DNA of 64,000 bases from Paeniglutamicibacter sp. Y32M11. GTDB lineage: Bacteria; Actinomycetota; Actinomycetes; Actinomycetales; Micrococcaceae. Shown in pieces: positions 1 to 64,000 of the stretch. Every line of letters starts with the position of its first letter. The first letter of the stretch is position 1. The notes under the pieces are model-generated. The model made no database searches and was not told the origin of the DNA. It saw only the letters and a program-made list of their open reading frames with translations. The stretch covers positions 2,604,001 to 2,668,000 of the forward strand of contig NZ_CP079107.1 in the NCBI RefSeq assembly GCF_019285735.1, given 5' to 3'. The translations under genes were made by a program, and so were the position numbers.

Positions 1-408
1 GGCACAACACCCTGGTGACATCCTGCGTCACCTTAACGCGTGGGCCATACCTCGTGGCGCCATCACCATCCCACCGGCACCAATCCGTGACTCGTACCCA
101 TCTAGATGCATCACGATTTCACCGCTGAGGACGATCATGGTCTCGTCGGACGCCGGGTGCGTGTACAAGGGCGTGTCTTAGCCCTTCTCGAGCTGATCCT
201 CGAAGAGTAAGAAAGCTCCGGCGGTTTGCGCCTCGGTGGCCTTCCAGAGATGCACTCCACCTCCGTAGAACCAACGGCGCTCCCCTGCCTCGGGTTGCAG
301 GATGATGGCCGGCAGTTTGTTTCCGGTATCCACGATGATCGCCTCTTGAGCTGATGTGGCACTGGGATCGGGATTCAGATCCCACGAGAAGACTGGACCG
401 ATGCTCAC
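1..408 (-). pseudogene. Cupin-domain protein, broken by a stop and a frameshift
   Basis: Reading leftwards from a GTG at 408, a cupin-like sequence begins MSIGPVFSWDLNPD and runs in good coding style to an in-frame TAA at 178-180. The same frame then continues with a typical cupin core: DTPLYTHPASDETMIVLSGE, followed by MHLDG and APRGMAHALR. It meets a TGA near base 30, where adding one base would restore RVTQDVTRVLC, the usual end of such a core. So one nonsense change and one single-base deletion seem to have disabled the gene. Its 3' end lies outside the window. Cupins of this type are small beta-barrel proteins, often enzymes or sensors, and no substrate can be inferred here. A sequencing error could explain one lesion but is less likely to explain both. 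Confidence 0.7.
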
Positions 409-515
409 GGTGAGTCAATCATCTTGGGGAACCGTAGTGGAAGCCGATGTGTATCGTCAGAGCCGCGCTGAACTCCGCTGGTCGACTCCCGCAGACGGCG
501 GATTATCGCCGGCAC

Positions 516-565
516 AAAAATGGCGTGTGTTCGCCCCCTCGGATCGGGGGCCAACACACGCCATT
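516..565 (-). terminator. Terminator of the metal ABC operon
   Basis: A long inverted repeat (arms AATGGCGTGTGTT and its complement, extended by a C5/G5 pair around a short loop) is followed on the minus strand by TTTTT (complement of 516-520). It lies about 30 bases past the permease stop codon, so it is a good Rho-independent terminator for the three-gene importer operon. Confidence 0.8.
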
Positions 566-594
566 GTCCCAACCGTTGGTTGGGTTGAGCGCGA

Positions 595-1473
595 CTAGGC
601 GGCTACGACCGCCATTTTTTCCGAATGCCGTACTTTGTCTCTGCGCCAGGCGATGAGCCGGCACACCAGATAAATCAGGAAGGAAATGGTGGTGACGTAG
701 GGGCTGATCGGCAGGGATCCGGCGAGGGCCAACAGGATGCCGCCCACCACGGATGTCATGGCGAAGGCCACCGACAGGCTCACCGTCAGTATCGGGTTGG
801 AAGACACCCGGATGGCTGCCGCGGCCGGAGTGATCAGCAGGGCCAAAACCAACAGCGCACCAACCACTTGGATGGAGAGGGCGACGGAGAGGCCCAGGAC
901 CACCATGAAGGCCACCGACAGTCTGCCAGCGGGGATGCCACGGGCCGCTGCCACCGCCGGGTCCACGCTGGCGAAGGTCAACGGGCGCCACATCGCAATC
1001 AGGGCCACCACAACGACCACCGAGCACACCGCCAGCAGTCCCAGCTGCACGGTATCCACGGCAACGATTTGACCGGTGAGCAGACCGAACTTGTTGGCGC
1101 TACGTCCCTCGTACAGCGCCAGGAACAAAATTCCCAGGCCGAGCCCGAAGGGCATCAGGACACCAATGATGGAGTTGCGGTCTTTCGCCGCTGCCCCCAT
1201 CAATCCCAAAACCAGTGAGGCCAGCACCGAACCAACCAGTGAACCCAGCACAACGTTGGTGCCGATCAGCAGGGCGAAGGCAGCACCGGCGAAGGAGAGT
1301 TCGGCGATACCATGGACCGCGAAGGCCATGTCGCGCAGCATGACAAAGATGCCGATCATGCCCCCGACCAGACCCAACAGGGCACCGGCGATCAGCGAGT
1401 TGCTGACCAAAGGCAGGATCTCGGCATAGTCCTGGAAGCTGAAGACGGTGCTCCAGATCTCGGAAATATCCAT
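595..1473 (-). CDS. znuB: Zinc/manganese-type ABC transporter permease
   Basis: Predicted membrane subunit of an ABC-3 family metal importer, 292 residues with about eight hydrophobic segments (for example ALLGLVGGMIGIFVML and VVLGSLVGSVLASLVLGLMG). It should form the channel that moves Zn2+ or Mn2+ delivered by the lipoprotein encoded upstream. I start it at the ATG at 1473, behind AGGAG and just after the ATPase stop. An upstream ATG at 1539 would lie inside the ATPase gene and add 22 residues unlike the family. Third gene of the operon, seven bases after the ATPase. The ABC-3 family is clear; zinc as the ion rests on the binding protein's His-rich loop and the Zur-like box upstream. Confidence 0.88.
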   Translation of the reverse strand: MDISEIWSTVFSFQDYAEILPLVSNSLIAGALLGLVGGMIGIFVMLRDMAFAVHGIAELSFAGAAFALLIGTNVVLGSLVGSVLASLVLGLMGAAAKDRNSIIGVLMPFGLGLGILFLALYEGRSANKFGLLTGQIVAVDTVQLGLLAVCSVVVVVALIAMWRPLTFASVDPAVAAARGIPAGRLSVAFMVVLGLSVALSIQVVGALLVLALLITPAAAAIRVSSNPILTVSLSVAFAMTSVVGGILLALAGSLPISPYVTTISFLIYLVCRLIAWRRDKVRHSEKMAVVAA

Positions 1474-1480
1474 GTGGTTC

Positions 1481-2311
1481 CTAGGCTCCTTGGTGCGGGT
1501 GGGAGTGGTTGACGGTTTCGGGCATACCGACCACCACAATGCGGCCGTTGGATTCGAAAACCTCGATGGGTGATCCGTAGAGCTCGGAGAGCACCTCGGA
1601 GCGCATCACTTCTTCCGGGGTACCAATGTGGAAGCGTCCACCGGCGAGGTAAAGCACCCGGTCAACATATTGCAGAATCGGGTTGATCTCATGGGTCACG
1701 AAGACCACCGCGGCTCCGTGGTCGCAGGCCTGGCGGTGGATGAGACCGGAAATGGCCTGCTGGTGGTGCAGATCCAGGGAGAGCAATGGTTCGTCGCAGA
1801 GCAACAGCCGGGGATCATCGGCCAATGCTTGAGCCGCGCGCAAGCGCTGCTGTTCACCTCCGGAGAGCACTCCGACGGGGCGGTCGGCATAGGCGCTGGC
1901 CCCCACAAGTTCCAAGAGTCCGTCCACCCGCTCGCGCATGGCCTTACGCTTGAGCCGAATCCCCCATTTGTGTCCGTCGATGCCCAACGCCACTAAGTCG
2001 CGGGCCCGCAATGGGGTGTTGTCGTCAAAGGGGCGTTGCTGCGGAATGGTGCCCACCTGACGTGAACCGCGGGCCACGGGCTTGCCGCATACCTCAACGC
2101 TTCCACCGGAGAGTTCTTGCAACCCCATCAGCGTGCGCAGCATGGTGGTTTTGCCCGATCCGTTGGGACCTAGGACCGCCAGGAACTCGCCGGGGGCGAT
2201 ATCTAGGTCCAGTCCGTCCCACAGTGGGCGGGCGCCAAAGCTCAGCGACGCGTTGCGCAGGCGCACCACCGGCGCGGGCGCTGTGGCCGCGGTGGCATTA
2301 TTTACCGGCAA
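1481..2311 (-). CDS. znuC: Zinc/manganese-type ABC transporter ATPase
   Basis: ATP-binding subunit, 276 residues, that powers the importer. It shows Walker A GPNGSGKT near residue 49, the signature LSGGEQQRL and Walker B LLLCDEPLLSLD. The start is a TTG at 2311 behind AGAGGTG, overlapping the last 14 bases of the binding-protein gene, which suggests translational coupling. The N-terminal 14 residues (NNATAATAPAP) are low-complexity, and a later start is possible but has no better ribosome site. The C terminus has a short His-containing tail (NHSHPHQ), which might help hold metal. Confidence 0.88.
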   Translation of the reverse strand: MPVNNATAATAPAPVVRLRNASLSFGARPLWDGLDLDIAPGEFLAVLGPNGSGKTTMLRTLMGLQELSGGSVEVCGKPVARGSRQVGTIPQQRPFDDNTPLRARDLVALGIDGHKWGIRLKRKAMRERVDGLLELVGASAYADRPVGVLSGGEQQRLRAAQALADDPRLLLCDEPLLSLDLHHQQAISGLIHRQACDHGAAVVFVTHEINPILQYVDRVLYLAGGRFHIGTPEEVMRSEVLSELYGSPIEVFESNGRIVVVGMPETVNHSHPHQGA

Positions 2312-3263
2312 GGGACACCTCTAGTTGCTGCACGTTTGATTCCATCCACGAAATATAGTCTTGCCCCTCGGGCAGGGTTTCGGTTAGTTCCAGCACCGGC
2401 ACGCCGGCCGCACGGGCCGCGGCTACGACCTGATCGGTTTGTGCGCCGGAGGTCTGGGTGTTCACTGCCAACAGCGCATAACGCTTGGCGTTCAGTGAGT
2501 CGGTGAGTTTATTAAGCAGCAAGGGGGAAAGGTCATCCCCGGCTTCCATGGCCGCACTGACTCCCTGAGGTGTTCCGTCCTTCAGGCCCGCTTCGGTGAG
2601 CAGATAGAACGGCAGCGGTTCGGTCATCGCGAATTCGCGCCCCGTTCCCCCACCGGAAAGTGAGTCGATCTTCAGAAGTAGCGCCTGAATCTTTTGGTCA
2701 AAATCTGCCGCGGCCGCGGTGAACTCTGTCGCCCGCTCCGGGCGCAGTTTGGAATATTCCGCGGCCAGGCCTCGTGCCAAGGAACCAACTGTGCGCACGT
2801 CATACCAGACGTGTTCATTGCCCTCGGCGTGTTCATGATCTGCTGTGGCCGCACCCTCGGTTGCCGGTGAGCCGGCCGCGGAATCACCATCGTCATGGAA
2901 GTCAATCGCGTGAATCACCGCGCCAGATTCGTTCTGCGGCACCTCGGAGAGCGCATCAATGAAGGGGTCGTATCCCCCGCCATTGGCGATGACAACATCG
3001 GCCTTGGCCACCGCGAGCTTGTCGCGCGCGGTGGCCTCGTAGGAGTGCGGATCCTGCGAGGTCCGATCGATCAGGGCACTGACGCTCACGGCGTTGCCAC
3101 CCACCGCACGAGCCACATCTGCGTACACCGAGGTGGAAGCCACCACGGTGATTTCGCCGTCGTTCGCGGATTCACGATCCTGCCCGGGCGGCACCGTGGC
3201 GGCGCAGCCCGGAAGCAACAACAGGGATATGGCAAGCGTGATGGCGCGGATGGGCTTGTTCAT
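2298..3263 (-). CDS. znuA: Zinc/manganese-binding lipoprotein of the ABC importer
   Basis: Solute-binding protein of the cluster 9 (ZnuA/AztC/TroA) type, 321 residues. A lipoprotein signal peptide ends with LLPGC (Cys19), so the protein should be anchored outside the membrane. Likely metal ligands include His in DPHSYEA and the run HDDGDS...DHEHAEGNEHVWYD, a His/Asp-rich loop typical of zinc carriers; a later acidic motif is NTQTSGAQTDQ. It is the first gene of the operon and lies just downstream of a Zur-like operator, so expression probably rises when zinc is scarce. Manganese cannot be ruled out from sequence alone. Confidence 0.88.
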   Translation of the reverse strand: MNKPIRAITLAISLLLLPGCAATVPPGQDRESANDGEITVVASTSVYADVARAVGGNAVSVSALIDRTSQDPHSYEATARDKLAVAKADVVIANGGGYDPFIDALSEVPQNESGAVIHAIDFHDDGDSAAGSPATEGAATADHEHAEGNEHVWYDVRTVGSLARGLAAEYSKLRPERATEFTAAAADFDQKIQALLLKIDSLSGGGTGREFAMTEPLPFYLLTEAGLKDGTPQGVSAAMEAGDDLSPLLLNKLTDSLNAKRYALLAVNTQTSGAQTDQVVAAARAAGVPVLELTETLPEGQDYISWMESNVQQLEVSLAGK

Positions 3264-3302
3264 GCGGTGCGTGTGTGGCCTTTCGAGAATTACAGAACCA
3301 CC

Positions 3303-3330
3303 ATACTATCCCAATTGCGAGTCATTCGCA
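3303..3330 (-). promoter_or_regulatory. Candidate Zur operator and -10 box of the metal importer
   Basis: On the minus strand, TGCGAATGACTCGCA (3316-3330) is a 7-1-7 near-palindrome with the layout of actinobacterial Zur boxes (from memory, TGAAAATGATTTTCA-like). It is followed by TAGTAT (complement of 3303-3308), a fair -10 hexamer, about 40 bases before the lipoprotein start. Zur binding here would block RNA polymerase when zinc is plentiful. The assignment is inference from shape and context. Confidence 0.5.
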
Positions 3331-4398
3331 TTATTGGGCGCTGCGGTTTTCCCTTCGGATGCCACGCTTCTGGTTCTGGTCATCAATCTCGCCGACCAGT
3401 TGTTCCAGCACGTCCTCCAGGAAGAGCACACCGAGCGTGGTTCCGGTTTCATCCACCACCCGAGCCAGATGCTTGCCATCGGCGCGCATCTGCTCCATGG
3501 CATCTTCAATCTCCGCGTCCTTATCCACCACGCCCATGGGGCGCAACTCAATGTTGGACACCGGGTGGTGATAGGAGCTATCCGGCAGGGCCATGACGTC
3601 CTTCATGTGCCAGTAGCCAACAAACTCTCCGCCGTCGGTGATGATGATGCGCGAGAAACCGGTGCGTCCCACGGTGCGTTCGAACTCTTGCACCGTGGTG
3701 CCGCGGCGCAGCGTCACCATTCGATCGCGAGTGACCATGGTCCCGGCGGCCGTCAGGTCCGAGAATTCCAGCGCCTTGCGGAGCATCACCGCGTCCTCGG
3801 CCTCCAAGGTGCCGTATCGGGCCGAGCTGGCAATGATTGACTGCACCTCGGCGGCGGTAAAGGCCGAGTTAACCTCGTCCTTCGGCTCCACCTTGAGCAG
3901 ATGCAGGAATCGGTTGGCCACCCAGTTCAGCGAGACCACGATGGGGTGCAGAATCACGGAGAGCACGAGCAGCGGTCCGGCCAGCAGCAAGACCGCCTTA
4001 TCGGCCATGGACACCGAGATATTCTTCGGCACCATTTCGCCGAAGGTCACGTGCAGGAAGGTCACGATGAGCAGCGCCAGAATAAAGGCGATGCTCCCGG
4101 CCAGTACCTCCGAGACGCCGAGGAACTCCAACGGCACCACAAAGAGGTGGTGAATGGCCGGTTCGGCGACGTTGAGGATCAACAGTGAACAGACGGTGAT
4201 GCCCAGCTGGCACACGGCCAACATGATCGATACCGATTCCATGGCCTTGAGCGCACGAATGGCGGCCTTGTTGCCGGCATCGGCCAAGGGCTCGATCTGT
4301 GAACGTCGGGCGGACATGACGGCAAATTCTGCGGCAACAAAAAACGCGTTGCCCAGCAGCAAGACGATCAGCCACAACAGGCCGGCGAAGTCGTTCAT
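3331..4398 (-). CDS. CorC/HlyC-family membrane protein, short form
   Basis: Protein of 355 residues with an N-terminal CNNM/DUF21 transmembrane domain (roughly residues 1-190, GNAFFVAAEFAVMSARRSQ then FGEMVPKNISVS) followed by a CBS-pair region. The C-terminal CorC_HlyC domain found in the longer neighbour is missing. Relatives are linked to Mg2+/Co2+ export or magnesium balance. The start ATG overlaps the stop of the upstream gene by four bases (ATGA), so the two are coupled and may form a heteromer. The old name haemolysin does not mean it lyses cells. Confidence 0.85.
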   Translation of the reverse strand: MNDFAGLLWLIVLLLGNAFFVAAEFAVMSARRSQIEPLADAGNKAAIRALKAMESVSIMLAVCQLGITVCSLLILNVAEPAIHHLFVVPLEFLGVSEVLAGSIAFILALLIVTFLHVTFGEMVPKNISVSMADKAVLLLAGPLLVLSVILHPIVVSLNWVANRFLHLLKVEPKDEVNSAFTAAEVQSIIASSARYGTLEAEDAVMLRKALEFSDLTAAGTMVTRDRMVTLRRGTTVQEFERTVGRTGFSRIIITDGGEFVGYWHMKDVMALPDSSYHHPVSNIELRPMGVVDKDAEIEDAMEQMRADGKHLARVVDETGTTLGVLFLEDVLEQLVGEIDDQNQKRGIRRENRSAQ

Positions 4399-5747
4399 CG
4401 CTGATTCTCCGATGCTTCATCCGGGCTGGACGCCGAGGCTGCCCCGGAGGCGCTGGGCGGGCGCGGTACAAAGTGCAGTTCTGCCACGCGGCGCTTATCC
4501 AGGGCGGTGACGGTGAACGTGCCACCGGGGATCTCCACAACGTCATTGAGGAAGGGAATTCGACCGAGTTCGGCCATGACAAATCCACCCAGGGTTTCGT
4601 AGGCGGCATCGTCCGGGATCTCCACCTCACCGATGAGATCGTTGAGCTGATCGGGGCGGGACATGCCCGGAATCTTCCAGGAGCCGTCGGGCAGCTGCTG
4701 GACCTCCTCGGTGGCGGTATCGTGCTCATCGGCGACCTCGCCGACGATTTCCTCAATCAGGTCTTCCAGGGTGACCATTCCGGCGGTTCCGCCATATTCA
4801 TCGAGCACGATGGCCATTTGCAGGTTGGCGCTGCGCAATTGCACCAGCAAGGTGTCCAGATGGACGGTTTCGGGCACAAAAATCACCGGAGTCTTGTTCT
4901 CCCCGACCTCCTTGCCCGCGCGCTTATCGCGCGGGATGGCAATGATCGTCTTGACGTGGCAGACACCCTTGATTTCATCGGAGGAACCATCCGTCACCGG
5001 GAAGCGCGAATAGCCGGTTTCCTTGGCTAGCTCGATGACCTCCTGCACATGGGCAGTATGTTCGATGGTCTCCATCTGGATGCGCGGGGTCATCACGTCG
5101 GCCGCCGAGCGCTCGGAGAATCGCACGGTGCGGTCCACAAAGAGTGCAGCATCCTTGTCCAGGGTTCCCATTTCGGCACTACGACGGACCAGCGAGACTA
5201 ACTCAGCGGGTGAGCGTGCGCCGGAGATTTCCTCTTTAACTTCCAGCCCAAAAAGGTGCAGGATCTTGTTCGAGAAACCGTTGAGCACCACGATCGCTGG
5301 CTTGAAGACGGCGGTGAATACCAGCTGGGGTCCAGCCACGGCACGGCCAATCTCATACGCCTTGGCAATGGCCAGGTTCTTGGGGACCAGCTCGCCGATG
5401 ACCATCGACAGCAGGGTGGCCAGCACCATGGCGGTGATGAGGCTGATGGGGGCCGCGGATTCGGCAAACCCCACGGATTCCAGTGGGCCGCGCAATAGTT
5501 TGCCGACCGATGGCTCCATGACGTAACCGGTCAGCAGCGTGGTGATGGTGATTCCCAGTTGGCAGGAGGAGAGCTGGGTGGAGAGAGACTTGAGGCACTG
5601 CAGCAGGGCGGTGGCCTTGGTGTCCCCCGCGTCAACGGCTTCCTGGACACTTGACTGATCCAGCGCGACGAGGGAAAACTCGACGGCGACAAAGAATCCG
5701 GTGCCCAAGATCAGCAATAGCCCAACGGCTAAGAGCAACCACTCCAT
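4395..5747 (-). CDS. CorC/HlyC-family membrane protein, full-length form
   Basis: Protein of 450 residues in the usual order: DUF21/CNNM membrane domain (to about residue 200, with TGFFVAVEFSLVALD and IGELVPKNLAIAKA), two CBS motifs (about 210-335, including LDEYGGTAGMVTLEDLIEEI) and a C-terminal CorC_HlyC domain (about 350-430). A low-complexity tail follows. Members are thought to move or sense divalent cations, with the CBS pair binding adenine nucleotides. First gene of a two-gene operon. No substrate is shown directly by the sequence. Confidence 0.88.
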   Translation of the reverse strand: MEWLLLAVGLLLILGTGFFVAVEFSLVALDQSSVQEAVDAGDTKATALLQCLKSLSTQLSSCQLGITITTLLTGYVMEPSVGKLLRGPLESVGFAESAAPISLITAMVLATLLSMVIGELVPKNLAIAKAYEIGRAVAGPQLVFTAVFKPAIVVLNGFSNKILHLFGLEVKEEISGARSPAELVSLVRRSAEMGTLDKDAALFVDRTVRFSERSAADVMTPRIQMETIEHTAHVQEVIELAKETGYSRFPVTDGSSDEIKGVCHVKTIIAIPRDKRAGKEVGENKTPVIFVPETVHLDTLLVQLRSANLQMAIVLDEYGGTAGMVTLEDLIEEIVGEVADEHDTATEEVQQLPDGSWKIPGMSRPDQLNDLIGEVEIPDDAAYETLGGFVMAELGRIPFLNDVVEIPGGTFTVTALDKRRVAELHFVPRPPSASGAASASSPDEASENQR

Positions 5748-6346
5748 TTAGTGTTTCACCGCCCCGAGGGCGCGTGAACTTCGGGGGGCGGCAACGCCGT
5801 GGCCCGGAAGTTTAGAATATGTGTGCCTGCAACTAGAAGGCTCCGATAGCGAAGCCGAACTCGGCGAGCAATGACATGAGTGGCCGGCGCTGCGTGATTT
5901 CACGACGGGCCGGCACAGAGAATGACTGTCCATTATGGATTCAGTCTAACCGATGGGCGAGGCGAGAACGGGCAGGCCGAATCGGAACCAAATCGCCCGC
6001 GGTCAGTAGGCCCGCGCGGCGTAAAGTCCGCAACCTTGTGCGTCACAAAGCCCCGAATCACAAACATGCTTGCAGCTGCGACGCGGTGGTGTGTGACCGA
6101 AGTCCTGCCCCGCTGATTCCGCCTAAATTTTCACGGCGATATCTCCGGCTAGATTCGCTGGTCGATTCGCCAGATCTGCGGCGCAGGATTGGGGCACGAC
6201 CCACGCCCACGGGACAGCTGACGGCACCTGGCCGGAGCAACACGGCGGAGAGCAATTTCTTCCTGTGGCATCGACTCGGCGCAGGATCGGGCCGTTCGGC
6301 GCGACATACATGTGATGCCCGGCTCATAAGTTCCCAACCTGAGGCC
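5748..6346. other. Non-coding stretch between the CorC-like operon and kgd
   Basis: About 600 bases between divergent transcription units. Open frames here have random composition and no ribosome sites, so I see no gene. A GC-rich inverted repeat (CGCCCC / GGGGCG, 5761-5791) lies in the leader of the CorC-like operon. Nothing else can be named. Confidence 0.5.
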
Positions 6347-6364
6347 AATAGTCACTAGACTATT
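6347..6364 (+). promoter_or_regulatory. Inverted repeat upstream of kgd
   Basis: AATAGT-CACTAG-ACTATT is a perfect 6-bp inverted repeat with a 6-base centre, about 90 bases before the kgd start. It includes TAGACT and TAGACTATT, which could act as a -10 region, so it may be an operator overlapping the promoter. No known regulator site is recognised. Confidence 0.3.
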
Positions 6365-6454
6365 ACGCAGGTCTAGAACTTTGCCTGCGCGATAGGTACC
6401 CGGCGCGGAGGCTGCTTGGACAAACGGAAATTCAGGGAGAAGAGGCGTAATACC

Positions 6455-9400
6455 GTGCCAGATCAATCGCACCACCGACTCACCGAAGAGTTCGGCGGGA
6501 ACGAATGGCTAGTTGATGAGCTGTACGAACAGTTCCTCAAGGACAAGAACTCGGTAGATAAGAAGTGGTGGGACATCTTCGCGTCCCTCAACTCGGAGCA
6601 GGCGGCCGCTCCTGCGGCACAGGCTCCGGTTGCAGCCACCCCGGCACCGGCTGCACCTGCAGCAGTACCACGTGCCGCAACCCAGGCCCGCGTCGTTGAC
6701 GTCTCCGGAGGCACACCCAGCGCCTCCGCCGAATCCTCGACCGCCGGCACTGCAGCCGCCGCGGCACCTCGTGTACCGGCAGATCCCGCTCCGGCCACCA
6801 AGTCGCAGCCGATCCCCGCACAGGTCCCCAAGGCCAGCACCCCCGGCACCATGGGCGAGGAAAAGCGCACGCAGCTGCGTGGCCCGGCCAAGGCCATCGC
6901 CACCAACATGGAGCAGTCGCTGACCGTTCCGACCGCCACCACGGTGCGCGCGGTTCCGGCCAAGGCATTGATCGACAACCGCGTTGTCATCAACAACCAC
7001 CTCAAGCGTGCCCGCGGCGGCAAGATCTCCTTCACGCACATCATCGGCTTCGCCGTGATTCGCGCCCTAAAGCTCTTCCCCTCCCAGAACGTCACCTATG
7101 CCGAGATCGACGGCAAGCCGATGGCCGTCACCCCGGCCCACGTGAACTTCGGCATCGCCATTGACATGCCCAAGCCCGATGGCTCGCGCATGCTGGCCGT
7201 GCCGAACATCAAGGCAGCGGAGACCCTGAGCTTCAACGAGTTCTGGGACACCTACGAAGGCCTGATCAAGCGCGCCCGCGCCAACAAGCTCACCGCGGAT
7301 GACTACGCGGGCACCACCGTGTCGCTGACCAACCCCGGCGGCATCGGCACCGTGCACTCGGTACCGCGCCTCTCCAAGGGCCAGGCCACCATCGTGGGCG
7401 TTGGTGCACTGGAATACCCTGCGGCCTACCGCGGCTCCGCCGAGTCGACGGTTGCTCTCGCGGGCGTCGGCAAGATCATCACCCTGACCTCCACCTATGA
7501 CCACCGTGTCATCCAGGGTGCCGGCTCCGGCGAGTTCCTGAAGCTTGTGGAGTCGCTGTTGCTGGGCGAGCAGGGCTTCTACGACGAGATCTTCGAAGCA
7601 CTGCGCATCCCGTACGAACCGGTGCGCTGGGCCGTTGACAACCAGGTCGACGTCGAGCTGCAGGTTAACAAGATCGCTCGCATCCAGCAGCTCATCCACT
7701 CCTACCGCGTGCGCGGCCACCTGATGGCCGACACCAACCCGCTGGAATACGTCCAGCGCCGCCACCCGGACCTCGACATCCAGACCTACGGCCTGACGCT
7801 GTGGGATCTGGACCGCGAATGGGTCACCGGCGGATTCGGTGGCAAGGACCGCCTGCTGCTGCGCGACATCCTCGGAGTACTGCGCGACGCCTACTGCCGC
7901 ACCATCGGCATCGAATACATGCACATCCAGGATCCCGTGGAACGCAAGTGGTTCCAGGACGAGCTGGAGCACCCATACACCAAGCCGACCCGCGAAGAGC
8001 AGTTCCGCATCCTGGGCAAGCTGAACTCCGCGGAGGCCTTCGAAACCTTCCTGCAGACCAAGTTTGTTGGACAGAAGCGCTTCTCGCTAGAGGGCGGCGA
8101 ATCCCTGATTCCGCTGCTTGATGGCATCATCTCCGATGCCGCCGACGAAGGCATCGACGAGGTCGGCATCGGCATGGCTCACCGTGGCCGCCTGAACGTG
8201 CTGACCAACATCGCCGGCAAGACCTACGCACAGGTCTTCCGCGAATTCGAAGGAACCGCGCCGACCGGCTCGGTCCAGGGTTCGGGCGACGTGAAGTACC
8301 ACCTGGGTACCGAGGGTTCCTACACCTCGGATTCGGGCAACGAGACCAAGGTTTACCTTGCGGCGAACCCCTCGCACCTCGAAGCATCCGACCCGGTGCT
8401 CGAGGGCATCGTGCGCGCCAAGCAGGACCGCGCGGATTCGGGCAACTTCAACGTGCTGCCGATTCTGGTCCACGGCGACGCCGCCTTTGCTGGCCAGGGT
8501 GTTGTTTCGGAGACCTTCGCCTTCTCGCAGCTTCCGGGCTACAAGACCGGCGGCACGATCCACGTGATCGTGAACAACCAGGTTGGCTTCACCACCGCAC
8601 CGACCTCCTCGCGTTCAAGCGTGTACGCGACCGACGTTGCCAAGCAGGTTCAGGCACCGGTCTTCCACGTTAACGGCGATGAGCCGGAGTCGGTAGTTCA
8701 CGTGGCTCAGCTGGCCTTCAAGTACCGCCAGCGCTTCAACAAGGACGTCGTCATCGACATGGTGTGCTACCGCCGCCGTGGCCACAATGAGGGCGACGAT
8801 CCGTCGATGACTCAGCCGATGATGTACAACCTCATCGAGGCCAAGCGTTCGACCCGCAAGCTGTACACCGAGGCTCTTGTTGGCCGCGGCGACATCACGC
8901 AGGACGAGGCAGATTCGGCACTGCGCGACTACCAGGATCGCCTGGAACGCGTCTTCTCCGAGACTCACGCCGCGCAGACCTCCCCGATTCCGGTAATTAC
9001 CCCGGGCATGTCGGCGATCAACGATCTGGAGCTGCCCGCAGCCCAGCGCGAGGACTACGCATCGGTTGGCACCGGAACCGGCACCGCGATCACCGCCGAA
9101 ACTCTGGCACAGATCGGCGCCGCTCACATGGCCATCCCGGAGGACTTCACCGTCCACCCGAAGCTCAAGGTACTCCTGGAGCGTCGCGAAAAGATGAGCC
9201 GCGAGGGCGGGATTGACTGGGGCATGGCGGAAATCGCCGCCTTCGGCACCCTGTCCATGGAAGGTGTACCGGTTCGTCTGGCAGGCCAGGACTCACGCCG
9301 CGGCACCTTTGTGCAGCGTCACGCGGTCTTCCACGATCGCCTGAACGGCAACGAGTGGTACCCGATGCACAACCTCTCCGAGGACCAGGCGAAGCTGTGG

Positions 9401-10231
9401 ATCTACGATTCGCTGCTCAGCGAATTCGGCGCCCTCGGCTTCGAATACGGCTACTCGGTGGAACGCCCGGACGCCCTGGTGCTCTGGGAAGCGCAGTTCG
9501 GTGACTTCGTCAACGGCGCGCAGACCATCATCGATGAGTTCATCTCCTCTGCCGAGCAGAAGTGGGGCCAGCGCTCCTCGCTGGTCATGATGCTTCCGCA
9601 CGGCTACGAGGGTCAGGGCCCGGATCACTCCTCGGCCCGCATCGAGCGTTTCCTGCAGCTGTGTGCAGAAAACAACATGGTTGTGGCCCAGCCGTCCACC
9701 GGCGCCAACCACTTCCACCTCTTGCGTCGTCAGGCCTACGCCCGTCCGCGCAAGCCGTTGGTCATCTTCACCCCGAAGCAGCTGTTGCGTCTCAAGGCCG
9801 CAGCTTCTGCCGTGGAGGACTTCACCACCGGTACCTTCCAGGAAGTTATTGCCGATACGGCGAACCTGAACCCGGCCGATGTTGATCGTGTGCTGCTGGT
9901 TTCCGGCCGCCTGTACTACGATCTGGCCGCAGCTCGCACGAAGGCGAACGACACCAAGACCGCGATTGTTCGTGTGGAGCAGCTCTACCCGCTGCCCACC
10001 GAGGCCATTGCCGCCGAGGTTGCCAAGTACCCGAACGCCGAAGTTGTTTGGGCTCAGGACGAGCCGGCCAACCAGGGCCCATGGCCGTTTGTTGGTCTGA
10101 ACCTGCCCGTAGCACTGGGCAAGGTTGTTCGTCTGGTATCGCGTCCGGCATCCGCCGCCACCTCGACCGGCACGCACAAGCGCCACGAGGTTGAGCAGTC
10201 GGTGCTCCTGACCGCGGCATTCAAGCGCTAA
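6455..10231 (+). CDS. kgd: Multifunctional 2-oxoglutarate metabolism enzyme
   Basis: Actinobacterial Kgd/SucA, 1258 residues, joining E1 (thiamine diphosphate 2-oxoglutarate decarboxylase/dehydrogenase) and an E2-like acyltransferase domain in one chain of the TCA cycle. Order: an E1o N-terminal segment (PDQSHHRLTEEFGG...), an Ala/Pro-rich linker (about 50-140), an acyltransferase domain (about 150-385, with DHRVIQG at 349, equivalent to the E2 active-site region), then E1 with the thiamine/Mg motif GDAAFAGQG...NNQVG near 674, and a transketolase-like C-terminal region. I start it at the GTG at 6455, where GGGAGAAGAGG precedes and the family N terminus begins. An upstream TTG would add 13 atypical residues. 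In mycobacteria this enzyme is inhibited by GarA. Confidence 0.96.
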   Translation: MPDQSHHRLTEEFGGNEWLVDELYEQFLKDKNSVDKKWWDIFASLNSEQAAAPAAQAPVAATPAPAAPAAVPRAATQARVVDVSGGTPSASAESSTAGTAAAAAPRVPADPAPATKSQPIPAQVPKASTPGTMGEEKRTQLRGPAKAIATNMEQSLTVPTATTVRAVPAKALIDNRVVINNHLKRARGGKISFTHIIGFAVIRALKLFPSQNVTYAEIDGKPMAVTPAHVNFGIAIDMPKPDGSRMLAVPNIKAAETLSFNEFWDTYEGLIKRARANKLTADDYAGTTVSLTNPGGIGTVHSVPRLSKGQATIVGVGALEYPAAYRGSAESTVALAGVGKIITLTSTYDHRVIQGAGSGEFLKLVESLLLGEQGFYDEIFEALRIPYEPVRWAVDNQVDVELQVNKIARIQQLIHSYRVRGHLMADTNPLEYVQRRHPDLDIQTYGLTLWDLDREWVTGGFGGKDRLLLRDILGVLRDAYCRTIGIEYMHIQDPVERKWFQDELEHPYTKPTREEQFRILGKLNSAEAFETFLQTKFVGQKRFSLEGGESLIPLLDGIISDAADEGIDEVGIGMAHRGRLNVLTNIAGKTYAQVFREFEGTAPTGSVQGSGDVKYHLGTEGSYTSDSGNETKVYLAANPSHLEASDPVLEGIVRAKQDRADSGNFNVLPILVHGDAAFAGQGVVSETFAFSQLPGYKTGGTIHVIVNNQVGFTTAPTSSRSSVYATDVAKQVQAPVFHVNGDEPESVVHVAQLAFKYRQRFNKDVVIDMVCYRRRGHNEGDDPSMTQPMMYNLIEAKRSTRKLYTEALVGRGDITQDEADSALRDYQDRLERVFSETHAAQTSPIPVITPGMSAINDLELPAAQREDYASVGTGTGTAITAETLAQIGAAHMAIPEDFTVHPKLKVLLERREKMSREGGIDWGMAEIAAFGTLSMEGVPVRLAGQDSRRGTFVQRHAVFHDRLNGNEWYPMHNLSEDQAKLWIYDSLLSEFGALGFEYGYSVERPDALVLWEAQFGDFVNGAQTIIDEFISSAEQKWGQRSSLVMMLPHGYEGQGPDHSSARIERFLQLCAENNMVVAQPSTGANHFHLLRRQAYARPRKPLVIFTPKQLLRLKAAASAVEDFTTGTFQEVIADTANLNPADVDRVLLVSGRLYYDLAAARTKANDTKTAIVRVEQLYPLPTEAIAAEVAKYPNAEVVWAQDEPANQGPWPFVGLNLPVALGKVVRLVSRPASAATSTGTHKRHEVEQSVLLTAAFKR

Positions 10232-10285
10232 GGGATCACGTGAGACTCCGTACATCCCTGGGGATGTTGGAGTAACTAAATCAAG

Positions 10286-10322
10286 CCTCGGGGCGGGACA
10301 CTGACAGTGTCCCGCCCTGAGG
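10286..10322 (+). terminator. Hairpin after kgd
   Basis: An inverted repeat with arms of about 18 bases (CCTCGGGGCGGGACACTG and its near complement) and almost no loop lies about 55 bases past the kgd stop. There is no clear T run, so it may end transcription weakly or protect the 3' end of the message. Confidence 0.6.
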
Positions 10323-10375
10323 TCGCTTAACTGACTGCTAGTGTGGGTGGGTAGCCGCCCTGAGAAAGGTCATTC

Positions 10376-10981
10376 GTGGATCACCGCACTATTCGACTAA
10401 CCGCCATCGGCGACGAGCTCCTTGCCGGACACGGGGACCCACGAGCGTTGGGCTGGTACGGACGGGTGCTGGCACGCACCCCCGGCACCGAGGTCCGCAT
10501 CGAGAGCTATACGTTGGCAGCTCCCGGCGAAGGTACCGAGGCATTAAGTACCCGCTGGTTTGATGAGGCTTCGCGCCGTTTCGGCGAGAACGTTGATAAC
10601 CGTCTGGTTGTCGCGCTCTCGGACCGCGACCTTGATCTGGGCCTCTCCACGGCCCGCAGCCGACTCAACCTGGCCAATATTCTTGATTCAGCCTCCCAGA
10701 TGAGCATCAAAGCACTGGTAGTAGGCCCGGCGCCGGGCTTGGACCCCGAGCGTAATGCCCGCCTGGCCGAATTATCGCATGTCTATGCGGACGTGGCCAC
10801 GCGCCGTAAACACCACTACGTGGATACCTTCACCCCGTTGCAGAATCATGCCCAGTGGCGTAACGATCTCACGGTCAATGGTGGGCTTCCGGGACAGGCC
10901 GGGTACGGGCTGATGGCCTGGCTGGTACTCCATCGCGGCTGGTACTCCTGGCTTGGTTTGCAGGAGCCCGGCGCCAGCTAG
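10376..10981 (+). CDS. SGNH-hydrolase-fold protein lacking catalytic residues
   Basis: Protein of 201 residues with the block layout of small SGNH/GDSL esterases: an N-terminal strand and GDELLAG (12-18), a middle VVALSDRDLDLGL segment where the Asn block would be, and a C-terminal LPGQAGYGLMAW block. The nucleophile Ser of GDS is Glu14, and the Asp-x-x-His dyad, normally DGLHPS, reads NGGLPG (168-173). So the residues needed for ester cleavage appear to be missing. Start GTG at 10376 behind GAGAAAGG. No signal peptide, so cytoplasmic. It may bind a ligand or partner; no function can be named. It stands alone between kgd and bL37. Confidence 0.75.
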   Translation: MDHRTIRLTAIGDELLAGHGDPRALGWYGRVLARTPGTEVRIESYTLAAPGEGTEALSTRWFDEASRRFGENVDNRLVVALSDRDLDLGLSTARSRLNLANILDSASQMSIKALVVGPAPGLDPERNARLAELSHVYADVATRRKHHYVDTFTPLQNHAQWRNDLTVNGGLPGQAGYGLMAWLVLHRGWYSWLGLQEPGAS

Positions 10982-11076
10982 TCGGCCCGGTCAGATTCGA
11001 CTTTGGGGATCGGGTCTGGTGTATGAAAGACTGGTAAAAGTCCAATTTTTGGGTCAGTACATTGAAGGAGATTCAC

Positions 11077-11151
11077 ATGAGCAAGCGCGCACGTAAGCGT
11101 CGGGGCCGTAAGTCCGGTGGAGCAAACCACGGTAAGCGTCCCAACACCTAA
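11077..11151 (+). CDS. 50S ribosomal protein bL37
   Basis: A 24-residue, very basic peptide, MSKRARKRRGRK followed by SGGANHGKRPNT. It matches the tiny actinobacterial large-subunit protein bL37, found in mycobacterial ribosome structures, in length, Arg/Lys pattern and the ANHGKRPN ending. A strong ribosome site (GAAGGAG) sits seven bases before the ATG. Single-gene unit with a strong terminator downstream. The gene is easily missed by automatic gene finders because of its size. Confidence 0.93.
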   Translation: MSKRARKRRGRKSGGANHGKRPNT

Positions 11152-11213
11152 ATCGCTGCATTGTTGGGCACTGGTGACACACCGTACCCACGCAATTTAG
11201 GGCTTGGCCACTA

Positions 11214-11272
11214 AAAAGGGCCGGATCCCCCGCACCGCCGCAAGGCGATGAGTCGGGGATCCGGCCCTTTTA
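11214..11272. terminator. Bidirectional terminator between bL37 and rsrA
   Basis: AAAAGGGCCGGATCCCC and its exact complement flank a GC-rich loop and end in TTTT on either strand. It can therefore stop both bL37 (rightward) and the sigR-rsrA operon (leftward). Confidence 0.88.
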
Positions 11273-11298
11273 GCATGTCCGATAGAACGGCATTTTTC

Positions 11299-11565
11299 CT
11301 ACGCGTGTCCGATTTCCACCTGGATCTCGGAAATCCGCGAAATAATTTTTGACTTCAACGTGTCAGGAGCGATCTCCTGGCAGCTACGTCGAACCACCGA
11401 GCGAATGATGCACTCAAGGTCGTATTCCTCGGTGCATTCGGCACAATGTTCCAGGTGCTCCTTGACGTCGGAGAGGTCCTTCAGCGACAGCGCACCATCA
11501 AGGTATTCGTACAGGCGGACGATGCGATTGTCGTCGCAGTCCCCTAGTGATTGGCAGTCACCCAT
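11299..11565 (-). CDS. rsrA: Anti-sigma factor, RsrA/RshA-type zinc redox sensor
   Basis: Protein of 88 residues of the ZAS (zinc-binding anti-sigma) family. It has the motif H-E-H-C-A-E-C (HLEHCAEC, about 37-44) with an upstream Cys near position 10, the ligands that hold Zn2+ in RsrA. Disulfide formation under thiol stress is known to release the zinc and free the sigma factor. A further Cys near 61 (SCQE) is also present. Its ATG overlaps the sigR stop by one base (TAATG), which couples the two products. Cytoplasmic. Confidence 0.93.
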   Translation of the reverse strand: MGDCQSLGDCDDNRIVRLYEYLDGALSLKDLSDVKEHLEHCAECTEEYDLECIIRSVVRRSCQEIAPDTLKSKIISRISEIQVEIGHA

Positions 11566-12284
11566 TATTTCTTCTCCGCTCCGGGCTTGGGTGCCCCTTT
11601 GGTCTTAGATGCTGTGTTGATTCCACGCTCCTGCGCGTAATCGGCGAGCAATTCCCTCAATTGTTTTCTTCCGCGGTGCAAGCGCGACATCACCGTGCCA
11701 ATCGGTACCCCGAGGATGTCAGCGGCGTCCTTGTACGGGAAGCCCTCCACGTCCACGAAGTAGACCGCCAGCCGGAATTCTTCGGCGATGGACTGCAACG
11801 CATTTTTCACGTCGGAGTCCGGCAGGTGGTCAAGTGCCTCCACCTCCGCTGAACGCAACCCGCTGGGGGTGTGCTCGGCGGACTTGGCCATCTGCCAGTC
11901 CTCGATGGTGTCGGTGCCGGTGCGCAATGGTTCACGCTGCCGCTTGCGGTACAGGTTGATGTAGGTGTTGGTCAGGATCCGGTACAGCCAAGCCTTGAGG
12001 TTAGTCCCCGGCTTGTACTGGTGGAATGCCGAATACGCCTTGGTATAGGCCTCCTGGACCAGATCTTCTGCGTCCGATGGGTTCCGCGCCATGCGCATCG
12101 CAGCGGAATAGAGCTGGTCAACATATTGGAGCGCGTCACGCTCGAAGCGCTCGCGGCGTTGTGCTTCGGTCTCGTCGGCTACCGGAACAGTGTCGGTGCC
12201 CTGCATATGCTCGGTCATTACCGCCAAGTCTACGCGTAGCGTCGCTTCGCTCGGGGCCGGGGAATTAGCCGTCAATACTCCCAT
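11565..12284 (-). CDS. sigR: RNA polymerase ECF sigma factor for thiol-oxidative stress
   Basis: Group IV sigma factor of 239 residues, orthologous in content and neighbours to SigR (Streptomyces) and SigH (Mycobacterium). Region 2 spans about 50-115 ([14 protein letters not shown]...[18 protein letters not shown]) and region 4 about 150-215 ([10 protein letters not shown]...[30 protein letters not shown]). The ATG at 12284 has GGAGG six bases upstream. A second ATG at codon 23 (MTEHMQG) could give a shorter form, as with the two SigR isoforms known in Streptomyces. The C-terminal Lys/Pro tail is low-complexity. It directs thioredoxin, mycothiol and proteostasis genes in relatives. Confidence 0.95.
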
Positions 12285-12375
12285 ATGTCCTCCGCCTCAT
12301 GGCATTAAATGTGTGATCTCTTCATGGCCGCGCTCGGATCGGAAAATCCTTGCGAAAGTTGCGCCATGCTTGGAT

Positions 12376-12401
12376 AACACGCAAGCGCCCGACTCTATTC
12401 C
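12376..12401 (-). promoter_or_regulatory. SigR-type autoregulatory promoter
   Basis: On the minus strand GGAAT (12397-12401) is separated by 18 bases from GTT (12376-12378), the SigR/SigH promoter layout (GGAAT-N18-GTT). It lies about 92 bases before the sigR start in the 289-base divergent region shared with aroA, so the sigma factor very likely drives its own operon. Confidence 0.75.
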
Positions 12402-12573
12402 ACGCCGGGTGCCGCGCTACGGCTAGAATTGGGGCCGGAGCCCACATCGATGGAGGGGTTAAACCGGCCGGCAGGCGTGAACCAACGACACCGGCGCCGT
12501 CCCCACCATCCACGTGAGAATCCCCCACCGCGCGGGTAAGACCGCGACACAGCAACAAATTCGGAGGCAGCCG

Positions 12574-13899
12574 TTGAGCACCAAAGACATCCTGGACACC
12601 GTATGGGACGCACCCCACCCCGCGTACCCAGTTAACGGCACCGTCATCGTTCCGGCGTCCAAGTCTTTGACCAACAGGTACCTGTTGCTCGCCGCATTGG
12701 CCGATGGGCCATCACGCATTTACAACGCTCTGGCCTCGCGAGATTCCGATCTGATGATCGGTGCACTGCGCGCTCTGGGCACCGGGATCGAGTCCATCAG
12801 CTCCGCCGATGGCACCGTGGAGCTTCGCATCACCCCGCTGGATCTTGAACGCGAGCTGGGTCAGGTGCAGATCGACTGCGGTCTGGCCGGAACCGTGATG
12901 CGCTTTGTTCCGCCGCTGGCGGCCTTGGTCCGCGGGAACATCACCTTTGATGGGGATCCGCACGCGCGGCTTCGCCCCATGGCCCCGGTGCTCACGGCCC
13001 TGAGTGATCTGGGGGTGCACGTGCACGAGAATGGTGAGCCCGGCCTGCTGCCAGCCACCATCACCGGGACCGGCTCACTGGCCGGGGGCCGGATCGTTGT
13101 TGACGCATCGGCATCCTCCCAATTCATCAGCGCGCTGATGCTGGTTGCGGCCCGGACCGAACACGGAGTGGAGATTGTTGCCGCGCCGGGCACCATCGCC
13201 AGCCCCGATCACATCGAGATGACCGTCGCCACGCTGCGCGAACTGGGAGTGGAGATCACACGGCCCACCGAGCGCAGCTGGAAGATCGAACCGGGGCGCA
13301 TCACAGCCTTTGAACGCACCATGGAACCGGATCTCTCCAATGCCGGGCCATTCCTGGCCGCCGCCATGGTCACCGCTGGCACCGTGCGCATCCCACACTG
13401 GCCGGTGCGCACCACGCAGGTCGGGGACCAATGGCGCACCATCCTCACGCGCATGGGGGCACAAATCACCCATCATGAGGACGGGATTCTTGAAATCACC
13501 GGACCGGCGAAGATCAGCGGCATCAACTACGCCGATTCTTCCGAGTTGGCCCCGACGCTGGCCGCCATCTGCGCCCTGGCCACCGAGCCCTCACGACTCA
13601 CCGGCATCGCCCACCTGCGTGGCCACGAAACCGACAGGCTTGCTGCCCTGGTCACCGAGCTGAACAAGCTCGGCGGGAAAGTCACCGAACTTCACGACGG
13701 GCTGCTGATCGAGCCGGCCACGCTGCATGGCGGCGAGTTCGGTACCTATGCGGACCACCGGATGGCCACCGCCGGAGCCATCATCGGCCTGGCGGTACCC
13801 GAGGTCAAGGTCCTTGACATCGGAACCACCGCCAAGACCATGCCCGATTTCCCCGAACTTTGGACGACGCTGGCTACCAGCGGAAAGGCCACACACTAA
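12574..13899 (+). CDS. aroA: 3-phosphoshikimate 1-carboxyvinyltransferase (EPSP synthase)
   Basis: Enzyme of 441 residues joining phosphoenolpyruvate to shikimate-3-phosphate, the sixth step of the shikimate pathway. Substrate motifs are VPASKSLTNRYLLLAAL near the N terminus, DCGLAGTVMRFVPPLAAL (about 105-122), HARLRPMAPV, the ELAPTLAAIC block and YADHRMATAGAI near the end. I use the TTG at 12574 behind GGAGG, where the protein starts with STKDILDTVWDAP. An upstream ATG would add 20 Arg-rich residues. AroA next to rsgA and divergent from sigR is a layout shared with mycobacteria. Confidence 0.95.
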   Translation: MSTKDILDTVWDAPHPAYPVNGTVIVPASKSLTNRYLLLAALADGPSRIYNALASRDSDLMIGALRALGTGIESISSADGTVELRITPLDLERELGQVQIDCGLAGTVMRFVPPLAALVRGNITFDGDPHARLRPMAPVLTALSDLGVHVHENGEPGLLPATITGTGSLAGGRIVVDASASSQFISALMLVAARTEHGVEIVAAPGTIASPDHIEMTVATLRELGVEITRPTERSWKIEPGRITAFERTMEPDLSNAGPFLAAAMVTAGTVRIPHWPVRTTQVGDQWRTILTRMGAQITHHEDGILEITGPAKISGINYADSSELAPTLAAICALATEPSRLTGIAHLRGHETDRLAALVTELNKLGGKVTELHDGLLIEPATLHGGEFGTYADHRMATAGAIIGLAVPEVKVLDIGTTAKTMPDFPELWTTLATSGKATH

Positions 13900-13903
13900 G
13901 CAC

Positions 13904-15007
13904 ATGGCACGCAATACCGAGGATTGGGAAGACTTCACCGTCCGCGCCCGCCCCAATAAAAAGGGCACCCGCCCCCGCACCAAGGACCGCCCGGCCTACG
14001 AGGACGCCCTGATCGGGAGAATCATCACCGTTGACCGTGGCCGCTATCGCGCGATCCTGGATGAGGACGGCCCGCAGGAGCGGATTGTGATTGCTGCCCG
14101 TGCTCGCGAGCTACGCCGCAACCCGGTGGTGCCCGGGGACTTTGTGGCGCTGGTGGGCGATACCTCCGGGGATCCGGACACGCTCGCGCGTCTGGTGCGC
14201 ATCGAGAACCGCAGCACCTTGCTGCGCCGCAGTGCCGATGATACCGATCCGGTGGAGCGCGTGGTGGTGGCCAACGTGGATCAGCTGGTGATCGTGGTGG
14301 CGGCCGCCAACCCGGAACCGCGTACCGGTTTCATCGATCGGGCGATCGTTGCTGCCTTTGATGCGGGTATCAGCCCGCTGCTGTGCATCACCAAGGCGGA
14401 CGTGCGTGACCCGGAACCCTTCTTAGAGAACTACCGCCACCTGGACATTGACATCGTGGTCTCGCGCACCACCGATGAAACGGCCACCGGCATCGATGCG
14501 CGCAGCGCCGATGGACTCTCCGCCCGCTTGGCCGGTACCCCGGTGGAGGCTCTGCGTGAGCATCTGGCCTCGAAGGTTTCGGTGGTCATCGGTCACTCCG
14601 GTGTCGGCAAGTCCACGCTGGTCAACGCGCTCACCGGTGCCCAGCGCGCCACCGGCAACGTTAATGCCGTCACGGGCCGCGGCCGGCACACCTCGTCCTC
14701 GGCCCTGGCGCTAAGAATCGATGACGCTCCGGCGGGCAGCTGGATCATCGATACCCCCGGCATTCGCTCCTTCGGGTTGGCCCTGGTCGACCCGGAAAAC
14801 ATCTTGAACGCGTTTGCCGATTTGGTCCCCGTGGCCAATCGGTGTGCCCGCGGTTGCACGCATAAGGCCGCCGAGCCGAAATGTGCCCTAGACGCCTGGG
14901 TCGCCTCCGGCGAGGCGGGGCCGGTGGGCATCGCCCGGCTGGAATCCTACCGTCGACTCCTGGGTCAGGACGAAGAGACTGAAACCAAGGAGCTCGGCTC
15001 CATCTAG
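13904..15007 (+). CDS. rsgA: Ribosome small-subunit-dependent GTPase A
   Basis: Circularly permuted GTPase of 367 residues that checks late maturation of the 30S subunit. In order: an OB-fold (about 35-105), the G4-like ITKAD (about 165), G1 GHSGVGKST (about 228), G3 DTPG (about 283) and a zinc-binding end with CARGCTHKAAEPKC (CxxxCxH...C). The ATG at 13904 lies four bases after the aroA stop, so the genes are co-transcribed. A charged N-terminal tail (PNKKGTRPRTKDRP) may contact rRNA. Confidence 0.93.
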   Translation: MARNTEDWEDFTVRARPNKKGTRPRTKDRPAYEDALIGRIITVDRGRYRAILDEDGPQERIVIAARARELRRNPVVPGDFVALVGDTSGDPDTLARLVRIENRSTLLRRSADDTDPVERVVVANVDQLVIVVAAANPEPRTGFIDRAIVAAFDAGISPLLCITKADVRDPEPFLENYRHLDIDIVVSRTTDETATGIDARSADGLSARLAGTPVEALREHLASKVSVVIGHSGVGKSTLVNALTGAQRATGNVNAVTGRGRHTSSSALALRIDDAPAGSWIIDTPGIRSFGLALVDPENILNAFADLVPVANRCARGCTHKAAEPKCALDAWVASGEAGPVGIARLESYRRLLGQDEETETKELGSI

Positions 15008-15183
15008 CTCGCCCCGAGCTCGCTGCGTGGGGCAGATCGGTGCGTTGCGGGCCCCTAGATGCGGCCAATGGGCGGTGGCTGGTGCGTGTGATTCCGCACA
15101 CCAGGCACCGCTGTGCGTCATGCCGGGGCCTTTGACCGGTTTCTTGCAGCACGCGCGTCACCACGTGGGATAGGTTAAAAGAC

Positions 15184-15984
15184 ATGAACACCGACGTGAT
15201 GACCTACCTTGATGACCTGCGCCTAGCCCATGTCATTGCCGACTCGGTCGATTCCCTGACGCTTTCGCGTTTCAAGGCAGTTGACCTCGTCGTGGAGACC
15301 AAGCCGGATTTGACCCCGGTCTCCGATGCGGACAAGGCGGCGGAGGAAACCATCAGGTCACACATTGCCCGGGCACGGCCGCGTGATGCCATTACCGGCG
15401 AAGAATTCGGTACCACCGGCAAGTCGAACCGGCACTGGGTCATCGACCCGATTGATGGCACCAAAAACTTTGTGCGTGGCGTTCCGGTGTGGGCCACGCT
15501 GATCGCCCTGATTGACGATGGAGAACCCGTGGTGGGTTTGGTCTCCGCTCCGGCGCTGAACCGCCGCTGGTGGGCCGCCAAGGACCTCGGTGCGTTCACC
15601 GGTCGCTCGCTGACCAGCGCCCACCGGCTCCAGGTCTCCTCGGTGAGCAAATTATCCGATGCCTCGATGTCCTACTCCTCGCTGAGCGGTTGGAAGGAAC
15701 GCGGGCAACGGGAGAACTTCCTGGAGCTCACCGACTCGTTGTGGCGCACACGCGCCTATGGCGACTTCTGGTCCTACTGCATGGTGGCGGAGGGTGCCAT
15801 TGATCTGGCCGCCGAGCCCGAACTGAACCTCTACGATATGGCCGCTCTGGTTCCGATCGTTCGCGAAGCCGGCGGCCGCTTCACCTCGGTCGAAGGTGTG
15901 GAGGGCTGCGATGGCGGAAATGCCGTGGCCAGCAACGGCCTGCTGCACGATGCGGCACTGGAAATTTTGAACGCCGGCCGCTAA
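15184..15984 (+). CDS. hisN: Histidinol-phosphatase, IMPase family
   Basis: Protein of 266 residues of the inositol-monophosphatase superfamily, Mg2+-dependent. It shows the first metal motif GEEFGT (about 72-77), the second [12 protein letters not shown] (about 92-103) and a C-terminal metal Asp in [18 protein letters not shown]. Actinobacterial members of this group, including the M. tuberculosis enzyme, remove phosphate from histidinol phosphate in histidine synthesis. Inositol phosphate or PAP as substrate cannot be excluded. Its stop overlaps the next ATG by one base (TAATG). Confidence 0.85.
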
Positions 15985-16625
15985 TGTCCCCGGCACCATT
16001 AACGGCCAGCGAGGAAAACTACCTCAAGGCGCTCCACGCGCTGACCGAATGGGAAAACGACCCGGTCACCACCGGGAACATCGCCGCCCAGCTGGGTGTT
16101 GCCCCGGCGTCGGCTACCTCCATGGTGTCCAAGTTGGCGGGCAAAAACCTGCTGATTCACCCGCCCTATGGTGCCATTTCCTTCACCGAGGCTGGCCGAC
16201 TGGCCGCGCTTTCGGTGGTGCGCCGGCACCGGCTCATCGAGACGTTCCTGCTCAAGGAGCTCGACTATGGGTGGGATGAGGTGCATGAGGAGGCGGAACA
16301 ACTTGAGCACACCGTCTCCCCACGGTTCATTGAGGCCCTTGCCGCCCGCTTGGGCCACCCGGCCGCTGATCCCCACGGTGATCCAATCCCCGGTCCAGAC
16401 GGCGCCATGGTGATGCCGCCGGCCGTCCGGCTAGACAGGTTTTATGCCGCGGGATCCCCAAGCCAGGCGATCATTTCGCGCATTAGCGATGAAGACCCAG
16501 CCTTCCTTCGGCTGTGCACCGATTTAGGGATCTCCCCCGGCAGCACCATCGAGCTGCCCCACCCAGAACTGAGCATTTTCGACACGACGATGTTGTGGGT
16601 GCTTGCCGTACCCACCGACGCCTAA
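15984..16625 (+). CDS. DtxR/MntR-family metal-dependent repressor
   Basis: Regulator of 213 residues: an N-terminal winged helix (about 8-65, SEENYLKALHAL...VTTGNIAAQLGVAPASATSMV), a dimerisation domain with metal-ligand motifs HRLIETFLLKELDYGWDEVHEEAEQLEHTVS (cited in parts: HRLIETFLL, EVHEEAEQLEH) and a C-terminal FeoA/SH3-like domain. It should bind Fe2+ or Mn2+ and repress uptake genes. It is translationally coupled to hisN. Which metal it senses is not decided by the sequence. Confidence 0.88.
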   Translation: MSPAPLTASEENYLKALHALTEWENDPVTTGNIAAQLGVAPASATSMVSKLAGKNLLIHPPYGAISFTEAGRLAALSVVRRHRLIETFLLKELDYGWDEVHEEAEQLEHTVSPRFIEALAARLGHPAADPHGDPIPGPDGAMVMPPAVRLDRFYAAGSPSQAIISRISDEDPAFLRLCTDLGISPGSTIELPHPELSIFDTTMLWVLAVPTDA

Positions 16626-16658
16626 CCACCTGACCACGATGGTCATCTGGCACGCTTC

Positions 16659-17159
16659 ATGATGAAAGCAGACCCGCCGCAGACAAGCACCGAAGCGGTC
16701 AAGGCCACAGCACGGATCACCGCCGGTAATCTGTTGGCCGTGATGGTGGGCGGATTCCTTGGGGCCGCGCTGCGTGTGGGACTCGGCTTCGTCTTCCCCG
16801 AAGATGGCGGATTCCCCATCACCACGCTGGTGGTCAATATCAGCGGAACGGCTGCCCTGGCGGCCCTGACCAGCTACTGGCAGGTGACTCATCGCGGCCG
16901 GCCCTGGTTACGCGCGGGAATCGGCACCGGCTTCCTGGGCGCCTACACCACCTTCTCCTCCCTTGTCCTGTTTATCTTGGATACCCCGCTCCCATTGGCA
17001 CTGAGCGCGCTATTGGTCTCACTGAGCGGATGCGCCGCTGTGGCATGGCTGGTCATGGCGGGAGTCGAACGCATGGTGCGACCTCCTGTGGGGGCGCAGA
17101 CTGACCCCGGTGCCGCGGGACCGGCAGTGAGAAGCGAGAACGGCGGGGAGGGCTCGTGA
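16659..17159 (+). CDS. crcB: Fluoride channel Fluc subunit 1
   Basis: CrcB/Fluc membrane protein of 166 residues with four hydrophobic segments. Family motifs are GGFLGAALRVGLG, TTLVVNISGTAALAAL (with the conserved Asn) and GFLGAYTTFSSLVLF. It exports F- passively from the cytoplasm. An unusual hydrophilic tail of about 25 residues (GAQTDPGAAGPAVRSENGG) follows the last helix. The stop overlaps the next start by four bases (GTGA), as expected for a heterodimeric pair. Confidence 0.88.
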   Translation: MMKADPPQTSTEAVKATARITAGNLLAVMVGGFLGAALRVGLGFVFPEDGGFPITTLVVNISGTAALAALTSYWQVTHRGRPWLRAGIGTGFLGAYTTFSSLVLFILDTPLPLALSALLVSLSGCAAVAWLVMAGVERMVRPPVGAQTDPGAAGPAVRSENGGEGS

Positions 17160-17596
17160 GTCTCTTGTGGCCCGGAGGGTTCCTGCTGATCGCCCTGGCG
17201 GGTGCCCTCGGCGCACTGATTCGCTATCTCATTGATGTTTTCATTTCCGCGAGGCAGCATGCGCAGCCGCGGCGTGGTGCAAAAATCTTCCCGGCCGGCA
17301 TCCTTGTGGCCAATACCGCTGCGGCGTTCCTAGTGGGCGCTACTGCCGCATGGGCCCGGAATCACGGCGTCGGGATGGATCTTTTTTCACTTTCCCGCTT
17401 CTCGGATCTGGTCGTTGTGGCACTGATCCTCGGCGTGGGCGGCGGATTGAGCACCATGAGTACATTCATGCTGGCCGTGGTCTCACTGTGGCGCTCCGGC
17501 GCGCGCGCCATGGCGCTCAGCTACCTCGGAGCTACGGTTATCGCCGGACTCTGCGCGGGACTAGCGGGAATTTTGCTCGGGAGACTACTTCCCTAA
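17156..17596 (+). CDS. crcB: Fluoride channel Fluc subunit 2
   Basis: Second CrcB/Fluc protein, 146 residues, four hydrophobic segments, with GALGALIRYLIDVF, ILVANTAAAFLVGA (pore Asn) and LGVGGGLSTMSTFMLA. Gram-positive bacteria commonly carry such adjacent pairs and assemble them as antiparallel heterodimers. Start GTG at 17156 overlaps the first subunit's stop. No fluoride riboswitch fits in the 33 bases before the pair. Confidence 0.88.
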   Translation: MSLLWPGGFLLIALAGALGALIRYLIDVFISARQHAQPRRGAKIFPAGILVANTAAAFLVGATAAWARNHGVGMDLFSLSRFSDLVVVALILGVGGGLSTMSTFMLAVVSLWRSGARAMALSYLGATVIAGLCAGLAGILLGRLLP

Positions 17597-17656
17597 GTGG
17601 TTGCGAGTGACTCCACTCCGAGCATCGTGGCAGCTGTTCGCTGCCCCAACACCAAA

Positions 17657-19306
17657 CTAACGGGCGGCGCGCCGACCCGAAGTCTTGCTGGGCACGGACC
17701 GGCGATCCCGCGCAGCGACGGTCAGTGCCAGGCTGATTGCGGTCAGCACGCCCATGGCTATGGCCAGCACCGGTTGCCCGGCAACGGCTAGGAGAACGGC
17801 ACCGGCCGCGAATAAGAGGTGCGACACAACGGCGTGGTAGGGCTGCGCAAAATGTAGTGGAGCCTTCGGGGACAAGAATAGAATCCAGAAAATCAGTACC
17901 GGAACGACGCTGATGAGCACGGAGAGCACAGGGCTGAAGTTCAGCGTCTGCAATCCCCAGATCCCGAAGGCACCCAAGAGTGCTACTTCCAGGACGAAGC
18001 CGACGGTCGTAAGCGCTGCTACGACGCCGCTCCCCGTCGTTCCCGCTGGTGCTTTGGCAGACTTTGGCGTCGTGGCCGCTTCCGTCTCTTCGAATGCAAC
18101 GGCAGCGACAGGAGTCTGCTCAGGCGCATTGTGCGCCTTATTCTCGCTCGTGCCGTGCTGCCTCGAAGGTGTAACGGAGTCACCGGCCGTAGCGGCTTCC
18201 GACTGCGCCGGTTCTGATGCTGCTTCTCGACGCTGAGCCGGCGATGATTTCGCTGCGGTGGGTGTGCTCACAACGTCGGCGTCATCCGTCGCGGGAGTCT
18301 TGGACGTCAAATCTGCGACGTGGTTGTCCTCGGTGCCCAGCTTCTGCGTCGTTGGCCGCACCGGAACAGAACCAACGTTTGTGGCGGTATCGATGGTTCC
18401 GGGGGTCACGTTCCCAGCGCTGGTGGAAGCAGTGCTTCCCACATTGGCGGATTTGTCCGCACCACTATCTCGCGTCGGAACGGGTTTTTTACTGGCTGTT
18501 GCGGATGGCGCGGAGCCCTCTTTGGGAACCGCTATGTTGTCGCCCGCTGCCGTTGGCGCGGAGCCCACATTGGAAACGGGCTTGTTGCTAGCTGGCGCGG
18601 TTGGCGCACTGCCCACAGCTGAAACCCCTTTGCCCGGAGTGGTTGGCTGGCTCGCGACTACGGGTGTACTTGTTGCTGCTTTGGGTCCAGTGGTGCTCGA
18701 GATTTTTGCCTGGGTTTTGCCGATTGCTGCCGAAGGAATCGATCCAATTTTTTCGCCCTGGGCGACCTGTCCCGGCTTGGCCGTGGGGCTTTGTTTTGGG
18801 GTGCTTGTCGCTTGTTCAGCCACGGACGCTGGTGTTGATGTAACGGGTTGAGAGGAACGCCCCGTTGTAGGCGACGAAGGTCGGGGCTTGGGATTGGCCT
18901 TAGCGATCGGCGCGGGCTTAGCAGTGTCCGCCGGTTTACCGGCGACAGCAGGTTTTGCGGAGATAGCTCCCCCGGCCTTGGATTCAACGGTCTTGGGCAC
19001 CGGCGTGGGTTTCGCATTGTCGGCTGCCACAGAAGTCTCCACTGGAGGGCTTGCCACGAATCGGCCGGGTTTGTTCGGCGCATCCGACGACGTGGACTTT
19101 GTCGCGTTCTCGGTATTGGTCGGCTGTGCTGGGCTTGCCGGCCGCGGCGCACCCGGCTTCGGCGATGTCCCACTCGACGTCTCGGGCTTAGCTCCGGAAG
19201 CAATTGTCGAGGGCTTGGGCGCGGACGCAGTCCTATCACCGCTGATCTCGGCGGAGACGGTGCCCTTCTTTGGCACACCGTTATTCGACGTTGACTGCTC
19301 CGGCAT
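17657..19306 (-). CDS. Low-complexity protein with a C-terminal YrdB-like membrane domain
   Basis: Protein of 549 residues in two parts. Residues 1 to about 425 are rich in Pro, Ala, Ser, Thr and Lys with no hydrophobic core, so probably disordered, and include degenerate tandem units built on VGSAPTA (about 230-300). Residues about 430-549 form four transmembrane segments that resemble the YrdB/DUF2568 family (VVAALTTVGFVLEVALLGAFGIWG, cited only in part here as LEVALLGAFGIWG; LSPKAPLHF). The YrdB domain alone is usually about 110-120 residues. ATG at 19306 with GAGGT ten bases upstream. Function unknown; the tail might extend into the cell wall or cytoplasm. Confidence 0.75.
   Translation of the reverse strand: MPEQSTSNNGVPKKGTVSAEISGDRTASAPKPSTIASGAKPETSSGTSPKPGAPRPASPAQPTNTENATKSTSSDAPNKPGRFVASPPVETSVAADNAKPTPVPKTVESKAGGAISAKPAVAGKPADTAKPAPIAKANPKPRPSSPTTGRSSQPVTSTPASVAEQATSTPKQSPTAKPGQVAQGEKIGSIPSAAIGKTQAKISSTTGPKAATSTPVVASQPTTPGKGVSAVGSAPTAPASNKPVSNVGSAPTAAGDNIAVPKEGSAPSATASKKPVPTRDSGADKSANVGSTASTSAGNVTPGTIDTATNVGSVPVRPTTQKLGTEDNHVADLTSKTPATDDADVVSTPTAAKSSPAQRREAASEPAQSEAATAGDSVTPSRQHGTSENKAHNAPEQTPVAAVAFEETEAATTPKSAKAPAGTTGSGVVAALTTVGFVLEVALLGAFGIWGLQTLNFSPVLSVLISVVPVLIFWILFLSPKAPLHFAQPYHAVVSHLLFAAGAVLLAVAGQPVLAIAMGVLTAISLALTVAARDRRSVPSKTSGRRAAR
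18495..18620 (-). repeat. Degenerate tandem repeat inside the Pro/Ala/Ser/Thr-rich region
   Basis: The coding strand contains three consecutive units beginning VGSAPTAP, VGSAPTAA and EGSAPSAT, each about 16-18 residues long and mostly followed by a K/PV segment. This suggests growth of the disordered region by in-frame duplication. Confidence 0.55.
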
Positions 19307-19488
19307 GTTGCGCTTACCTCACATGGACTCGACAATGCCCGACACTCGTCGAGCTGACCATTTACGATTCCAGTCTATGACGCCAGCGACGTGCGATGGT
19401 CGAACAACATGTCGAAGCAAGGTTTTTCCCGTTTTCTGACAGTCATACCTGGTTCCCGGATTTCAGCTGGCGACGTGCTGGTTAAAGC

Positions 19489-19528
19489 AAATGATCCACT
19501 GTCCTGAATCAGGACAGTGGATCATTTT
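19489..19528 (-). terminator. Terminator of the first fMet tRNA
   Basis: AAATGATCCACTGTCCTGA and its complement form a near-perfect hairpin a few bases past the tRNA 3' end on the minus strand, followed by T-rich sequence (TTTGCTTT). Confidence 0.85.
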
Positions 19529-19533
19529 CTTTG

Positions 19534-19607
<74 letters not shown>

Positions 19608-19839
19608 TCGGTAAACACAACACTACCAGCGCATGAACGTCTCACCTAATCGAGCAAGACTTCGCGGAAAAAACTGCCTTTTCAACGCGCGTGCCCGGGT
19701 CGATGACATCGTTTGTTCAACGCGAGATCACATCGGCAAAACAATTGCCTGATGACAAGAACATCGCCCTGCGCCAGCAACATGACCAAGGCCGCTAGCC
19801 GGTCCTGGACCCCAGCAACATAGCTTTTAGGCAAAAGGG
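19608..19839. other. Spacer between the two fMet tRNA units
   Basis: About 230 bases with no open frame or hairpin of note apart from the flanking terminators. It should hold the promoter for the first tRNA copy, since a terminator separates it from the second. Confidence 0.5.
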
Positions 19840-19875
19840 AAGGACCCTGACCAAGTTTCCCTGGTCAGGGTCCTT
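19840..19875 (-). terminator. Terminator of the second fMet tRNA
   Basis: AAGGACCCTGACCA and its exact complement form a hairpin with an 8-base loop, followed on the minus strand by CCCTTTTGCC. It lies seven bases after the second tRNA. Confidence 0.85.
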
Positions 19876-19881
19876 CATTCG

Positions 19882-19955
<74 letters not shown>

Positions 19956-20001
19956 GCGATATATCAATCATCGCCGATAGGGTGAACACTAAGCAAATCC
20001 T

Positions 20002-20043
20002 GGGGGTGTCGCCCTGCTCACACGTAGCGCGGGCGACACCCCC
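20002..20043 (-). terminator. Terminator after the UPF0182 gene
   Basis: GGGGGTGTCGCCC and GGGCGACACCCCC form a 13-bp hairpin with a 16-base loop, about 30 bases past the UPF0182 stop on the minus strand. No T run, so strength is uncertain. Confidence 0.65.
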
Positions 20044-20073
20044 GTTCCCCGATAGCCCGAGGTTTCCGGCTCC

Positions 20074-23000
20074 TTACGGAGCCGGAGTTTCGCTGGCCGG
20101 TGCCGAAGGCGCTGGAGCATCAGTCGGTTCAGCGGGAGCGGTGAGTGCATCCTGAGCTTCAGTTGCGCGATCGAGCGCATCCTTAAGCTTCGTCTGCTCC
20201 GCGCCATAGGCAGCGAAGTCATTCTTCGCCAATGCCTCTTGGCCAGCCTTGATGGCCGCATTCGCATCACCCAAGGCGTCGGTCAGCTGCTGCTCCACGG
20301 TCAGGTCGACCTCCGGATCCCCTGACTCGGGAGTCCCGGTGCCACCGGTTTCGGTTTCACTGGTCACCGCGCCGGAGGTTCCCTGGAACACCTGATCAAG
20401 TGCTTCGGCCAGGGTATCGGCGAAGCCAACCTTGTCGCCGAAGGCCACAAGGACCTTACGCAGCGTCGGGTAGGAGGTCTGGCCCGAGGACTGCACGTAG
20501 ACGGGCTGGACGTAGAGGATACCGCCACCAACGGGCAGCGAGAGCAGGTTGCCGTTCTTGACCTCCGAGGCACCCTGACGCAACAGGTTCAACGCTTGTG
20601 AAACCGTGGCGTTGGAGTCGAAGTTCTGCTGTGCCTGGCCGGGACCGGGGACGGAGAGCTCACGCGGGATGGCCAGCAGCCGCAGCTTGCCATAGCCCTC
20701 GGCCTTCACTCCCGCCTCGGAGCCGGCATCGGCTTCCGCAGACAGGAAGCCGAAGAGCACGTTACGCTGCTGACCGCCCGAGGCTGTCTGCGGAATGAAC
20801 GTACTGGTCAGCGAGAAGGCTTCCTTCTCTTGCTTCGGCATCTTCAGTGAGAGGTAGTACGGCGGCTGCTTGATGCTCGCGTTGGACTGGGTCGGGTCCG
20901 AGGGAACGGACCAAGCATCGTTGGCGTCGTAGTAACCCTCGGGATCTGTCACGTGGTACGTGGAGAGTAGCTCACGCTGAACCTTGAATAGGTCCTCCGG
21001 GTATCGCACGTGACTCATCAGCTCGGCAGACATGTCCTTGTAGGACTTGATGTTGGTGGGGAAGACCTTCTGCCAGGCTTTCAACATTGGCTCTTCCGGC
21101 TCCCAGGCGTACAGGGTGACCGATCCGTCGTAGGCGTCAACGGTTGCCTTGACCGAGTTGCGGATGTAGTTGATCTGGCCGGTCTGAGCGACGGCACGAG
21201 TGCCGCCGGTCAGCGAGTCGGTCACGGCCGATGCAAGTGCCTGCTGCTTGGAATAAGGGTAGTTATCCGAGGTGGTGTAGGCATCGACGATCCACTGCAC
21301 GCGGCCATCAACAATCGCCGGGTAGGTGTTTGAATCGACGGTCAGGTACGGGGCGACCTTTTCGACACGTTCCTTCGGGCTGCGATCGTAAAGAATCTGC
21401 GATTCCTCGTTGATGGCATCGGAAAGCAACAGGTCCGTGGAGGCGAACTTCAGCGAGTAGACCAACCGGTTGAAGAAGTTGCCCACCGAGGGGCCGCCGT
21501 CGCCGTCGAAGGTATTACGCGTATCTTGGCTGCCCGAGCCGGAAGCCGGACGGTCAAGTTCACGCGGTGCCCAACCCTCTGGACCACCAACAATCGAGTA
21601 GGACGGGGACGTTTCACCGAAGTAAATGCGTGGTTCGTAGGTATCGTCGTTGCCAAGAACACCGTTGGTAGGAATGCCGCTGAGCATGAAGTCGGGGCGG
21701 CCGCCCGCGGCCACGCGGTTACCGAAGGCAGCAACCACACCGTAACCGTGGGTGTAGGTGATGTGCTGGTTGACCCAGGTATCGGTCTGATCCACGTTCA
21801 GTTCACGGACACCGATGACCGTGTCTTCGGTTTTTCCGTCAATCTCGTAGCGGTCAACGTTCAGCGTGGTGGTGAATTTGTAGTAGGTGCGGAACTGCTG
21901 CAGCTGATCAAACGCCGCTGAGACCAGGTTCGGGTCAAGCAGGCGAATGTTCGTGGTGGTCGCACTGTCCTTGGCGAGGGCGTTCTTCTGCGGGTTCAGC
22001 TGAACGTCGTAAGGCGTTTCCTCAACCCCATCCAACCCGTAGGCCTGGCGCGTCATGTCGATGTTCTTTTGGATGAACTCGCGTTCCAGCGTCTTTTCCG
22101 AGGGGATGACCTGGTACTGCTGGACGATGAACGGGTAAATTCCCCCGGCAACGATGACGGTGACCAGCAACATGGCGGTACCGATGATCGGCAGGCGCCA
22201 GCGCCCGATGATCGCAGCAACGATGAACGTCACGGCAACCAACACCGCGGCGATGGCCAGAATGGTCTTGGTGGGGATCACTGCGTGCACGTCGGTGTAC
22301 AACGCGCCGGCAACTCGGCCGTCTTGGGCGAGCAGTGTCGAGTAGCGGTCAACCCAGAAATTCACTGCCTGAAGTAACAGGAAGGCCACTGCGACGACGG
22401 CGATGTGAATACGGGCCGGTTTGCCAATAACAACCCCGCCGCGTTCCTCAATGCGAATGCCGCCATAAAGGTAGTGGGTGAGCAGGCCCGCGATACCGGC
22501 AATGAGCACCACGGAGATCAGGTAGCCGGACAAAAGCCCGATGAAGGGAAGGGAGAACATGTAGAAGGACAGGTCCATGCCGAACTGCGGGTCAACCTCA
22601 TTAAAATCAACTTGGTTGAAGAACAGCAGCACCTCTTTCCACTGTGAGGTCACGGCCGAGGCGGCGAAGATTCCCACCACAACCGGCACACCGATCATCA
22701 GCAGACGACGCATCGGCTCAAGCTGGGATTGGTACTTGGACATGGCGTCTTGGCGCTGACCGTCCGGCGCGTACACGGGACGTGAGCGGTAGGCCAGCCG
22801 CAGCGAAATCCAGACGGCGAAGCCCATGATCGCGAAAGCCACCACGAAGATGGCGGCCTTGGATAGGTACTCGGTCCAGAACACACGCTCAAAGCCGAGC
22901 TGGGTGAACCACAGCACGTCCGCATAAATGCTCGAGACAAAGACGAACGCGGCGACAAGGACGCCGATCACGATGATCGTAGGCATCAGCGGCGACGAAC

Positions 23001-23082
23001 GCCGCCGATTCGGCTGCGGGTCGGGACGTCCTTCGGGACCCCTCGGGGGACCCTCAAAGGGACTGCCAGTGCCAAAACTCAA
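20074..23082 (-). CDS. UPF0182 family membrane protein
   Basis: Large membrane protein of 1002 residues, COG1615. The N-terminal third carries about seven transmembrane helices (first at about 33-55, [20 protein letters not shown]). A long domain, probably extracellular, follows, then an acidic, Ala/Pro/Glu-rich tail with a predicted helical segment ([20 protein letters not shown]). Role unknown across the family; one orthologue is M. tuberculosis Rv3193c. The start is a TTG at 23082 behind GAGGT. Its gene lies beside a PDZ-Lon protease, the same order as Rv3193c-Rv3194c, which suggests a link in envelope quality control. Confidence 0.9.
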
Positions 23083-23280
23083 TTTTTACCTCACGGTTGA
23101 AGCGAAGGGTGAATGGATGACACATCAAAAAATGTGCCTTAACGCTCCATTCTGCCTTGGATGCCCCCCGGTACAACAACCGCATCCCGGGATGTCGGCG
23201 AAATGTAAGCCGATTGTAATCACCCCGCGCCACCAACGCGCCACGCGAAGAGAACCGAAGCCCCCTTTTGCGTGTACTAC

Positions 23281-24453
23281 CTAGCCACAACCGGGGAACG
23301 AGGTGGGGTCCTGACCCGAACCGATTCCCTCAACCGCTGCCCTGGCCTCGGCGAGGGTCGCGACCTTGATGACAGTTAAGCCATCCGGGACACGCCCCGT
23401 GAGGTCGGCACAATTATCCGCCGGAGCCAGGAAGTACTGCGCTCCGTTGTCTCTGGCGCCAACCAGCTTTTGCGCGATGCCACCGATGGGTTCAACCGCG
23501 CCTTCGGCCGTGATCGCCCCGGTGCCGGCAAAATGCTTGCCTCCGGTCATCTCGCCGGCGGTCAGCTGGTCAACGATCGCGAGGGCAAACATCATTCCGG
23601 CGCTCGGACCACCAACATTCTCCAAACCGAAAGTCACGTCAACAGGGAATTCGAAGCCGCTGGAAAGCATGATGCCCAATTGCCGCTGACCCTCGGCCGT
23701 CTCGGTGGTTGCGGTCTTAACGGTTAGGGCTTTGCCATCACGCACGATGCCCATTGTGCTGGGCTTATCGCCCGCAGCTTCAAGCTGTTTTTTTAGCGTC
23801 GCTAAATCGGTGATCGGTTTACCGTTGAGGCTCTGTAAACGGTCGGATATTTTCAGCACGCCGGAGTTCTGCTGGGTAGCAAAGCCAACCACGCTCAGGT
23901 GTGAGGTGAAATCGATATTGAGCTCGTTGAGCGCCGCCGCGGTGGAAAGCTGTTGCGAGTCATCCATCATCACGGTGTTCTGCTCGCTTTGCTGGGTCGT
24001 GGTGGTCCCACGAGGCAGCACAATTTCTTCCGGGACCACATCTTGCTTCGGATCGATCCAACCCCACAGCACGTTGAAGAATGGCAAGCGCTGCTGTCCG
24101 CCACCCTGGACGTACACGGTGGTCATATCCAGAGCTCCGGAGGTGGGATACGTCTTGGTCCCGCTGATCTGAAGCAGCTTCGTATCCTTCACCGAACCGA
24201 TGGTATTCATCGCCGGGCCAGCTGACTCCACAACAAAGTGAGTTGGAAGTACCGCCGCTGCCGCAATGATGGCCAGCGCCGTCCAACCCGCTAATGCGCG
24301 GTGCCGGTATCGACGGGACTCGCCCCTATCCCCCGCTGGCCGCCGGCCCCAAAGCTTTGAACGGTCTGCGCCGTGGCGGCTCGGGTCGGTTCCCAAAATG
24401 CCATTGGCGGCCGGACCCTGTTCCGGGTGCGATGAATCATGCGCTGCTGGCAC
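23281..24453 (-). CDS. Membrane-anchored PDZ and Lon-like (S16) protease
   Basis: Protein of 390 residues with one N-terminal transmembrane helix (about 54-76, ALAGWTALAIIAAAAVLPT), a PDZ domain (about 175-255) and an S16 Lon proteolytic domain (about 260-375) without an ATPase. The Ser-Lys dyad is visible: Ser284 in GGPSAGMM and Lys329 in GGIAQKLVGAR. Probably cleaves envelope proteins outside the membrane. I prefer the GTG at 24453, which has AGAGGG at good spacing; a GTG at 24489 would add 12 residues without a clear ribosome site. Homologue of mycobacterial Rv3194c. Confidence 0.9.
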   Translation of the reverse strand: MPAAHDSSHPEQGPAANGILGTDPSRHGADRSKLWGRRPAGDRGESRRYRHRALAGWTALAIIAAAAVLPTHFVVESAGPAMNTIGSVKDTKLLQISGTKTYPTSGALDMTTVYVQGGGQQRLPFFNVLWGWIDPKQDVVPEEIVLPRGTTTTQQSEQNTVMMDDSQQLSTAAALNELNIDFTSHLSVVGFATQQNSGVLKISDRLQSLNGKPITDLATLKKQLEAAGDKPSTMGIVRDGKALTVKTATTETAEGQRQLGIMLSSGFEFPVDVTFGLENVGGPSAGMMFALAIVDQLTAGEMTGGKHFAGTGAITAEGAVEPIGGIAQKLVGARDNGAQYFLAPADNCADLTGRVPDGLTVIKVATLAEARAAVEGIGSGQDPTSFPGCG

Positions 24454-24663
24454 GAGGCCCTCTTTCCTTGTCATTCGGGCACGCGGCACCCCGATAATTG
24501 ATCGGGGTGAGCCACGGCAGGTTCCAGCCTACAAGCCCGCAACGATGGAGCACTGCTGGGCACGGGAGGGAGCCAGTGGTTCACAGCATTTTCCGATGTG
24601 CCCACAGCGAACTGTCTGGGCAGATCATGGGCCGATCCTTTGTGCCAGGGGTACCGTTGAACC

Positions 24664-26139
24664 ATGGCTGAGAATCCCCCATCAAACCGACCCGACGACT
24701 CCAACAACGACGATGAGAATGCGAAGGATCCATTCTCCGAGATGTTTGGCTCGCTCTTTGGCGGTGCCGGCGGATTTGACCCCAAGAACCTTCCCGAAGG
24801 GTTGAGCGAAGCCATGGGCTTGAACAACAATCCCGAGGCCATGGCGCAGATGATGCAACAGGCGAAGGCCATGATGGCCGCCATGTCCCAGGGTGATGGC
24901 GGCCCGGTGAATTGGAAGATGGCCACCGATGCTGCCCGTCAGGCCGTTGCCGGCGACGACCCCTCGGTCACCGCAAGCCGCGCCGCCGCCGTGGTCAGCG
25001 CCGCCCGACTTGCCGAAATGTGGCTGGACTCGGCCACCGTATTTGAGGCAGATGGCAGCGAATGTCGCTCGTTCTCCCGTGCCGAATGGGTCGAAAAGAC
25101 CATGCCGGTGTGGAAGTCTCTCACCGAACCCGTTGCCGTGAGCGTGGGCAAGGCCATCACCGGTGCCTTGAGCGAGCAGATCCCCGAACAGATGCGACCC
25201 ATGATGGGTGGCGCGCAGGGAATGCTGCAGTCCATGGGCGGCACCATGTTCGGTATGCAGCTGGGTACGGCCGTTGGTGGATTGGCCAAGGATGTTCTCG
25301 GTTCCACCGATATCGGCCTACCGCTGGCCGGGTCAACCCCGGCGCTGGTACCAACCAACCTTTCGGCTTTCGGCGACGGACTAGGCGTCCCCGAGCAAGA
25401 AGTGCTCCTCTTTGCCGCGTTGCGCGAGTGCGCACACGTTCGCCTCTTCAACCGGGTGCCGTGGCTGCGTTCCACGGTCATCTCGGCGGTGGAATCCTAT
25501 GCGCGCGGCATTCACATTGATATGTCACGAGTTGAGGAAGCCGTGCGTGACATCGATCCGTCTAACCCCGAGTCGTTCCAGTCGCTGATGGGCGAAGGGC
25601 TGTTTATGCCCAAGCGCACCGCAGCCCAGGAAAGCGCATTGGCCAAACTCGAGTTGGTCTTGGCTCTGATTGAGGGTTGGGTCGATGAGGTCGTGGCCGC
25701 CGCGGCCGTGAATCTTCCGAGTGCCGGAGGGCTACGCGAGACCATCCGTCGACGCCGGGCAGCTGGCGGACCCGCTGAGAACGCTTTTGCTTCCTTGGTT
25801 GGCTTGGAACTACGCCCACGCCGACTCCGTGAGGCCGCAGCCTTATGGGCTCATCTGTTCGAAGAGCGCGGGCTCGAAGGCCGCGACGCCATTTGGGAGC
25901 ACCCGGATTTGATGCCGACCGAAGAAGATCTCCAAGACCCCACCGGCTTCACCACCCGACGTCAGTTGGCCGAGGCCAGCATGGATGACATTGATGCCGC
26001 GCTTAGCAAATTGCTCAGTGGTGGCTTTGAGACGGAGGACTCGAGCGACGAGACGGAAAACTCCGGCGACGCCGAGAACCCGGGCACCGGTTCGGATTCG
26101 GATGAAAACCCGGAACAGGAGAACCCTGAGGCCAAATAA
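24664..26139 (+). CDS. Zinc-dependent metalloprotease-like protein (DUF2342)
   Basis: Protein of 491 residues. The central part matches the DUF2342/zinc_meta family once labelled coenzyme-F420-associated hydrolase. The likely zinc site is in ALRECAHVRLF (Glu255, His258), followed by the conserved GWVDEVV segment. The first 30 residues are Asp/Asn-rich and the last 60 are Asp/Glu-rich, both probably disordered. Neighbours match the order of Rv3195 and Rv3194c in mycobacteria. No substrate is known. The ATG at 24664 is preceded by a weak site; the region upstream is shared with the divergent protease. Confidence 0.8.
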   Translation: MAENPPSNRPDDSNNDDENAKDPFSEMFGSLFGGAGGFDPKNLPEGLSEAMGLNNNPEAMAQMMQQAKAMMAAMSQGDGGPVNWKMATDAARQAVAGDDPSVTASRAAAVVSAARLAEMWLDSATVFEADGSECRSFSRAEWVEKTMPVWKSLTEPVAVSVGKAITGALSEQIPEQMRPMMGGAQGMLQSMGGTMFGMQLGTAVGGLAKDVLGSTDIGLPLAGSTPALVPTNLSAFGDGLGVPEQEVLLFAALRECAHVRLFNRVPWLRSTVISAVESYARGIHIDMSRVEEAVRDIDPSNPESFQSLMGEGLFMPKRTAAQESALAKLELVLALIEGWVDEVVAAAAVNLPSAGGLRETIRRRRAAGGPAENAFASLVGLELRPRRLREAAALWAHLFEERGLEGRDAIWEHPDLMPTEEDLQDPTGFTTRRQLAEASMDDIDAALSKLLSGGFETEDSSDETENSGDAENPGTGSDSDENPEQENPEAK

Positions 26140-26155
26140 CCTCACGTCGTAAAAT

Positions 26156-26199
26156 GCTGTGGGTGTGTCGAAATCTGTCGACACACCCACAGCTTTTTT
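26156..26199 (+). terminator. Terminator of the DUF2342 gene
   Basis: GCTGTGGGTGTGTCGA and its exact complement enclose AATCTG and are followed by TTTTTT (26194-26199). A classic Rho-independent terminator 16 bases past the stop. Confidence 0.93.
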
Positions 26200-26265
26200 C
26201 TGCCCACTATGGGTCACCCAACGATGGGCACGCCTCACCTAGGCGAGAACGCGGCTCCCAATACT

Positions 26266-26916
26266 TCAGAGATCTCCGTCGTCAAAGTCATCATCGTCAA
26301 AGTCATCTAAGTCCGTATCCCCGCGTGGGGCCGGAATCCCCGGTTGAGTATTCGGCGTGGATCGTTCGGCGGCACGGTATCCGTGGCTGACTCCCGAAAG
26401 AAAAATGGTGGCGTCGTGCACCCGCGGGTAACGTGCCAGAACCGCCTTGAATCGTGCACCATGACCATCGCGGGGCTCAACTAAGTGGGCCAATTCGTGG
26501 GCCAACACGTAGTCCTGCACCCATTGGGGCAGTGGACGCAATTTCTCCGACAGTCTGATCTGGCGGGTGTGCAGGCTTGCTGATCCCCAGCGACTGTTTT
26601 GATTTGATACCCACCGAACGCCCGCGGGCGAGGCTTGGGATCCAAATAATTCCGCATCCATCGCTCGAGCCCGTTGTAGCAGCTGCGCATCTGGATCAAT
26701 CGAGCTCCCGGCAACGACCTTGCGCATGACCTTTTTAACCATGTCAGCTACCAGCAATCGTTCGGCCTGCTCACCGAGGCCGACCGGCACCGAGACGACC
26801 ATCGTGTTCTGCTTCCATGCCCCGGAAATAGTCTTTTTGCGCCTCGCCGAGCGCACCACACGAATTGCAGTGCCGTTGCTATCAACGTATTCGCTCGTAG
26901 TTGATTGGGTGCTCAT
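26266..26916 (-). CDS. YgjP-like (DUF45) metallopeptidase
   Basis: Protein of 216 residues with the zinc motif HELAH (140-144) and a third ligand likely His152 in DGHGARF. Upstream is the family block SNQNSRWGSAS and IRLSEKLRPLPQWVQDYV. These M48-like proteins are cytoplasmic metalloproteins whose targets are not known. The C terminus ends in an acidic run (DLDDFDDDDFDDGDL). ATG at 26916 with GGAAGG upstream. It faces the DUF2342 gene and diverges from the ThiF-like gene. Confidence 0.85.
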   Translation of the reverse strand: MSTQSTTSEYVDSNGTAIRVVRSARRKKTISGAWKQNTMVVSVPVGLGEQAERLLVADMVKKVMRKVVAGSSIDPDAQLLQRARAMDAELFGSQASPAGVRWVSNQNSRWGSASLHTRQIRLSEKLRPLPQWVQDYVLAHELAHLVEPRDGHGARFKAVLARYPRVHDATIFLSGVSHGYRAAERSTPNTQPGIPAPRGDTDLDDFDDDDFDDGDL

Positions 26917-27098
26917 CTCAGTTTCCTTCCGCCCCGTTCCCTTCTTCTACCGCACCTCGCGGTACTCCCCCAGTCCACTTTCCCGCTCCAGGGTGTGGAT
27001 ACCCGTCGCTCCGCGTCGTTCCGGTGCCAGTCTGGTGGGACTCAAGGCGCCAGAGAAATGATGAGATGTGGTGCCTAACTCTTCAAAGGGGCACCATC

Positions 27099-28127
27099 AT
27101 GAGGATCAAACCGGGAGTGCAGGTTCTCAGCTTAGTTGAGGGCACCATCCAGATTGGAACGGGCCAGCATGCCCGGTGGATAACTGGACTGAGCGCTGAC
27201 GAACGGCGTTTTGTGCTCTCCCTGGCCACGGGCGCACCACCTAGCCCCTCCGCGCCCATCTCCGGTGTTGTCTTGAAAAAGGATAGGCGCAGCGAGATCT
27301 TGGGCATTCTCGCTCCGGTCCTTGTGCCGTCGGTCCCCCATTCGGGCAAAGACGTGGAGGCGGCGCTGGGCAAAGGTCTCGGGGCCCGGATGATGCCAGA
27401 TGTTCTGCAATGGAGCTCGGCTTACCGGCTGGATGCGACACGCGCGCTGAAGGCTCGGAGGGAATCCAGGGTCGCGCTCTATGGATGTGGACGCACAGGA
27501 CAACTCTTGGCACACATTCTCGCCGCTGCCGGGGTGGGAGGACTGATGCTTTCGGATTCGGAGGATTTCGACGCGGAGGATCTGGGAGCTGCCACGGCCG
27601 GCATCACCGCTGTGGGGACCCAGCGGGCCCGAGCCACGGCACGATCATTGCAACCCCTCTACCCGCATTTGGCGGTTGCCGAATCCGCAGTCAGGAGCCC
27701 TGGCGCTCCGCCGCTGGACATCTCGGTAGTCATCGGCGAAGGAGCGCTGCCGCCAGTGCGTTCACTGGCACAGGATGAGGCAATGATCCCGGTGCTCTTC
27801 ACCGATGCGGGCGTGCGCATCGGTCCAATGTCCATCGACGGCCTGAGCATGTGTGCGCCCTGTGTGTGGGAGCAATGTGACCCCACCGTGCGCATGTTGG
27901 ACAGCCACGCCGGCGAAAACAACCGCCAGCTCCTGCGGCCCGAAGCGTCGTTGGCGGCCGTGACGGCGGGTGTCACCGCCATGCAAGTGCTGATGCTCAT
28001 CGATCGCATCAACGTCCCGACAACTGTGGATTCGATGATCACCTGGGATTTATCCACCGGAGGCGGATCGAGTACTCCCGCGAAGCAGCGTCCTCACTGC
28101 ACCTGTCTGGATGGTCGTGCCGCCTAG
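27099..28127 (+). CDS. ThiF/E1-fold protein, TOMM cyclodehydratase-like
   Basis: Protein of 342 residues. The first ~45 (VEGTIQIGTGQHARWITGLS) resemble the leader-binding part of ThiF-like cyclodehydratase partners. An E1/ThiF nucleotide-binding fold follows: GCGRTGQLLA at 129, then LMLSDSEDFDAEDLGAA. Cysteines C252-x-x-C255 and the C-terminal C334-x-C336 may hold zinc. The Arg and Asp residues used for ATP in classical E1 enzymes are not obvious. I start at ATG 27099 behind AAAGGGG. Similar proteins occur at the Rv3196 position in mycobacteria. No RiPP precursor or YcaO gene is seen nearby, so a role in peptide modification is unproved. Confidence 0.65.
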   Translation: MRIKPGVQVLSLVEGTIQIGTGQHARWITGLSADERRFVLSLATGAPPSPSAPISGVVLKKDRRSEILGILAPVLVPSVPHSGKDVEAALGKGLGARMMPDVLQWSSAYRLDATRALKARRESRVALYGCGRTGQLLAHILAAAGVGGLMLSDSEDFDAEDLGAATAGITAVGTQRARATARSLQPLYPHLAVAESAVRSPGAPPLDISVVIGEGALPPVRSLAQDEAMIPVLFTDAGVRIGPMSIDGLSMCAPCVWEQCDPTVRMLDSHAGENNRQLLRPEASLAAVTAGVTAMQVLMLIDRINVPTTVDSMITWDLSTGGGSSTPAKQRPHCTCLDGRAA

Positions 28128-28405
28128 GACAATGGTTGCGGCAACGTAGGTAGGCATCGTTCCAGCACCCCTGTGCGTAGTCGTGGGAGCGCCCTGGCTT
28201 GCCTCGCGTGACGGAGCGGTGCTTGGCGGGTGCCGGGACACTGGTTGGAGCGCCTTGGGTTCCGATGAACTTGTGCTGTGCTAACTGCTTACTGGTGGCA
28301 AACGAGACGGGACGCCACTTTGCTCGCGTCCCGCGTTGTAAAAGCCAGAGCAGCGCCCGGCTAGACAAAAACGGACCCGTTCGGGGTCTTGCCCATGCCG
28401 ATGCT
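28128..28405. other. Unassigned stretch downstream of the ThiF-like gene
   Basis: No frame here has convincing coding character. Mycobacteria carry whiB7 and a mycoredoxin near this position, and I find neither the WhiB C...CxxC...C pattern nor a CGYC-type redoxin motif. It may be decayed sequence. Confidence 0.4.
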
Positions 28406-28777
28406 TCAAATTTGGGAGAACGCATTCAACTCGTACGTGCCGCCGACAACCAGCCGCACTCGCCGGTCCCCGATATGGAAGCATTCCTTGTCGTTGCCGT
28501 TGAGGATCCGACGTGACGACCCTTTCTCGACGCCGATCTCGCCGCGGAAGTTGTGGGACCCTGGTTCGACACGGAACGTGTTGGCTGAGACGTGATCGAA
28601 AACCGTTCCGCCATCGTAGGTGTCGGGGGTCATGGACCCTGCGGCCGGGCCCAGCGTTTGCAGAAGGTCGAGACGGCGATACACCCACGAGTCTTGCGCC
28701 CCCTGGTGCATCAGTGGCTCAAGGAGCCGTGGTCCCCCACGGTTCTGTGCGGGCAAGGCTCGGTCGGCAGAGGTCAA
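28406..28777 (-). CDS. Unrecognised small protein
   Basis: Possible protein of 123 residues. Codon third positions are mostly G or C and the composition looks real, with a beta-rich C-terminal half (TYDGGTVFDHVSANTFRVEP, then GDRRVRLVVGGTYELN). I do not recognise a family. No clear ribosome site precedes the ATG at 28777, and an internal ATG at about residue 49 (MTPDTYDGGT) could be the start. It might also be a fragment of a larger lost gene. It ends near no terminator and lies between the ThiF-like gene and uvrD2. Confidence 0.35.
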   Translation of the reverse strand: MTSADRALPAQNRGGPRLLEPLMHQGAQDSWVYRRLDLLQTLGPAAGSMTPDTYDGGTVFDHVSANTFRVEPGSHNFRGEIGVEKGSSRRILNGNDKECFHIGDRRVRLVVGGTYELNAFSQI

Positions 28778-28810
28778 TTCTTAGACATATGAGCCGAACT
28801 CGAGACGTCT

Positions 28811-30952
28811 CTACTCCGCCGAATCCCCGGCGAGGATCGCCAGTACCGCCTCGCCATAACGCTCCAGTTTGCTCTTGCCCACCCCGGAGATCTGCCCCAG
28901 TGCCGAAACGTTGCTGGGGTTATTCTCAGCGATGGCCATCAACGTGGCATCGGTGAAGATCACGAAGGCCGGAAGTGAATTCGCTTGGGAGACCTGCAGG
29001 CGCCAAGCGCGAAGAGATTCAAACACTGCCTCGTCATAACCCGCCGGGCAGCCACCACAACGTCCCAGCTTTCGCTCCGAGGCGCTCGAGAGCAACGTTC
29101 CACAGACCCGACACAGCGGCGGCGTGGCTGCGGCCCTGCGCTTGGTACTGCGCGCTGGAGTTGCAGTACGTGAAGAACCGGAGGGACGCAATCCGTCCAA
29201 GAAACGGGAGGGCCGTCGATTGGCTCGACCACCCGGGGTACGAGCCAAGGACCACGAGAGTCCCAGATATTTCCGTGCGCGGGTGATCCCTACATATAGC
29301 AGTCGACGTTCCTCGTCGTAACCTGCCTGGTCATCCGCGAAGGAGATGGGCATCAGACCTTCGGAGAGCCCGACCAAGAACACCGCGTCCCATTCCAAGC
29401 CCTTGGCCGCGTGCAGCGAAGCCAGAGTCACGCCCTGCAGGGTTGGCGCGTGCTGGCTAGCGGCGCGTTCCTCCAGTTCAGCAACAAATAGATTCAACGT
29501 AAAAGGGATCTCCGAACCGGCTCGAGAGACTGCCATTTCGTCGGCGAGCGCAACCAGTGCGGAAAGCGACTCCCACTTTTCCCGAACGGCACCCGAGGCT
29601 GCCGGAGCGGTTGCACTGTAGCCAAGGGAGACCAAGATGTCGCGGGTGAGCTGTGGGACGGACTCGACTCCGGGCTCGGTGGTGGTGTTACGTGCCGCCG
29701 AGCGCAATTGCAGCATCGCATCGCGCACCTCGCGGCGAGCGAAGAATCGTTCCCCACCGCGGAGCAGGTATCCAACTCCGGCGGAAGCCAGTGCTTGCTC
29801 ATAGGCAGCGGATTGGCCGTTGGTGCGGTACAGGATGGCGATCTCCGACGCCGGGGTGCCCTCGGAAATGAGCTTCTTGATCCGGGCAGCGATTTCCGCT
29901 GCCTCGGCCTCGTCGTCCTTGGCCTCCAGGAAACTGGGGTCGGGTCCGTTCTCTCGCTGGGCAACAAGTTCTAGCGGTGTGGGCCAGTGGATGTCGCGGT
30001 CGGGAACTCCCGCCTCCGGTTGACGGGCAGCCAAGACACGGTTGGCCAGGTGCACCACCTGCGGCGTGGACCGATAATCGCGCACCAGCTTGACCACCGG
30101 TGCGTGTTCATACCTATCGGTGAAGTCCAGGAGGTGGCGCGGGGTAGCACCAGTGAAGGAATAAATGGTCTGCGAGGCGTCACCCACCACACAAAGTTCA
30201 TCGCGCCCGCCCAGCCACAAGTCCAGTAGACGTTGCTGCAGCGGGGAAACGTCCTGATACTCGTCAACGACGAAGTGGCGGTACTGCTCGCGTACCGAAG
30301 CGGCAACGCGGGGGTCATCCTCCAAAATGGCCACGGTGAGTAGCAGAACGTCCTCGAAGTCGATGAGCTGCCGATCGGTCTTCACGTCTTCGTAGGACTG
30401 GAAGATCCGAGAGACGGTGATCGGATCCAATCCCCCGGGCTGCCCGCGGTCCGCCGCTGCTGCTACATAAGATTCTGGCGTGAGCATCGAGACCTTTGCC
30501 CATTCGATCTCGCTGGCCAAGTCACGCACCGTGGCACGGTCGGCGGTGGTGCGCAGTCGACGTGCGGCCTCGGTGATCAGCGGCGCCTTGTAGTCAACGA
30601 TGTTTGGCAGTTGACCGCCAATGGCCTGTGGCCAGAAGTACTGCAGTTGGCGCAGGGCCGCCGCGTGGAAGGTCCGGGTCTGCACCGCACCGGCACCAAG
30701 ATCGCGTAGTCGTGAGCGCATCTCGGCGGCGGCCCGGGCGGTGAAGGTTACCGCCAAGAGTGAGCTCGGTTTGTAAACGCCGGTGTGCACACCATAGGCA
30801 ATGCGGTGAGTAATGGCCCGGGTCTTGCCGGTTCCGGCACCGGCAAGTACGCAGAGCGGTCCCTGCAGCGTCGTGGCGACTTGTCGTTGTTCTTCGTCCA
30901 GTCCGCCGAGGATGCGCTCCTCGATGCTGCCGGTTCCAGTCTCTTCGGTCAT
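28811..30952 (-). CDS. uvrD2: ATP-dependent DNA helicase UvrD2
   Basis: Superfamily 1A 3'-5' helicase of 713 residues. Motifs: Walker A GAGTGKT (38-44), DEYQD (Walker B), GDASQTIYSF (motif III), VTLASLHAAKGLEWD (motif V) and VGITRARKYL (motif VI). After the motor come a tetracysteine motif CRVC...CGGC and an HRDC domain (about 640-710), the layout of mycobacterial UvrD2, where the tetracysteine module is needed for unwinding. Starts three bases after the nudC stop, so the two are co-transcribed. Confidence 0.95.
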   Translation of the reverse strand: MTEETGTGSIEERILGGLDEEQRQVATTLQGPLCVLAGAGTGKTRAITHRIAYGVHTGVYKPSSLLAVTFTARAAAEMRSRLRDLGAGAVQTRTFHAAALRQLQYFWPQAIGGQLPNIVDYKAPLITEAARRLRTTADRATVRDLASEIEWAKVSMLTPESYVAAAADRGQPGGLDPITVSRIFQSYEDVKTDRQLIDFEDVLLLTVAILEDDPRVAASVREQYRHFVVDEYQDVSPLQQRLLDLWLGGRDELCVVGDASQTIYSFTGATPRHLLDFTDRYEHAPVVKLVRDYRSTPQVVHLANRVLAARQPEAGVPDRDIHWPTPLELVAQRENGPDPSFLEAKDDEAEAAEIAARIKKLISEGTPASEIAILYRTNGQSAAYEQALASAGVGYLLRGGERFFARREVRDAMLQLRSAARNTTTEPGVESVPQLTRDILVSLGYSATAPAASGAVREKWESLSALVALADEMAVSRAGSEIPFTLNLFVAELEERAASQHAPTLQGVTLASLHAAKGLEWDAVFLVGLSEGLMPISFADDQAGYDEERRLLYVGITRARKYLGLSWSLARTPGGRANRRPSRFLDGLRPSGSSRTATPARSTKRRAAATPPLCRVCGTLLSSASERKLGRCGGCPAGYDEAVFESLRAWRLQVSQANSLPAFVIFTDATLMAIAENNPSNVSALGQISGVGKSKLERYGEAVLAILAGDSAE

Positions 30953-30955
30953 GTC

Positions 30956-31921
30956 CTAGTTTTCCAAGTGTTCGGGCTGGGGCAATACGCCACCAAACCA
31001 ATTTTCGATCAGGGCGCTGGCGATGGAGACACCGGCTGGCACACCAATCTCGCCGGTGCGAACGGCATCGGCCAATTCCTCACGCGTGAACCAGCGCAGG
31101 TCGATGATTTCCTCCCCATCGGGGAACAACTCGGTACCGGTGGCGACCGCGGTGAATCCGAGCATCAGTGAACGCGGGAACGGCCACGGTTGGGATCCCA
31201 TGTACCGCGGATCCTTCACGATAACACCGGATTCTTCGGCGACTTCGCGGATGACCGCCGCCTCCAGGGACTCCCCCGGGTCAACAAATCCGGCAAGGGT
31301 GGAGAATCGAGTCCCACCCCACGCCTTGTTGGCACCCAAAAGTAGGCGGTCCGCATCGTCGGTGATGGCAACGATGATGGCAGGATCGGTGCGTGGGAAG
31401 TGTTCTCGCCCCTCCGCCGCGCAGAATTTGACCCATCCGGAGGCACGAAGCGTCAGCGGGCCACCGCATCCCGCGCAGAAGTTTGTTGCATGATTCCAGT
31501 TGGCAATCGCTACTGCCTCAACAAACAGGCCGGCATCTCGAGCACCTAACCCGGCTGCTACATCGCGCAGGCCCAGCCATTGACCCGGGTGCAGTTCATT
31601 AGAACTCTCGGGTGCCGCCCACGCAGCGGGGGTCTGCTCGAAACTGTGCAATACGATCTCGGTTGAGCCATCAAACCCCAGATATATCTCTGTGCCACCT
31701 TCGGGCAGATCCGCTGCGAGCATCAGCACCAGTTCACCGTCAAGTACCCGGGCGCGACCACCAATCATCACGAGGTAGCGAGTGGCTTCGGCGGCACGCA
31801 GCGAATCGAGCCAGTCATCTTGGGCACGGCTTTCGCTACGCCGGTCGCTGGTGGCGCGGGCTAGGGGCAAGGCGCCGAGAGCCGGGAAGCTGGTCACTGG
31901 TTGCAGCACGGAATCACTCAT
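30956..31921 (-). CDS. nudC: NADH pyrophosphatase
   Basis: Nudix hydrolase of 321 residues that splits NADH and can remove NAD caps from RNA. It has a zinc ribbon with Cys149, Cys152 and Cys167, the Nudix box GFVDPGESLEAAVIREVAEE (210-230, continuing SGV) and the NADH-specific motif SQPWPFPRS (243-251). The fourth zinc Cys is not present at the usual place (CAAEGREHFPR follows), which may be normal in this lineage. First gene of an operon with uvrD2, the same pair as Rv3199c-Rv3198c. Confidence 0.95.
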   Translation of the reverse strand: MSDSVLQPVTSFPALGALPLARATSDRRSESRAQDDWLDSLRAAEATRYLVMIGGRARVLDGELVLMLAADLPEGGTEIYLGFDGSTEIVLHSFEQTPAAWAAPESSNELHPGQWLGLRDVAAGLGARDAGLFVEAVAIANWNHATNFCAGCGGPLTLRASGWVKFCAAEGREHFPRTDPAIIVAITDDADRLLLGANKAWGGTRFSTLAGFVDPGESLEAAVIREVAEESGVIVKDPRYMGSQPWPFPRSLMLGFTAVATGTELFPDGEEIIDLRWFTREELADAVRTGEIGVPAGVSIASALIENWFGGVLPQPEHLEN

Positions 31922-32121
31922 GGAATCAACCGTACTGAGCTTGGGGCCCCAACACCTACTCCCGGGTCCGCGTTGTGGCTATCGGCGCATAAATCGGTTC
32001 TCGGTTCCTGTACTTCCTCTGGGGTGTTGGTGCCCCACTCGTGAGCGATTTAGTAGCGAAAGACGCGACTCGCCGCCGCCCGAAGGCGACGGCCCGGCTG
32101 ACTCGGTCTACGGTGGATGAT

Positions 32122-33450
32122 GTGAAACGCTCTCCCATGGAACTCGCTGCCATCGCCACCGCCGCGGTACCCGGCTTGGCCCCCACGGGCGTGGCCACGC
32201 TGCCGGACGACGGCAACGACTTCGACTCAGTGCTCATTGTTGACGCGGCTAAAAATCGCTGGCGGGTGCGCTCCCCGCGCCACGAAGAAGCCAGCATGCG
32301 CCTTGAATCTGAGCTGGCGGCGCTGCGTGCCTTTTCCGCTGGCATCCGTGCCTCGCTCCCCTTCCAGCTACCCTCGGTCGCCGGTACCGTGCGGCAGGGT
32401 CCACTGCGCACCTTCGTTTATAACTACCTGCCCGGTCGGCAGTACTCCCTTGAAGACCTGGTCTCCCTGGGCTCGCGCTGCGCCCGTGACCTAGGTATCG
32501 TGATGGCCGCCATCCACTCGATGCCAGATTCGGCGATCGATCGTGCGGACCTACCCGCGTACACCGCCGAACAGGTACGCCAACGTCGGCTTAATGAACT
32601 GGATGCGGCGGCAACCACCGGCATGATTCCCTCCCGCCTGCTGCGACGTTGGGAACATGCGCTAGAAGATGTGGCCCTCTGGCGCTTTAATGCCACGGTC
32701 ATCCACGGCGACCTGCACGAAGATCAACTTCTGGTGCAAGATGCCAAGGTGGTTGCGGTGAATGGCTGGACCGATCTTCAGGTCGGGGACCCCGCCGATG
32801 ACTTTGCCTGGTTGGCCGCCGTGCACGAGCAGTCCTTCGCCGATGCAACGTTCGAAAGCTACATTTCGGTACGCGGTGACCGTGCCGATCCGCACATCAT
32901 GCGCCGGGCTTCCTTGGCCGCCGAATTTGCACTGGCGCAGTGGCTAGTTAAGGCCATCGCTGGCGGCGACGCGCAACGCATTGCCGAGGCGAAACTGATG
33001 CTCGAGGAACTGGATTCGGACATCGCAGAATACGGTGGACAACCCATTTCTGTGGTCGAACCACCGCGTGCCCAGCGTGCTGGCAACGAAGAGGACAGGC
33101 AGCCCGTCCCGGTCTCCGCAATCAGGTCCGTGGGCTCAGCGGATGCAGGGTCAGCGGCCGACGTTGACCGGGACGAATCGGATGCGAACGACGGAGAGGT
33201 CTCGTCGGTCGAACCGGCCACCTCGGCCATGAGAATCGTTCCGGTTCCGGTGCAGGCCATCGCGTCAAACCCGGCAAAGCCGTCAACGCCGCCGCAGCCC
33301 GTGGCAGCGCCGGCCAAGCCCTCCAACGAGCCGCGCCCCATGGTGAAGGTTGACTCCGACTCCTCGAAAACGGAAAAGGATACGGCGGGTGCCAAAGCCA
33401 TCGAGCCCGAAACCAACGCGATCCCCATTCAGAAATTGGATCCGAAGTAA
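32122..33450 (+). CDS. Aminoglycoside/macrolide-phosphotransferase-fold protein
   Basis: Protein of 442 residues. Residues 1 to about 315 form an APH-like kinase fold: N-lobe strands, FVYNYLPGRQYSLEDL hinge, catalytic loop VIHGDLHEDQLLV and the later QVGDPADDFAWL. The Asp that holds Mg2+ in the IDW/DFG position appears as NGW (AVNGWTDLQVGDP), so phosphotransfer may be lost. Residues about 320-442 are Pro/Ser/Asp-rich and probably disordered. I choose GTG 32122 behind GGTGGA; a GTG at 32041 would add 27 basic residues. It precedes AdnAB convergently. Substrate unknown; resistance should not be assumed. Confidence 0.7.
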   Translation: MKRSPMELAAIATAAVPGLAPTGVATLPDDGNDFDSVLIVDAAKNRWRVRSPRHEEASMRLESELAALRAFSAGIRASLPFQLPSVAGTVRQGPLRTFVYNYLPGRQYSLEDLVSLGSRCARDLGIVMAAIHSMPDSAIDRADLPAYTAEQVRQRRLNELDAAATTGMIPSRLLRRWEHALEDVALWRFNATVIHGDLHEDQLLVQDAKVVAVNGWTDLQVGDPADDFAWLAAVHEQSFADATFESYISVRGDRADPHIMRRASLAAEFALAQWLVKAIAGGDAQRIAEAKLMLEELDSDIAEYGGQPISVVEPPRAQRAGNEEDRQPVPVSAIRSVGSADAGSAADVDRDESDANDGEVSSVEPATSAMRIVPVPVQAIASNPAKPSTPPQPVAAPAKPSNEPRPMVKVDSDSSKTEKDTAGAKAIEPETNAIPIQKLDPK

Positions 33451-33473
33451 CTACAGTTAACTGCCCAATCTGT

Positions 33474-33509
33474 GAAGAGGCGCCAACCCCACGGGGATGG
33501 CGCCTCTTC
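33474..33509. terminator. Terminator between the kinase-fold gene and adnB
   Basis: GAAGAGGCGCCA and its complement flank a 12-base loop, between the convergent stops at 33450 and 33521. It probably serves both directions. Confidence 0.85.
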
Positions 33510-33520
33510 GCTGCGTTGAC

Positions 33521-36500
33521 CTAAGAGTCGCTGCGTGGTGCTCGCTGCAATTCAGCCATGGACTCGGTGATCAGGGCCTCAAGCTCGGCCTCCGCTGCCA
33601 GATCATGCGGCCTGATGGTGATGCCCGAACCCACGTAGTAGAACGCCGCACGCACCTGCGAAACGTCGATTCCGCGCAATCTTGCCCAACCCAACCGGTA
33701 CACCGCCAGCTGCAGCGCCTTGATGCGCAGTTCTTCGCCCCGTGGCACCCGCCCGGTTTTCCAATCCACCAACAGCCAAGCGCCGTCGGCCTCTTGGAAG
33801 ATTGCGTCGATGCGCCCGCGCACCGACACCGGACCGATCCGCGTTTCGATGGCAGCCTCCACATAGGCTGGCTGTCGATCGGCCCATTCGGAGGCCAAGA
33901 AGGAGTTCTTCATGTCCTCCAGATCAAGAGCATCATCGATATAGGCATCCGCGGCTTCCATGTACTCGCCAAGATCCAGCATTCCGGTGGAGTCAAAGTA
34001 CTCCTCCAGCCATGCGTGGAAGGCTGTGCCACGGCGAGCGGCGGTGCCGGGACGGCGCGGGATGGGACGACGCAACTCTGCCAGCACGGTTTTTGCGTCG
34101 GTGGCCAGGTCCACAAACACCGAGGCTCGCACATGCTTGGGAATGCCGACGGTACGTTCCTCGGCAGCTTCCTGCTCGCGGCGGGCCAGCAGTAGCTCGG
34201 CCTCCTTGAACCAGTTCTTGCCCGTGGGTGTATTCCACGCAGCGGTTTCCGCCGAGTCGTTCTCCTCCGGCACGGGAGGCGCAGCCCGTGCGACTCGATC
34301 CGCGGCGGTGAGCACCGCTTCGGCAGCGGCCTCCAATTTGGCTCGGCGCCCCGGTGGGCGTGGGCGCAACACACCTCCGCCGGTAATCGAGGGGCCTTCC
34401 AACGGGTCGTAGGGCCACCGAGCCTCCAACGGTTGTTCACGGAACGGGTTAGCCTCCGGCGCATCCTCATCGTCAACCCACTCTGCCACGAGGGCAGCGG
34501 GCTTTTCCCCCTCGCTCAGTGGGCGCATATCCAGCAGGAAACTCGAGGCGTCGGTGAGTTTGGTGCGCGTTCCGGTCCAGGCCGTCGCCGAACAGATCAA
34601 CAAGGATTTAGCTCGGGTCAGTGCGACATAGGCAAGTCGCCGTTCCTCCAGCTCGGCATGATTCAACACCTCGGATTTGAACATGGCCTCGGCCTTCACC
34701 ACGTCGAAAAGGCATTCTTGGTCGGTGTCCCATTGCGGCAAATCATGTTTGTCGCCACGCAGTGGCCAGGGAAGAGCGGAGTCGCCGCTGGTCCAGCGCG
34801 AGTCATTAGCGCTGGGGAAGATGCCTTCATTCATGCCCGTCACGGCAACCACGTCCCATTCCAGACCCTTGGAAGCATGGATCGTGAGCAATTGCACGGC
34901 ATCGGGGTTTGATTCCCCGGGGACAATTGCTAAGCCGCCCTCCTTCTCGGCCGCTGCCTCCAACCAGGTCAGGAAACCGGCAAGGTCCACCCGGGTGGAC
35001 GAGCTCGAATAGTCCTGGGCGATGTCGGCAAAGGCATCAAGATGACGTCGCGCCTCGTGAATTCCCACACCTGGCTTCGCTGCAACCTCGATATCCAGGC
35101 CCATGGCCCGTTCCGTCTCGCGCAGCAGGGTTTCGAGGTCATCGTCGACAAAGCCTCGTAGATACCGCAGCTCATCACGCAGTTTTGTCAGGCGAGCCAG
35201 GGCTGTGGCGCCCAATGATCGACCATCGCCCGATACCCAGTCGGGATGTGGAAGGTAATCGAGGGCTTCGATGAGGCTCGCCGCGTCATTAAGTTCGGCT
35301 CTGGCCTCGGCGCGGGTGAGTTCCTCGGCGCTTTCACTGGCCTCAAGGTCCTCTTTTCCGCCATCCTTGAGCGCAAATTCTCGGCGCCTCGCCAGGAAGC
35401 GCGACCAGTCGGCAAAGGCCATGAGGTCCGCTGGTCCGATGCGCCATCGGGCGCCGGCGAGGAGCCTCAGCAGATGATCGGAGCGGTTGGGGTCAACCAG
35501 TACATTCAGCGTGGCTACGATGTCGCTGACCTCGGGCATGCTCAGCAATCCGCCGAGACCTAGGATTTCATAGGGAATTCCCGCGTCCTCCAGCCCCCGC
35601 GAAATCGGAGTCAACTGCGAACGGGTGCGACAAAGTACGGCCATGGAGGGGTTACGCCCGTGGGCGCTGGCAAATGACGCGCGTTCGATGATGAATCGAG
35701 CTGCGAGTGCTGCCGCCTCTTGCCCACCGGTGGCATATCTAGCCAATTCCACCCGCCCTTCCCCGGCGAAAGCGCTGGGTTTAAGTGCGGGGACGGAGAT
35801 GCCGGCGGGTGCCACGGAATTCAACCGTGCGGAGACGGCGTTGGCGGCGGAAAGGACGTTTTTAGAGTTGCGCCATGCGGTACTCAAATAGGCGACGGAC
35901 GCAGGACGCAGTTCACTGCTTGCCCCGTCTTGCGGTGCTACCCGGGCAGGGAATTCGGTTGGGAAGCGGAAGAGCTGACCGGCGGATGCGCCACGGAAAC
36001 CGTAGATGGACTGATTCGGGTCACCCACCGCGGTGAGCGCATGCCCTTCGCCGAAGATGCATGAGAAGAGCACCATCTGCGCGTGGGAGGTGTCCTGGAA
36101 TTCATCGAGTAGCACGACCTTAAAGCGGGCCCGCTCGCTGTGTGCCGCCTCCGGGATTTCCCGGGCAATACGAGCGGCCAGCGCCACCAGATCCCCATAG
36201 TCCAAGGCGCCACGTGCCGCTTTGGCATGAGCGTAGTCAAGGGCAAGTTCGGCGATGGTGGCTCGCGTTCGCAACTTATCTAACAGTTTGCGGGCCTCCA
36301 CGGAGGGGGCTGCCGGCTTATCGATCCGATACGGCAGGGACTCAAGTTGTCCCACCAGCTCGTCGATCCAGGCCTTTGCTTCCTCGGGGGCGACGAGGTG
36401 CTCAGCGCATTCCCCCGCGAAGGTCACCACGGCATCGATCAACGTGTTTTTGGAGGACGCCAGATGCTCATAGTCGCCCGTGTAACCCTCGACCACTGCC

Positions 36501-37006
36501 GCTGCTACCTGCCAGGCCTGAGCGGTTCCCAGCAACGCGGTGTCGGACTCGACGCCGATGCGCAGCCCGTGCTCCTTGACCAGCGTGTTGGCATAGGAAT
36601 GGTAGGTGGAAACGGAGGGATCCAGCAGGCCTTCGGCTTCGAGTTCTAGCAGGCCAGAACGTGCCAACTTCTCCAACTGACCGCGGATACGTTGGGCAAG
36701 TTCGCCGGCCGCCTTGCGGGTGAACGTCACGCCAAGAATTTCCTCAGGGCGCACTTTTTTGTTGGCCACCAGCCAGATGACCCGATCGGCCATGGTGGCA
36801 GTCTTTCCCGATCCAGCGCCAGCAATAACCAGCAGTGGTTCAAGTGGGGAGGAGATGATGGCCGACTGTTCCGGGGTGGGCTGATGCTGTCCGAGGATCT
36901 CGGAGAGCTCCTCGGGAGAATAGATACGCCCTTCCGGTTCCACGGTGGCCTGGCCACCGGCAACGTCCTCATGCACAGATTCGGATGGGATTTGTGTGCG
37001 GCTCAC
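33521..37006 (-). CDS. adnB: AdnB helicase-nuclease subunit
   Basis: Large UvrD-type motor with a C-terminal RecB-family nuclease, 1161 residues. Walker A AGAGSGKT near 63, DEFQDTSHAQ, GDPNQSIYGFRGA, LLTIHASKGLEWD and VALTRAKSLL mark the helicase. The nuclease shows GRIDAIFQEADG and LLVDWKTGRVP near 1090, with Asp and Lys of the PD-(D/E)XK site. With AdnA it resects double-strand breaks, the actinobacterial counterpart of RecBCD/AddAB. I use the GTG at 37006, which overlaps the adnA stop by four bases; a GTG ten codons upstream is possible. Orthologue of Rv3201c. Confidence 0.94.
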   Translation of the reverse strand: MSRTQIPSESVHEDVAGGQATVEPEGRIYSPEELSEILGQHQPTPEQSAIISSPLEPLLVIAGAGSGKTATMADRVIWLVANKKVRPEEILGVTFTRKAAGELAQRIRGQLEKLARSGLLELEAEGLLDPSVSTYHSYANTLVKEHGLRIGVESDTALLGTAQAWQVAAAVVEGYTGDYEHLASSKNTLIDAVVTFAGECAEHLVAPEEAKAWIDELVGQLESLPYRIDKPAAPSVEARKLLDKLRTRATIAELALDYAHAKAARGALDYGDLVALAARIAREIPEAAHSERARFKVVLLDEFQDTSHAQMVLFSCIFGEGHALTAVGDPNQSIYGFRGASAGQLFRFPTEFPARVAPQDGASSELRPASVAYLSTAWRNSKNVLSAANAVSARLNSVAPAGISVPALKPSAFAGEGRVELARYATGGQEAAALAARFIIERASFASAHGRNPSMAVLCRTRSQLTPISRGLEDAGIPYEILGLGGLLSMPEVSDIVATLNVLVDPNRSDHLLRLLAGARWRIGPADLMAFADWSRFLARRREFALKDGGKEDLEASESAEELTRAEARAELNDAASLIEALDYLPHPDWVSGDGRSLGATALARLTKLRDELRYLRGFVDDDLETLLRETERAMGLDIEVAAKPGVGIHEARRHLDAFADIAQDYSSSSTRVDLAGFLTWLEAAAEKEGGLAIVPGESNPDAVQLLTIHASKGLEWDVVAVTGMNEGIFPSANDSRWTSGDSALPWPLRGDKHDLPQWDTDQECLFDVVKAEAMFKSEVLNHAELEERRLAYVALTRAKSLLICSATAWTGTRTKLTDASSFLLDMRPLSEGEKPAALVAEWVDDEDAPEANPFREQPLEARWPYDPLEGPSITGGGVLRPRPPGRRAKLEAAAEAVLTAADRVARAAPPVPEENDSAETAAWNTPTGKNWFKEAELLLARREQEAAEERTVGIPKHVRASVFVDLATDAKTVLAELRRPIPRRPGTAARRGTAFHAWLEEYFDSTGMLDLGEYMEAADAYIDDALDLEDMKNSFLASEWADRQPAYVEAAIETRIGPVSVRGRIDAIFQEADGAWLLVDWKTGRVPRGEELRIKALQLAVYRLGWARLRGIDVSQVRAAFYYVGSGITIRPHDLAAEAELEALITESMAELQRAPRSDS

Positions 37007-40000
37007 GGCTCGGTGACCTGCCTTCCTTCGGAACACAATGGACAGATACCCGGCAAGCGGCAGTTACTCCCGCTGCGACCACCTCGGGCGGGGTCATGGC
37101 GGGAGAGGAAATCGGCGTCACCCATCAATGCTGCGGCTGCCAGCACCATGGGTGTGGCCCAATCAGTCTCGGTGATGGCGGGTTGGGCCTGTTCCCGCGG
37201 GGACTTGGTGGTGGTGCCCAATTGCACCAGCGAGGCACCTGCCGGCACTCGAGTGAGTTCCACCGGTGTTTTTCCGGCGAGCGCACCATTGATGATGGCC
37301 GCTTGATAGGCGCCCAGTTGCGGGTGCTTCTCCACGTCCTTGCCGCTGGGCTGAGATTTGCCGGTCTTCAGGTCAACAACCCACGGATTGCCCGCTTCGT
37401 CTGCCTCAACGCGGTCAACCACACCGCGCAGCAGTGCATCACGAGGCTCGACCGCTCCTGATTCCGCGTCGGCGGTCGCGGCGGGAATGATGATCTCGAA
37501 GGAGATCTCGCGGCCGATCAGGGTGCGATGCTCGGTACGCATCATGACGTTGTATTGGGCCAGCTTTTTGAGCATGTCTTCGGCGCGTTCACGATCCCGT
37601 GCCCCCTCCCAGTTGCTCGGCATTTCCAGTTCGGCCCAGCGCTGCTCTAGGACTTCCAGATATTCGCCGCCGCTGGCTTCGGGGTGTTCCTCGGCGATTG
37701 AGTGCACCAGGGTACCCAGGGAACGGGCAAAGTCGGTGGCAGCTTCTCCCCCGGCGGCTTGGACAAACCAGTTCAGCGGTGAGTTCATCACCGATTCAAC
37801 CTTGGAGGGTGAGACCTTCACTGGTTCCCCGGTCGGTACTACCGGCCCGGTAGAGGTGATCTCCGCCAAGCCCCACCAGCTGCCGGGATGCGCGCCACGG
37901 ATCGGACGCGATGCGGCAGCCAGGGTGCCAAGTACCTCCGTGGCGTCGCTGTGCAAAGGTTCACGTGATTCGTCGAGGGCCGTGGCCTCGGCGGCTTGGC
38001 GCAATTCGGCAACCAGTGCTCCGAGGGTGCGTGGTCGCGGAACAAAGACGGGGCTGCGGCCGGTAACAGCGCCCCGCGGGTCAACGATGTCGAGGAAGGA
38101 CGAGGGTTGAGTGTCTTCGGAGGCCACCGCGATGGCGATGACTTTGGATTTCGCGCGAGAAATCGCATTCGCGAAGGTGCGTAACTCATCTGCGCGCGTC
38201 TCGCGGATGAGCGAGGCGATATTGCGGGTGGGGAGAATTTCCGGGCCGTGTTCAATCACATCACTCAGTGCGCCACCTCCGAGCAATTCACCACGCAGTT
38301 TGGTATTGGGCCAGATCCCTTCCTGCATCCCGGGTACCAATACCAATTCCCATTCGAGCCCTGCCGCTGCTGCGGTGGTGAGCACCTGGACGGAGGCAGT
38401 ACTTCCGCCTCGATTGGCCAGAGTATCCATGGGCAGTTCTTGCCCCAACACGTGCTCAACAAATTGGGCGACGGAGGAACCGGGCAACTGATCAACAAAG
38501 CGTTCGGCGGATTGGAAGATTGCCAGCATGGCGTCAAGATCGTGGTCGGCCCGAGTACCGAGGATGCCGCCCTCCAGTGCCGCTGCACTCCACTTCTCGG
38601 CCATTCCACTGGCCGCCCATAACGCCCAAAGCGCTGTTTCGGCGTTCATGTTCCCACTACCAAGCTCGGCGAGAAGTGCTTGGTACATCCGTGCCAGGCG
38701 TCGGGCTCCTGCCGCTGCGCGACCCATGGTCCCCAAAAGTTCCAGCTGATCGAGCATCCCGGTGAGCAACTCGGCACTTGAGCGATTGCCGCCGTTGGCG
38801 ACTTCGTGACGGCGTAATCCTTGGCGCAGCCGACGCACGTCCAACGCCGACGCGTTGGCATAGCGCGACATTAAGAGTTCTTGAAGCAGTAAAGGATCCT
38901 GTTGGGCCTCGGGGGCCAAGGCCAATTGCATCAGGTCAAGTAGCGGGCGAACCGCTGGTTCTTCCCGCAAGGGCGTTTCGGCGGGCGGGGTATTTACCGC
39001 AATGCCGGCGCCAGCAAGGTACTTGGACATGGATCGTACCTGGGAGCCATTGCGCAGAATTACGGCCATGGAATCTAGCGGGCGGTGGTGGATCAGGTGT
39101 TCTTCGAGTAGGCGCTGGGCCACGAGGCGTTGTTCGTGGATGGGCGAATCAACCAGCAGAACTTCAAGGCTGCCCGGGGGCGATGTTTGAAGCGGTGTCT
39201 CAGCTGCAGCGTTATCCGCGTCTGGCCCATTTTCGGCATCGTCCCCGAGTTCTGGGCTCGAAGTCTGAACTTCGCCGTCCGCATCGCTGACGCTGGTGGC
39301 CTCCGGGAAGGAGAGGATCCTGCCCGCAACGCCAGCTGCCACGGGAATGCGACGAGCGACCTGTCCCCATGCGATGGCCAGTTCGGCATCGAGGCGGTGG
39401 GAAGTCTGCAATTCCATGACGTGGGCCGGGTGCGCTTCGGTACCTAAGCGCGTCTCGAATTCTCCGAGCATGTCCGGCCGAGCACCACGGAAGCCTTGAA
39501 CGACATTATCTGGCACGGCGAAGGCCATCAGGTCACGTCCCCGGGCAAGCAGCGCGAGCAAACGATGCTGGGCAGGATTGGCTTCCTGAAGGTCATCGAC
39601 CATGACTAGCTGGAGGCGCTCGTGTTCCGCGTTGTGGAACTCTGGGTTGTCTTCCAGGATGTTTGCCGCCGCGGCCAAAAGCCCTGCTGGATCGAAGGCC
39701 TCGGCGCTACCCAAGTCCAAAAGGTCCCGATATTCCTGATAGAACTGGGCTGCGGCGACCCATTCGGGACGCTTAAGATTCTCCCCTAGGTCCTGAAGCG
39801 CGCCGGCCTCAAGTCCGTGTTCGGAGATCCGGTCAAAAAGTTCTCGCAATTCCTTGCGGAAACCACGGGTACCAATGGCTTCGCCCAGCGATTCGGGCCA
39901 TAACGGGCCGGGTGTGATGCCCTGGGCATGGCCCTGAAGTAGATGTCCGATCAAGGTGTCCTGTTCGGGACCGGACAGCAGCCGGGGAGGCCGCTGCAGC

Positions 40001-40377
40001 TCCGGTAGAAGTCCGTCCAACCGCGCCCTGCGGATCAGGTCAAAGGCATATGCCGACCAAGTGCGTACCGTGGGTTCTGAAAAGGTCTTGTCGGTACCGG
40101 CCGAGAGGTCATCTCGCAGAAGCGCAGCTGCGGCACGTGTCGGAGAAAGCACCAGCACCCGCTGCGGGTCAAGCCCTGCGGCTAGACGGGTGGTCAACAC
40201 CCGTAGCAACGTCGACGTCTTTCCGGTTCCCGGGCCTCCCAACACCAGCACGGGCCCATGACCGGGCGTAAGCTCCAGTAGTGCCCGTTGCGCCGAGTCT
40301 GCGGGCGAGGCCTTCTCTGAACCCAGCTGTTCCGCGGGTGTCGGATTGGCTGCGTTGGTGGTGTCCATGTTCTCCAT
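37003..40377 (-). CDS. adnA: AdnA helicase-nuclease subunit
   Basis: Partner of AdnB, 1124 residues. Walker A GGPGTGKTSTLL sits near residue 48, followed by a divergent helicase core and a PD-(D/E)XK nuclease with LLRGVVDRVEAD and WVVDLKTGKSQ. The protein ends with CRLPGICPLC, a cysteine cluster like that of Fe-S nucleases, but I see no Cys before the nuclease domain (the usual place reads NSPLNW). The ATG at 40377 overlaps the upstream stop (ATGA); an ATG nine bases later has the better ribosome site GGAGA. Orthologue of Rv3202c. Confidence 0.93.
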   Translation of the reverse strand: MENMDTTNAANPTPAEQLGSEKASPADSAQRALLELTPGHGPVLVLGGPGTGKTSTLLRVLTTRLAAGLDPQRVLVLSPTRAAAALLRDDLSAGTDKTFSEPTVRTWSAYAFDLIRRARLDGLLPELQRPPRLLSGPEQDTLIGHLLQGHAQGITPGPLWPESLGEAIGTRGFRKELRELFDRISEHGLEAGALQDLGENLKRPEWVAAAQFYQEYRDLLDLGSAEAFDPAGLLAAAANILEDNPEFHNAEHERLQLVMVDDLQEANPAQHRLLALLARGRDLMAFAVPDNVVQGFRGARPDMLGEFETRLGTEAHPAHVMELQTSHRLDAELAIAWGQVARRIPVAAGVAGRILSFPEATSVSDADGEVQTSSPELGDDAENGPDADNAAAETPLQTSPPGSLEVLLVDSPIHEQRLVAQRLLEEHLIHHRPLDSMAVILRNGSQVRSMSKYLAGAGIAVNTPPAETPLREEPAVRPLLDLMQLALAPEAQQDPLLLQELLMSRYANASALDVRRLRQGLRRHEVANGGNRSSAELLTGMLDQLELLGTMGRAAAGARRLARMYQALLAELGSGNMNAETALWALWAASGMAEKWSAAALEGGILGTRADHDLDAMLAIFQSAERFVDQLPGSSVAQFVEHVLGQELPMDTLANRGGSTASVQVLTTAAAAGLEWELVLVPGMQEGIWPNTKLRGELLGGGALSDVIEHGPEILPTRNIASLIRETRADELRTFANAISRAKSKVIAIAVASEDTQPSSFLDIVDPRGAVTGRSPVFVPRPRTLGALVAELRQAAEATALDESREPLHSDATEVLGTLAAASRPIRGAHPGSWWGLAEITSTGPVVPTGEPVKVSPSKVESVMNSPLNWFVQAAGGEAATDFARSLGTLVHSIAEEHPEASGGEYLEVLEQRWAELEMPSNWEGARDRERAEDMLKKLAQYNVMMRTEHRTLIGREISFEIIIPAATADAESGAVEPRDALLRGVVDRVEADEAGNPWVVDLKTGKSQPSGKDVEKHPQLGAYQAAIINGALAGKTPVELTRVPAGASLVQLGTTTKSPREQAQPAITETDWATPMVLAAAALMGDADFLSRHDPARGGRSGSNCRLPGICPLCSEGRQVTEP

Positions 40378-40808
40378 CAGATCATTCGAGGGTGACGATT
40401 TGGCATCGGCAGTAATTCGGCGATGCCGTCGATGAGAGTGTGCTCCGCGTCGGTGGGCTCCCAGCGGGCCACATTCATTCGCACCCGCGTCGGCGTTCTG
40501 GGTGTGCCCTCGCGTTCCCAATGGGTTTCGGCGAGCGGTTGCAAATCACTTGGCAGGGTTCCGTTGGAGCGGATGACCCGCCACCAGGTGGCGTTGGAGT
40601 CGCCCCTACCCATGGCCTTGCCGACTTGTCGAGCTCCACCGATGCCGAGCAATTCGGCAATGTCTCCATAGGCCAGCACCTTGCCGCAAGGTATTAACGC
40701 AACGACGGCGAACACTGCCTCGTCATAATCGAGACCCACGGCGGAGCCCGATGCACCATCTTCGGCGATCTCTGCGCCGGGATGACTCGAATCACTGCCT
40801 CGATCCAC
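40377..40808 (-). CDS. Alkyltransferase-like DNA-binding protein (ATL)
   Basis: Protein of 143 residues with only the DNA-binding half of O6-alkylguanine-DNA alkyltransferase: IPCGKVLAYGDIAELLG, ARQVGKAM, and ATWWRVIRSNG where the active site PCHRV normally lies. The acceptor Cys is Trp, so it cannot remove alkyl groups itself. ATL proteins bind O6-alkylguanine and hand the lesion to nucleotide-excision repair. GTG at 40808 behind GAGGAG. It overlaps adnA by four bases, giving a repair operon. Confidence 0.9.
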   Translation of the reverse strand: MDRGSDSSHPGAEIAEDGASGSAVGLDYDEAVFAVVALIPCGKVLAYGDIAELLGIGGARQVGKAMGRGDSNATWWRVIRSNGTLPSDLQPLAETHWEREGTPRTPTRVRMNVARWEPTDAEHTLIDGIAELLPMPNRHPRMI

Positions 40809-40927
40809 TCTCGCTCCTCGTTCGTGATGGTTCCGCAGCCTCTATTATCGGCTGCACCCCTCGCTCTTCTTCCACCACCGCGCTGCGATGGGACAAAGTG
40901 TCGTCGATTCCCGGTAGCGTTGTTTCC

Positions 40928-41608
40928 ATGACTTCATGGCATAACCTTCCCCGCGCCGCCTTCGACCTGGAAACCACTGGTCGAGATCCACATGAGGCTC
41001 GCATCGTGACCGCGTCTATCGTCGTGGTTAATGGGCGATCAGAAATCTTGCACACCAAGGAATGGCTGGTCAACCCCGGCATTGCTATTCCTATCGAGGC
41101 TTCAGAAATTCACGGCATCACCACCGCCAAGGCGCAAGCCGAGGGCGTTGACGCTGCGACTGCTGTCGCTGAAATCTCTGCTTATCTGGCAGATCTATTC
41201 CAAACCATGCCGGTGATGGCGTTTAACGCCGCCTACGACTTCACCGTGCTTCAGGCCGAGGCGAATCGTTACTCCTTGGAGCATCTCAATCCGACCCCGG
41301 TTATCGACCCGTACATCGTTGACAAGCAGGTCGATAAGTACCGCCGCGGAAAGCGCACCCTCTCGGTGATGAGCGACTTCTACGGCGTTCAGCTGCTCAA
41401 CGCACACACGTCAGCGGCGGACGCTGCCGCGACCATCGGTATTGCCGACGCGCAGGCAGCCAAATACCCGCAGCTTCAGATTGATCCCACAGAACTGCAT
41501 GCAGCCCAGATTGGGTGGGCGGCAGAACAAGCTGCCAGTCTCCAGGAGTTCTTCCGTCGCAAGAACCCAGAAACTGTGGTCGATGGACAGTGGCCGGTCA
41601 AACGCTAA
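40928..41608 (+). CDS. DEDDh 3'-5' exonuclease
   Basis: Protein of 226 residues of the DnaQ-like superfamily. Exo I is FDLETTG (Asp13, Glu15), Exo II NAAYDF, and Exo III HTSAADAAAT, which has the His of the DEDDh group. It cleaves nucleotides from 3' ends using two metal ions, with a role in repair or RNA processing. The length fits a stand-alone nuclease rather than the polymerase epsilon subunit. The ATG at 40928 fits the family start; a longer frame from 40751 overlaps the divergent ATL gene. Confidence 0.88.
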   Translation: MTSWHNLPRAAFDLETTGRDPHEARIVTASIVVVNGRSEILHTKEWLVNPGIAIPIEASEIHGITTAKAQAEGVDAATAVAEISAYLADLFQTMPVMAFNAAYDFTVLQAEANRYSLEHLNPTPVIDPYIVDKQVDKYRRGKRTLSVMSDFYGVQLLNAHTSAADAAATIGIADAQAAKYPQLQIDPTELHAAQIGWAAEQAASLQEFFRRKNPETVVDGQWPVKR

Positions 41609-41622
41609 TCCGCTGACCTCGC

Positions 41623-41663
41623 CGTCGAAGGCGCCGATTCCCGAGGGAGCGGCGCCTTCGACG
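41623..41663 (+). terminator. Terminator of the exonuclease gene
   Basis: CGTCGAAGGCGCCG and its exact complement with a 13-base loop, followed by TTT, 15 bases past the stop. Confidence 0.88.
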
Positions 41664-42014
41664 TTTCCGGTTGATTGCAAGGCACGACGGCTCGGCTCAA
41701 CAGATCGAGCGCAAGCCGTAGCTGGAGTCCGCTGTGCCGACAAATGATGCAAAGATGACGCAATATTTTACGTTTTATTGCTCGCGTGAGAGGGTTCACC
41801 CTACGTTCGGGTAACCAGCCCCGCGATTTTTCCGTCGCCAGACGTTGATTTCTTCGAAAAACCCGTCTAATTCGCATAGATTCAACAACGAACTACTTCG
41901 CGGCGATCATCCATTGCAAAAAATCGACCAATGATGCGCGATTGCGCCGCATTCGTTCGATAGTGGTTGAATGTTCAGTACCCCTTTTCCTTTTGATTGC
42001 TAAGGACACCCCTT
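41664..42014 (+). other. AT-rich leader region of metNIQ
   Basis: About 350 bases without a gene and clearly more AT-rich than the surroundings (for example TTTTACGTTTTATTG, 41766-41780). It includes short inverted repeats such as TCTA-N7-TAGA (41867-41881 region). I could not fit a SAM riboswitch consensus or a T-box. It should contain the metN promoter and any methionine-dependent operator. Confidence 0.4.
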
Positions 42015-43007
42015 TTGATCACAGTCACCGACCTGCGCAAGGTCTACCAGCAGGGCGACCGCACGGTCGTTGCCCTTGATGGTGTTTCCTTACACGTTGA
42101 AGCCGGCCAAATTCACGGCATTATCGGCCATTCGGGTGCAGGAAAATCGACACTCGTTCGGTGCCTGACGCTGCTCGATCGCCCCACTTCTGGGTCAGTT
42201 GCTGTGAACAACAAGGAACTCGCCAACGTGTCGGATACGGATTTGCGCACGGCGAGACGACGCATCGGCATGGTCTTCCAGCACGCGAACCTCATGGATT
42301 CACGCACCACAGCTCAAAACGTGGCATTCCCGCTGGAATTGATCGGCACTCCCAAGGCAACGATCAACGAGAAAGTTTCCGCGCTTCTGGAACTTGTGGG
42401 CCTGACTAACTTTGCTGATGCGTACCCCTCGCAGCTTTCCGGCGGTCAGCGTCAGCGTGTGGGCATTGCCCGCGCCCTGTCCTCGGACCCCGACGTGCTG
42501 CTTTGCGACGAACCCACCAGCGCTCTGGACCCCAAGACCACCGACGAGATCCTTGCGCTAATCAAGTCGGTGCGTGACAGGTTGAACCTCACGGTGCTGA
42601 TCATTACCCATGAGATGAATGTGGTGAAGCAGGCTTGTGATTCGGTTTCCCTGCTAGAAGCAGGACGCATCGTCGAGCACGGCGACATCGAAAAGGTGGT
42701 TGCCAACCCGGCCGGCCGACTTTCTCAGGCGTTGCTGCCCATGCCCGGGGATCTGCCCGCGCAGCTTCCAGCAGGCACGGTTCTAGACCTTCTGTACTCC
42801 GGGGCCAGCGCTGCCGAGCCAATCATCTCCTCGATCTCGCGCACCTTCAATCTTGACGTGAATGTGCTGGCAGGTTCGGTAGAGCACTTGGGTGAACACC
42901 AATTTGCGCATCTGCGCATTCAACTTCCCGAAGGATCAGACATCAACGCCATCACCGCACACCTGATCTCCAATGGTGTCGCAGTAACCCTGAAGGAGGC
43001 TAAGTAA
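42015..43007 (+). CDS. metN: Methionine ABC importer ATPase
   Basis: ATP-binding subunit of 330 residues: Walker A GHSGAGKS, signature LSGGQRQRVGIARAL, Walker B VLLCDEPTSALD, and a C-terminal NIL domain (about 255-330) that binds methionine and causes feedback inhibition in E. coli MetNI. The TTG at 42015 follows AAGGA; family members start with ITVTDL-like sequence. First gene of metNIQ. Confidence 0.94.
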   Translation: MITVTDLRKVYQQGDRTVVALDGVSLHVEAGQIHGIIGHSGAGKSTLVRCLTLLDRPTSGSVAVNNKELANVSDTDLRTARRRIGMVFQHANLMDSRTTAQNVAFPLELIGTPKATINEKVSALLELVGLTNFADAYPSQLSGGQRQRVGIARALSSDPDVLLCDEPTSALDPKTTDEILALIKSVRDRLNLTVLIITHEMNVVKQACDSVSLLEAGRIVEHGDIEKVVANPAGRLSQALLPMPGDLPAQLPAGTVLDLLYSGASAAEPIISSISRTFNLDVNVLAGSVEHLGEHQFAHLRIQLPEGSDINAITAHLISNGVAVTLKEAK

Positions 43008-43009
43008 AC

Positions 43010-43690
43010 GTGGACTTCTTTAATGACTTGATGACCAATCCTGGTATCACCAAGGCCATGTGGCCGGCCTTTCTTGAGACGCTGCAAATGGTGGGCATCT
43101 CCGGACTTTTCACCGTTGTCGTCGGCTTGCCCCTAGGCATTTTGCTTCTGAACACCGCCCAGGGCGGCTTGACGCCAAACCGCGGGCTCAACGTATTGCT
43201 TTCGGGCATCATCGTTAATATCACGAGGTCTATCCCCTTCGCGATCCTCATGGTCTCGTTGATCCCTTTGGCCTCCGCGCTGGTGGGCACATCGTTGGGC
43301 CCCATAGCTGCGTCGGTTTCGCTGACCATCGGCACCATTCCATTCTTCGCTCGACTCGTGGAAACCGCGCTTCGCGATGTCTCCGCGGGCAAGATCGATG
43401 CCGCCTTGGTCATGGGTTCCACGCGCATGCAGGTGGTCCGAAAGGTCTTAGTCCCGGAAGCCATGCCTGGCATCGTTGCCGCAACGACCACCACCCTGGT
43501 GACCCTCATCGGGTACTCGGCCATGGCTGGCCTCGTTGGCGGTGGCGGTCTGGGACGACTTGCTTACAACTACGGTTTCCAGCGCTATGACGCCACCATC
43601 ATGATCGTTACCATCGTGATCATTGTGTTGCTGGTTCAGATCGTTCAGGTTCTCGGCGACTGGTTCGCTCGCCTGGTAGACCACCGCTAA
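43010..43690 (+). CDS. metI: Methionine ABC importer permease
   Basis: Membrane subunit of 226 residues with five hydrophobic segments. The coupling loop toward MetN is in ALRDVSAGKIDAALVMGSTR, and GYSAMAGLVGGGGLG lies near the end, both typical for MetI. GTG at 43010 lies two bases after the metN stop, with AAGGAGG inside the end of metN. Confidence 0.94.
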   Translation: MDFFNDLMTNPGITKAMWPAFLETLQMVGISGLFTVVVGLPLGILLLNTAQGGLTPNRGLNVLLSGIIVNITRSIPFAILMVSLIPLASALVGTSLGPIAASVSLTIGTIPFFARLVETALRDVSAGKIDAALVMGSTRMQVVRKVLVPEAMPGIVAATTTTLVTLIGYSAMAGLVGGGGLGRLAYNYGFQRYDATIMIVTIVIIVLLVQIVQVLGDWFARLVDHR

Positions 43691-43823
43691 ACAGGTCGGG
43701 GTGCCACCCCGACCTCCCAGAATTCCGGCGGTTCATCCCGCCGGCGCGCAGCCAGTAGCCGCTAGCTGCTTTTGTTATCCATTGTCACCGACACTGGATC
43801 TTGATGAAAAGGAAGCGCATCCC

Positions 43824-44675
43824 ATGCGTAAGAAACTCGCACTTGCCCTGACTGGTGTCGCCACGCTATTCGCACTGACGGCTTGCGGCGGTGGCGCCGC
43901 CACTACCCCCAGCGCGGAAGCAACACTCGACCCGGCCAACCCGACCGTCGTCAAGGTCGGTTCCAGCCCGATTCCGCAGGCCAAGATCCTCCAGTACATT
44001 GATGACAACTTGGCCAAGGATGCTGGCATCGATCTGGAAATCACCGAGATTGATGACTACCTGACGCCGAATATCGCACTCGACGATAAGACCTTGGATG
44101 CAAATTACTTCCAGACCGAGGCCTACCTTGCAGACCAAGTCAAGTCCAAGGGCTACAAGTTCGAACACGGTAAGGGCATTCACGTTGAGCCGTTGACCGT
44201 CTTCTCCAAGACGTTCAAGGACATCGCCGATGTTACCGAGGGCTCCGTTGTCCTGTTGAACAACGACCCGGTTAACCAGCTGCGTGGCCTTCGTGTGCTG
44301 GAGTCCGCTGGCTTGCTCACCGGCCTCGAGGACACCGATTCGGCACTTCTCCTTGACGGCGATGATGTCAAGAATCCGAAGAAGCTCGTTTTCAAGGAAG
44401 TTAACTCCGAACAGGTTCCGAAGTTCTATGCCGAGGACAAGACCATCGGTTTGGCCGTGATCAACGGCAACTACATCATTCAGGCGAAGCTGAATCTGGA
44501 CGAGGTTGTTGCTCAGGAGTCAGCCATCGATAACCCGAACGCCAACTTCCTCACCTGGCGCGAAGGTGAAGAGACTCCGGCTATCGCCAAGCTCGAAGAG
44601 CTGTTGCACTCGGACGAGGTCCGCGATTACATCAAGAAGACCTGGACCGACGGAAGCGTCATTCCTGCCTTCTAG
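43824..44675 (+). CDS. metQ: Methionine-binding lipoprotein
   Basis: Solute-binding protein of 283 residues. Signal peptide with lipobox LTAC (Cys21) anchors it outside the membrane. The NlpA/MetQ family block VKVGSSPIPQAKIL and LDANYFQTEAYL, NDPVNQLRGLRVL and VINGNYIIQA are all present. The ATG at 43824 follows AAAAGGAAG. The pocket of relatives binds D- and L-methionine. Third gene of the operon, 133 bases after metI. Confidence 0.94.
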   Translation: MRKKLALALTGVATLFALTACGGGAATTPSAEATLDPANPTVVKVGSSPIPQAKILQYIDDNLAKDAGIDLEITEIDDYLTPNIALDDKTLDANYFQTEAYLADQVKSKGYKFEHGKGIHVEPLTVFSKTFKDIADVTEGSVVLLNNDPVNQLRGLRVLESAGLLTGLEDTDSALLLDGDDVKNPKKLVFKEVNSEQVPKFYAEDKTIGLAVINGNYIIQAKLNLDEVVAQESAIDNPNANFLTWREGEETPAIAKLEELLHSDEVRDYIKKTWTDGSVIPAF

Positions 44676-44731
44676 TCAGCACTTTTCGGGCGTCATCTGG
44701 CGGCCCGACTACCTTTTCCGTTAGCGCGGAT

Positions 44732-44794
44732 ACAAAAACGCGGGTCGTTTCCCCTCACAGTTATTGAGGGCGGGGAAACGACCCGCGTTTTTGT
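44732..44794. terminator. Terminator of metNIQ
   Basis: ACAAAAACGCGGGTCGTTTC and its exact complement, extended by CCC/GGG, form a 23-bp stem ending in TTTTTGT. Strong and capable of acting in both directions. Confidence 0.93.
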
Positions 44795-44945
44795 GTCCCG
44801 GCGCGTAGCACCACTTCGGCAGCGTGGACGAAATCGCACTTCGGTGAGTCGTGGGGTAGCACCTTGGTGTCCTGAAATGCCTAAAAGCTGACGATTCCGC
44901 CGTACCATGGGTGAGCGATTATCAACTTTTTAGGTTTTGGACGGA

Positions 44946-45521
44946 ATGGCAGCACTGGACAACGAGGAACTTCCCACGATCTACAACCTGGCTTCGAGCG
45001 ACCCTCGAAGCGAGCTGATCGACAGGTCAACTGTGGGTGAAGAAGCGTTGCAACAGATCGAGCGGATCATGGCCGAAATGGGCCGACTGCGATCTGTTGA
45101 ACGAAAGATCTCTCGAGCTTCCCAGCAGTACATGAAGCTTAACGAGACGGATATGCGAGCAATTCGCTTCTTGATATCGGCGAAGAATACCGGCGATATA
45201 GTAACGCCTAGCGCGTTGGCTAAGTACTTGAAGATAACCACCGCTTCGATGACAAAGATGATCGACAAGCTTGAAAGAGCGGGTCACGTGGTACGAACCG
45301 CTCACCCGACAGATCGCCGTTCGCTGTGCCTTGCGGTAACAGATCATACCCACATGGCCGCACGCGAGCAGGTCGGTCGCCACCATGCCTCCCGCTTTGG
45401 CGCAGCGGCAAGGCTGACGCCCGCCGAACGGGAGGTCGTTATCCGCTTCCTCTCCGAGACGGCGCAGGACATGGAATCAAGCATCAACTCCGTGGGCGAG
45501 AAACCGACTCCCAAGCCTTAG
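44946..45521 (+). CDS. MarR-family transcriptional regulator
   Basis: Protein of 191 residues with a winged helix-turn-helix: MRAIRFLISAKNTGDIVTPS, then LAKYLKITTASMTKMIDKLE and the wing AHPTDRRSLCLAVT. Flanking helices (about 35-55 and 150-180) should dimerise. Codons are more AT-rich than those of neighbours. I choose ATG 44946; a TTG nine bases upstream is also open. It faces the SDR gene, and the nearby TspO and photolyase genes make light or oxidative stress a likely cue, as for MarR-type regulators of carotenoid clusters in relatives. Confidence 0.85.
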   Translation: MAALDNEELPTIYNLASSDPRSELIDRSTVGEEALQQIERIMAEMGRLRSVERKISRASQQYMKLNETDMRAIRFLISAKNTGDIVTPSALAKYLKITTASMTKMIDKLERAGHVVRTAHPTDRRSLCLAVTDHTHMAAREQVGRHHASRFGAAARLTPAEREVVIRFLSETAQDMESSINSVGEKPTPKP

Positions 45522-45534
45522 TCACCCACAGGGC

Positions 45535-47010
45535 TCAATCATCCTGAGGGTGCTGCTCGTTCTCCTGGGCAGCAATAGTGATGCGTCTAGCCATCGAGGA
45601 GAAGATGATTCCGTGGAACGGAAGAATCGCAGCCCAATAAAGTCGTCCGGCAAGACCCTTGGGGAAAAAGACCGCGCGTTGCCTGTAACGACTTCCCGTG
45701 CCGTGAGGTTCGACCGAAAGCTCCAGCCAGGCACGACCCGGAACTCTCATTTCCGCTCTCAAACGAAGCAGCCGATCGGGCACGATCTCCTCCACCCGCC
45801 ACCAATCCAGCGCATCGCCCAAAGCGAGGCTTTGCCTGCTACGCCGTCCACGATTCAGCCCTGCTCCACCGACAAGTTTGTCCATCACACCGCGCAGCGC
45901 CCACGCTCCGGGCAGCGAATAATACCCGGTGTCCCCACCGATGCTCTGGATCACGCCAAAAACGGCTTCCGGCGAGGCGGCTGAATCGCGCTCACGCTCA
46001 TCGGTATAAACGGTCTGCCCGGCCCACTGCGGATCGGAGGGCAGTGGCTCCGCCGGGGCCGCGAGCGCGTGGGCCGTACTCCAAGTGGTTTCAACAGTGT
46101 CATTGCGCATCTTGGCCAACGCCAATTCCACCGATCGTTGATAGCCGGTGAGCCCCAGTGGCGGGCGTTTGATGATCAAATCAATGTCGCGATTGCGCAT
46201 CACGCAATCGTGCTGGAGTGATTCAACCAGTGGAACGGCGAGAACGCGTGGAATGGGAGTGACCAGGTTGACCCATTGCGCCGCCAACCACGGTGTCAAC
46301 ACGGGAAGCGCCAAAATCACCGGCCGGCGCAGCTGTGCTGCATCGGCATAAAGGCGCATCATCTCGGCATAGCTATGGGCCTCGGGGCCGCCGATGTCGT
46401 AGGTGCCGGAAATCTCCGGCGCTAAGTCAGCACACTGACTCAAGTAGTACAGTGCGTCGCGAATAGCAATGGGTTGTACCTTGTTCAGTACCCAGCGTGG
46501 AGCGGGCATCACCGGCAACACGTCGGTGAGGTGCCTGACCATTTCAAAACTGGCAGAACCGGATCCGATGATCACCCCCGCCTGCAGCGTGAGGGTTGAA
46601 ATTCCACTGGCTTCGAGGATTCGGCCCACGGTGACCCGTGAGGAAAGATGTCGACTCAGATCACCTTCGGGGTGTAACCCGGAGAGATATACCAGTCGTG
46701 AGATGCCTTGGGTTTGCGCCGCCTTCACCAGCGTGCTGGCGCAGCGTTCCTCAATGGGCGCGAAGTTTTTGCTCCCGCTCATGGAATGCACCAGGTAGTA
46801 CAGCACCGTGGCTCCCTCGCACAGTTCCTCCGTGGCTTTCAGATCGGTGAGGTCTCCCTCGACGATATGTACCTGCTCGCTCCACGGGACATCGCGGAGG
46901 GCATTTTTCCGGCGTGTGAGCACTCGGACACTGTGACCCTGTTCCAGGAGCAGGGGCACCAACCGTCCGCCGATGTACCCGGTGGCGCCGGTAACGGCGA
47001 TGACGCTCAT
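45535..47010 (-). CDS. SDR oxidoreductase with C-terminal DUF2867 domain
   Basis: Protein of 491 residues. The N-terminal ~300 form an atypical short-chain dehydrogenase/NmrA fold with GATGYIGGRLVPLL at residue 8 and YYLVHSM and YLSGLHP where the active-site region lies. The last ~170 match DUF2867, a START-like domain (WALRGVMDKLVGGAGLNRGR). The cofactor is likely NAD(P), the substrate unknown. It overlaps the tspO stop by four bases (ATGA), so it follows tspO in the same message. Confidence 0.85.
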   Translation of the reverse strand: MSVIAVTGATGYIGGRLVPLLLEQGHSVRVLTRRKNALRDVPWSEQVHIVEGDLTDLKATEELCEGATVLYYLVHSMSGSKNFAPIEERCASTLVKAAQTQGISRLVYLSGLHPEGDLSRHLSSRVTVGRILEASGISTLTLQAGVIIGSGSASFEMVRHLTDVLPVMPAPRWVLNKVQPIAIRDALYYLSQCADLAPEISGTYDIGGPEAHSYAEMMRLYADAAQLRRPVILALPVLTPWLAAQWVNLVTPIPRVLAVPLVESLQHDCVMRNRDIDLIIKRPPLGLTGYQRSVELALAKMRNDTVETTWSTAHALAAPAEPLPSDPQWAGQTVYTDERERDSAASPEAVFGVIQSIGGDTGYYSLPGAWALRGVMDKLVGGAGLNRGRRSRQSLALGDALDWWRVEEIVPDRLLRLRAEMRVPGRAWLELSVEPHGTGSRYRQRAVFFPKGLAGRLYWAAILPFHGIIFSSMARRITIAAQENEQHPQDD

Positions 47011-47816
47011 AGCGTCGCTCCTTCCATGCGGTACTTAGCTATCCGTTTTACGCCTGCCACCACAACCAAGAGCAATAGTGCGGCGGCTGCGCCAAATGCC
47101 GTCATCGCGACGGCGGGAGACTCAAGTCCCCCATCACTGCGTCCAATGCCGATCCACGCGATGCCCCAGGTCATGGCCAGTGCCGTGGCGACCCTACCGC
47201 GCGAGAAGAGCACCGTCATCGCGCCGATCAAGGCCGCAACAACCACCAGAACACAGGCCAACGCGGGGGCCCAGGCTGCCTGGTTTCCTACCCCCATGGA
47301 GGAAAGCCACGCCGCGATATTCGCGATGGTCGCCACGCTCACCCATCCGAGGTAGGGACCGAAGGTGATGGCCATGAGCCAGAGTTCGAATCTCGATTGT
47401 TGCGGGCTAAGCATGCGCCTGAACATCTCGATGAGAACCACCAGAAGAACCACAATCACCACAACGCTTAGCGCCAAGAAGCCCAGTTGCACGGTGAAAA
47501 TCCACAATGCGTTGAGGATTGCCGAGGCGGCTGCCAGCGGACGGATCCGTGTTTGGGTGGGGCTCATGCTGGCTCGCGGGGTCATCTGCCAGATGGCGTA
47601 GACCACCAGGGCGGTATAGATGAAGCTCCAGATGGCAAATGCACCGGTGCCCGGGGCCAGCAGAGTGGCATCTGCACCGAGCCTGCCATCGGCCGCTTCT
47701 GCTATCGGTGTACCTCCGAGAGCACCGCTGCCGATAAAGGCACCAAGGGCTGCAATGAGTATGGATAGTGCACAAACGATTCGGATGGACAGTGAAGCTT
47801 TTTTGGTTTCTTGCAT
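47007..47816 (-). CDS. tspO: TspO/MBR family tryptophan-rich sensory protein
   Basis: Membrane protein of 269 residues with a core of about five helices and extra hydrophobic segments at both ends, longer than the usual 155-160. Family signs include FAIWSFIYTALVVYAIWQ and ITFGPYLGWVSVA. TspO binds porphyrins and responds to light and oxygen in other bacteria. The ATG at 47816 follows GAAGGAG; an upstream start would add 24 residues without such a site. Divergent from photolyase, which fits a photo-stress role. Confidence 0.8.
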   Translation of the reverse strand: MQETKKASLSIRIVCALSILIAALGAFIGSGALGGTPIAEAADGRLGADATLLAPGTGAFAIWSFIYTALVVYAIWQMTPRASMSPTQTRIRPLAAASAILNALWIFTVQLGFLALSVVVIVVLLVVLIEMFRRMLSPQQSRFELWLMAITFGPYLGWVSVATIANIAAWLSSMGVGNQAAWAPALACVLVVVAALIGAMTVLFSRGRVATALAMTWGIAWIGIGRSDGGLESPAVAMTAFGAAAALLLLVVVAGVKRIAKYRMEGATL

Positions 47817-47898
47817 CGCAGGTTCTCCTTCGTCGGGTGGTTCCTGCCGAATTGGGACGCCACACCGGATCAACACTAACTTGCTCAATGATCTTATA

Positions 47899-47913
47899 GC
47901 TAGTTAGGCTAGC
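47899..47913. promoter_or_regulatory. Candidate operator between tspO and photolyase
   Basis: GCTAG-TTAGG-CTAGC is a perfect 5-bp inverted repeat within an AT-rich patch (TTATAG...AATTATC) in the 305-base divergent region. It has the size of a MarR-family operator and lies close to likely -10 sequences on the minus strand (TATAAG). The MarR gene three kb away is the obvious candidate to bind it. Confidence 0.45.
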
Positions 47914-48121
47914 AATTATCGAGTTGGCGCCACAATCTACTCGCGCGGGAGAACTCAACAGTTTGTGACAGGCTCTAAGAACTCAACCTGCTGCCATCCG
48001 AGGCCTGCTTCCGACAAGCGGGGCATGCCGCGGAGATCCTTTATGGGGCCAGGTGCGATCAGACCGGCACCGATGAGCCATCGGGCGCCAATCGCGGTCG
48101 AAACCAAGGGAAAGGAACAAC

Positions 48122-49537
48122 GTGGTTCACCAACCAATAAGCCTGATGTGGTTCCGCGATGACTTGCGCGTCGCCGATAACCCGGCGTTGGTGTCTGCCA
48201 TGGACGCCGGCCCGACCATCGCGGTCTACCTCCTCGATGAGCAGTCCCCGGGAATCCGTCCGCTGGGAGGCGCCGCTAAGTGGTGGCTTCACCACGGTTT
48301 AGCTGACCTGCGGAAGAATCTCGCGATGCTCGGGTTAGAGCTCATACTTCGTCGCGGGGCAGCCGCGAGGCAGATCCCGGAGCTCATGGAGCTCGCCGGA
48401 GCATCATCCCTCCACTGGAATCGCCGCTACGGAGGACCGGAACGCTCCGTCGATTCTGTTGTCATGGAGCGTGTGCGGGCCGCGGGGGCAGCGGTTCACA
48501 GTCACGCTGGCTTTCTGCTGCACGAACCGTGGGTTCCGGTGACTCAGGAGTCAAAGCCCTACAGGGTTTTCACTCCGTTCTATAACGCCCTGCAGCGTTT
48601 GCCACTGCGAGAGCCGGTGCCCAAACCAGAGCCCCAGCAACCCCTGGGCTCGCTCGGTCTACACAGCGATGCGCTCACCGATTGGTCACTCCTGCCCTCC
48701 CGCCCTGATTGGGCTCAGGGACTGGCAGCGGCGTGGAACCCCGGGGAAGATCACGCGCAGGAGCGCTTGAAACTCGTGCTTGATGAGATCGCTGGAGACT
48801 ACCTCGATGGCAGAGACCGCCCGGATATCGACGGAACCTCGCGGCTATCCGCGGCACTGCGCTGGGGGCATCTGAGCCCCGGGCAGGTCTGGCGGGCGCT
48901 GAGCATGACAATCAGCAAACATCCACAACGGGCCACCGGCGCACAGTCCATCATGCGCCAACTGGCATGGCGCGATTTCTGCTGGAACCTGCTCTATCAC
49001 CAGCCGGATCTGGCAACCACGAATTTGCGCCCCGAATATGATGACTTCGACTGGTCCTGGCCCCAGGACTCCGCTTCTGGCGAGGACCACGATGATCTGA
49101 TCCGGCAGTATTTCATCGCTTGGTCAACCGGGGAGACCGGCTACGGGATGGTCGACGCGGGGATGAAGCAGCTGTGGGACACCGGTTGGATGCACAACCG
49201 TGTGCGCATGGTCACCGCTAGCTTTCTGATCAAAAATCTTGGGATCCATTGGCGAGTGGGCGAAGAGTGGTTCTGGGACACGCTGGTGGATGCCGATGCG
49301 GCTTCAAACCCCGCTAATTGGCAATGGGTCGCCGGATGCGGCGCGGATGCCTCACCGTTCTTCCGCGTCTTTAACCCGGAGCTCCAAGCCAAAAAGTTCG
49401 ACCCTCGGGGAACTTATGTGACCCGATTCGCGCCACTCAGCGCGGCGCAGCCGATCGTGGATCTCAAATCCTCACGCGCTGCCGCGCTGGCGTCCTATGC
49501 CGAAATGAAGGATCGTGGGGCTGCCCCGGAACGATGA
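48122..49537 (+). CDS. phr: Deoxyribodipyrimidine photolyase (class I CPD type)
   Basis: Flavoprotein of 471 residues that uses blue light to split UV-made pyrimidine dimers. Antenna domain (about 1-130, LMWFRDDLRVADNPAL), FAD domain (about 200-460) with TSRLSAALRWGHLSPGQVW, QLAWRDFCWNLL, TGYGMVDAGMKQLW, WMHNRVRM and DADAASNPANWQWVAGCGAD. These are the FAD- and lesion-binding blocks of folate-class I photolyases. GTG at 48122 follows AAGGAA. It is divergent from tspO-SDR. Confidence 0.92.
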   Translation: MVHQPISLMWFRDDLRVADNPALVSAMDAGPTIAVYLLDEQSPGIRPLGGAAKWWLHHGLADLRKNLAMLGLELILRRGAAARQIPELMELAGASSLHWNRRYGGPERSVDSVVMERVRAAGAAVHSHAGFLLHEPWVPVTQESKPYRVFTPFYNALQRLPLREPVPKPEPQQPLGSLGLHSDALTDWSLLPSRPDWAQGLAAAWNPGEDHAQERLKLVLDEIAGDYLDGRDRPDIDGTSRLSAALRWGHLSPGQVWRALSMTISKHPQRATGAQSIMRQLAWRDFCWNLLYHQPDLATTNLRPEYDDFDWSWPQDSASGEDHDDLIRQYFIAWSTGETGYGMVDAGMKQLWDTGWMHNRVRMVTASFLIKNLGIHWRVGEEWFWDTLVDADAASNPANWQWVAGCGADASPFFRVFNPELQAKKFDPRGTYVTRFAPLSAAQPIVDLKSSRAAALASYAEMKDRGAAPER

Positions 49538-49671
49538 ACGGGACCGGTTGTCGCAGGCGCGTGAGGAAGCGTTCGATGACCCTGCGGAGCCACCTCCTTG
49601 TTTCACCCGTGCCGGCGACGAATGTGCCGAGATCAATTGTGGCCGAGTGGATCCATGCTCCACCGAAAACG

Positions 49672-49713
49672 CGTAGGGCGCTGTACCGATGGGGATCGGT
49701 ACAGCGCCCTACG
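49672..49713. terminator. Terminator between photolyase and the permease
   Basis: CGTAGGGCGCTGTACCGAT and its exact complement around a GGGG loop form a 19-bp stem between convergent genes. Confidence 0.85.
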
Positions 49714-49759
49714 TGCGGAACGTCGCGGTGCCGCCAAGAAGCGACCCACCACAACGGAA

Positions 49760-51289
49760 CTAGTTCTTCAGTGCGGAGGCACGTTCTTCGGTTTCTTGAA
49801 TGGCTTGCATCTGCGGAGCAAACTTTTCGTTGAGCCGGGAATGACGCTGCCCGTAACCGAAGTAGATTACGACGCCGACCGCCAGCCAGAGGGCAAAGTA
49901 GATCCAGGTTTCCACCGCGAGGTTAAGCATCAGGTAGGTGCACAGAAGCGCGGAGGTGATCGGGATGAAAGGACCGAAGGGAACTCGGAAGGCAGGCTTA
50001 AGATCCGGGCGCTTTCGGCGCAGGACAATGATTCCCAAGCTCACCACGACGAAGGCCGAGAGTGTGCCAATGTTGATCATTTCCTCCAACACATCAACGC
50101 GGGTCACTCCGGCAACGATGGCCACCAAGGAACCGCAGATGATCTGAATGCGTGCCGGAGTGTTTCGCTTACCGGTCTTGGAGAGCCTGTACGGAAGTAA
50201 TCCATCGCGACTCATGGCCAGCACCACACGCGAGAGACCCATCAGAAGCACCATGACCACAGTGGTCAGGCCTATGAGGGAACCTACGGCAATGACCGAG
50301 GCTGCGCCCTCATTTCCCACCAGAGTGAACGCGGTGGCCAGGTTGGGGGTGTCCACGGCTGCCAGATCCTTGTAGGAAACCATGCCGGTCAGCGCCAGGG
50401 AGACTCCGATGTAGAGCAGCGTCGTCAGCGCAAGGCCAGCAAAGATGCCTCGGGGTAGGGTTTTGCTGGGATTCTTGACCTCTTCCGCGCTGGTGGCCAC
50501 CACGTCGAAGCCGACAAAGGCAAAGAAGACCAGTGCCGCGCCGGCGAAGACGCCCATCATTCCGTACTGGGCCGGGGCGGCACCCGTGGCGAAGGCAAAG
50601 AGCGATTGCTTCATGACCTCGGTGGTGCCCTCCGTCGCTGATGCGGGAACAGCATCGGGGATGAACGGGGCGTAGTTTTCGGCCTTAACGTAGAAGAAGC
50701 CGACCACGATCACAAACAGCACAACGCCGATTTTGATGACCGTGAAGACGTTTGAAACCGTGGCCGACAATTTGGTGCCGAGCACCAACAGGATCGTGAA
50801 CAAGGCCACGATCAGGAAGGGCCCCCAGCTCATGGTGACGATGCCTAATTCAATGGTGGGTGAGAGGTGTACTCCCACGAGCTGGAAGACTTCGGTGAGG
50901 TAAATGCCCCAGTATTTGGCGATCACCGCAGCAGCGGTGAACAGTTCCAGAACCAGGTTCCATCCGATGATCCACGCGACAAATTCGCCCATGGTCGCGT
51001 AGCTGAAGACATACGCCGATCCGGCCACCGGGATGGCCGTGGCAAATTCCGCGTAACACATGATCGCCATGGCGCATGTGAGTGCGGCGATGACAAAGGA
51101 AAGAGTGACGGCCGGGCCGGAGAAGTTGGCTGCGGCACGGGCACCCACGGAGAAAATACCTGCGCCCACTGCTACTGCGACGCCCATGATCATCAGGTCC
51201 CAGGTGTTCAGGGTCCTTTTGAGCTGGCGACCCGGTGCCGCGGCATCGGCCAGGAAGCTCTCCACTGGCTTGGTTCGAAAAAGATTCAC
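49760..51289 (-). CDS. APC-family amino-acid permease
   Basis: Membrane transporter of 509 residues with about 12-14 helices. The first helix has the unwound GVAVAVGAGIFSVG, and later EFATAIPVAGSAYVFSY and FFAFVGFDVVATSAEEVKNP mark the cationic-amino-acid-transporter (YfnA-like) subgroup. Substrate could be a branched, cationic or small amino acid. I use GTG 51289 behind GAGGAAATCT; a TTG six codons upstream lacks a site. Monocistronic. Confidence 0.87.
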   Translation of the reverse strand: MNLFRTKPVESFLADAAAPGRQLKRTLNTWDLMIMGVAVAVGAGIFSVGARAAANFSGPAVTLSFVIAALTCAMAIMCYAEFATAIPVAGSAYVFSYATMGEFVAWIIGWNLVLELFTAAAVIAKYWGIYLTEVFQLVGVHLSPTIELGIVTMSWGPFLIVALFTILLVLGTKLSATVSNVFTVIKIGVVLFVIVVGFFYVKAENYAPFIPDAVPASATEGTTEVMKQSLFAFATGAAPAQYGMMGVFAGAALVFFAFVGFDVVATSAEEVKNPSKTLPRGIFAGLALTTLLYIGVSLALTGMVSYKDLAAVDTPNLATAFTLVGNEGAASVIAVGSLIGLTTVVMVLLMGLSRVVLAMSRDGLLPYRLSKTGKRNTPARIQIICGSLVAIVAGVTRVDVLEEMINIGTLSAFVVVSLGIIVLRRKRPDLKPAFRVPFGPFIPITSALLCTYLMLNLAVETWIYFALWLAVGVVIYFGYGQRHSRLNEKFAPQMQAIQETEERASALKN

Positions 51290-51307
51290 AGATTTCCTCA
51301 GCGGCAA

Positions 51308-51605
51308 TGAAACGCGAAAACTAACCGAACTAGCGTAGCGCCGCTACCAAGCAACCACATATTCGCCCACCGTGGCCGTGCTGGTCGACCTCGGTGCGAG
51401 GACCCTGGCACCGAGGTCGGGATCACCTGCCGTTCGAAGTACGCCAAAAGGTTACTGACTAGGTTTTTTTACTATTCTTCGGGTCTGACATCAAAGTCAT
51501 CACGCACCCGGCATGATCACTTTGGCCCCGGCGACCTCGATCACTAACGTGGCCTAGACCTCACAAAAAACCGTGGCGGATCCCGGTATTTGCCCCCCTA
51601 ACCGA
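51308..51605. other. Intergenic region upstream of the permease
   Basis: About 300 bases. A T-rich patch (GGTTTTTTTACTATTC, near 51460-51480) may belong to the permease promoter. No gene or named element seen. Confidence 0.4.
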
Positions 51606-51661
51606 AGACCCCCGGGCGGTTGGTGCATCGATCACTCGATACACCAACCACCCGGGGGTCT
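51606..51661 (-). terminator. Terminator of the haem operon
   Basis: AGACCCCCGGGCGGTTGGTG and its near-complement (one mismatch) form a long GC-rich stem 18 bases past the hemL stop. No strong T run, but the position after the last gene is right. Confidence 0.8.
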
Positions 51662-51679
51662 GAACGCGCCGTGGTTGAA

Positions 51680-52993
51680 CTATGCCGCGGGGACCGCGGC
51701 AGCAGCTGCACGCGCCGCCGCCGGAAGGGCCGCGAAGATCTTGTTCATGGCCTCATCGTCGTGGGCGGAGGAGAGGAACCAGGCTTCAAAGACGCTGGGT
51801 GGCAGGTAGATACCGGCGTCCAGCATCGAGTGGAAGAACGGTGCATAGCGGTAGGCTTCCTGCGCCTGGGCCTGCTCATAGTTGTGTACACCGTGCTCCG
51901 AGGTCCCGAAGGCCACCGAGAACAGGTTTCCGGCTCGCTGGATGGAGTGATCCACTCCCGCCGCGGAGAGCGCCTCGGCCAGCGCACGCTGCAGCTCCAA
52001 GGACTTTGCGTCGATGTGCGCGTAGACCTCGTCGGTGGCGTGGGTCAGCTGGGCGATGCCTGCGGCCATGGCCACCGGGTTGCCCGAGAGCGTGCCGGCC
52101 TGGTAAACCGGCCCCAGCGGAGCCAGATAGTCCATGACCTCGGCACGACCGCCCAGTGCGGCGGTGGGAAGCCCGCCGCCGATGACCTTGCCGAAGGTGT
52201 AGAGATCCGGGATCCAGCCCTCGGTGCGTCCGGTCAGTCCCCAGTAGCCGGCATCCGAGGCGCGGAAACCGGTGAGTACCTCATCTAAGATCAACAGCGC
52301 TCCGTTGGCGGTGGTGGTCTCGGACAGGAACTTGTTAAAGCCGGCCGCCGGGGTGACAACACCCATGTTGCAGGGGGCGGATTCGGTGATGACCGCCGCG
52401 ATCTTGTCCCCGTGTTCGGCGAAGGCTGCGGTGATGGCTTCGCGATCGTTGTACGGCAGCACCAGGGTCTCGGCAGCGGTGGCGGCGGTAACGCCAGCGG
52501 AACCCGGCAGTGCCAGGGTGGCCAGGCCGGAACCGGCGGCCGCGAGCAGCCCATCGAGGTGGCCGTGGTAGCAACCGGCGAACTTCACGATGAGGTCACG
52601 GCCGGTGTAGCCGCGAGCCAGACGTACCGCGGTCATGGTGGCCTCGGTGCCGGTGGAGACCATGCGCATGCGCTCAACACCACCGAAACGCCCCATGACC
52701 AGCTGTGCCAGTTTGCCCTCATCCGGAGTGGAGGCACCGAAGGACAGCCCGCGGTCAACCGCCGCGTGCACGGCATCCTGAATGGCCGGGAAGGCGTGAC
52801 CCAGCAGGGCCGGACCCCACGAGCAGACCAGGTCGACGTAGGAGTTCCCGTCGGCATCGGTCAAATACGCACCCTTGGCACCGACCATAAACGGGGGCAC
52901 CCCACCGACCGAGCCAAAGGCGCGCACCGGGGAATTCACCCCGCCGGGCATGAGCTTCTGGGCGGTGGCAAAGAGTTCTGCGGAGCTGGTCAT
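51680..52993 (-). CDS. hemL: Glutamate-1-semialdehyde 2,1-aminomutase
   Basis: PLP enzyme of 437 residues that turns glutamate 1-semialdehyde into 5-aminolevulinate, the second step from glutamyl-tRNA. It has the PLP Lys in [17 protein letters not shown], the Asp of [12 protein letters not shown] and N-terminal [11 protein letters not shown]. The ATG at 52993 overlaps the hemB stop by one base (TAATG) with AAGGA upstream. Last gene of the haem operon. Confidence 0.95.
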
Positions 52994-53976
52994 TATTTTC
53001 CTTCTTTCAGCCACTGGGCGAGTTCACTGGCCCAGTAGGTCAACACGGTGTCGGCACCGGCGCGGCGAATGCCCAAAACTGATTCGGTGATCGCGGCGCG
53101 GCGATCGATCCAGCCGTTGGCGGCGGCGGCCTCAATCATCGCGTACTCGCCACTGATCTGGTAAGCGGAGACCGGGACCGGGGACATCGCCGCGACATCG
53201 GCCAGCACGTCAAGGTAGCTCATGGCCGGCTTGACGATGAGCATGTCGGCGCCCTCGGCCAGATCCAGTTCAACCTCGATCAGCGCCTCGCGGCGGTTCG
53301 CGGCATCCATCTGGTAGGTGCGCCGGTCCCCGGTGAGCTGGGAATCCACGGCCTCACGGAACGGGCCGTAGAACGCGGAGGCGTACTTGGCGGCGTAGGC
53401 AATGATCGACACATCCTGGTGTCCGGCGGTATCCAGCGCCTGGCGGATGACGGCGACCTGGCCGTCCATCATGCCCGAGGGACCGAGCATGTGGGCGCCG
53501 GCCTCGGCCTGCACGATCGCCATCTCCCCGTAGATCTGAAGCGTGGCATCGTTGTCCACGGTGCCCGCCGCATCCAGCACGCCGCAGTGTCCGTGGTCGG
53601 TAAATTCGTCCAGGCAGACATCGGACATGATGACCAGCTCATCTCCCACCTCCGCACGCACCGCGGCGATGCCACGGTTTAGGATGCCGTCGGGGTCCAC
53701 CCCGGCGCTGCCCATGGCGTCGCGGGTCTCCGGGATGCCGAAGAGCATGATGCCGCCCAGGCCCAGCTCGACGGCCTCGGCGGCGGCTGCCTTGAGCGTG
53801 TCTATGGTGTGCTGAACAACCCCCGGCATGGAGCTGATCGGATTGGGTTCGCTCAGTCCCTCGCGCACAAACGCCGGAAGGATCAGCTGCTGCGGGGCGA
53901 TCACGAGCTCGGCCGAAAGCCGGCGCATGGCGGGGGTGGTGCGCAGACGGCGGGGCCTGCGGGCGGGGAATGACAT
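52993..53976 (-). CDS. hemB: Delta-aminolevulinic acid dehydratase (porphobilinogen synthase)
   Basis: Enzyme of 327 residues joining two aminolevulinates to porphobilinogen. Schiff-base lysines lie in [14 protein letters not shown] and VKPAMSYLD. The metal-site loop reads [14 protein letters not shown], keeping two of the three zinc Cys of the classical CxCxxxxxHGHC type and having Asp at the middle one. The RxxxQMDxANRREA block ([12 protein letters not shown]) is also present. AAGGAG precedes the ATG. Confidence 0.95.
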
Positions 53977-54034
53977 TCTTAGCTCCTTGTGAAGCTCGTG
54001 GTTTGGGGTCTCAAAGGGTTAGTGGGCAGCGAAA

Positions 54035-54895
54035 TCAACGCGGCGGGTGGAGATCGGCGCGCAGGGATTGCTCCCAGGCGTTGATGAGTCCATCGGGTGT
54101 TGGGAACAGAGCCGTGGCGGCCGGTTCTAGGCCGCGAGCGCGCAGCCGCGCGGCGGTGCTGTCCCCGATCGCCACCAGTGCCAGGTGCGCGGGCGGTGCC
54201 GGGAGACGCGCGAGGAAGTTGTCAACGGTGCTCGGTGAGGTGAAGAAGACCGCATCAAGTCTGCCGCTGGCACCGGGCAGGTGCTCCGGCTCCAGCAGGT
54301 AGCTGCCCGCCGGCAGGTCGGGGGCAGCTACCGGGGTCTGCAGGGCGAGGTGCGGATTGCCCGGGGCGGGGACGGTGCGGTAGGCGATCACGATGTGTGC
54401 CGCCCAGCCGCGGGCGGCAAATCCGTCGCGCAGGGTTGCCGAGGCGATGTCGGCCTGCGGCATCAGGACGCTCGCCGGCTCCCCGGCGCGCAGCTGTTCC
54501 CATTCGGCGAGCATGCCGCGCGCCGAATGATCGTGACGCGGCATGAAGTCCACCCGCGCACCGAGCTCCCGCAGTGCTGCGGCCGTCGCCTCGCCGACCA
54601 CCGCCACCTGCGTGCCGGCGGGAATCATGAGGCGCAGATTCAGTGCCGCGGCCCGGTGTTTCAGCGCCCGGAGGGTATTGACCGAGGTGAGCACCAGCCA
54701 GTCGAAGTCACCGGCCAGCAACCGTGCCAGTGACGCGTCAAGGGCGCGGGTGTCGGCGGGCAGCTCAAAGTCGATGAGCTGGCATACCGCTGCACACGCG
54801 CCGCGCTCGGTGAGCCGCGCCACAGTCTCTGCCGCCCGCGCGGGGTCGCGCAGGAGCAGAGCGGTGCGGTGTGTGAGCACTGAATCAGCTCTCAT
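54035..54895 (-). CDS. hemD: Uroporphyrinogen-III synthase
   Basis: Protein of 286 residues with the two-lobed HemD fold, which closes hydroxymethylbilane with inversion of ring D. Diagnostic patches are FDWLVLTSVNTLRAL, VAVVGEATAAALRELG, VFFTSPSTVDNFL and ALVAIGDSTAARLRARG. HemD sequences vary greatly, but the position between hemC and hemB makes the call firm. Nine bases separate it from the hemC stop. Confidence 0.92.
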   Translation of the reverse strand: MRADSVLTHRTALLLRDPARAAETVARLTERGACAAVCQLIDFELPADTRALDASLARLLAGDFDWLVLTSVNTLRALKHRAAALNLRLMIPAGTQVAVVGEATAAALRELGARVDFMPRHDHSARGMLAEWEQLRAGEPASVLMPQADIASATLRDGFAARGWAAHIVIAYRTVPAPGNPHLALQTPVAAPDLPAGSYLLEPEHLPGASGRLDAVFFTSPSTVDNFLARLPAPPAHLALVAIGDSTAARLRARGLEPAATALFPTPDGLINAWEQSLRADLHPPR

Positions 54896-54904
54896 GTGAT
54901 GGGC

Positions 54905-55879
54905 CTAGAGTCCCGCCAGGTCGGCGGCGCCCTCGCGCAGCAGCTGTTCGGCCAATGTGATGCCCAGGGCCTGCGCGCCGTCGATGGTCAGTTGCTGCGT
55001 GGTGGCCGAGCGGCGCATGGTGTCCGAACCATCGGGGTTGCACGCCACCGAGTCGAGTACCAGCGTGTCCCCGTGCACCGTGGCCAGCGCACCAATGGGC
55101 GCCGCGCAGCCGGCCTCAAGCCGAGCCAACAGCGCGCGTTCGGCGGTGACCGCCAGGCGCGTGTCGAAATCGTCCATGGTTTCCAGCGCCGTGTCGACGG
55201 ACGGATGTCCGCTGCCGGCCTCACGAACCTCCACGGCCAGCGAGCCTTGCCCGGGGGCCGGAAGCATGATCTCCGGGTCCAGGTACTCGGTGATGTGTGA
55301 ATCCAGGCCCAGACGCTCCAGACCGGCGGCGGCCAGGACGACAGCGTCCAGGTCGCCCTGGGCGGTGCGCCCGACTCCCCCATCGTCCTTTTGCGCCGGT
55401 GAGCCCTTGACCCGGCCCAGGCGGGTTCCGACGTTGCCGCGGATATCCACGATTTTCAGATCGGGGCGGAAGGCCAACAGTTGGGCCTTGCGGCGCGGGG
55501 AACCGGTGCCCACCGTTGCCCCTTCGGGCAGCTCGGCCAGGAACAAGCCGTCGCGGGCGCACAGGGCGTCGCGCACATCCGCTCGCTGCGGGGTCGCGGC
55601 AATGATCAACCCGTCGGGCTGCGTGGTGGGCAGGTCCTTGAGCGAATGCACGGCCATGTCACAACTGCCATCCAACAACGCCTGACGCAGGGCGGCGGCA
55701 AATACGCCGGTGCCGCCGAGCTGGGACAGTGGACCGGTGGTCACATCCCCCTCGGTTTTCACCAGCACGGTGTTATAGGGGACCTGGGAGATCTCGTGCA
55801 ATTGCACCGCGACGTGCCCGGTTTGGGTGGTGGCCAGCGCCGAGCCACGAGTACCGATGCTGAACTCGTGCTGCGTCAT
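54905..55879 (-). CDS. hemC: Hydroxymethylbilane synthase (porphobilinogen deaminase)
   Basis: Enzyme of 324 residues that links four porphobilinogens. The cofactor Cys sits in LEAGCAAPIGALA. GTRGSALATTQT near the N terminus and GTGSPRRKAQLLAFRPDL and DIRGNVGTRLGRV bind substrate carboxylates. ATG at 55879 overlaps the cpfC stop by four bases. Confidence 0.95.
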   Translation of the reverse strand: MTQHEFSIGTRGSALATTQTGHVAVQLHEISQVPYNTVLVKTEGDVTTGPLSQLGGTGVFAAALRQALLDGSCDMAVHSLKDLPTTQPDGLIIAATPQRADVRDALCARDGLFLAELPEGATVGTGSPRRKAQLLAFRPDLKIVDIRGNVGTRLGRVKGSPAQKDDGGVGRTAQGDLDAVVLAAAGLERLGLDSHITEYLDPEIMLPAPGQGSLAVEVREAGSGHPSVDTALETMDDFDTRLAVTAERALLARLEAGCAAPIGALATVHGDTLVLDSVACNPDGSDTMRRSATTQQLTIDGAQALGITLAEQLLREGAADLAGL

Positions 55880-57081
55880 GATGCCGGCACCCCCACCTCG
55901 GAGTCGACGGCGGCGATGGTCGGCTTGACGCTGCCATCACGCATCACCTTGGCACAGCAATTCGGCCGGCACACATCAAACCATGGACCGAGCTCGGCCA
56001 CCGAGGCGCGGCCGGGCTTCAGCGCGGCACCGTCGGACCCGGCCAGGCGCTCGGCCACCAGGTCGACCATGCCGGAGACGAAGTCCGTGTGGGTTCCCGG
56101 GGTCGGGGCGCGGTGGAACGCCAGGCCGAGTTCGGCGCAGGTTTCCCTCGCCTCGGTGTCCAGGTCCCAGAGGACCTCCATGTGATCCGAGACGAAGCCG
56201 ATGGGCATCACCACGACCCCGGCGACGCCGGCGGCCTGGTACTCCGTGAGCGCGTCGTTGATGTCCGGTTCCAGCCACGGCACGTGCGGGGCCCCGGAAC
56301 GCGATTGGAAGACCAGGGAGTGCGACAGGCCGGCAGCCTCGGGCACCCCAGCCAGGATCGCGTCGGCCACGGCCAGGTGCTGGGCCGAGTACAGGTCGGT
56401 ATCCAGCGTGGCCACGAGGTCGCGCGGGCCGGCGGCCTGCGCGTCGGAGGTCGGGATCGAGTGCGTCACGAAGACGATCTTGATCTCGCCCTGCGGGTTG
56501 CCGGCCGCCGCCAGCTGCGCCCGGACCTCGGCCAGCGAATCGCGCAGCCCGCCCATGAACGGGGTCACGAACCCGGGGGTGTCGAAGTACTGGCGCACCT
56601 TGTCAACCTCGAGCTTGCCCTCCAGGCCGGTTTCGCGCAGCGCGACGCCCAGGTCCTCGCGGTATTGCCGGCAGGAAGAGTAGCCGGAATAGGCGCTGGT
56701 GGAGAGCATCAGCACCTTACGGTGTCCCGCGTTGTAGATCTCGGTGATGGTTTCCGGGATGTAGGGCGCCCAGTTGCGGTTGCCCCAGTAGATCGGAACC
56801 CCGATCTCCCGCGCAGCCAGCTCGGCCTCCAGGGCGGCCTTCAGCGCGCGGTTCTGCGCATTGATCGGGGACACACCACCGTTTTTGCGGTAGTGCACCG
56901 CCACCTCTTCGAGGCGCTCGTCGGGGATGCCGCGCCCCTTCGTGACGTTGCGCAGGAAGGGGAGGACGTCCTCCTGTCCCTCCGGTCCGCCGAAGGAGGC
57001 CAGCAGGATGGCGTCATAGGCCTTCGGGGCCATGACCCCGGAGTCGTCGTACCCGGTGCGCGGGTCGAAAGCCTGGCTCAT
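55876..57081 (-). CDS. cpfC: Coproporphyrin ferrochelatase
   Basis: Protein of 401 residues inserting Fe2+ into coproporphyrin III in the Gram-positive haem route. Catalytic His in FVTHSIPTSD and Glu in SDHMEVLWDLDTEA. The cysteines for a [2Fe-2S] cluster of the actinobacterial type are visible: SSCRQYRED and the C-terminal CRPNCC. Older name hemH. Overlaps the chdC stop by four bases. Confidence 0.95.
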   Translation of the reverse strand: MSQAFDPRTGYDDSGVMAPKAYDAILLASFGGPEGQEDVLPFLRNVTKGRGIPDERLEEVAVHYRKNGGVSPINAQNRALKAALEAELAAREIGVPIYWGNRNWAPYIPETITEIYNAGHRKVLMLSTSAYSGYSSCRQYREDLGVALRETGLEGKLEVDKVRQYFDTPGFVTPFMGGLRDSLAEVRAQLAAAGNPQGEIKIVFVTHSIPTSDAQAAGPRDLVATLDTDLYSAQHLAVADAILAGVPEAAGLSHSLVFQSRSGAPHVPWLEPDINDALTEYQAAGVAGVVVMPIGFVSDHMEVLWDLDTEARETCAELGLAFHRAPTPGTHTDFVSGMVDLVAERLAGSDGAALKPGRASVAELGPWFDVCRPNCCAKVMRDGSVKPTIAAVDSEVGVPAS

Positions 57082-57791
57082 CGCAGGACCTCGGCGACCT
57101 CGGCCGTGGAGATGCGGCGGCCGGTGTAGAACGGGGTTTCTTCACGCACGTGGTTGCGGGCCTCGGTGTAGCGCAGGTGGCGCATCATGTCGACCAGATC
57201 GATCATTTCCGGGGCTTCGAGGCAAATCTGCCATTCGAAGTCGCTGAAGGAGAAGGCTGCGACGGTGTTGGCCAGCACGGTCGGGAATTCGCGACCCAGG
57301 ATGCCGTGATCGCGCAGCATCTTGCCGCGCTCCTTGGGGTCCAGCAGGTACCAATCGTTGGATCGCACAAACGGGTAGACGGTCATCCAGGTTTCCGGGG
57401 CCACACCGCGGGCGAAGGCCGGGGAGTGATCCTTGGCAAATTCTGCCTCGCGGTGCACGCCCATGGTGGAGTACACGATGGAGGTTTCGGCGAAGAGGAA
57501 GGAGCGCCGAATCTTGCGCACCGCTGCCTGCAATCCCTCGGCGGTCGGGCCGTGGACCCAGGTCATCACGTCGGCGTCTTCGCGCATGGCCGAGACGTCG
57601 TAGGTGCCGCGCAGCGTCACGCCGTCTTGTGCCAGCTCGGCCACCAACGCGTCAAAGGCCTCGACACCCTCGGTGCGGTCCAGATCCGAATCGCGCTTGA
57701 AGATGGTCCACAGGGTGAAGTACATGGTGGCGTCGGTACCGGCTGCTTCACGGTCGCGGATGACGGGTGAGTTGGATTCCACTGCACTCAT
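57078..57791 (-). CDS. chdC: Coproheme decarboxylase
   Basis: Chlorite-dismutase-fold enzyme of 237 residues (also hemQ) that converts iron coproporphyrin III to haem b with peroxide, the last step. The catalytic Tyr is in MTVYPFVRSNDWYLL; the proximal haem His probably lies in the next region (LRDHGILG). CAGGAG precedes the ATG. Its presence with cpfC proves that the coproporphyrin-dependent branch is used. Confidence 0.94.
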   Translation of the reverse strand: MSAVESNSPVIRDREAAGTDATMYFTLWTIFKRDSDLDRTEGVEAFDALVAELAQDGVTLRGTYDVSAMREDADVMTWVHGPTAEGLQAAVRKIRRSFLFAETSIVYSTMGVHREAEFAKDHSPAFARGVAPETWMTVYPFVRSNDWYLLDPKERGKMLRDHGILGREFPTVLANTVAAFSFSDFEWQICLEAPEMIDLVDMMRHLRYTEARNHVREETPFYTGRRISTAEVAEVLR

Positions 57792-57947
57792 GGGGTAGTT
57801 CTCCTGTTTTCTTTGCTGTGCTTCGCGGTGAGGCGAGGCGCTTCTCGTGGGTTTTACGACGTTGAAGTGGTTCGTGGGGGTTCGTCCCGCGCAGCTCGCG
57901 TCCGTATCCGCTGCTGGGAGCCGGGGTGAGCCGCGCGGGCGGCGGGG

Positions 57948-59936
57948 TCAGCTCACGGTGATGCGCAGTTTCTTGCGTGTATCGCCCACCACCGCGGCAA
58001 GACCGGTGCCCGAGAGCCAGGCACCGACGACATCCAGCCCCGGGTGGGTGGCGGCGATGGCACGGATTTGCGCCACACGCCGGGCATGTCCGGTGGTGGC
58101 GAAGGGCAGTGCGCCGGAGTAGCGAATCACGTCAAAGCCCAAGAGGTCTTCGGCGGTGATCACCATGCCCAGCAGCGCCGAGGCGTCCTTCAGCGCCGCA
58201 TCACGCAGCGTGCGATCATCGGCATTAACCAACGCAGAGGCCATATCGTTCAACCGCCCGTAGGACAGGCGCAAGACGTGGGTACCGGGACCGGATTCGT
58301 CACCCAACCACTGCCATTTGGCCGTGGCATGGGTCAGTGCCTTGGCGCCGATGTTATTGACGCTGGGCGAGACCAGCAGGCCGGTGCCACGCGGGGCATC
58401 ATCCAGCTCGGGTTTATCCAGCACCAGGGTGACCAGCGATATGCCGGCTCCGGTGCTCGGCCGGTGCTCGGTGAACGCCCGATCAATCCCGCTCAGAAGC
58501 TCAACGGCCAGTTCACCGCCGGTGGCAACCACCACGCGGTCAACCTGCAGCTGCGTGCCCGCTTCGGTGTGGGTGGCTGACTCACCGAGGGTGACCCGGA
58601 AACCGGTGGAGTGCTCCCCCGGCGTTATGGCGGCGATGGGGCTGTTGGTTTTCAGTTCAACACCGGCGGCACGCAGATCCGCGATAAGGGCGGCGGTGAG
58701 CCGGTTCATGCCTCCGCGGACGGAGGCGACGGCGGAACCGGCGGGTGCGGCGGCGCGCTGGGCGGCAACGGCCTTGGCCAGCGAACCGTGCTTCAGCACC
58801 GCTGCGCGCAGCCCCGGGGCGATGGCATCAACGTCGAGAGTATCGGGATCCGCCGAATGCACCCCTGACACGACGGGGGTGACCAGGTTCTCCAATACCG
58901 CCGAGCCCATCCGGGAGCGGACCAGGGCACCGAGGGACATCTCGCCCTCAAGAATCTTTTTGGACACCGGGGTGATCAGATCCGCCGCGGCACGTAGCGC
59001 ACCGCTGCGGCCCACCGCCGTGCGGACCTCATCGGCCCACGGGTCCCCGGGGATCCCCAGGATGCCGGTGGCCGGAAGTGGCTGGGCCACGTTGTCGTGC
59101 CCGCGTTTGAGATACAGCCAGGCTCCCCCGGGTTCGGGGGTGACGATGTCCTCCCCCAGGCCGAGTTCGACCAGCAATTGTGCGACGGCGGCGGAGCGGG
59201 TGGCGAAGGATTCGGCGCCGGCGTCAAGGCTCAGCCCGGCGACCTGGTGCTCGGTGACGCAGCCACCAAAGTGTCCCTGCGCCTCGTGGACCACCACCCG
59301 GTGACCACTCATGACCAGTTCGCGGGCGGCCACCAATCCGGAGATGCCACCGCCGATGACCACAGCCAGCGGTCCGCTCGGTGCCGCCGGGGCGGCAGCG
59401 GCGGTGGCCTCGGCACCACGAGCCCGGTGCAGCAAGCGCATCGCGTGGGCAGCGGCGTTTGAGCCCACCGGGCTTCGGCGTGCCTTAGTTGCCGGAGCCT
59501 CGGTGCTCGGCGCACCGTCTGGGCTCGGTGCTGCTTCGGGGGTCCGGACACCGCCGAAGGTTGGCTCCGGCTGCGGGGCTACCCTCGCCGCTTCGCTGGC
59601 CACACGTGACTCGGCGTAATCTGGTGTGCTGGTTGAGGCTTCGGTGCCGCGCTCGGACGGGTGGGTGGCACCGGTTTCGGCACCTCGGGCGCGGTTGAGC
59701 AGGCGCAGGGCGTGAGCCGCGGCGTTCGACCCGACGCTCGCGACTCGACCGCGTGCCACCGAGGCAACGGCTGGCTCATTTTCACCGGTGAAGGTGATGA
59801 CCGCGTCTTCTTCGGTCCCACCAGGTGCGGTGCTCGGGCCAGCTAGCGATTCGGGGTCCTTCGCGGGATCCCCCGGCACACCTGCAGGGTCGGCCGACTC
59901 GCGGTTTGGCTGACCTTGGATCTTAGGCACCATCAT
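57948..59936 (-). CDS. cgoX: Coproporphyrinogen III oxidase (HemY type) with a long N-terminal extension
   Basis: FAD enzyme of 662 residues, well above the usual 450-490. The oxidase starts near residue 189 with the dinucleotide motif AVVIGGGISGLVAARELV and continues with DAGAESFATRSAAV and, at the end, VVGAWLSGTGLAAVVGD. Residues 1 to about 188 are a Pro/Ala/Glu-rich extension holding two copies of an Arg-rich helix-like motif (68-87 and 157-176). In the pathway it oxidises coproporphyrinogen III to coproporphyrin III. Start ATG at 59936 or the next codon, behind AGGGAAAAGAG. A start at Met166 would drop the extension, but the strong repeat argues that it is translated. Confidence 0.9.
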   Translation of the reverse strand: MMVPKIQGQPNRESADPAGVPGDPAKDPESLAGPSTAPGGTEEDAVITFTGENEPAVASVARGRVASVGSNAAAHALRLLNRARGAETGATHPSERGTEASTSTPDYAESRVASEAARVAPQPEPTFGGVRTPEAAPSPDGAPSTEAPATKARRSPVGSNAAAHAMRLLHRARGAEATAAAAPAAPSGPLAVVIGGGISGLVAARELVMSGHRVVVHEAQGHFGGCVTEHQVAGLSLDAGAESFATRSAAVAQLLVELGLGEDIVTPEPGGAWLYLKRGHDNVAQPLPATGILGIPGDPWADEVRTAVGRSGALRAAADLITPVSKKILEGEMSLGALVRSRMGSAVLENLVTPVVSGVHSADPDTLDVDAIAPGLRAAVLKHGSLAKAVAAQRAAAPAGSAVASVRGGMNRLTAALIADLRAAGVELKTNSPIAAITPGEHSTGFRVTLGESATHTEAGTQLQVDRVVVATGGELAVELLSGIDRAFTEHRPSTGAGISLVTLVLDKPELDDAPRGTGLLVSPSVNNIGAKALTHATAKWQWLGDESGPGTHVLRLSYGRLNDMASALVNADDRTLRDAALKDASALLGMVITAEDLLGFDVIRYSGALPFATTGHARRVAQIRAIAATHPGLDVVGAWLSGTGLAAVVGDTRKKLRITVS
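59409..59468 (-). repeat. CgoX extension motif, copy 2
   Basis: Encodes VGSNAAAHAMRLLHRARGAE (residues 157-176), directly before the FAD domain. It matches copy 1 at all but two of 20 positions (Leu/Met and Asn/His). The DNA differs at several third positions, so selection seems to keep the protein sequence. Confidence 0.85.
59676..59735 (-). repeat. CgoX extension motif, copy 1
   Basis: Encodes VGSNAAAHALRLLNRARGAE (residues 68-87), 69 residues before copy 2. Ala, Leu and Arg spacing predicts an amphipathic basic helix. Confidence 0.85.
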
Positions 59937-59973
59937 CTCTTTTCAGGGAAAACGAACGTGGAACGTGCTTCCG

Positions 59974-60028
59974 GGAATCGGTGTGCTGTTGGTGCGGCGC
60001 GTGGCACCTCCAGCAGCACACCGATTCC
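59974..60028 (-). terminator. Hairpin between hemE and cgoX
   Basis: GGAATCGGTGTGCTG and its exact complement, 25-base loop, in the 111-base gap between hemE and cgoX. No T run follows, so it may act as an attenuator or as an mRNA-processing or stabilising element rather than a full stop. Confidence 0.55.
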
Positions 60029-60047
60029 TGGCAATGCTTCTTCTAGC

Positions 60048-61118
60048 TTAACGCCCGGCCACGGGGATCGAGTGAATAAGTTCGACCAAACGGGTCAGCG
60101 TCTCGGGGTTGGTCTCCGGCGGGACACCGTGACCCAGGTTCGCCACGTGTGAGACGGCGGTGTCCCCGGCGGCCAGCACCTCGCGCACGTGCGCCTCGAG
60201 GACCTCCCACGGTGCGGTGAGCAGGGCCGGGTCGATGTTGCCCTGCAGCGGGATGTTCCCGCCCAGCCGACGATTGGCCTCATCCAGCGGCAACCGGTAG
60301 TCAACGCCCATGACGTCGACTCCCACATCGCGCATGGCACCGAGCAACTCGGAGGTGCCGGTGCCAAAGTGCACCAGCGGGACGCCGGTGTCTCGAACGT
60401 GATCCAGCGCGCGGGCCGAGGCCGGAGCGACGAAGTTGGTGTAGTCGCCCAGCGAGAGCGAACCGGCCCAGGAGTCAAAGAGCTGTCCGGCGGAGGCACC
60501 TGCCTCGATCTGGGCGCGCAGGAAGGCCCCGGAGGCGTCGGCGGCCCAGTTGGCCAGTTCTTCCCAGACTCCCGGCTGCGCGTGCATCATGGTGCGCGGG
60601 CCCATGTGGTCGCGGGACGGACGTCCCTCCACCATGTAAGCGGCAACGGTGAACGGGGCACCGGCAAATCCGATCAGCGGCGTATTGCCCAGCTGCTCAA
60701 CGGTCATGGAGACGGCCTCGCGAATCGGGTCCAGCGCCGCATCATCCATCTTAGGTAGTGCACGCACGTCGGCGGCGGTGCGCACCGGGGAGGCAAGGAC
60801 CGGACCGACGCCCGGAACAATGTCCACGTCGATGCCGGCCAGCTTGAGCGGGATGACGATGTCGGAGAAAAAGATCCCGGCATCCACATCGTGCCGGCGG
60901 ACCGGCTGCAAGGTGATTTCCGAGGCCATGTCCGGGCGCAGGCAGGATTCAAGCATCTCGGTGCCCTCGCGTAGCTTGCGGTATTCGGGCAGCGAACGGC
61001 CCGCCTGGCGCATGAACCATACGGGCCTGCGGCTGGGCTTTAGGCCGCGGTAGGCGGAAATCAACGGGGAATTGGCGGTACGACCGTCCATCAGCGGGTG
61101 GTTCTGGCTCAACGTCAT
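60048..61118 (-). CDS. hemE: Uroporphyrinogen decarboxylase
   Basis: Protein of 356 residues removing four carboxyls to give coproporphyrinogen III. The substrate motifs are PVWFMRQAGRSLPEYR near residue 32, FFSDIVIPLKLAG and the C-terminal NLGHGVPPETNPET. First gene of the minus-strand haem operon. A perfect 14-bp palindrome lies 13-26 bases before the ATG. Confidence 0.95.
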   Translation of the reverse strand: MTLSQNHPLMDGRTANSPLISAYRGLKPSRRPVWFMRQAGRSLPEYRKLREGTEMLESCLRPDMASEITLQPVRRHDVDAGIFFSDIVIPLKLAGIDVDIVPGVGPVLASPVRTAADVRALPKMDDAALDPIREAVSMTVEQLGNTPLIGFAGAPFTVAAYMVEGRPSRDHMGPRTMMHAQPGVWEELANWAADASGAFLRAQIEAGASAGQLFDSWAGSLSLGDYTNFVAPASARALDHVRDTGVPLVHFGTGTSELLGAMRDVGVDVMGVDYRLPLDEANRRLGGNIPLQGNIDPALLTAPWEVLEAHVREVLAAGDTAVSHVANLGHGVPPETNPETLTRLVELIHSIPVAGR

Positions 61119-61130
61119 GGCATTGATTCT

Positions 61131-61154
61131 GCCAACATGTTGGCTCGAATAGTA
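61131..61154 (-). promoter_or_regulatory. Perfect palindrome and -10 box in front of hemE
   Basis: GCCAACATGTTGGC (61131-61144) is a perfect 14-bp palindrome. On the minus strand TACTAT (complement of 61149-61154) precedes it by four bases, so the palindrome would straddle the transcription start of the hemE operon, an ideal repressor site. The divergent hemA promoter lies in the same 125-base gap. Regulator unknown. Confidence 0.5.
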
Positions 61155-61243
61155 ATCCGCACGCCGCCAGCGAACACCACAAGTCCCATGTGAGCGTCTA
61201 ACCGATCACATCCGCTTCTCTACAACAGGTAGTAAGGGCTACC

Positions 61244-62620
61244 ATGGGAGACACTGTGGTTCTATTATCTCTCGTTGCCTCCCATTCAGACATCGACCTC
61301 GAGACAGTGGCAAAAATTAGTGCCGATGCCTCCCAGGTCGCCTCGGTCGTGCTCGCTTCGGCCAGCCCGGTTGCCGGCGCCATCACCCTGGCCACCTGCA
61401 ATCGCTACGAAATCTATTGCGAAGTTCCGCAATCGGAGGACGTTCCGGCAGCCCGCTCGGAGGTGATTACGCAGATCGCCGCCAGCACCGGCTTGAGCGA
61501 GGAAACCATCTCCACCGCCCTGATCTCAAAGACCGAGACGGATGTCATCGAGCATCTTTTCTCCGTCGGCGCGGGCCTCGACTCCGCCGTTATTGGGGAA
61601 CGTGAGATCGCCGGTCAGGTACGCCGGGCATTGAATGAAGCCCAGGCCTCCGGAACCGCCACCGGTTCGCTGGTTCGCCTCTTCCAGGCCGCATCACGCA
61701 CCGCCAAGGACGTCGGATCGCGCACCACCTTGGGTTCACGCGGCCTCTCGGTGGTCTCCGTTGCCCTGGAGCTGGCCACGGATTTGAGCAACGACGCCGA
61801 CTGGAGCACCAAAGACATCGTCATCTTCGGCACCGGCGCTTATGCCGGAGCCACCATGGCCCTGCTGCGCGAACGGGGCGCCCACAACGTTTCCGTCTAC
61901 TCCGCCTCCGGCCGGGCCGATGCCTTCGTGGCCTCTCGCGGCGGCACGGCGCTTGATGAGAGCACTCTTGAGGCCGCGCTTTCCCACGCCGACATCATCA
62001 TCGGCTGCAGCGGCTCGGATCACCGCCTGATGTCCAGCGACATCACCTCGCTGGATCGTGCGGAGCACCCACTGGTCGCCATCGATCTGGCCCTGACCCA
62101 CGATTTTGACCCGGAACTCGGTGCGCTGCCCGGCGTGGATTTAATCACGTTGGAATCGGTGCGCATGGCCGCGCCCGAGGAACAGGCACAGTCACTGCGT
62201 GAGGCACGCAGCATTGTGCTGGACGCCGCCGAGACCTTCGCGACCGAACAGCGTGAACGCGCAGCGGATGCCGCCATCGTGGCCCTGCGCCGACACACGC
62301 AGCAGGTCTTGGAATCAGAGGTTGAAAAGGTTCGCGCCCAGCACGGCTGCACCGCGGCAGCCGAAGAGGTCGAATTCGCGATGCGCCGCATGATGCGTCA
62401 ACTCCTGCACGTCCCCACGGTCCGTGCCCGTGAGCTCGCTGCCCAGGGACGCGCCGGTGAATACATTGAAGCGCTCGAGACCCTCTACGGGCTGGCCGTG
62501 GATGCGCCAGTGGCCCCGTCGATGAAAAATGCCGCCGGTTGCCCCGTCACCGGGACTCAGTCCACGGCAGGTCCTCACGATGCACAGCTGCCGTCCCCGG
62601 CACTACATCAGGTCGGCTAA
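61244..62620 (+). CDS. hemA: Glutamyl-tRNA reductase
   Basis: NADPH enzyme of 458 residues starting haem synthesis by reducing tRNA-bound glutamate. Catalytic Cys in [11 protein letters not shown] near residue 50; [13 protein letters not shown], then the NADPH domain [17 protein letters not shown], and a C-terminal dimer helix region. An extra tail of about 40 residues ([16 protein letters not shown]...) contains one Cys and is unconserved in appearance. ATG 61244 has AAGGG upstream; GTG 61256 behind GGGAG is an equally good start and fits the family N terminus [11 protein letters not shown]. Confidence 0.94.
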
Positions 62621-62642
62621 TCGCTGCCTGATCGTCAGCAAC

Positions 62643-62694
62643 AAACGACGCGATGCCGTGGGGAACTTTAGTTCCCCACGGCATCGTGTCGTTT
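62643..62694. terminator. Bidirectional terminator between hemA and the MoeB-like gene
   Basis: AAACGAC and a long GATGCCGTGGGGAAC arm pair with exact complements around TTTA, ending in TTT. Lies between two convergent stops. Confidence 0.88.
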
Positions 62695-62714
62695 ATCCGG
62701 GTCCGATCGCTCGC

Positions 62715-63938
62715 TTAGTAGGCGGGCAGGCTCGGGTCAACGTCGCTGATCCAGTCCAGAATCCCGCCGGAGACATGGCGGACATCGGAATAACCAGCAT
62801 CCAATAGATGGCGCAACACCTCGGAGGATCTACCCCCGGACTTACAGTGCAGGATGATCTCGCGCTCCCGGGGCAGCTCAATTTCCCCCGACAGGATCGC
62901 CCCACGCGGAGCCAGTATCGCTCCGGGAATCGAGACGATCTCCGCCTCCCCACTTTCGCGCACATCGATCAGCAGGAAATCTTCGCTTCCCGCCGCACGA
63001 GCCTTGAGCAGTTCGGCCAGTCTGGTGGCGGAAATGCTGTGTTCCTTGGTGCGGCGGATTCCCGCGGCGTCCAGCTCGGGCATCGAGCAAAAGTCGTCAT
63101 AACTTTCCAACAGCGCGGTGATCGGCGGCAGGCTTGGATCCGGGCGCAAGCTCACCTCGCGCCAGCGCATATCCAGTGAATCAAGAATCAATAGCCGCCC
63201 CAGCAGGCTGCGCCCCACGCCGGTGATCAATTTGATGGCTTCGGCCACCATGACGGATCCGACCTGCGCACACAAAACGCCAAACACCCCGCCCTCCGAG
63301 CAGGAGGGCACGGTTCCCGGTGGCGGCGGCGTGGGGTACAGGTCGCGGTAATTGGGCCCGTGAGCATCCCAGAACACACTCACCTGCCCGTCAAAACGCA
63401 GAATCGAACCCCAAATATAGGGTTTCCCGGCCAGCGATGCGGCGTCGTTCACCAGATACCGGGTGGCAAAGTTATCGGTCCCGTCGAGCACCAGGTCATA
63501 ATCGGAAAAAATGTCGACGGCGTTGGACACATCAAGGCGCTGGGCGTGCACCCGGACGTTGAGCAGCGGGTTCAGGTCCGTGATGCGCCGCGCCGCCGAA
63601 TCGGTCTTCAGCTCCCCCACGCTGGCGGTGCCATGAATCACCTGGCGCTGCAGATTGCTCACGTCCACCACGTCGTCGTCGATGATGCCGATGGTGCCGA
63701 TGCCTGCGGCCGCAAGATAGAGCAACGCCGGCGAGCCGAGCCCACCGGCCCCAATGACCAGCACGCGAGCATTCTTCAGCCGCCGCTGCCCGAGCAAACC
63801 GATCTCGGGGATGATGATCTGGCGCGAATAGCGCAGCATTTCTTCCGGTAGCAGCGCCGGTGCCGGTTGAACCAGGGCGGGCAGCGACTCATGCTCAGCT
63901 GGGGCTTCCGGTACGTGGGGTCCTGCGGGAAAATCCAT
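62715..63938 (-). CDS. moeZ: MoeB/ThiF-type adenylyltransferase-sulfurtransferase with rhodanese domain
   Basis: Protein of 407 residues. E1-type domain (about 30-280): YSRQIIIPEIGLLGQRRL, VIGAGGLGSPALLYLA, DVSNLQRQV, DGTDNFATRYLVND. Rhodanese domain (about 300-400) with the active-site loop CKSGGRS. It adenylates and thiolates the C termini of sulfur carriers (MoaD, ThiS or CysO type) for molybdopterin, thiamine or cysteine synthesis. SCSEGGVFGVL replaces the usual zinc region. MoeZ is the mycobacterial name for this arrangement. Monocistronic as far as seen. Confidence 0.9.
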   Translation of the reverse strand: MDFPAGPHVPEAPAEHESLPALVQPAPALLPEEMLRYSRQIIIPEIGLLGQRRLKNARVLVIGAGGLGSPALLYLAAAGIGTIGIIDDDVVDVSNLQRQVIHGTASVGELKTDSAARRITDLNPLLNVRVHAQRLDVSNAVDIFSDYDLVLDGTDNFATRYLVNDAASLAGKPYIWGSILRFDGQVSVFWDAHGPNYRDLYPTPPPPGTVPSCSEGGVFGVLCAQVGSVMVAEAIKLITGVGRSLLGRLLILDSLDMRWREVSLRPDPSLPPITALLESYDDFCSMPELDAAGIRRTKEHSISATRLAELLKARAAGSEDFLLIDVRESGEAEIVSIPGAILAPRGAILSGEIELPREREIILHCKSGGRSSEVLRHLLDAGYSDVRHVSGGILDWISDVDPSLPAY

Positions 63939-64000
63939 GTCTCAACCATAGTTCGTGGCGACGCGCTAGGGAACGTGGATGGTGAGCGACGCAACTCGTT

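Follow-up and report, generated by a model that had tools for sequence, protein, structure and literature searches.

The CgoX protein encoded in the window (the whole stretch of 64,000 nucleotides of Paeniglutamicibacter sp. Y32M11 that was analysed) carries a long N-terminal tail with two copies of a 20-residue motif, and this tail with its motif is a real, selected and lineage-specific feature of a housekeeping enzyme. The gene, cgoX (hemY-like), is situated at 57948..59936 on the minus strand, as are all other features for which coordinates are given below. Counted from the first ATG it encodes 662 amino acids, composed of a disordered-looking extension at about residues 1-190 followed by a FAD-dependent catalytic part. 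About 190 low-complexity residues precede the FAD motif VVIGGGISGL, which begins at about residue 190. The residues A, P, G, S, T and E make up 67% of the tail, and its disorder was judged from this composition. The upstream copy of the motif, copy 1, covers residues 68-87 (59676..59735, VGSNAAAHALRLLNRARGAE), while the FAD-proximal copy 2 covers residues 157-176 (59409..59468, VGSNAAAHAMRLLHRARGAE). A linker (59469..59675) separates the two copies. The first 20 residues form a leader (59877..59936), which is MVP..EEQP-like in most of the genus.

The sequence-only reading had described two 20-mers in the CgoX frame before the FAD domain, with 18 of 20 residues identical and 69 residues between them, and this was confirmed. 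When the 190-residue extension was shuffled 200 times, the best pair of 20-mers had 11 of 20 identities or fewer (mean 8.0), against the 18 observed. The reported difference of the copies at silent sites was likewise borne out, since pS between the window copies is 0.74 and therefore saturated. The description of the motif as basic and amphipathic holds weakly: the net charge is +1 to +2 per 18 residues, and the hydrophobic moment is 0.21-0.34 per 18 residues and 0.30-0.40 in the 13-residue core, lower than in several 18-residue stretches of the enzyme itself (0.44-0.48). The motif corresponds roughly to a basic patch followed by [SN][DN]xAAHA[LM]RLLxx[AV]R. Its common core is AHA[LM]RLL...R, mostly with RR and [SN][DN] ahead. 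In a 20-row alignment from Paeniglutamicibacter and a second genus, g23, possibly Glutamicibacter, seven columns were invariant, and the alanines of the core were invariant or nearly so. All 22 genomes of these two genera have a counterpart of copy 2, and the spacing from its AHA to the FAD glycines stays at 25-37 residues in every one of them.

As judged from profile and structure matches, the catalytic part of the window protein is an ordinary CgoX (coproporphyrinogen III oxidase), an enzyme of the coproporphyrin route. TIGR00562 matched residues 192-655 with 116 bits (cut-off 97.85), and PRK11883-type models matched under their own cut-offs. The best Pfam and NCBIfam matches began at residues 191-198, and a few weak ones of other families from 172-178. 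The solved HemY-type CgoX chains of B. subtilis (3I6D, 470 aa) and Exiguobacterium sibiricum (3LOV, 475 aa) align from window residue 191 and share the FAD motif and catalytic part. These matches begin at residue 7 or 8 of the solved chains, and the motif-bearing tail of about 190 residues is extra in the window protein. HemY-type CgoX also resembles it in its place in a hemE-cgoX-chdC-cpfC cluster. In the window, hemE (UroD, 60048..61118) is the upstream neighbour and makes the CgoX substrate, chdC (hemQ, 57078..57791) is the downstream neighbour, and cpfC (hemH, 55876..57081) uses the CgoX product. The genes follow the order hemE-cgoX-chdC-cpfC with hemA divergent, and hemC, hemD, hemB and hemL, labelled by their translations alone, are placed farther downstream. 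ChdC matched NF042928 HemQ_actino with 310 bits (cut-off 235) and CpfC matched the ferrochelatase model NF000689 with 450 bits (cut-off 408); the presence of both in the genome marks the coproporphyrin route. The hem gene order was identical in all 11 compared loci, with or without the motif.

Both CgoX and the motif were found in all 15 Paeniglutamicibacter genomes examined, which disposes of the earlier concern that the motif might be absent from close relatives. At E 1e-30 or better, CgoX was detected in 148 of 149 family genomes, 8 of them from Paeniglutamicibacter. CgoX regions were compared in 100 of the 140 family genomes outside Paeniglutamicibacter. The core AHA.RLL was present in all seven sampled g23 genomes and absent from the other 93 compared family CgoX tails, including those of the nearest further genera, Zafaria and Zhihengliuella among them, which counts against the sequence-only interpretation. 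A two-genus profile gave E 2.7e-12 or better for the seven g23 proteins against 0.048 or worse for the other 93. Because 93 of these 100 CgoX proteins lack the motif, the pathway does not need it. A profile of the first genus, scanned over the 149 family genomes, found no credible bearer beyond Paeniglutamicibacter and g23; scans of this type can miss weak bearers, as this one missed the degenerate motif of G149. That g23 locus (L160) retains little beyond the core AHALRLL..VR and represents a natural degenerate form.

Within the 15 Paeniglutamicibacter genomes, no protein other than CgoX fell below E 0.004. Among the weak matches of the genus and family scans that were inspected, namely L050, L060 and L063-L072, L064-L067 were g23 CgoX. 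L068 was a frame of 54 residues that overlaps another gene, and L063 agrees with it in frame length and match range. With the two-genus profile, no convincing bearer emerged from 396 genomes sampled across the order and 396 across the phylum, among the at most 19 candidates scored per genome. Ten of the 18 weak loci from these samples were inspected and rejected: L203 (E 5.4e-4) resembles an ABC transporter, and the rest look like overlapping or unrelated frames. The other eight had E 0.012 or worse. A profile search of the PDB with the motif gave a designed protein (E 0.55) as its sole match.

Copy number varies among the bearers. Two copies were observed in 4 of the 22 motif-bearing genomes (G000, G014, G003 and G005), with a copy period of 81-90 residues in all four, and a single copy in the other 11 Paeniglutamicibacter genomes and in all seven of g23. 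Conservation of both copies across genera, which the sequence-only reading had looked to as support, was not found, as only these 4 of the 22 genomes have two copies. The pS between copies was 0.39 in L084 and 0.17 in G005, compared with the 0.74 of the window. Since the divergence between copies differs in this way and the proteins nearest to that of G005 in the CgoX tree are single-copy, at least two duplications have taken place.

The pattern of substitutions showed that the motif is kept by selection as protein. Pooled over five pairs of relatives, which are not all independent as L087 was used twice, pN/pS was 0.16 in the motif, 0.56 in the other tail and 0.23 in the enzyme. The motif is a short segment more conserved than its disordered-looking surroundings (0.16 against 0.56), and on account of these three values the extension is not an annotation artefact. 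One pair, L085-L090, had 6 non-synonymous against 4 synonymous changes within the motif, unlike the pooled trend. Between the window and P. terrestris (L083), dN/dS was 0 in the first 20 residues, where no amino acid has changed, 0 in copy 1, 0.065 in copy 2 and 0.109 in the catalytic part, while the fast-evolving linker reached about 0.5 over residues 88-148.

By all signs in the compared sequences, the tail is translated. Three start codons are consecutive, ATG at 59936, ATG at 59933 and GTG at 59930, making the start uncertain by one or two codons, and comparison with relatives makes the second or third of them likelier. A weak ribosome-binding-site-like AAAAGAG is positioned just ahead (59937..59943). 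All seven parsed named motif-bearing relatives have AAAAGAG or GGAAGAG just ahead of the far start, a count which leaves out L083, L084 and L085. The contrary explanation, that the annotated start codon is wrong and the extension never translated, could draw on the other family CgoX proteins with a recognised ribosome-binding-like site, which mostly have their start 8-38 residues ahead of the FAD motif, apart from a few outliers, although many family rows in this survey have no recognised site. It could also draw on an ATG inside the motif, common to many relatives. However, this ATG has no ribosome-binding-like site, and a Leu codon takes its place in copy 1 as well as in g23 and some members of the genus. 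Purifying selection on the amino acids extends upstream of it, and the reading frames of several relatives open only shortly ahead of the far start. Together with the sites before the far start, these observations make a wrong start codon very improbable, and nothing in them favours a translation start near residue 166-189, which the sequence-only reading had named as a result that would overturn its claim.

The motif probably arose once, in the common ancestor of Paeniglutamicibacter and g23; this origin is the likeliest and simplest because rpoB makes both genera neighbours. In the rpoB tree, the grouping of g23 with four of the five sampled Paeniglutamicibacter had a support of 99/99, and the grouping with all five one of 62/93. 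The CgoX trees (one of 113 rows, which leaves out two Paeniglutamicibacter loci, and one of 58 rows) and a four-gene haem tree placed g23 apart from Paeniglutamicibacter, and long branches and unusual composition were flagged for g23 in the CgoX trees. The ChdC tree united both genera (100/98). When FastTree was run per gene, ChdC again united them (0.995) and HemC grouped g23 with 13 of 14 Paeniglutamicibacter rows (0.898), while HemE, CgoX, CpfC, HemD and HemA did not unite them. The hem gene trees of g23 (L221-L224, L243-L245) are in conflict, with ChdC and HemC agreeing with rpoB and HemE, CpfC, HemA and CgoX disagreeing; fast evolution or single-gene exchange within the cluster could explain this. 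Six ChdC residues were common to Paeniglutamicibacter and g23 and rare elsewhere (0-3%). In the control, g23 shared at most two such residues with any other genus of at least two loci, and Paeniglutamicibacter also shared six with g21. The lead towards ChdC as the motif partner, which came from this tree and these residues, was given up because rpoB also unites both genera, so that common descent suffices.

Our preferred reading, held tentatively and at slightly less than an even chance, is that CgoX uses the tail motif to dock on another protein, most probably one of the enzymes in its own pathway. The tail would act as a flexible tether which presents a short helical docking motif; the letters of the motif suit a helix, as far as its residues can tell, and it would fold upon binding to a protein surface. 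The tether would keep CgoX close to the partner, and a second copy of the motif might increase avidity. The most likely partner would be a coproporphyrin-pathway enzyme encoded alongside CgoX in the cluster, namely UroD, CpfC or ChdC, and reactive coproporphyrinogen or phototoxic coproporphyrin could thereby be passed on locally. The combination of a short and constrained motif, a fast-evolving low-complexity tether, a variable copy number and a maintained proximal distance is the pattern of a docking motif, and the conservation of alanines in the core fits tight packing on a protein. A more far-reaching proposal, which appears unlikely but deserves mention, is that the motif is an in-built assembly signal which brings CgoX to an oligomeric haem enzyme, was gained once and was tuned by repeated duplication, and that repeated tails of other kinds may have arisen for this task in other genera, such as the LHLP-type repeat in one g28 genome. 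Such a signal would be, to our knowledge, the first in the coproporphyrin pathway.

The strongest rival to partner docking is docking in cis, in which the proximal helix packs on the FAD or substrate-binding domain of CgoX itself and acts as a lid, stabilises the enzyme or contributes to dimer contacts. The narrow spacing of the proximal copy to the FAD glycines in all 22 genomes favours it, as do four CgoX residues common to both genera and rare elsewhere, three of which fall within a span of six positions in the catalytic part (T135, K139 and K140), but a total of four is close to the control noise of up to three. The upstream copy, 87-89 residues farther out, is equally conserved in the window lineage although a single cis site would not need it, and the catalytic part is of similar length in the nearest motif-less genera. 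Docking in cis is considered rather unlikely. A further alternative would place the motif as an amphipathic helix on the inner membrane with its basic residues towards the lipid head groups, in line with the basic patch ahead of the motif and its net positive charge. Lipid-binding helices tolerate swaps among hydrophobic residues, whereas the A, H, R and L positions of the motif are invariant, and the low hydrophobic moment of 0.21-0.34 over 18 residues may also tell against such a helix. PgoX is membrane-associated in most eukaryotes studied according to the available part of PMC10740692, but CgoX is described as soluble in the same text and in that of PMC10991733. A membrane role is thus weakly disfavoured, and an anchor of this kind seems improbable.

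A role in turnover or regulation, with the motif read by a protease adaptor or binding haem or porphyrin through its invariant His and Arg to tune CgoX, is judged as little probable as the membrane anchor, or marginally less so. Haem-regulatory elements are recognised by Cys-Pro, which the motif does not contain; one His in a helix this short speaks only weakly for haem binding, and no other haem enzyme with the motif was found in the 15 Paeniglutamicibacter genomes. Loading of CgoX as cargo into an encapsulin or another compartment is the least credible explanation and can be regarded as extremely improbable. Some encapsulin cargoes do have short conserved motifs in disordered tails, and those of family 2 encapsulins, which are N-terminal, resemble the CgoX tail in both respects. 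Unlike in such systems, no second motif-bearing protein was found in the 15 Paeniglutamicibacter genomes, and the family 1 shell gene (PF04454), present in 25 of 149 family genomes, was absent from the 8 Paeniglutamicibacter and 7 g23 genomes of the sample, so that family 1 cargo is largely refuted in the 15 sampled genomes of both genera. The family 2A model NF041162 matched none of 15 genomes, and its control was silent as well.

Enzymes with helical short linear motifs in disordered tails form a known general class. The CgoX tail resembles such tails in its short conserved motif, low-complexity tether and change in copy number. In the coproporphyrin pathway itself, the available part of PMC10427985 reports that Cutibacterium acnes fuses ChdC to CpfC. 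This fusion physically couples late enzymes through a presumably flexible linker and is in this respect like the proposed CgoX tether, but it joins two enzymes other than CgoX covalently, compared with a short putative docking motif on CgoX here. The enzymes of the pathway are soluble and protein-protein contacts between them are expected, according to the available part of PMC10991733; in the accessible text of this paper and of PMC10427985, such contacts are described as little known. The accessible portion of the interaction table in PMC10991733 contains CpfC-ChdC and a few other pairs, with no CgoX partner in that portion. The literature searched on N-terminal extensions of CgoX/HemY, haem synthesis in Paeniglutamicibacter, substrate channeling and the motif letters, with most subscription journals outside its reach, contained no description of the tail. 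The tail touches the wider question of how reactive, phototoxic intermediates pass between the soluble enzymes of the coproporphyrin pathway. A 20-residue motif that is constrained about as much as the enzyme, and exists in natural one- and two-copy forms, offers a ready bait and a clean target for mutation, and the degenerate motif of G149 is useful for learning which residues matter.

Some features of CgoX in other lineages were also observed. The short CgoX leader of Zafaria (L092/L101), MPHRNALQQGLHHGLERLRPGH, may be a decayed or parallel motif, and is not recognised by the two-genus profile. An MPHR start of CgoX is common to several genera. Within the catalytic part, 9 of 11 aligned Paeniglutamicibacter CgoX proteins (L084-L091 and L096) possess 22-50 additional residues at alignment columns 501-590, a charged stretch that is histidine-rich in some of them, which the window protein and that of P. 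terrestris (L083) do not have. The CgoX tail of L135 (G089, genus g28) contains a repeat of another kind, with units of about five residues (LHLPD, LHLSD, LRLPD and LKLPD), and those of L186 (G041) and L127 (G042) have double or single LHLP-like elements. Other genera may have evolved repeated CgoX tails of their own.
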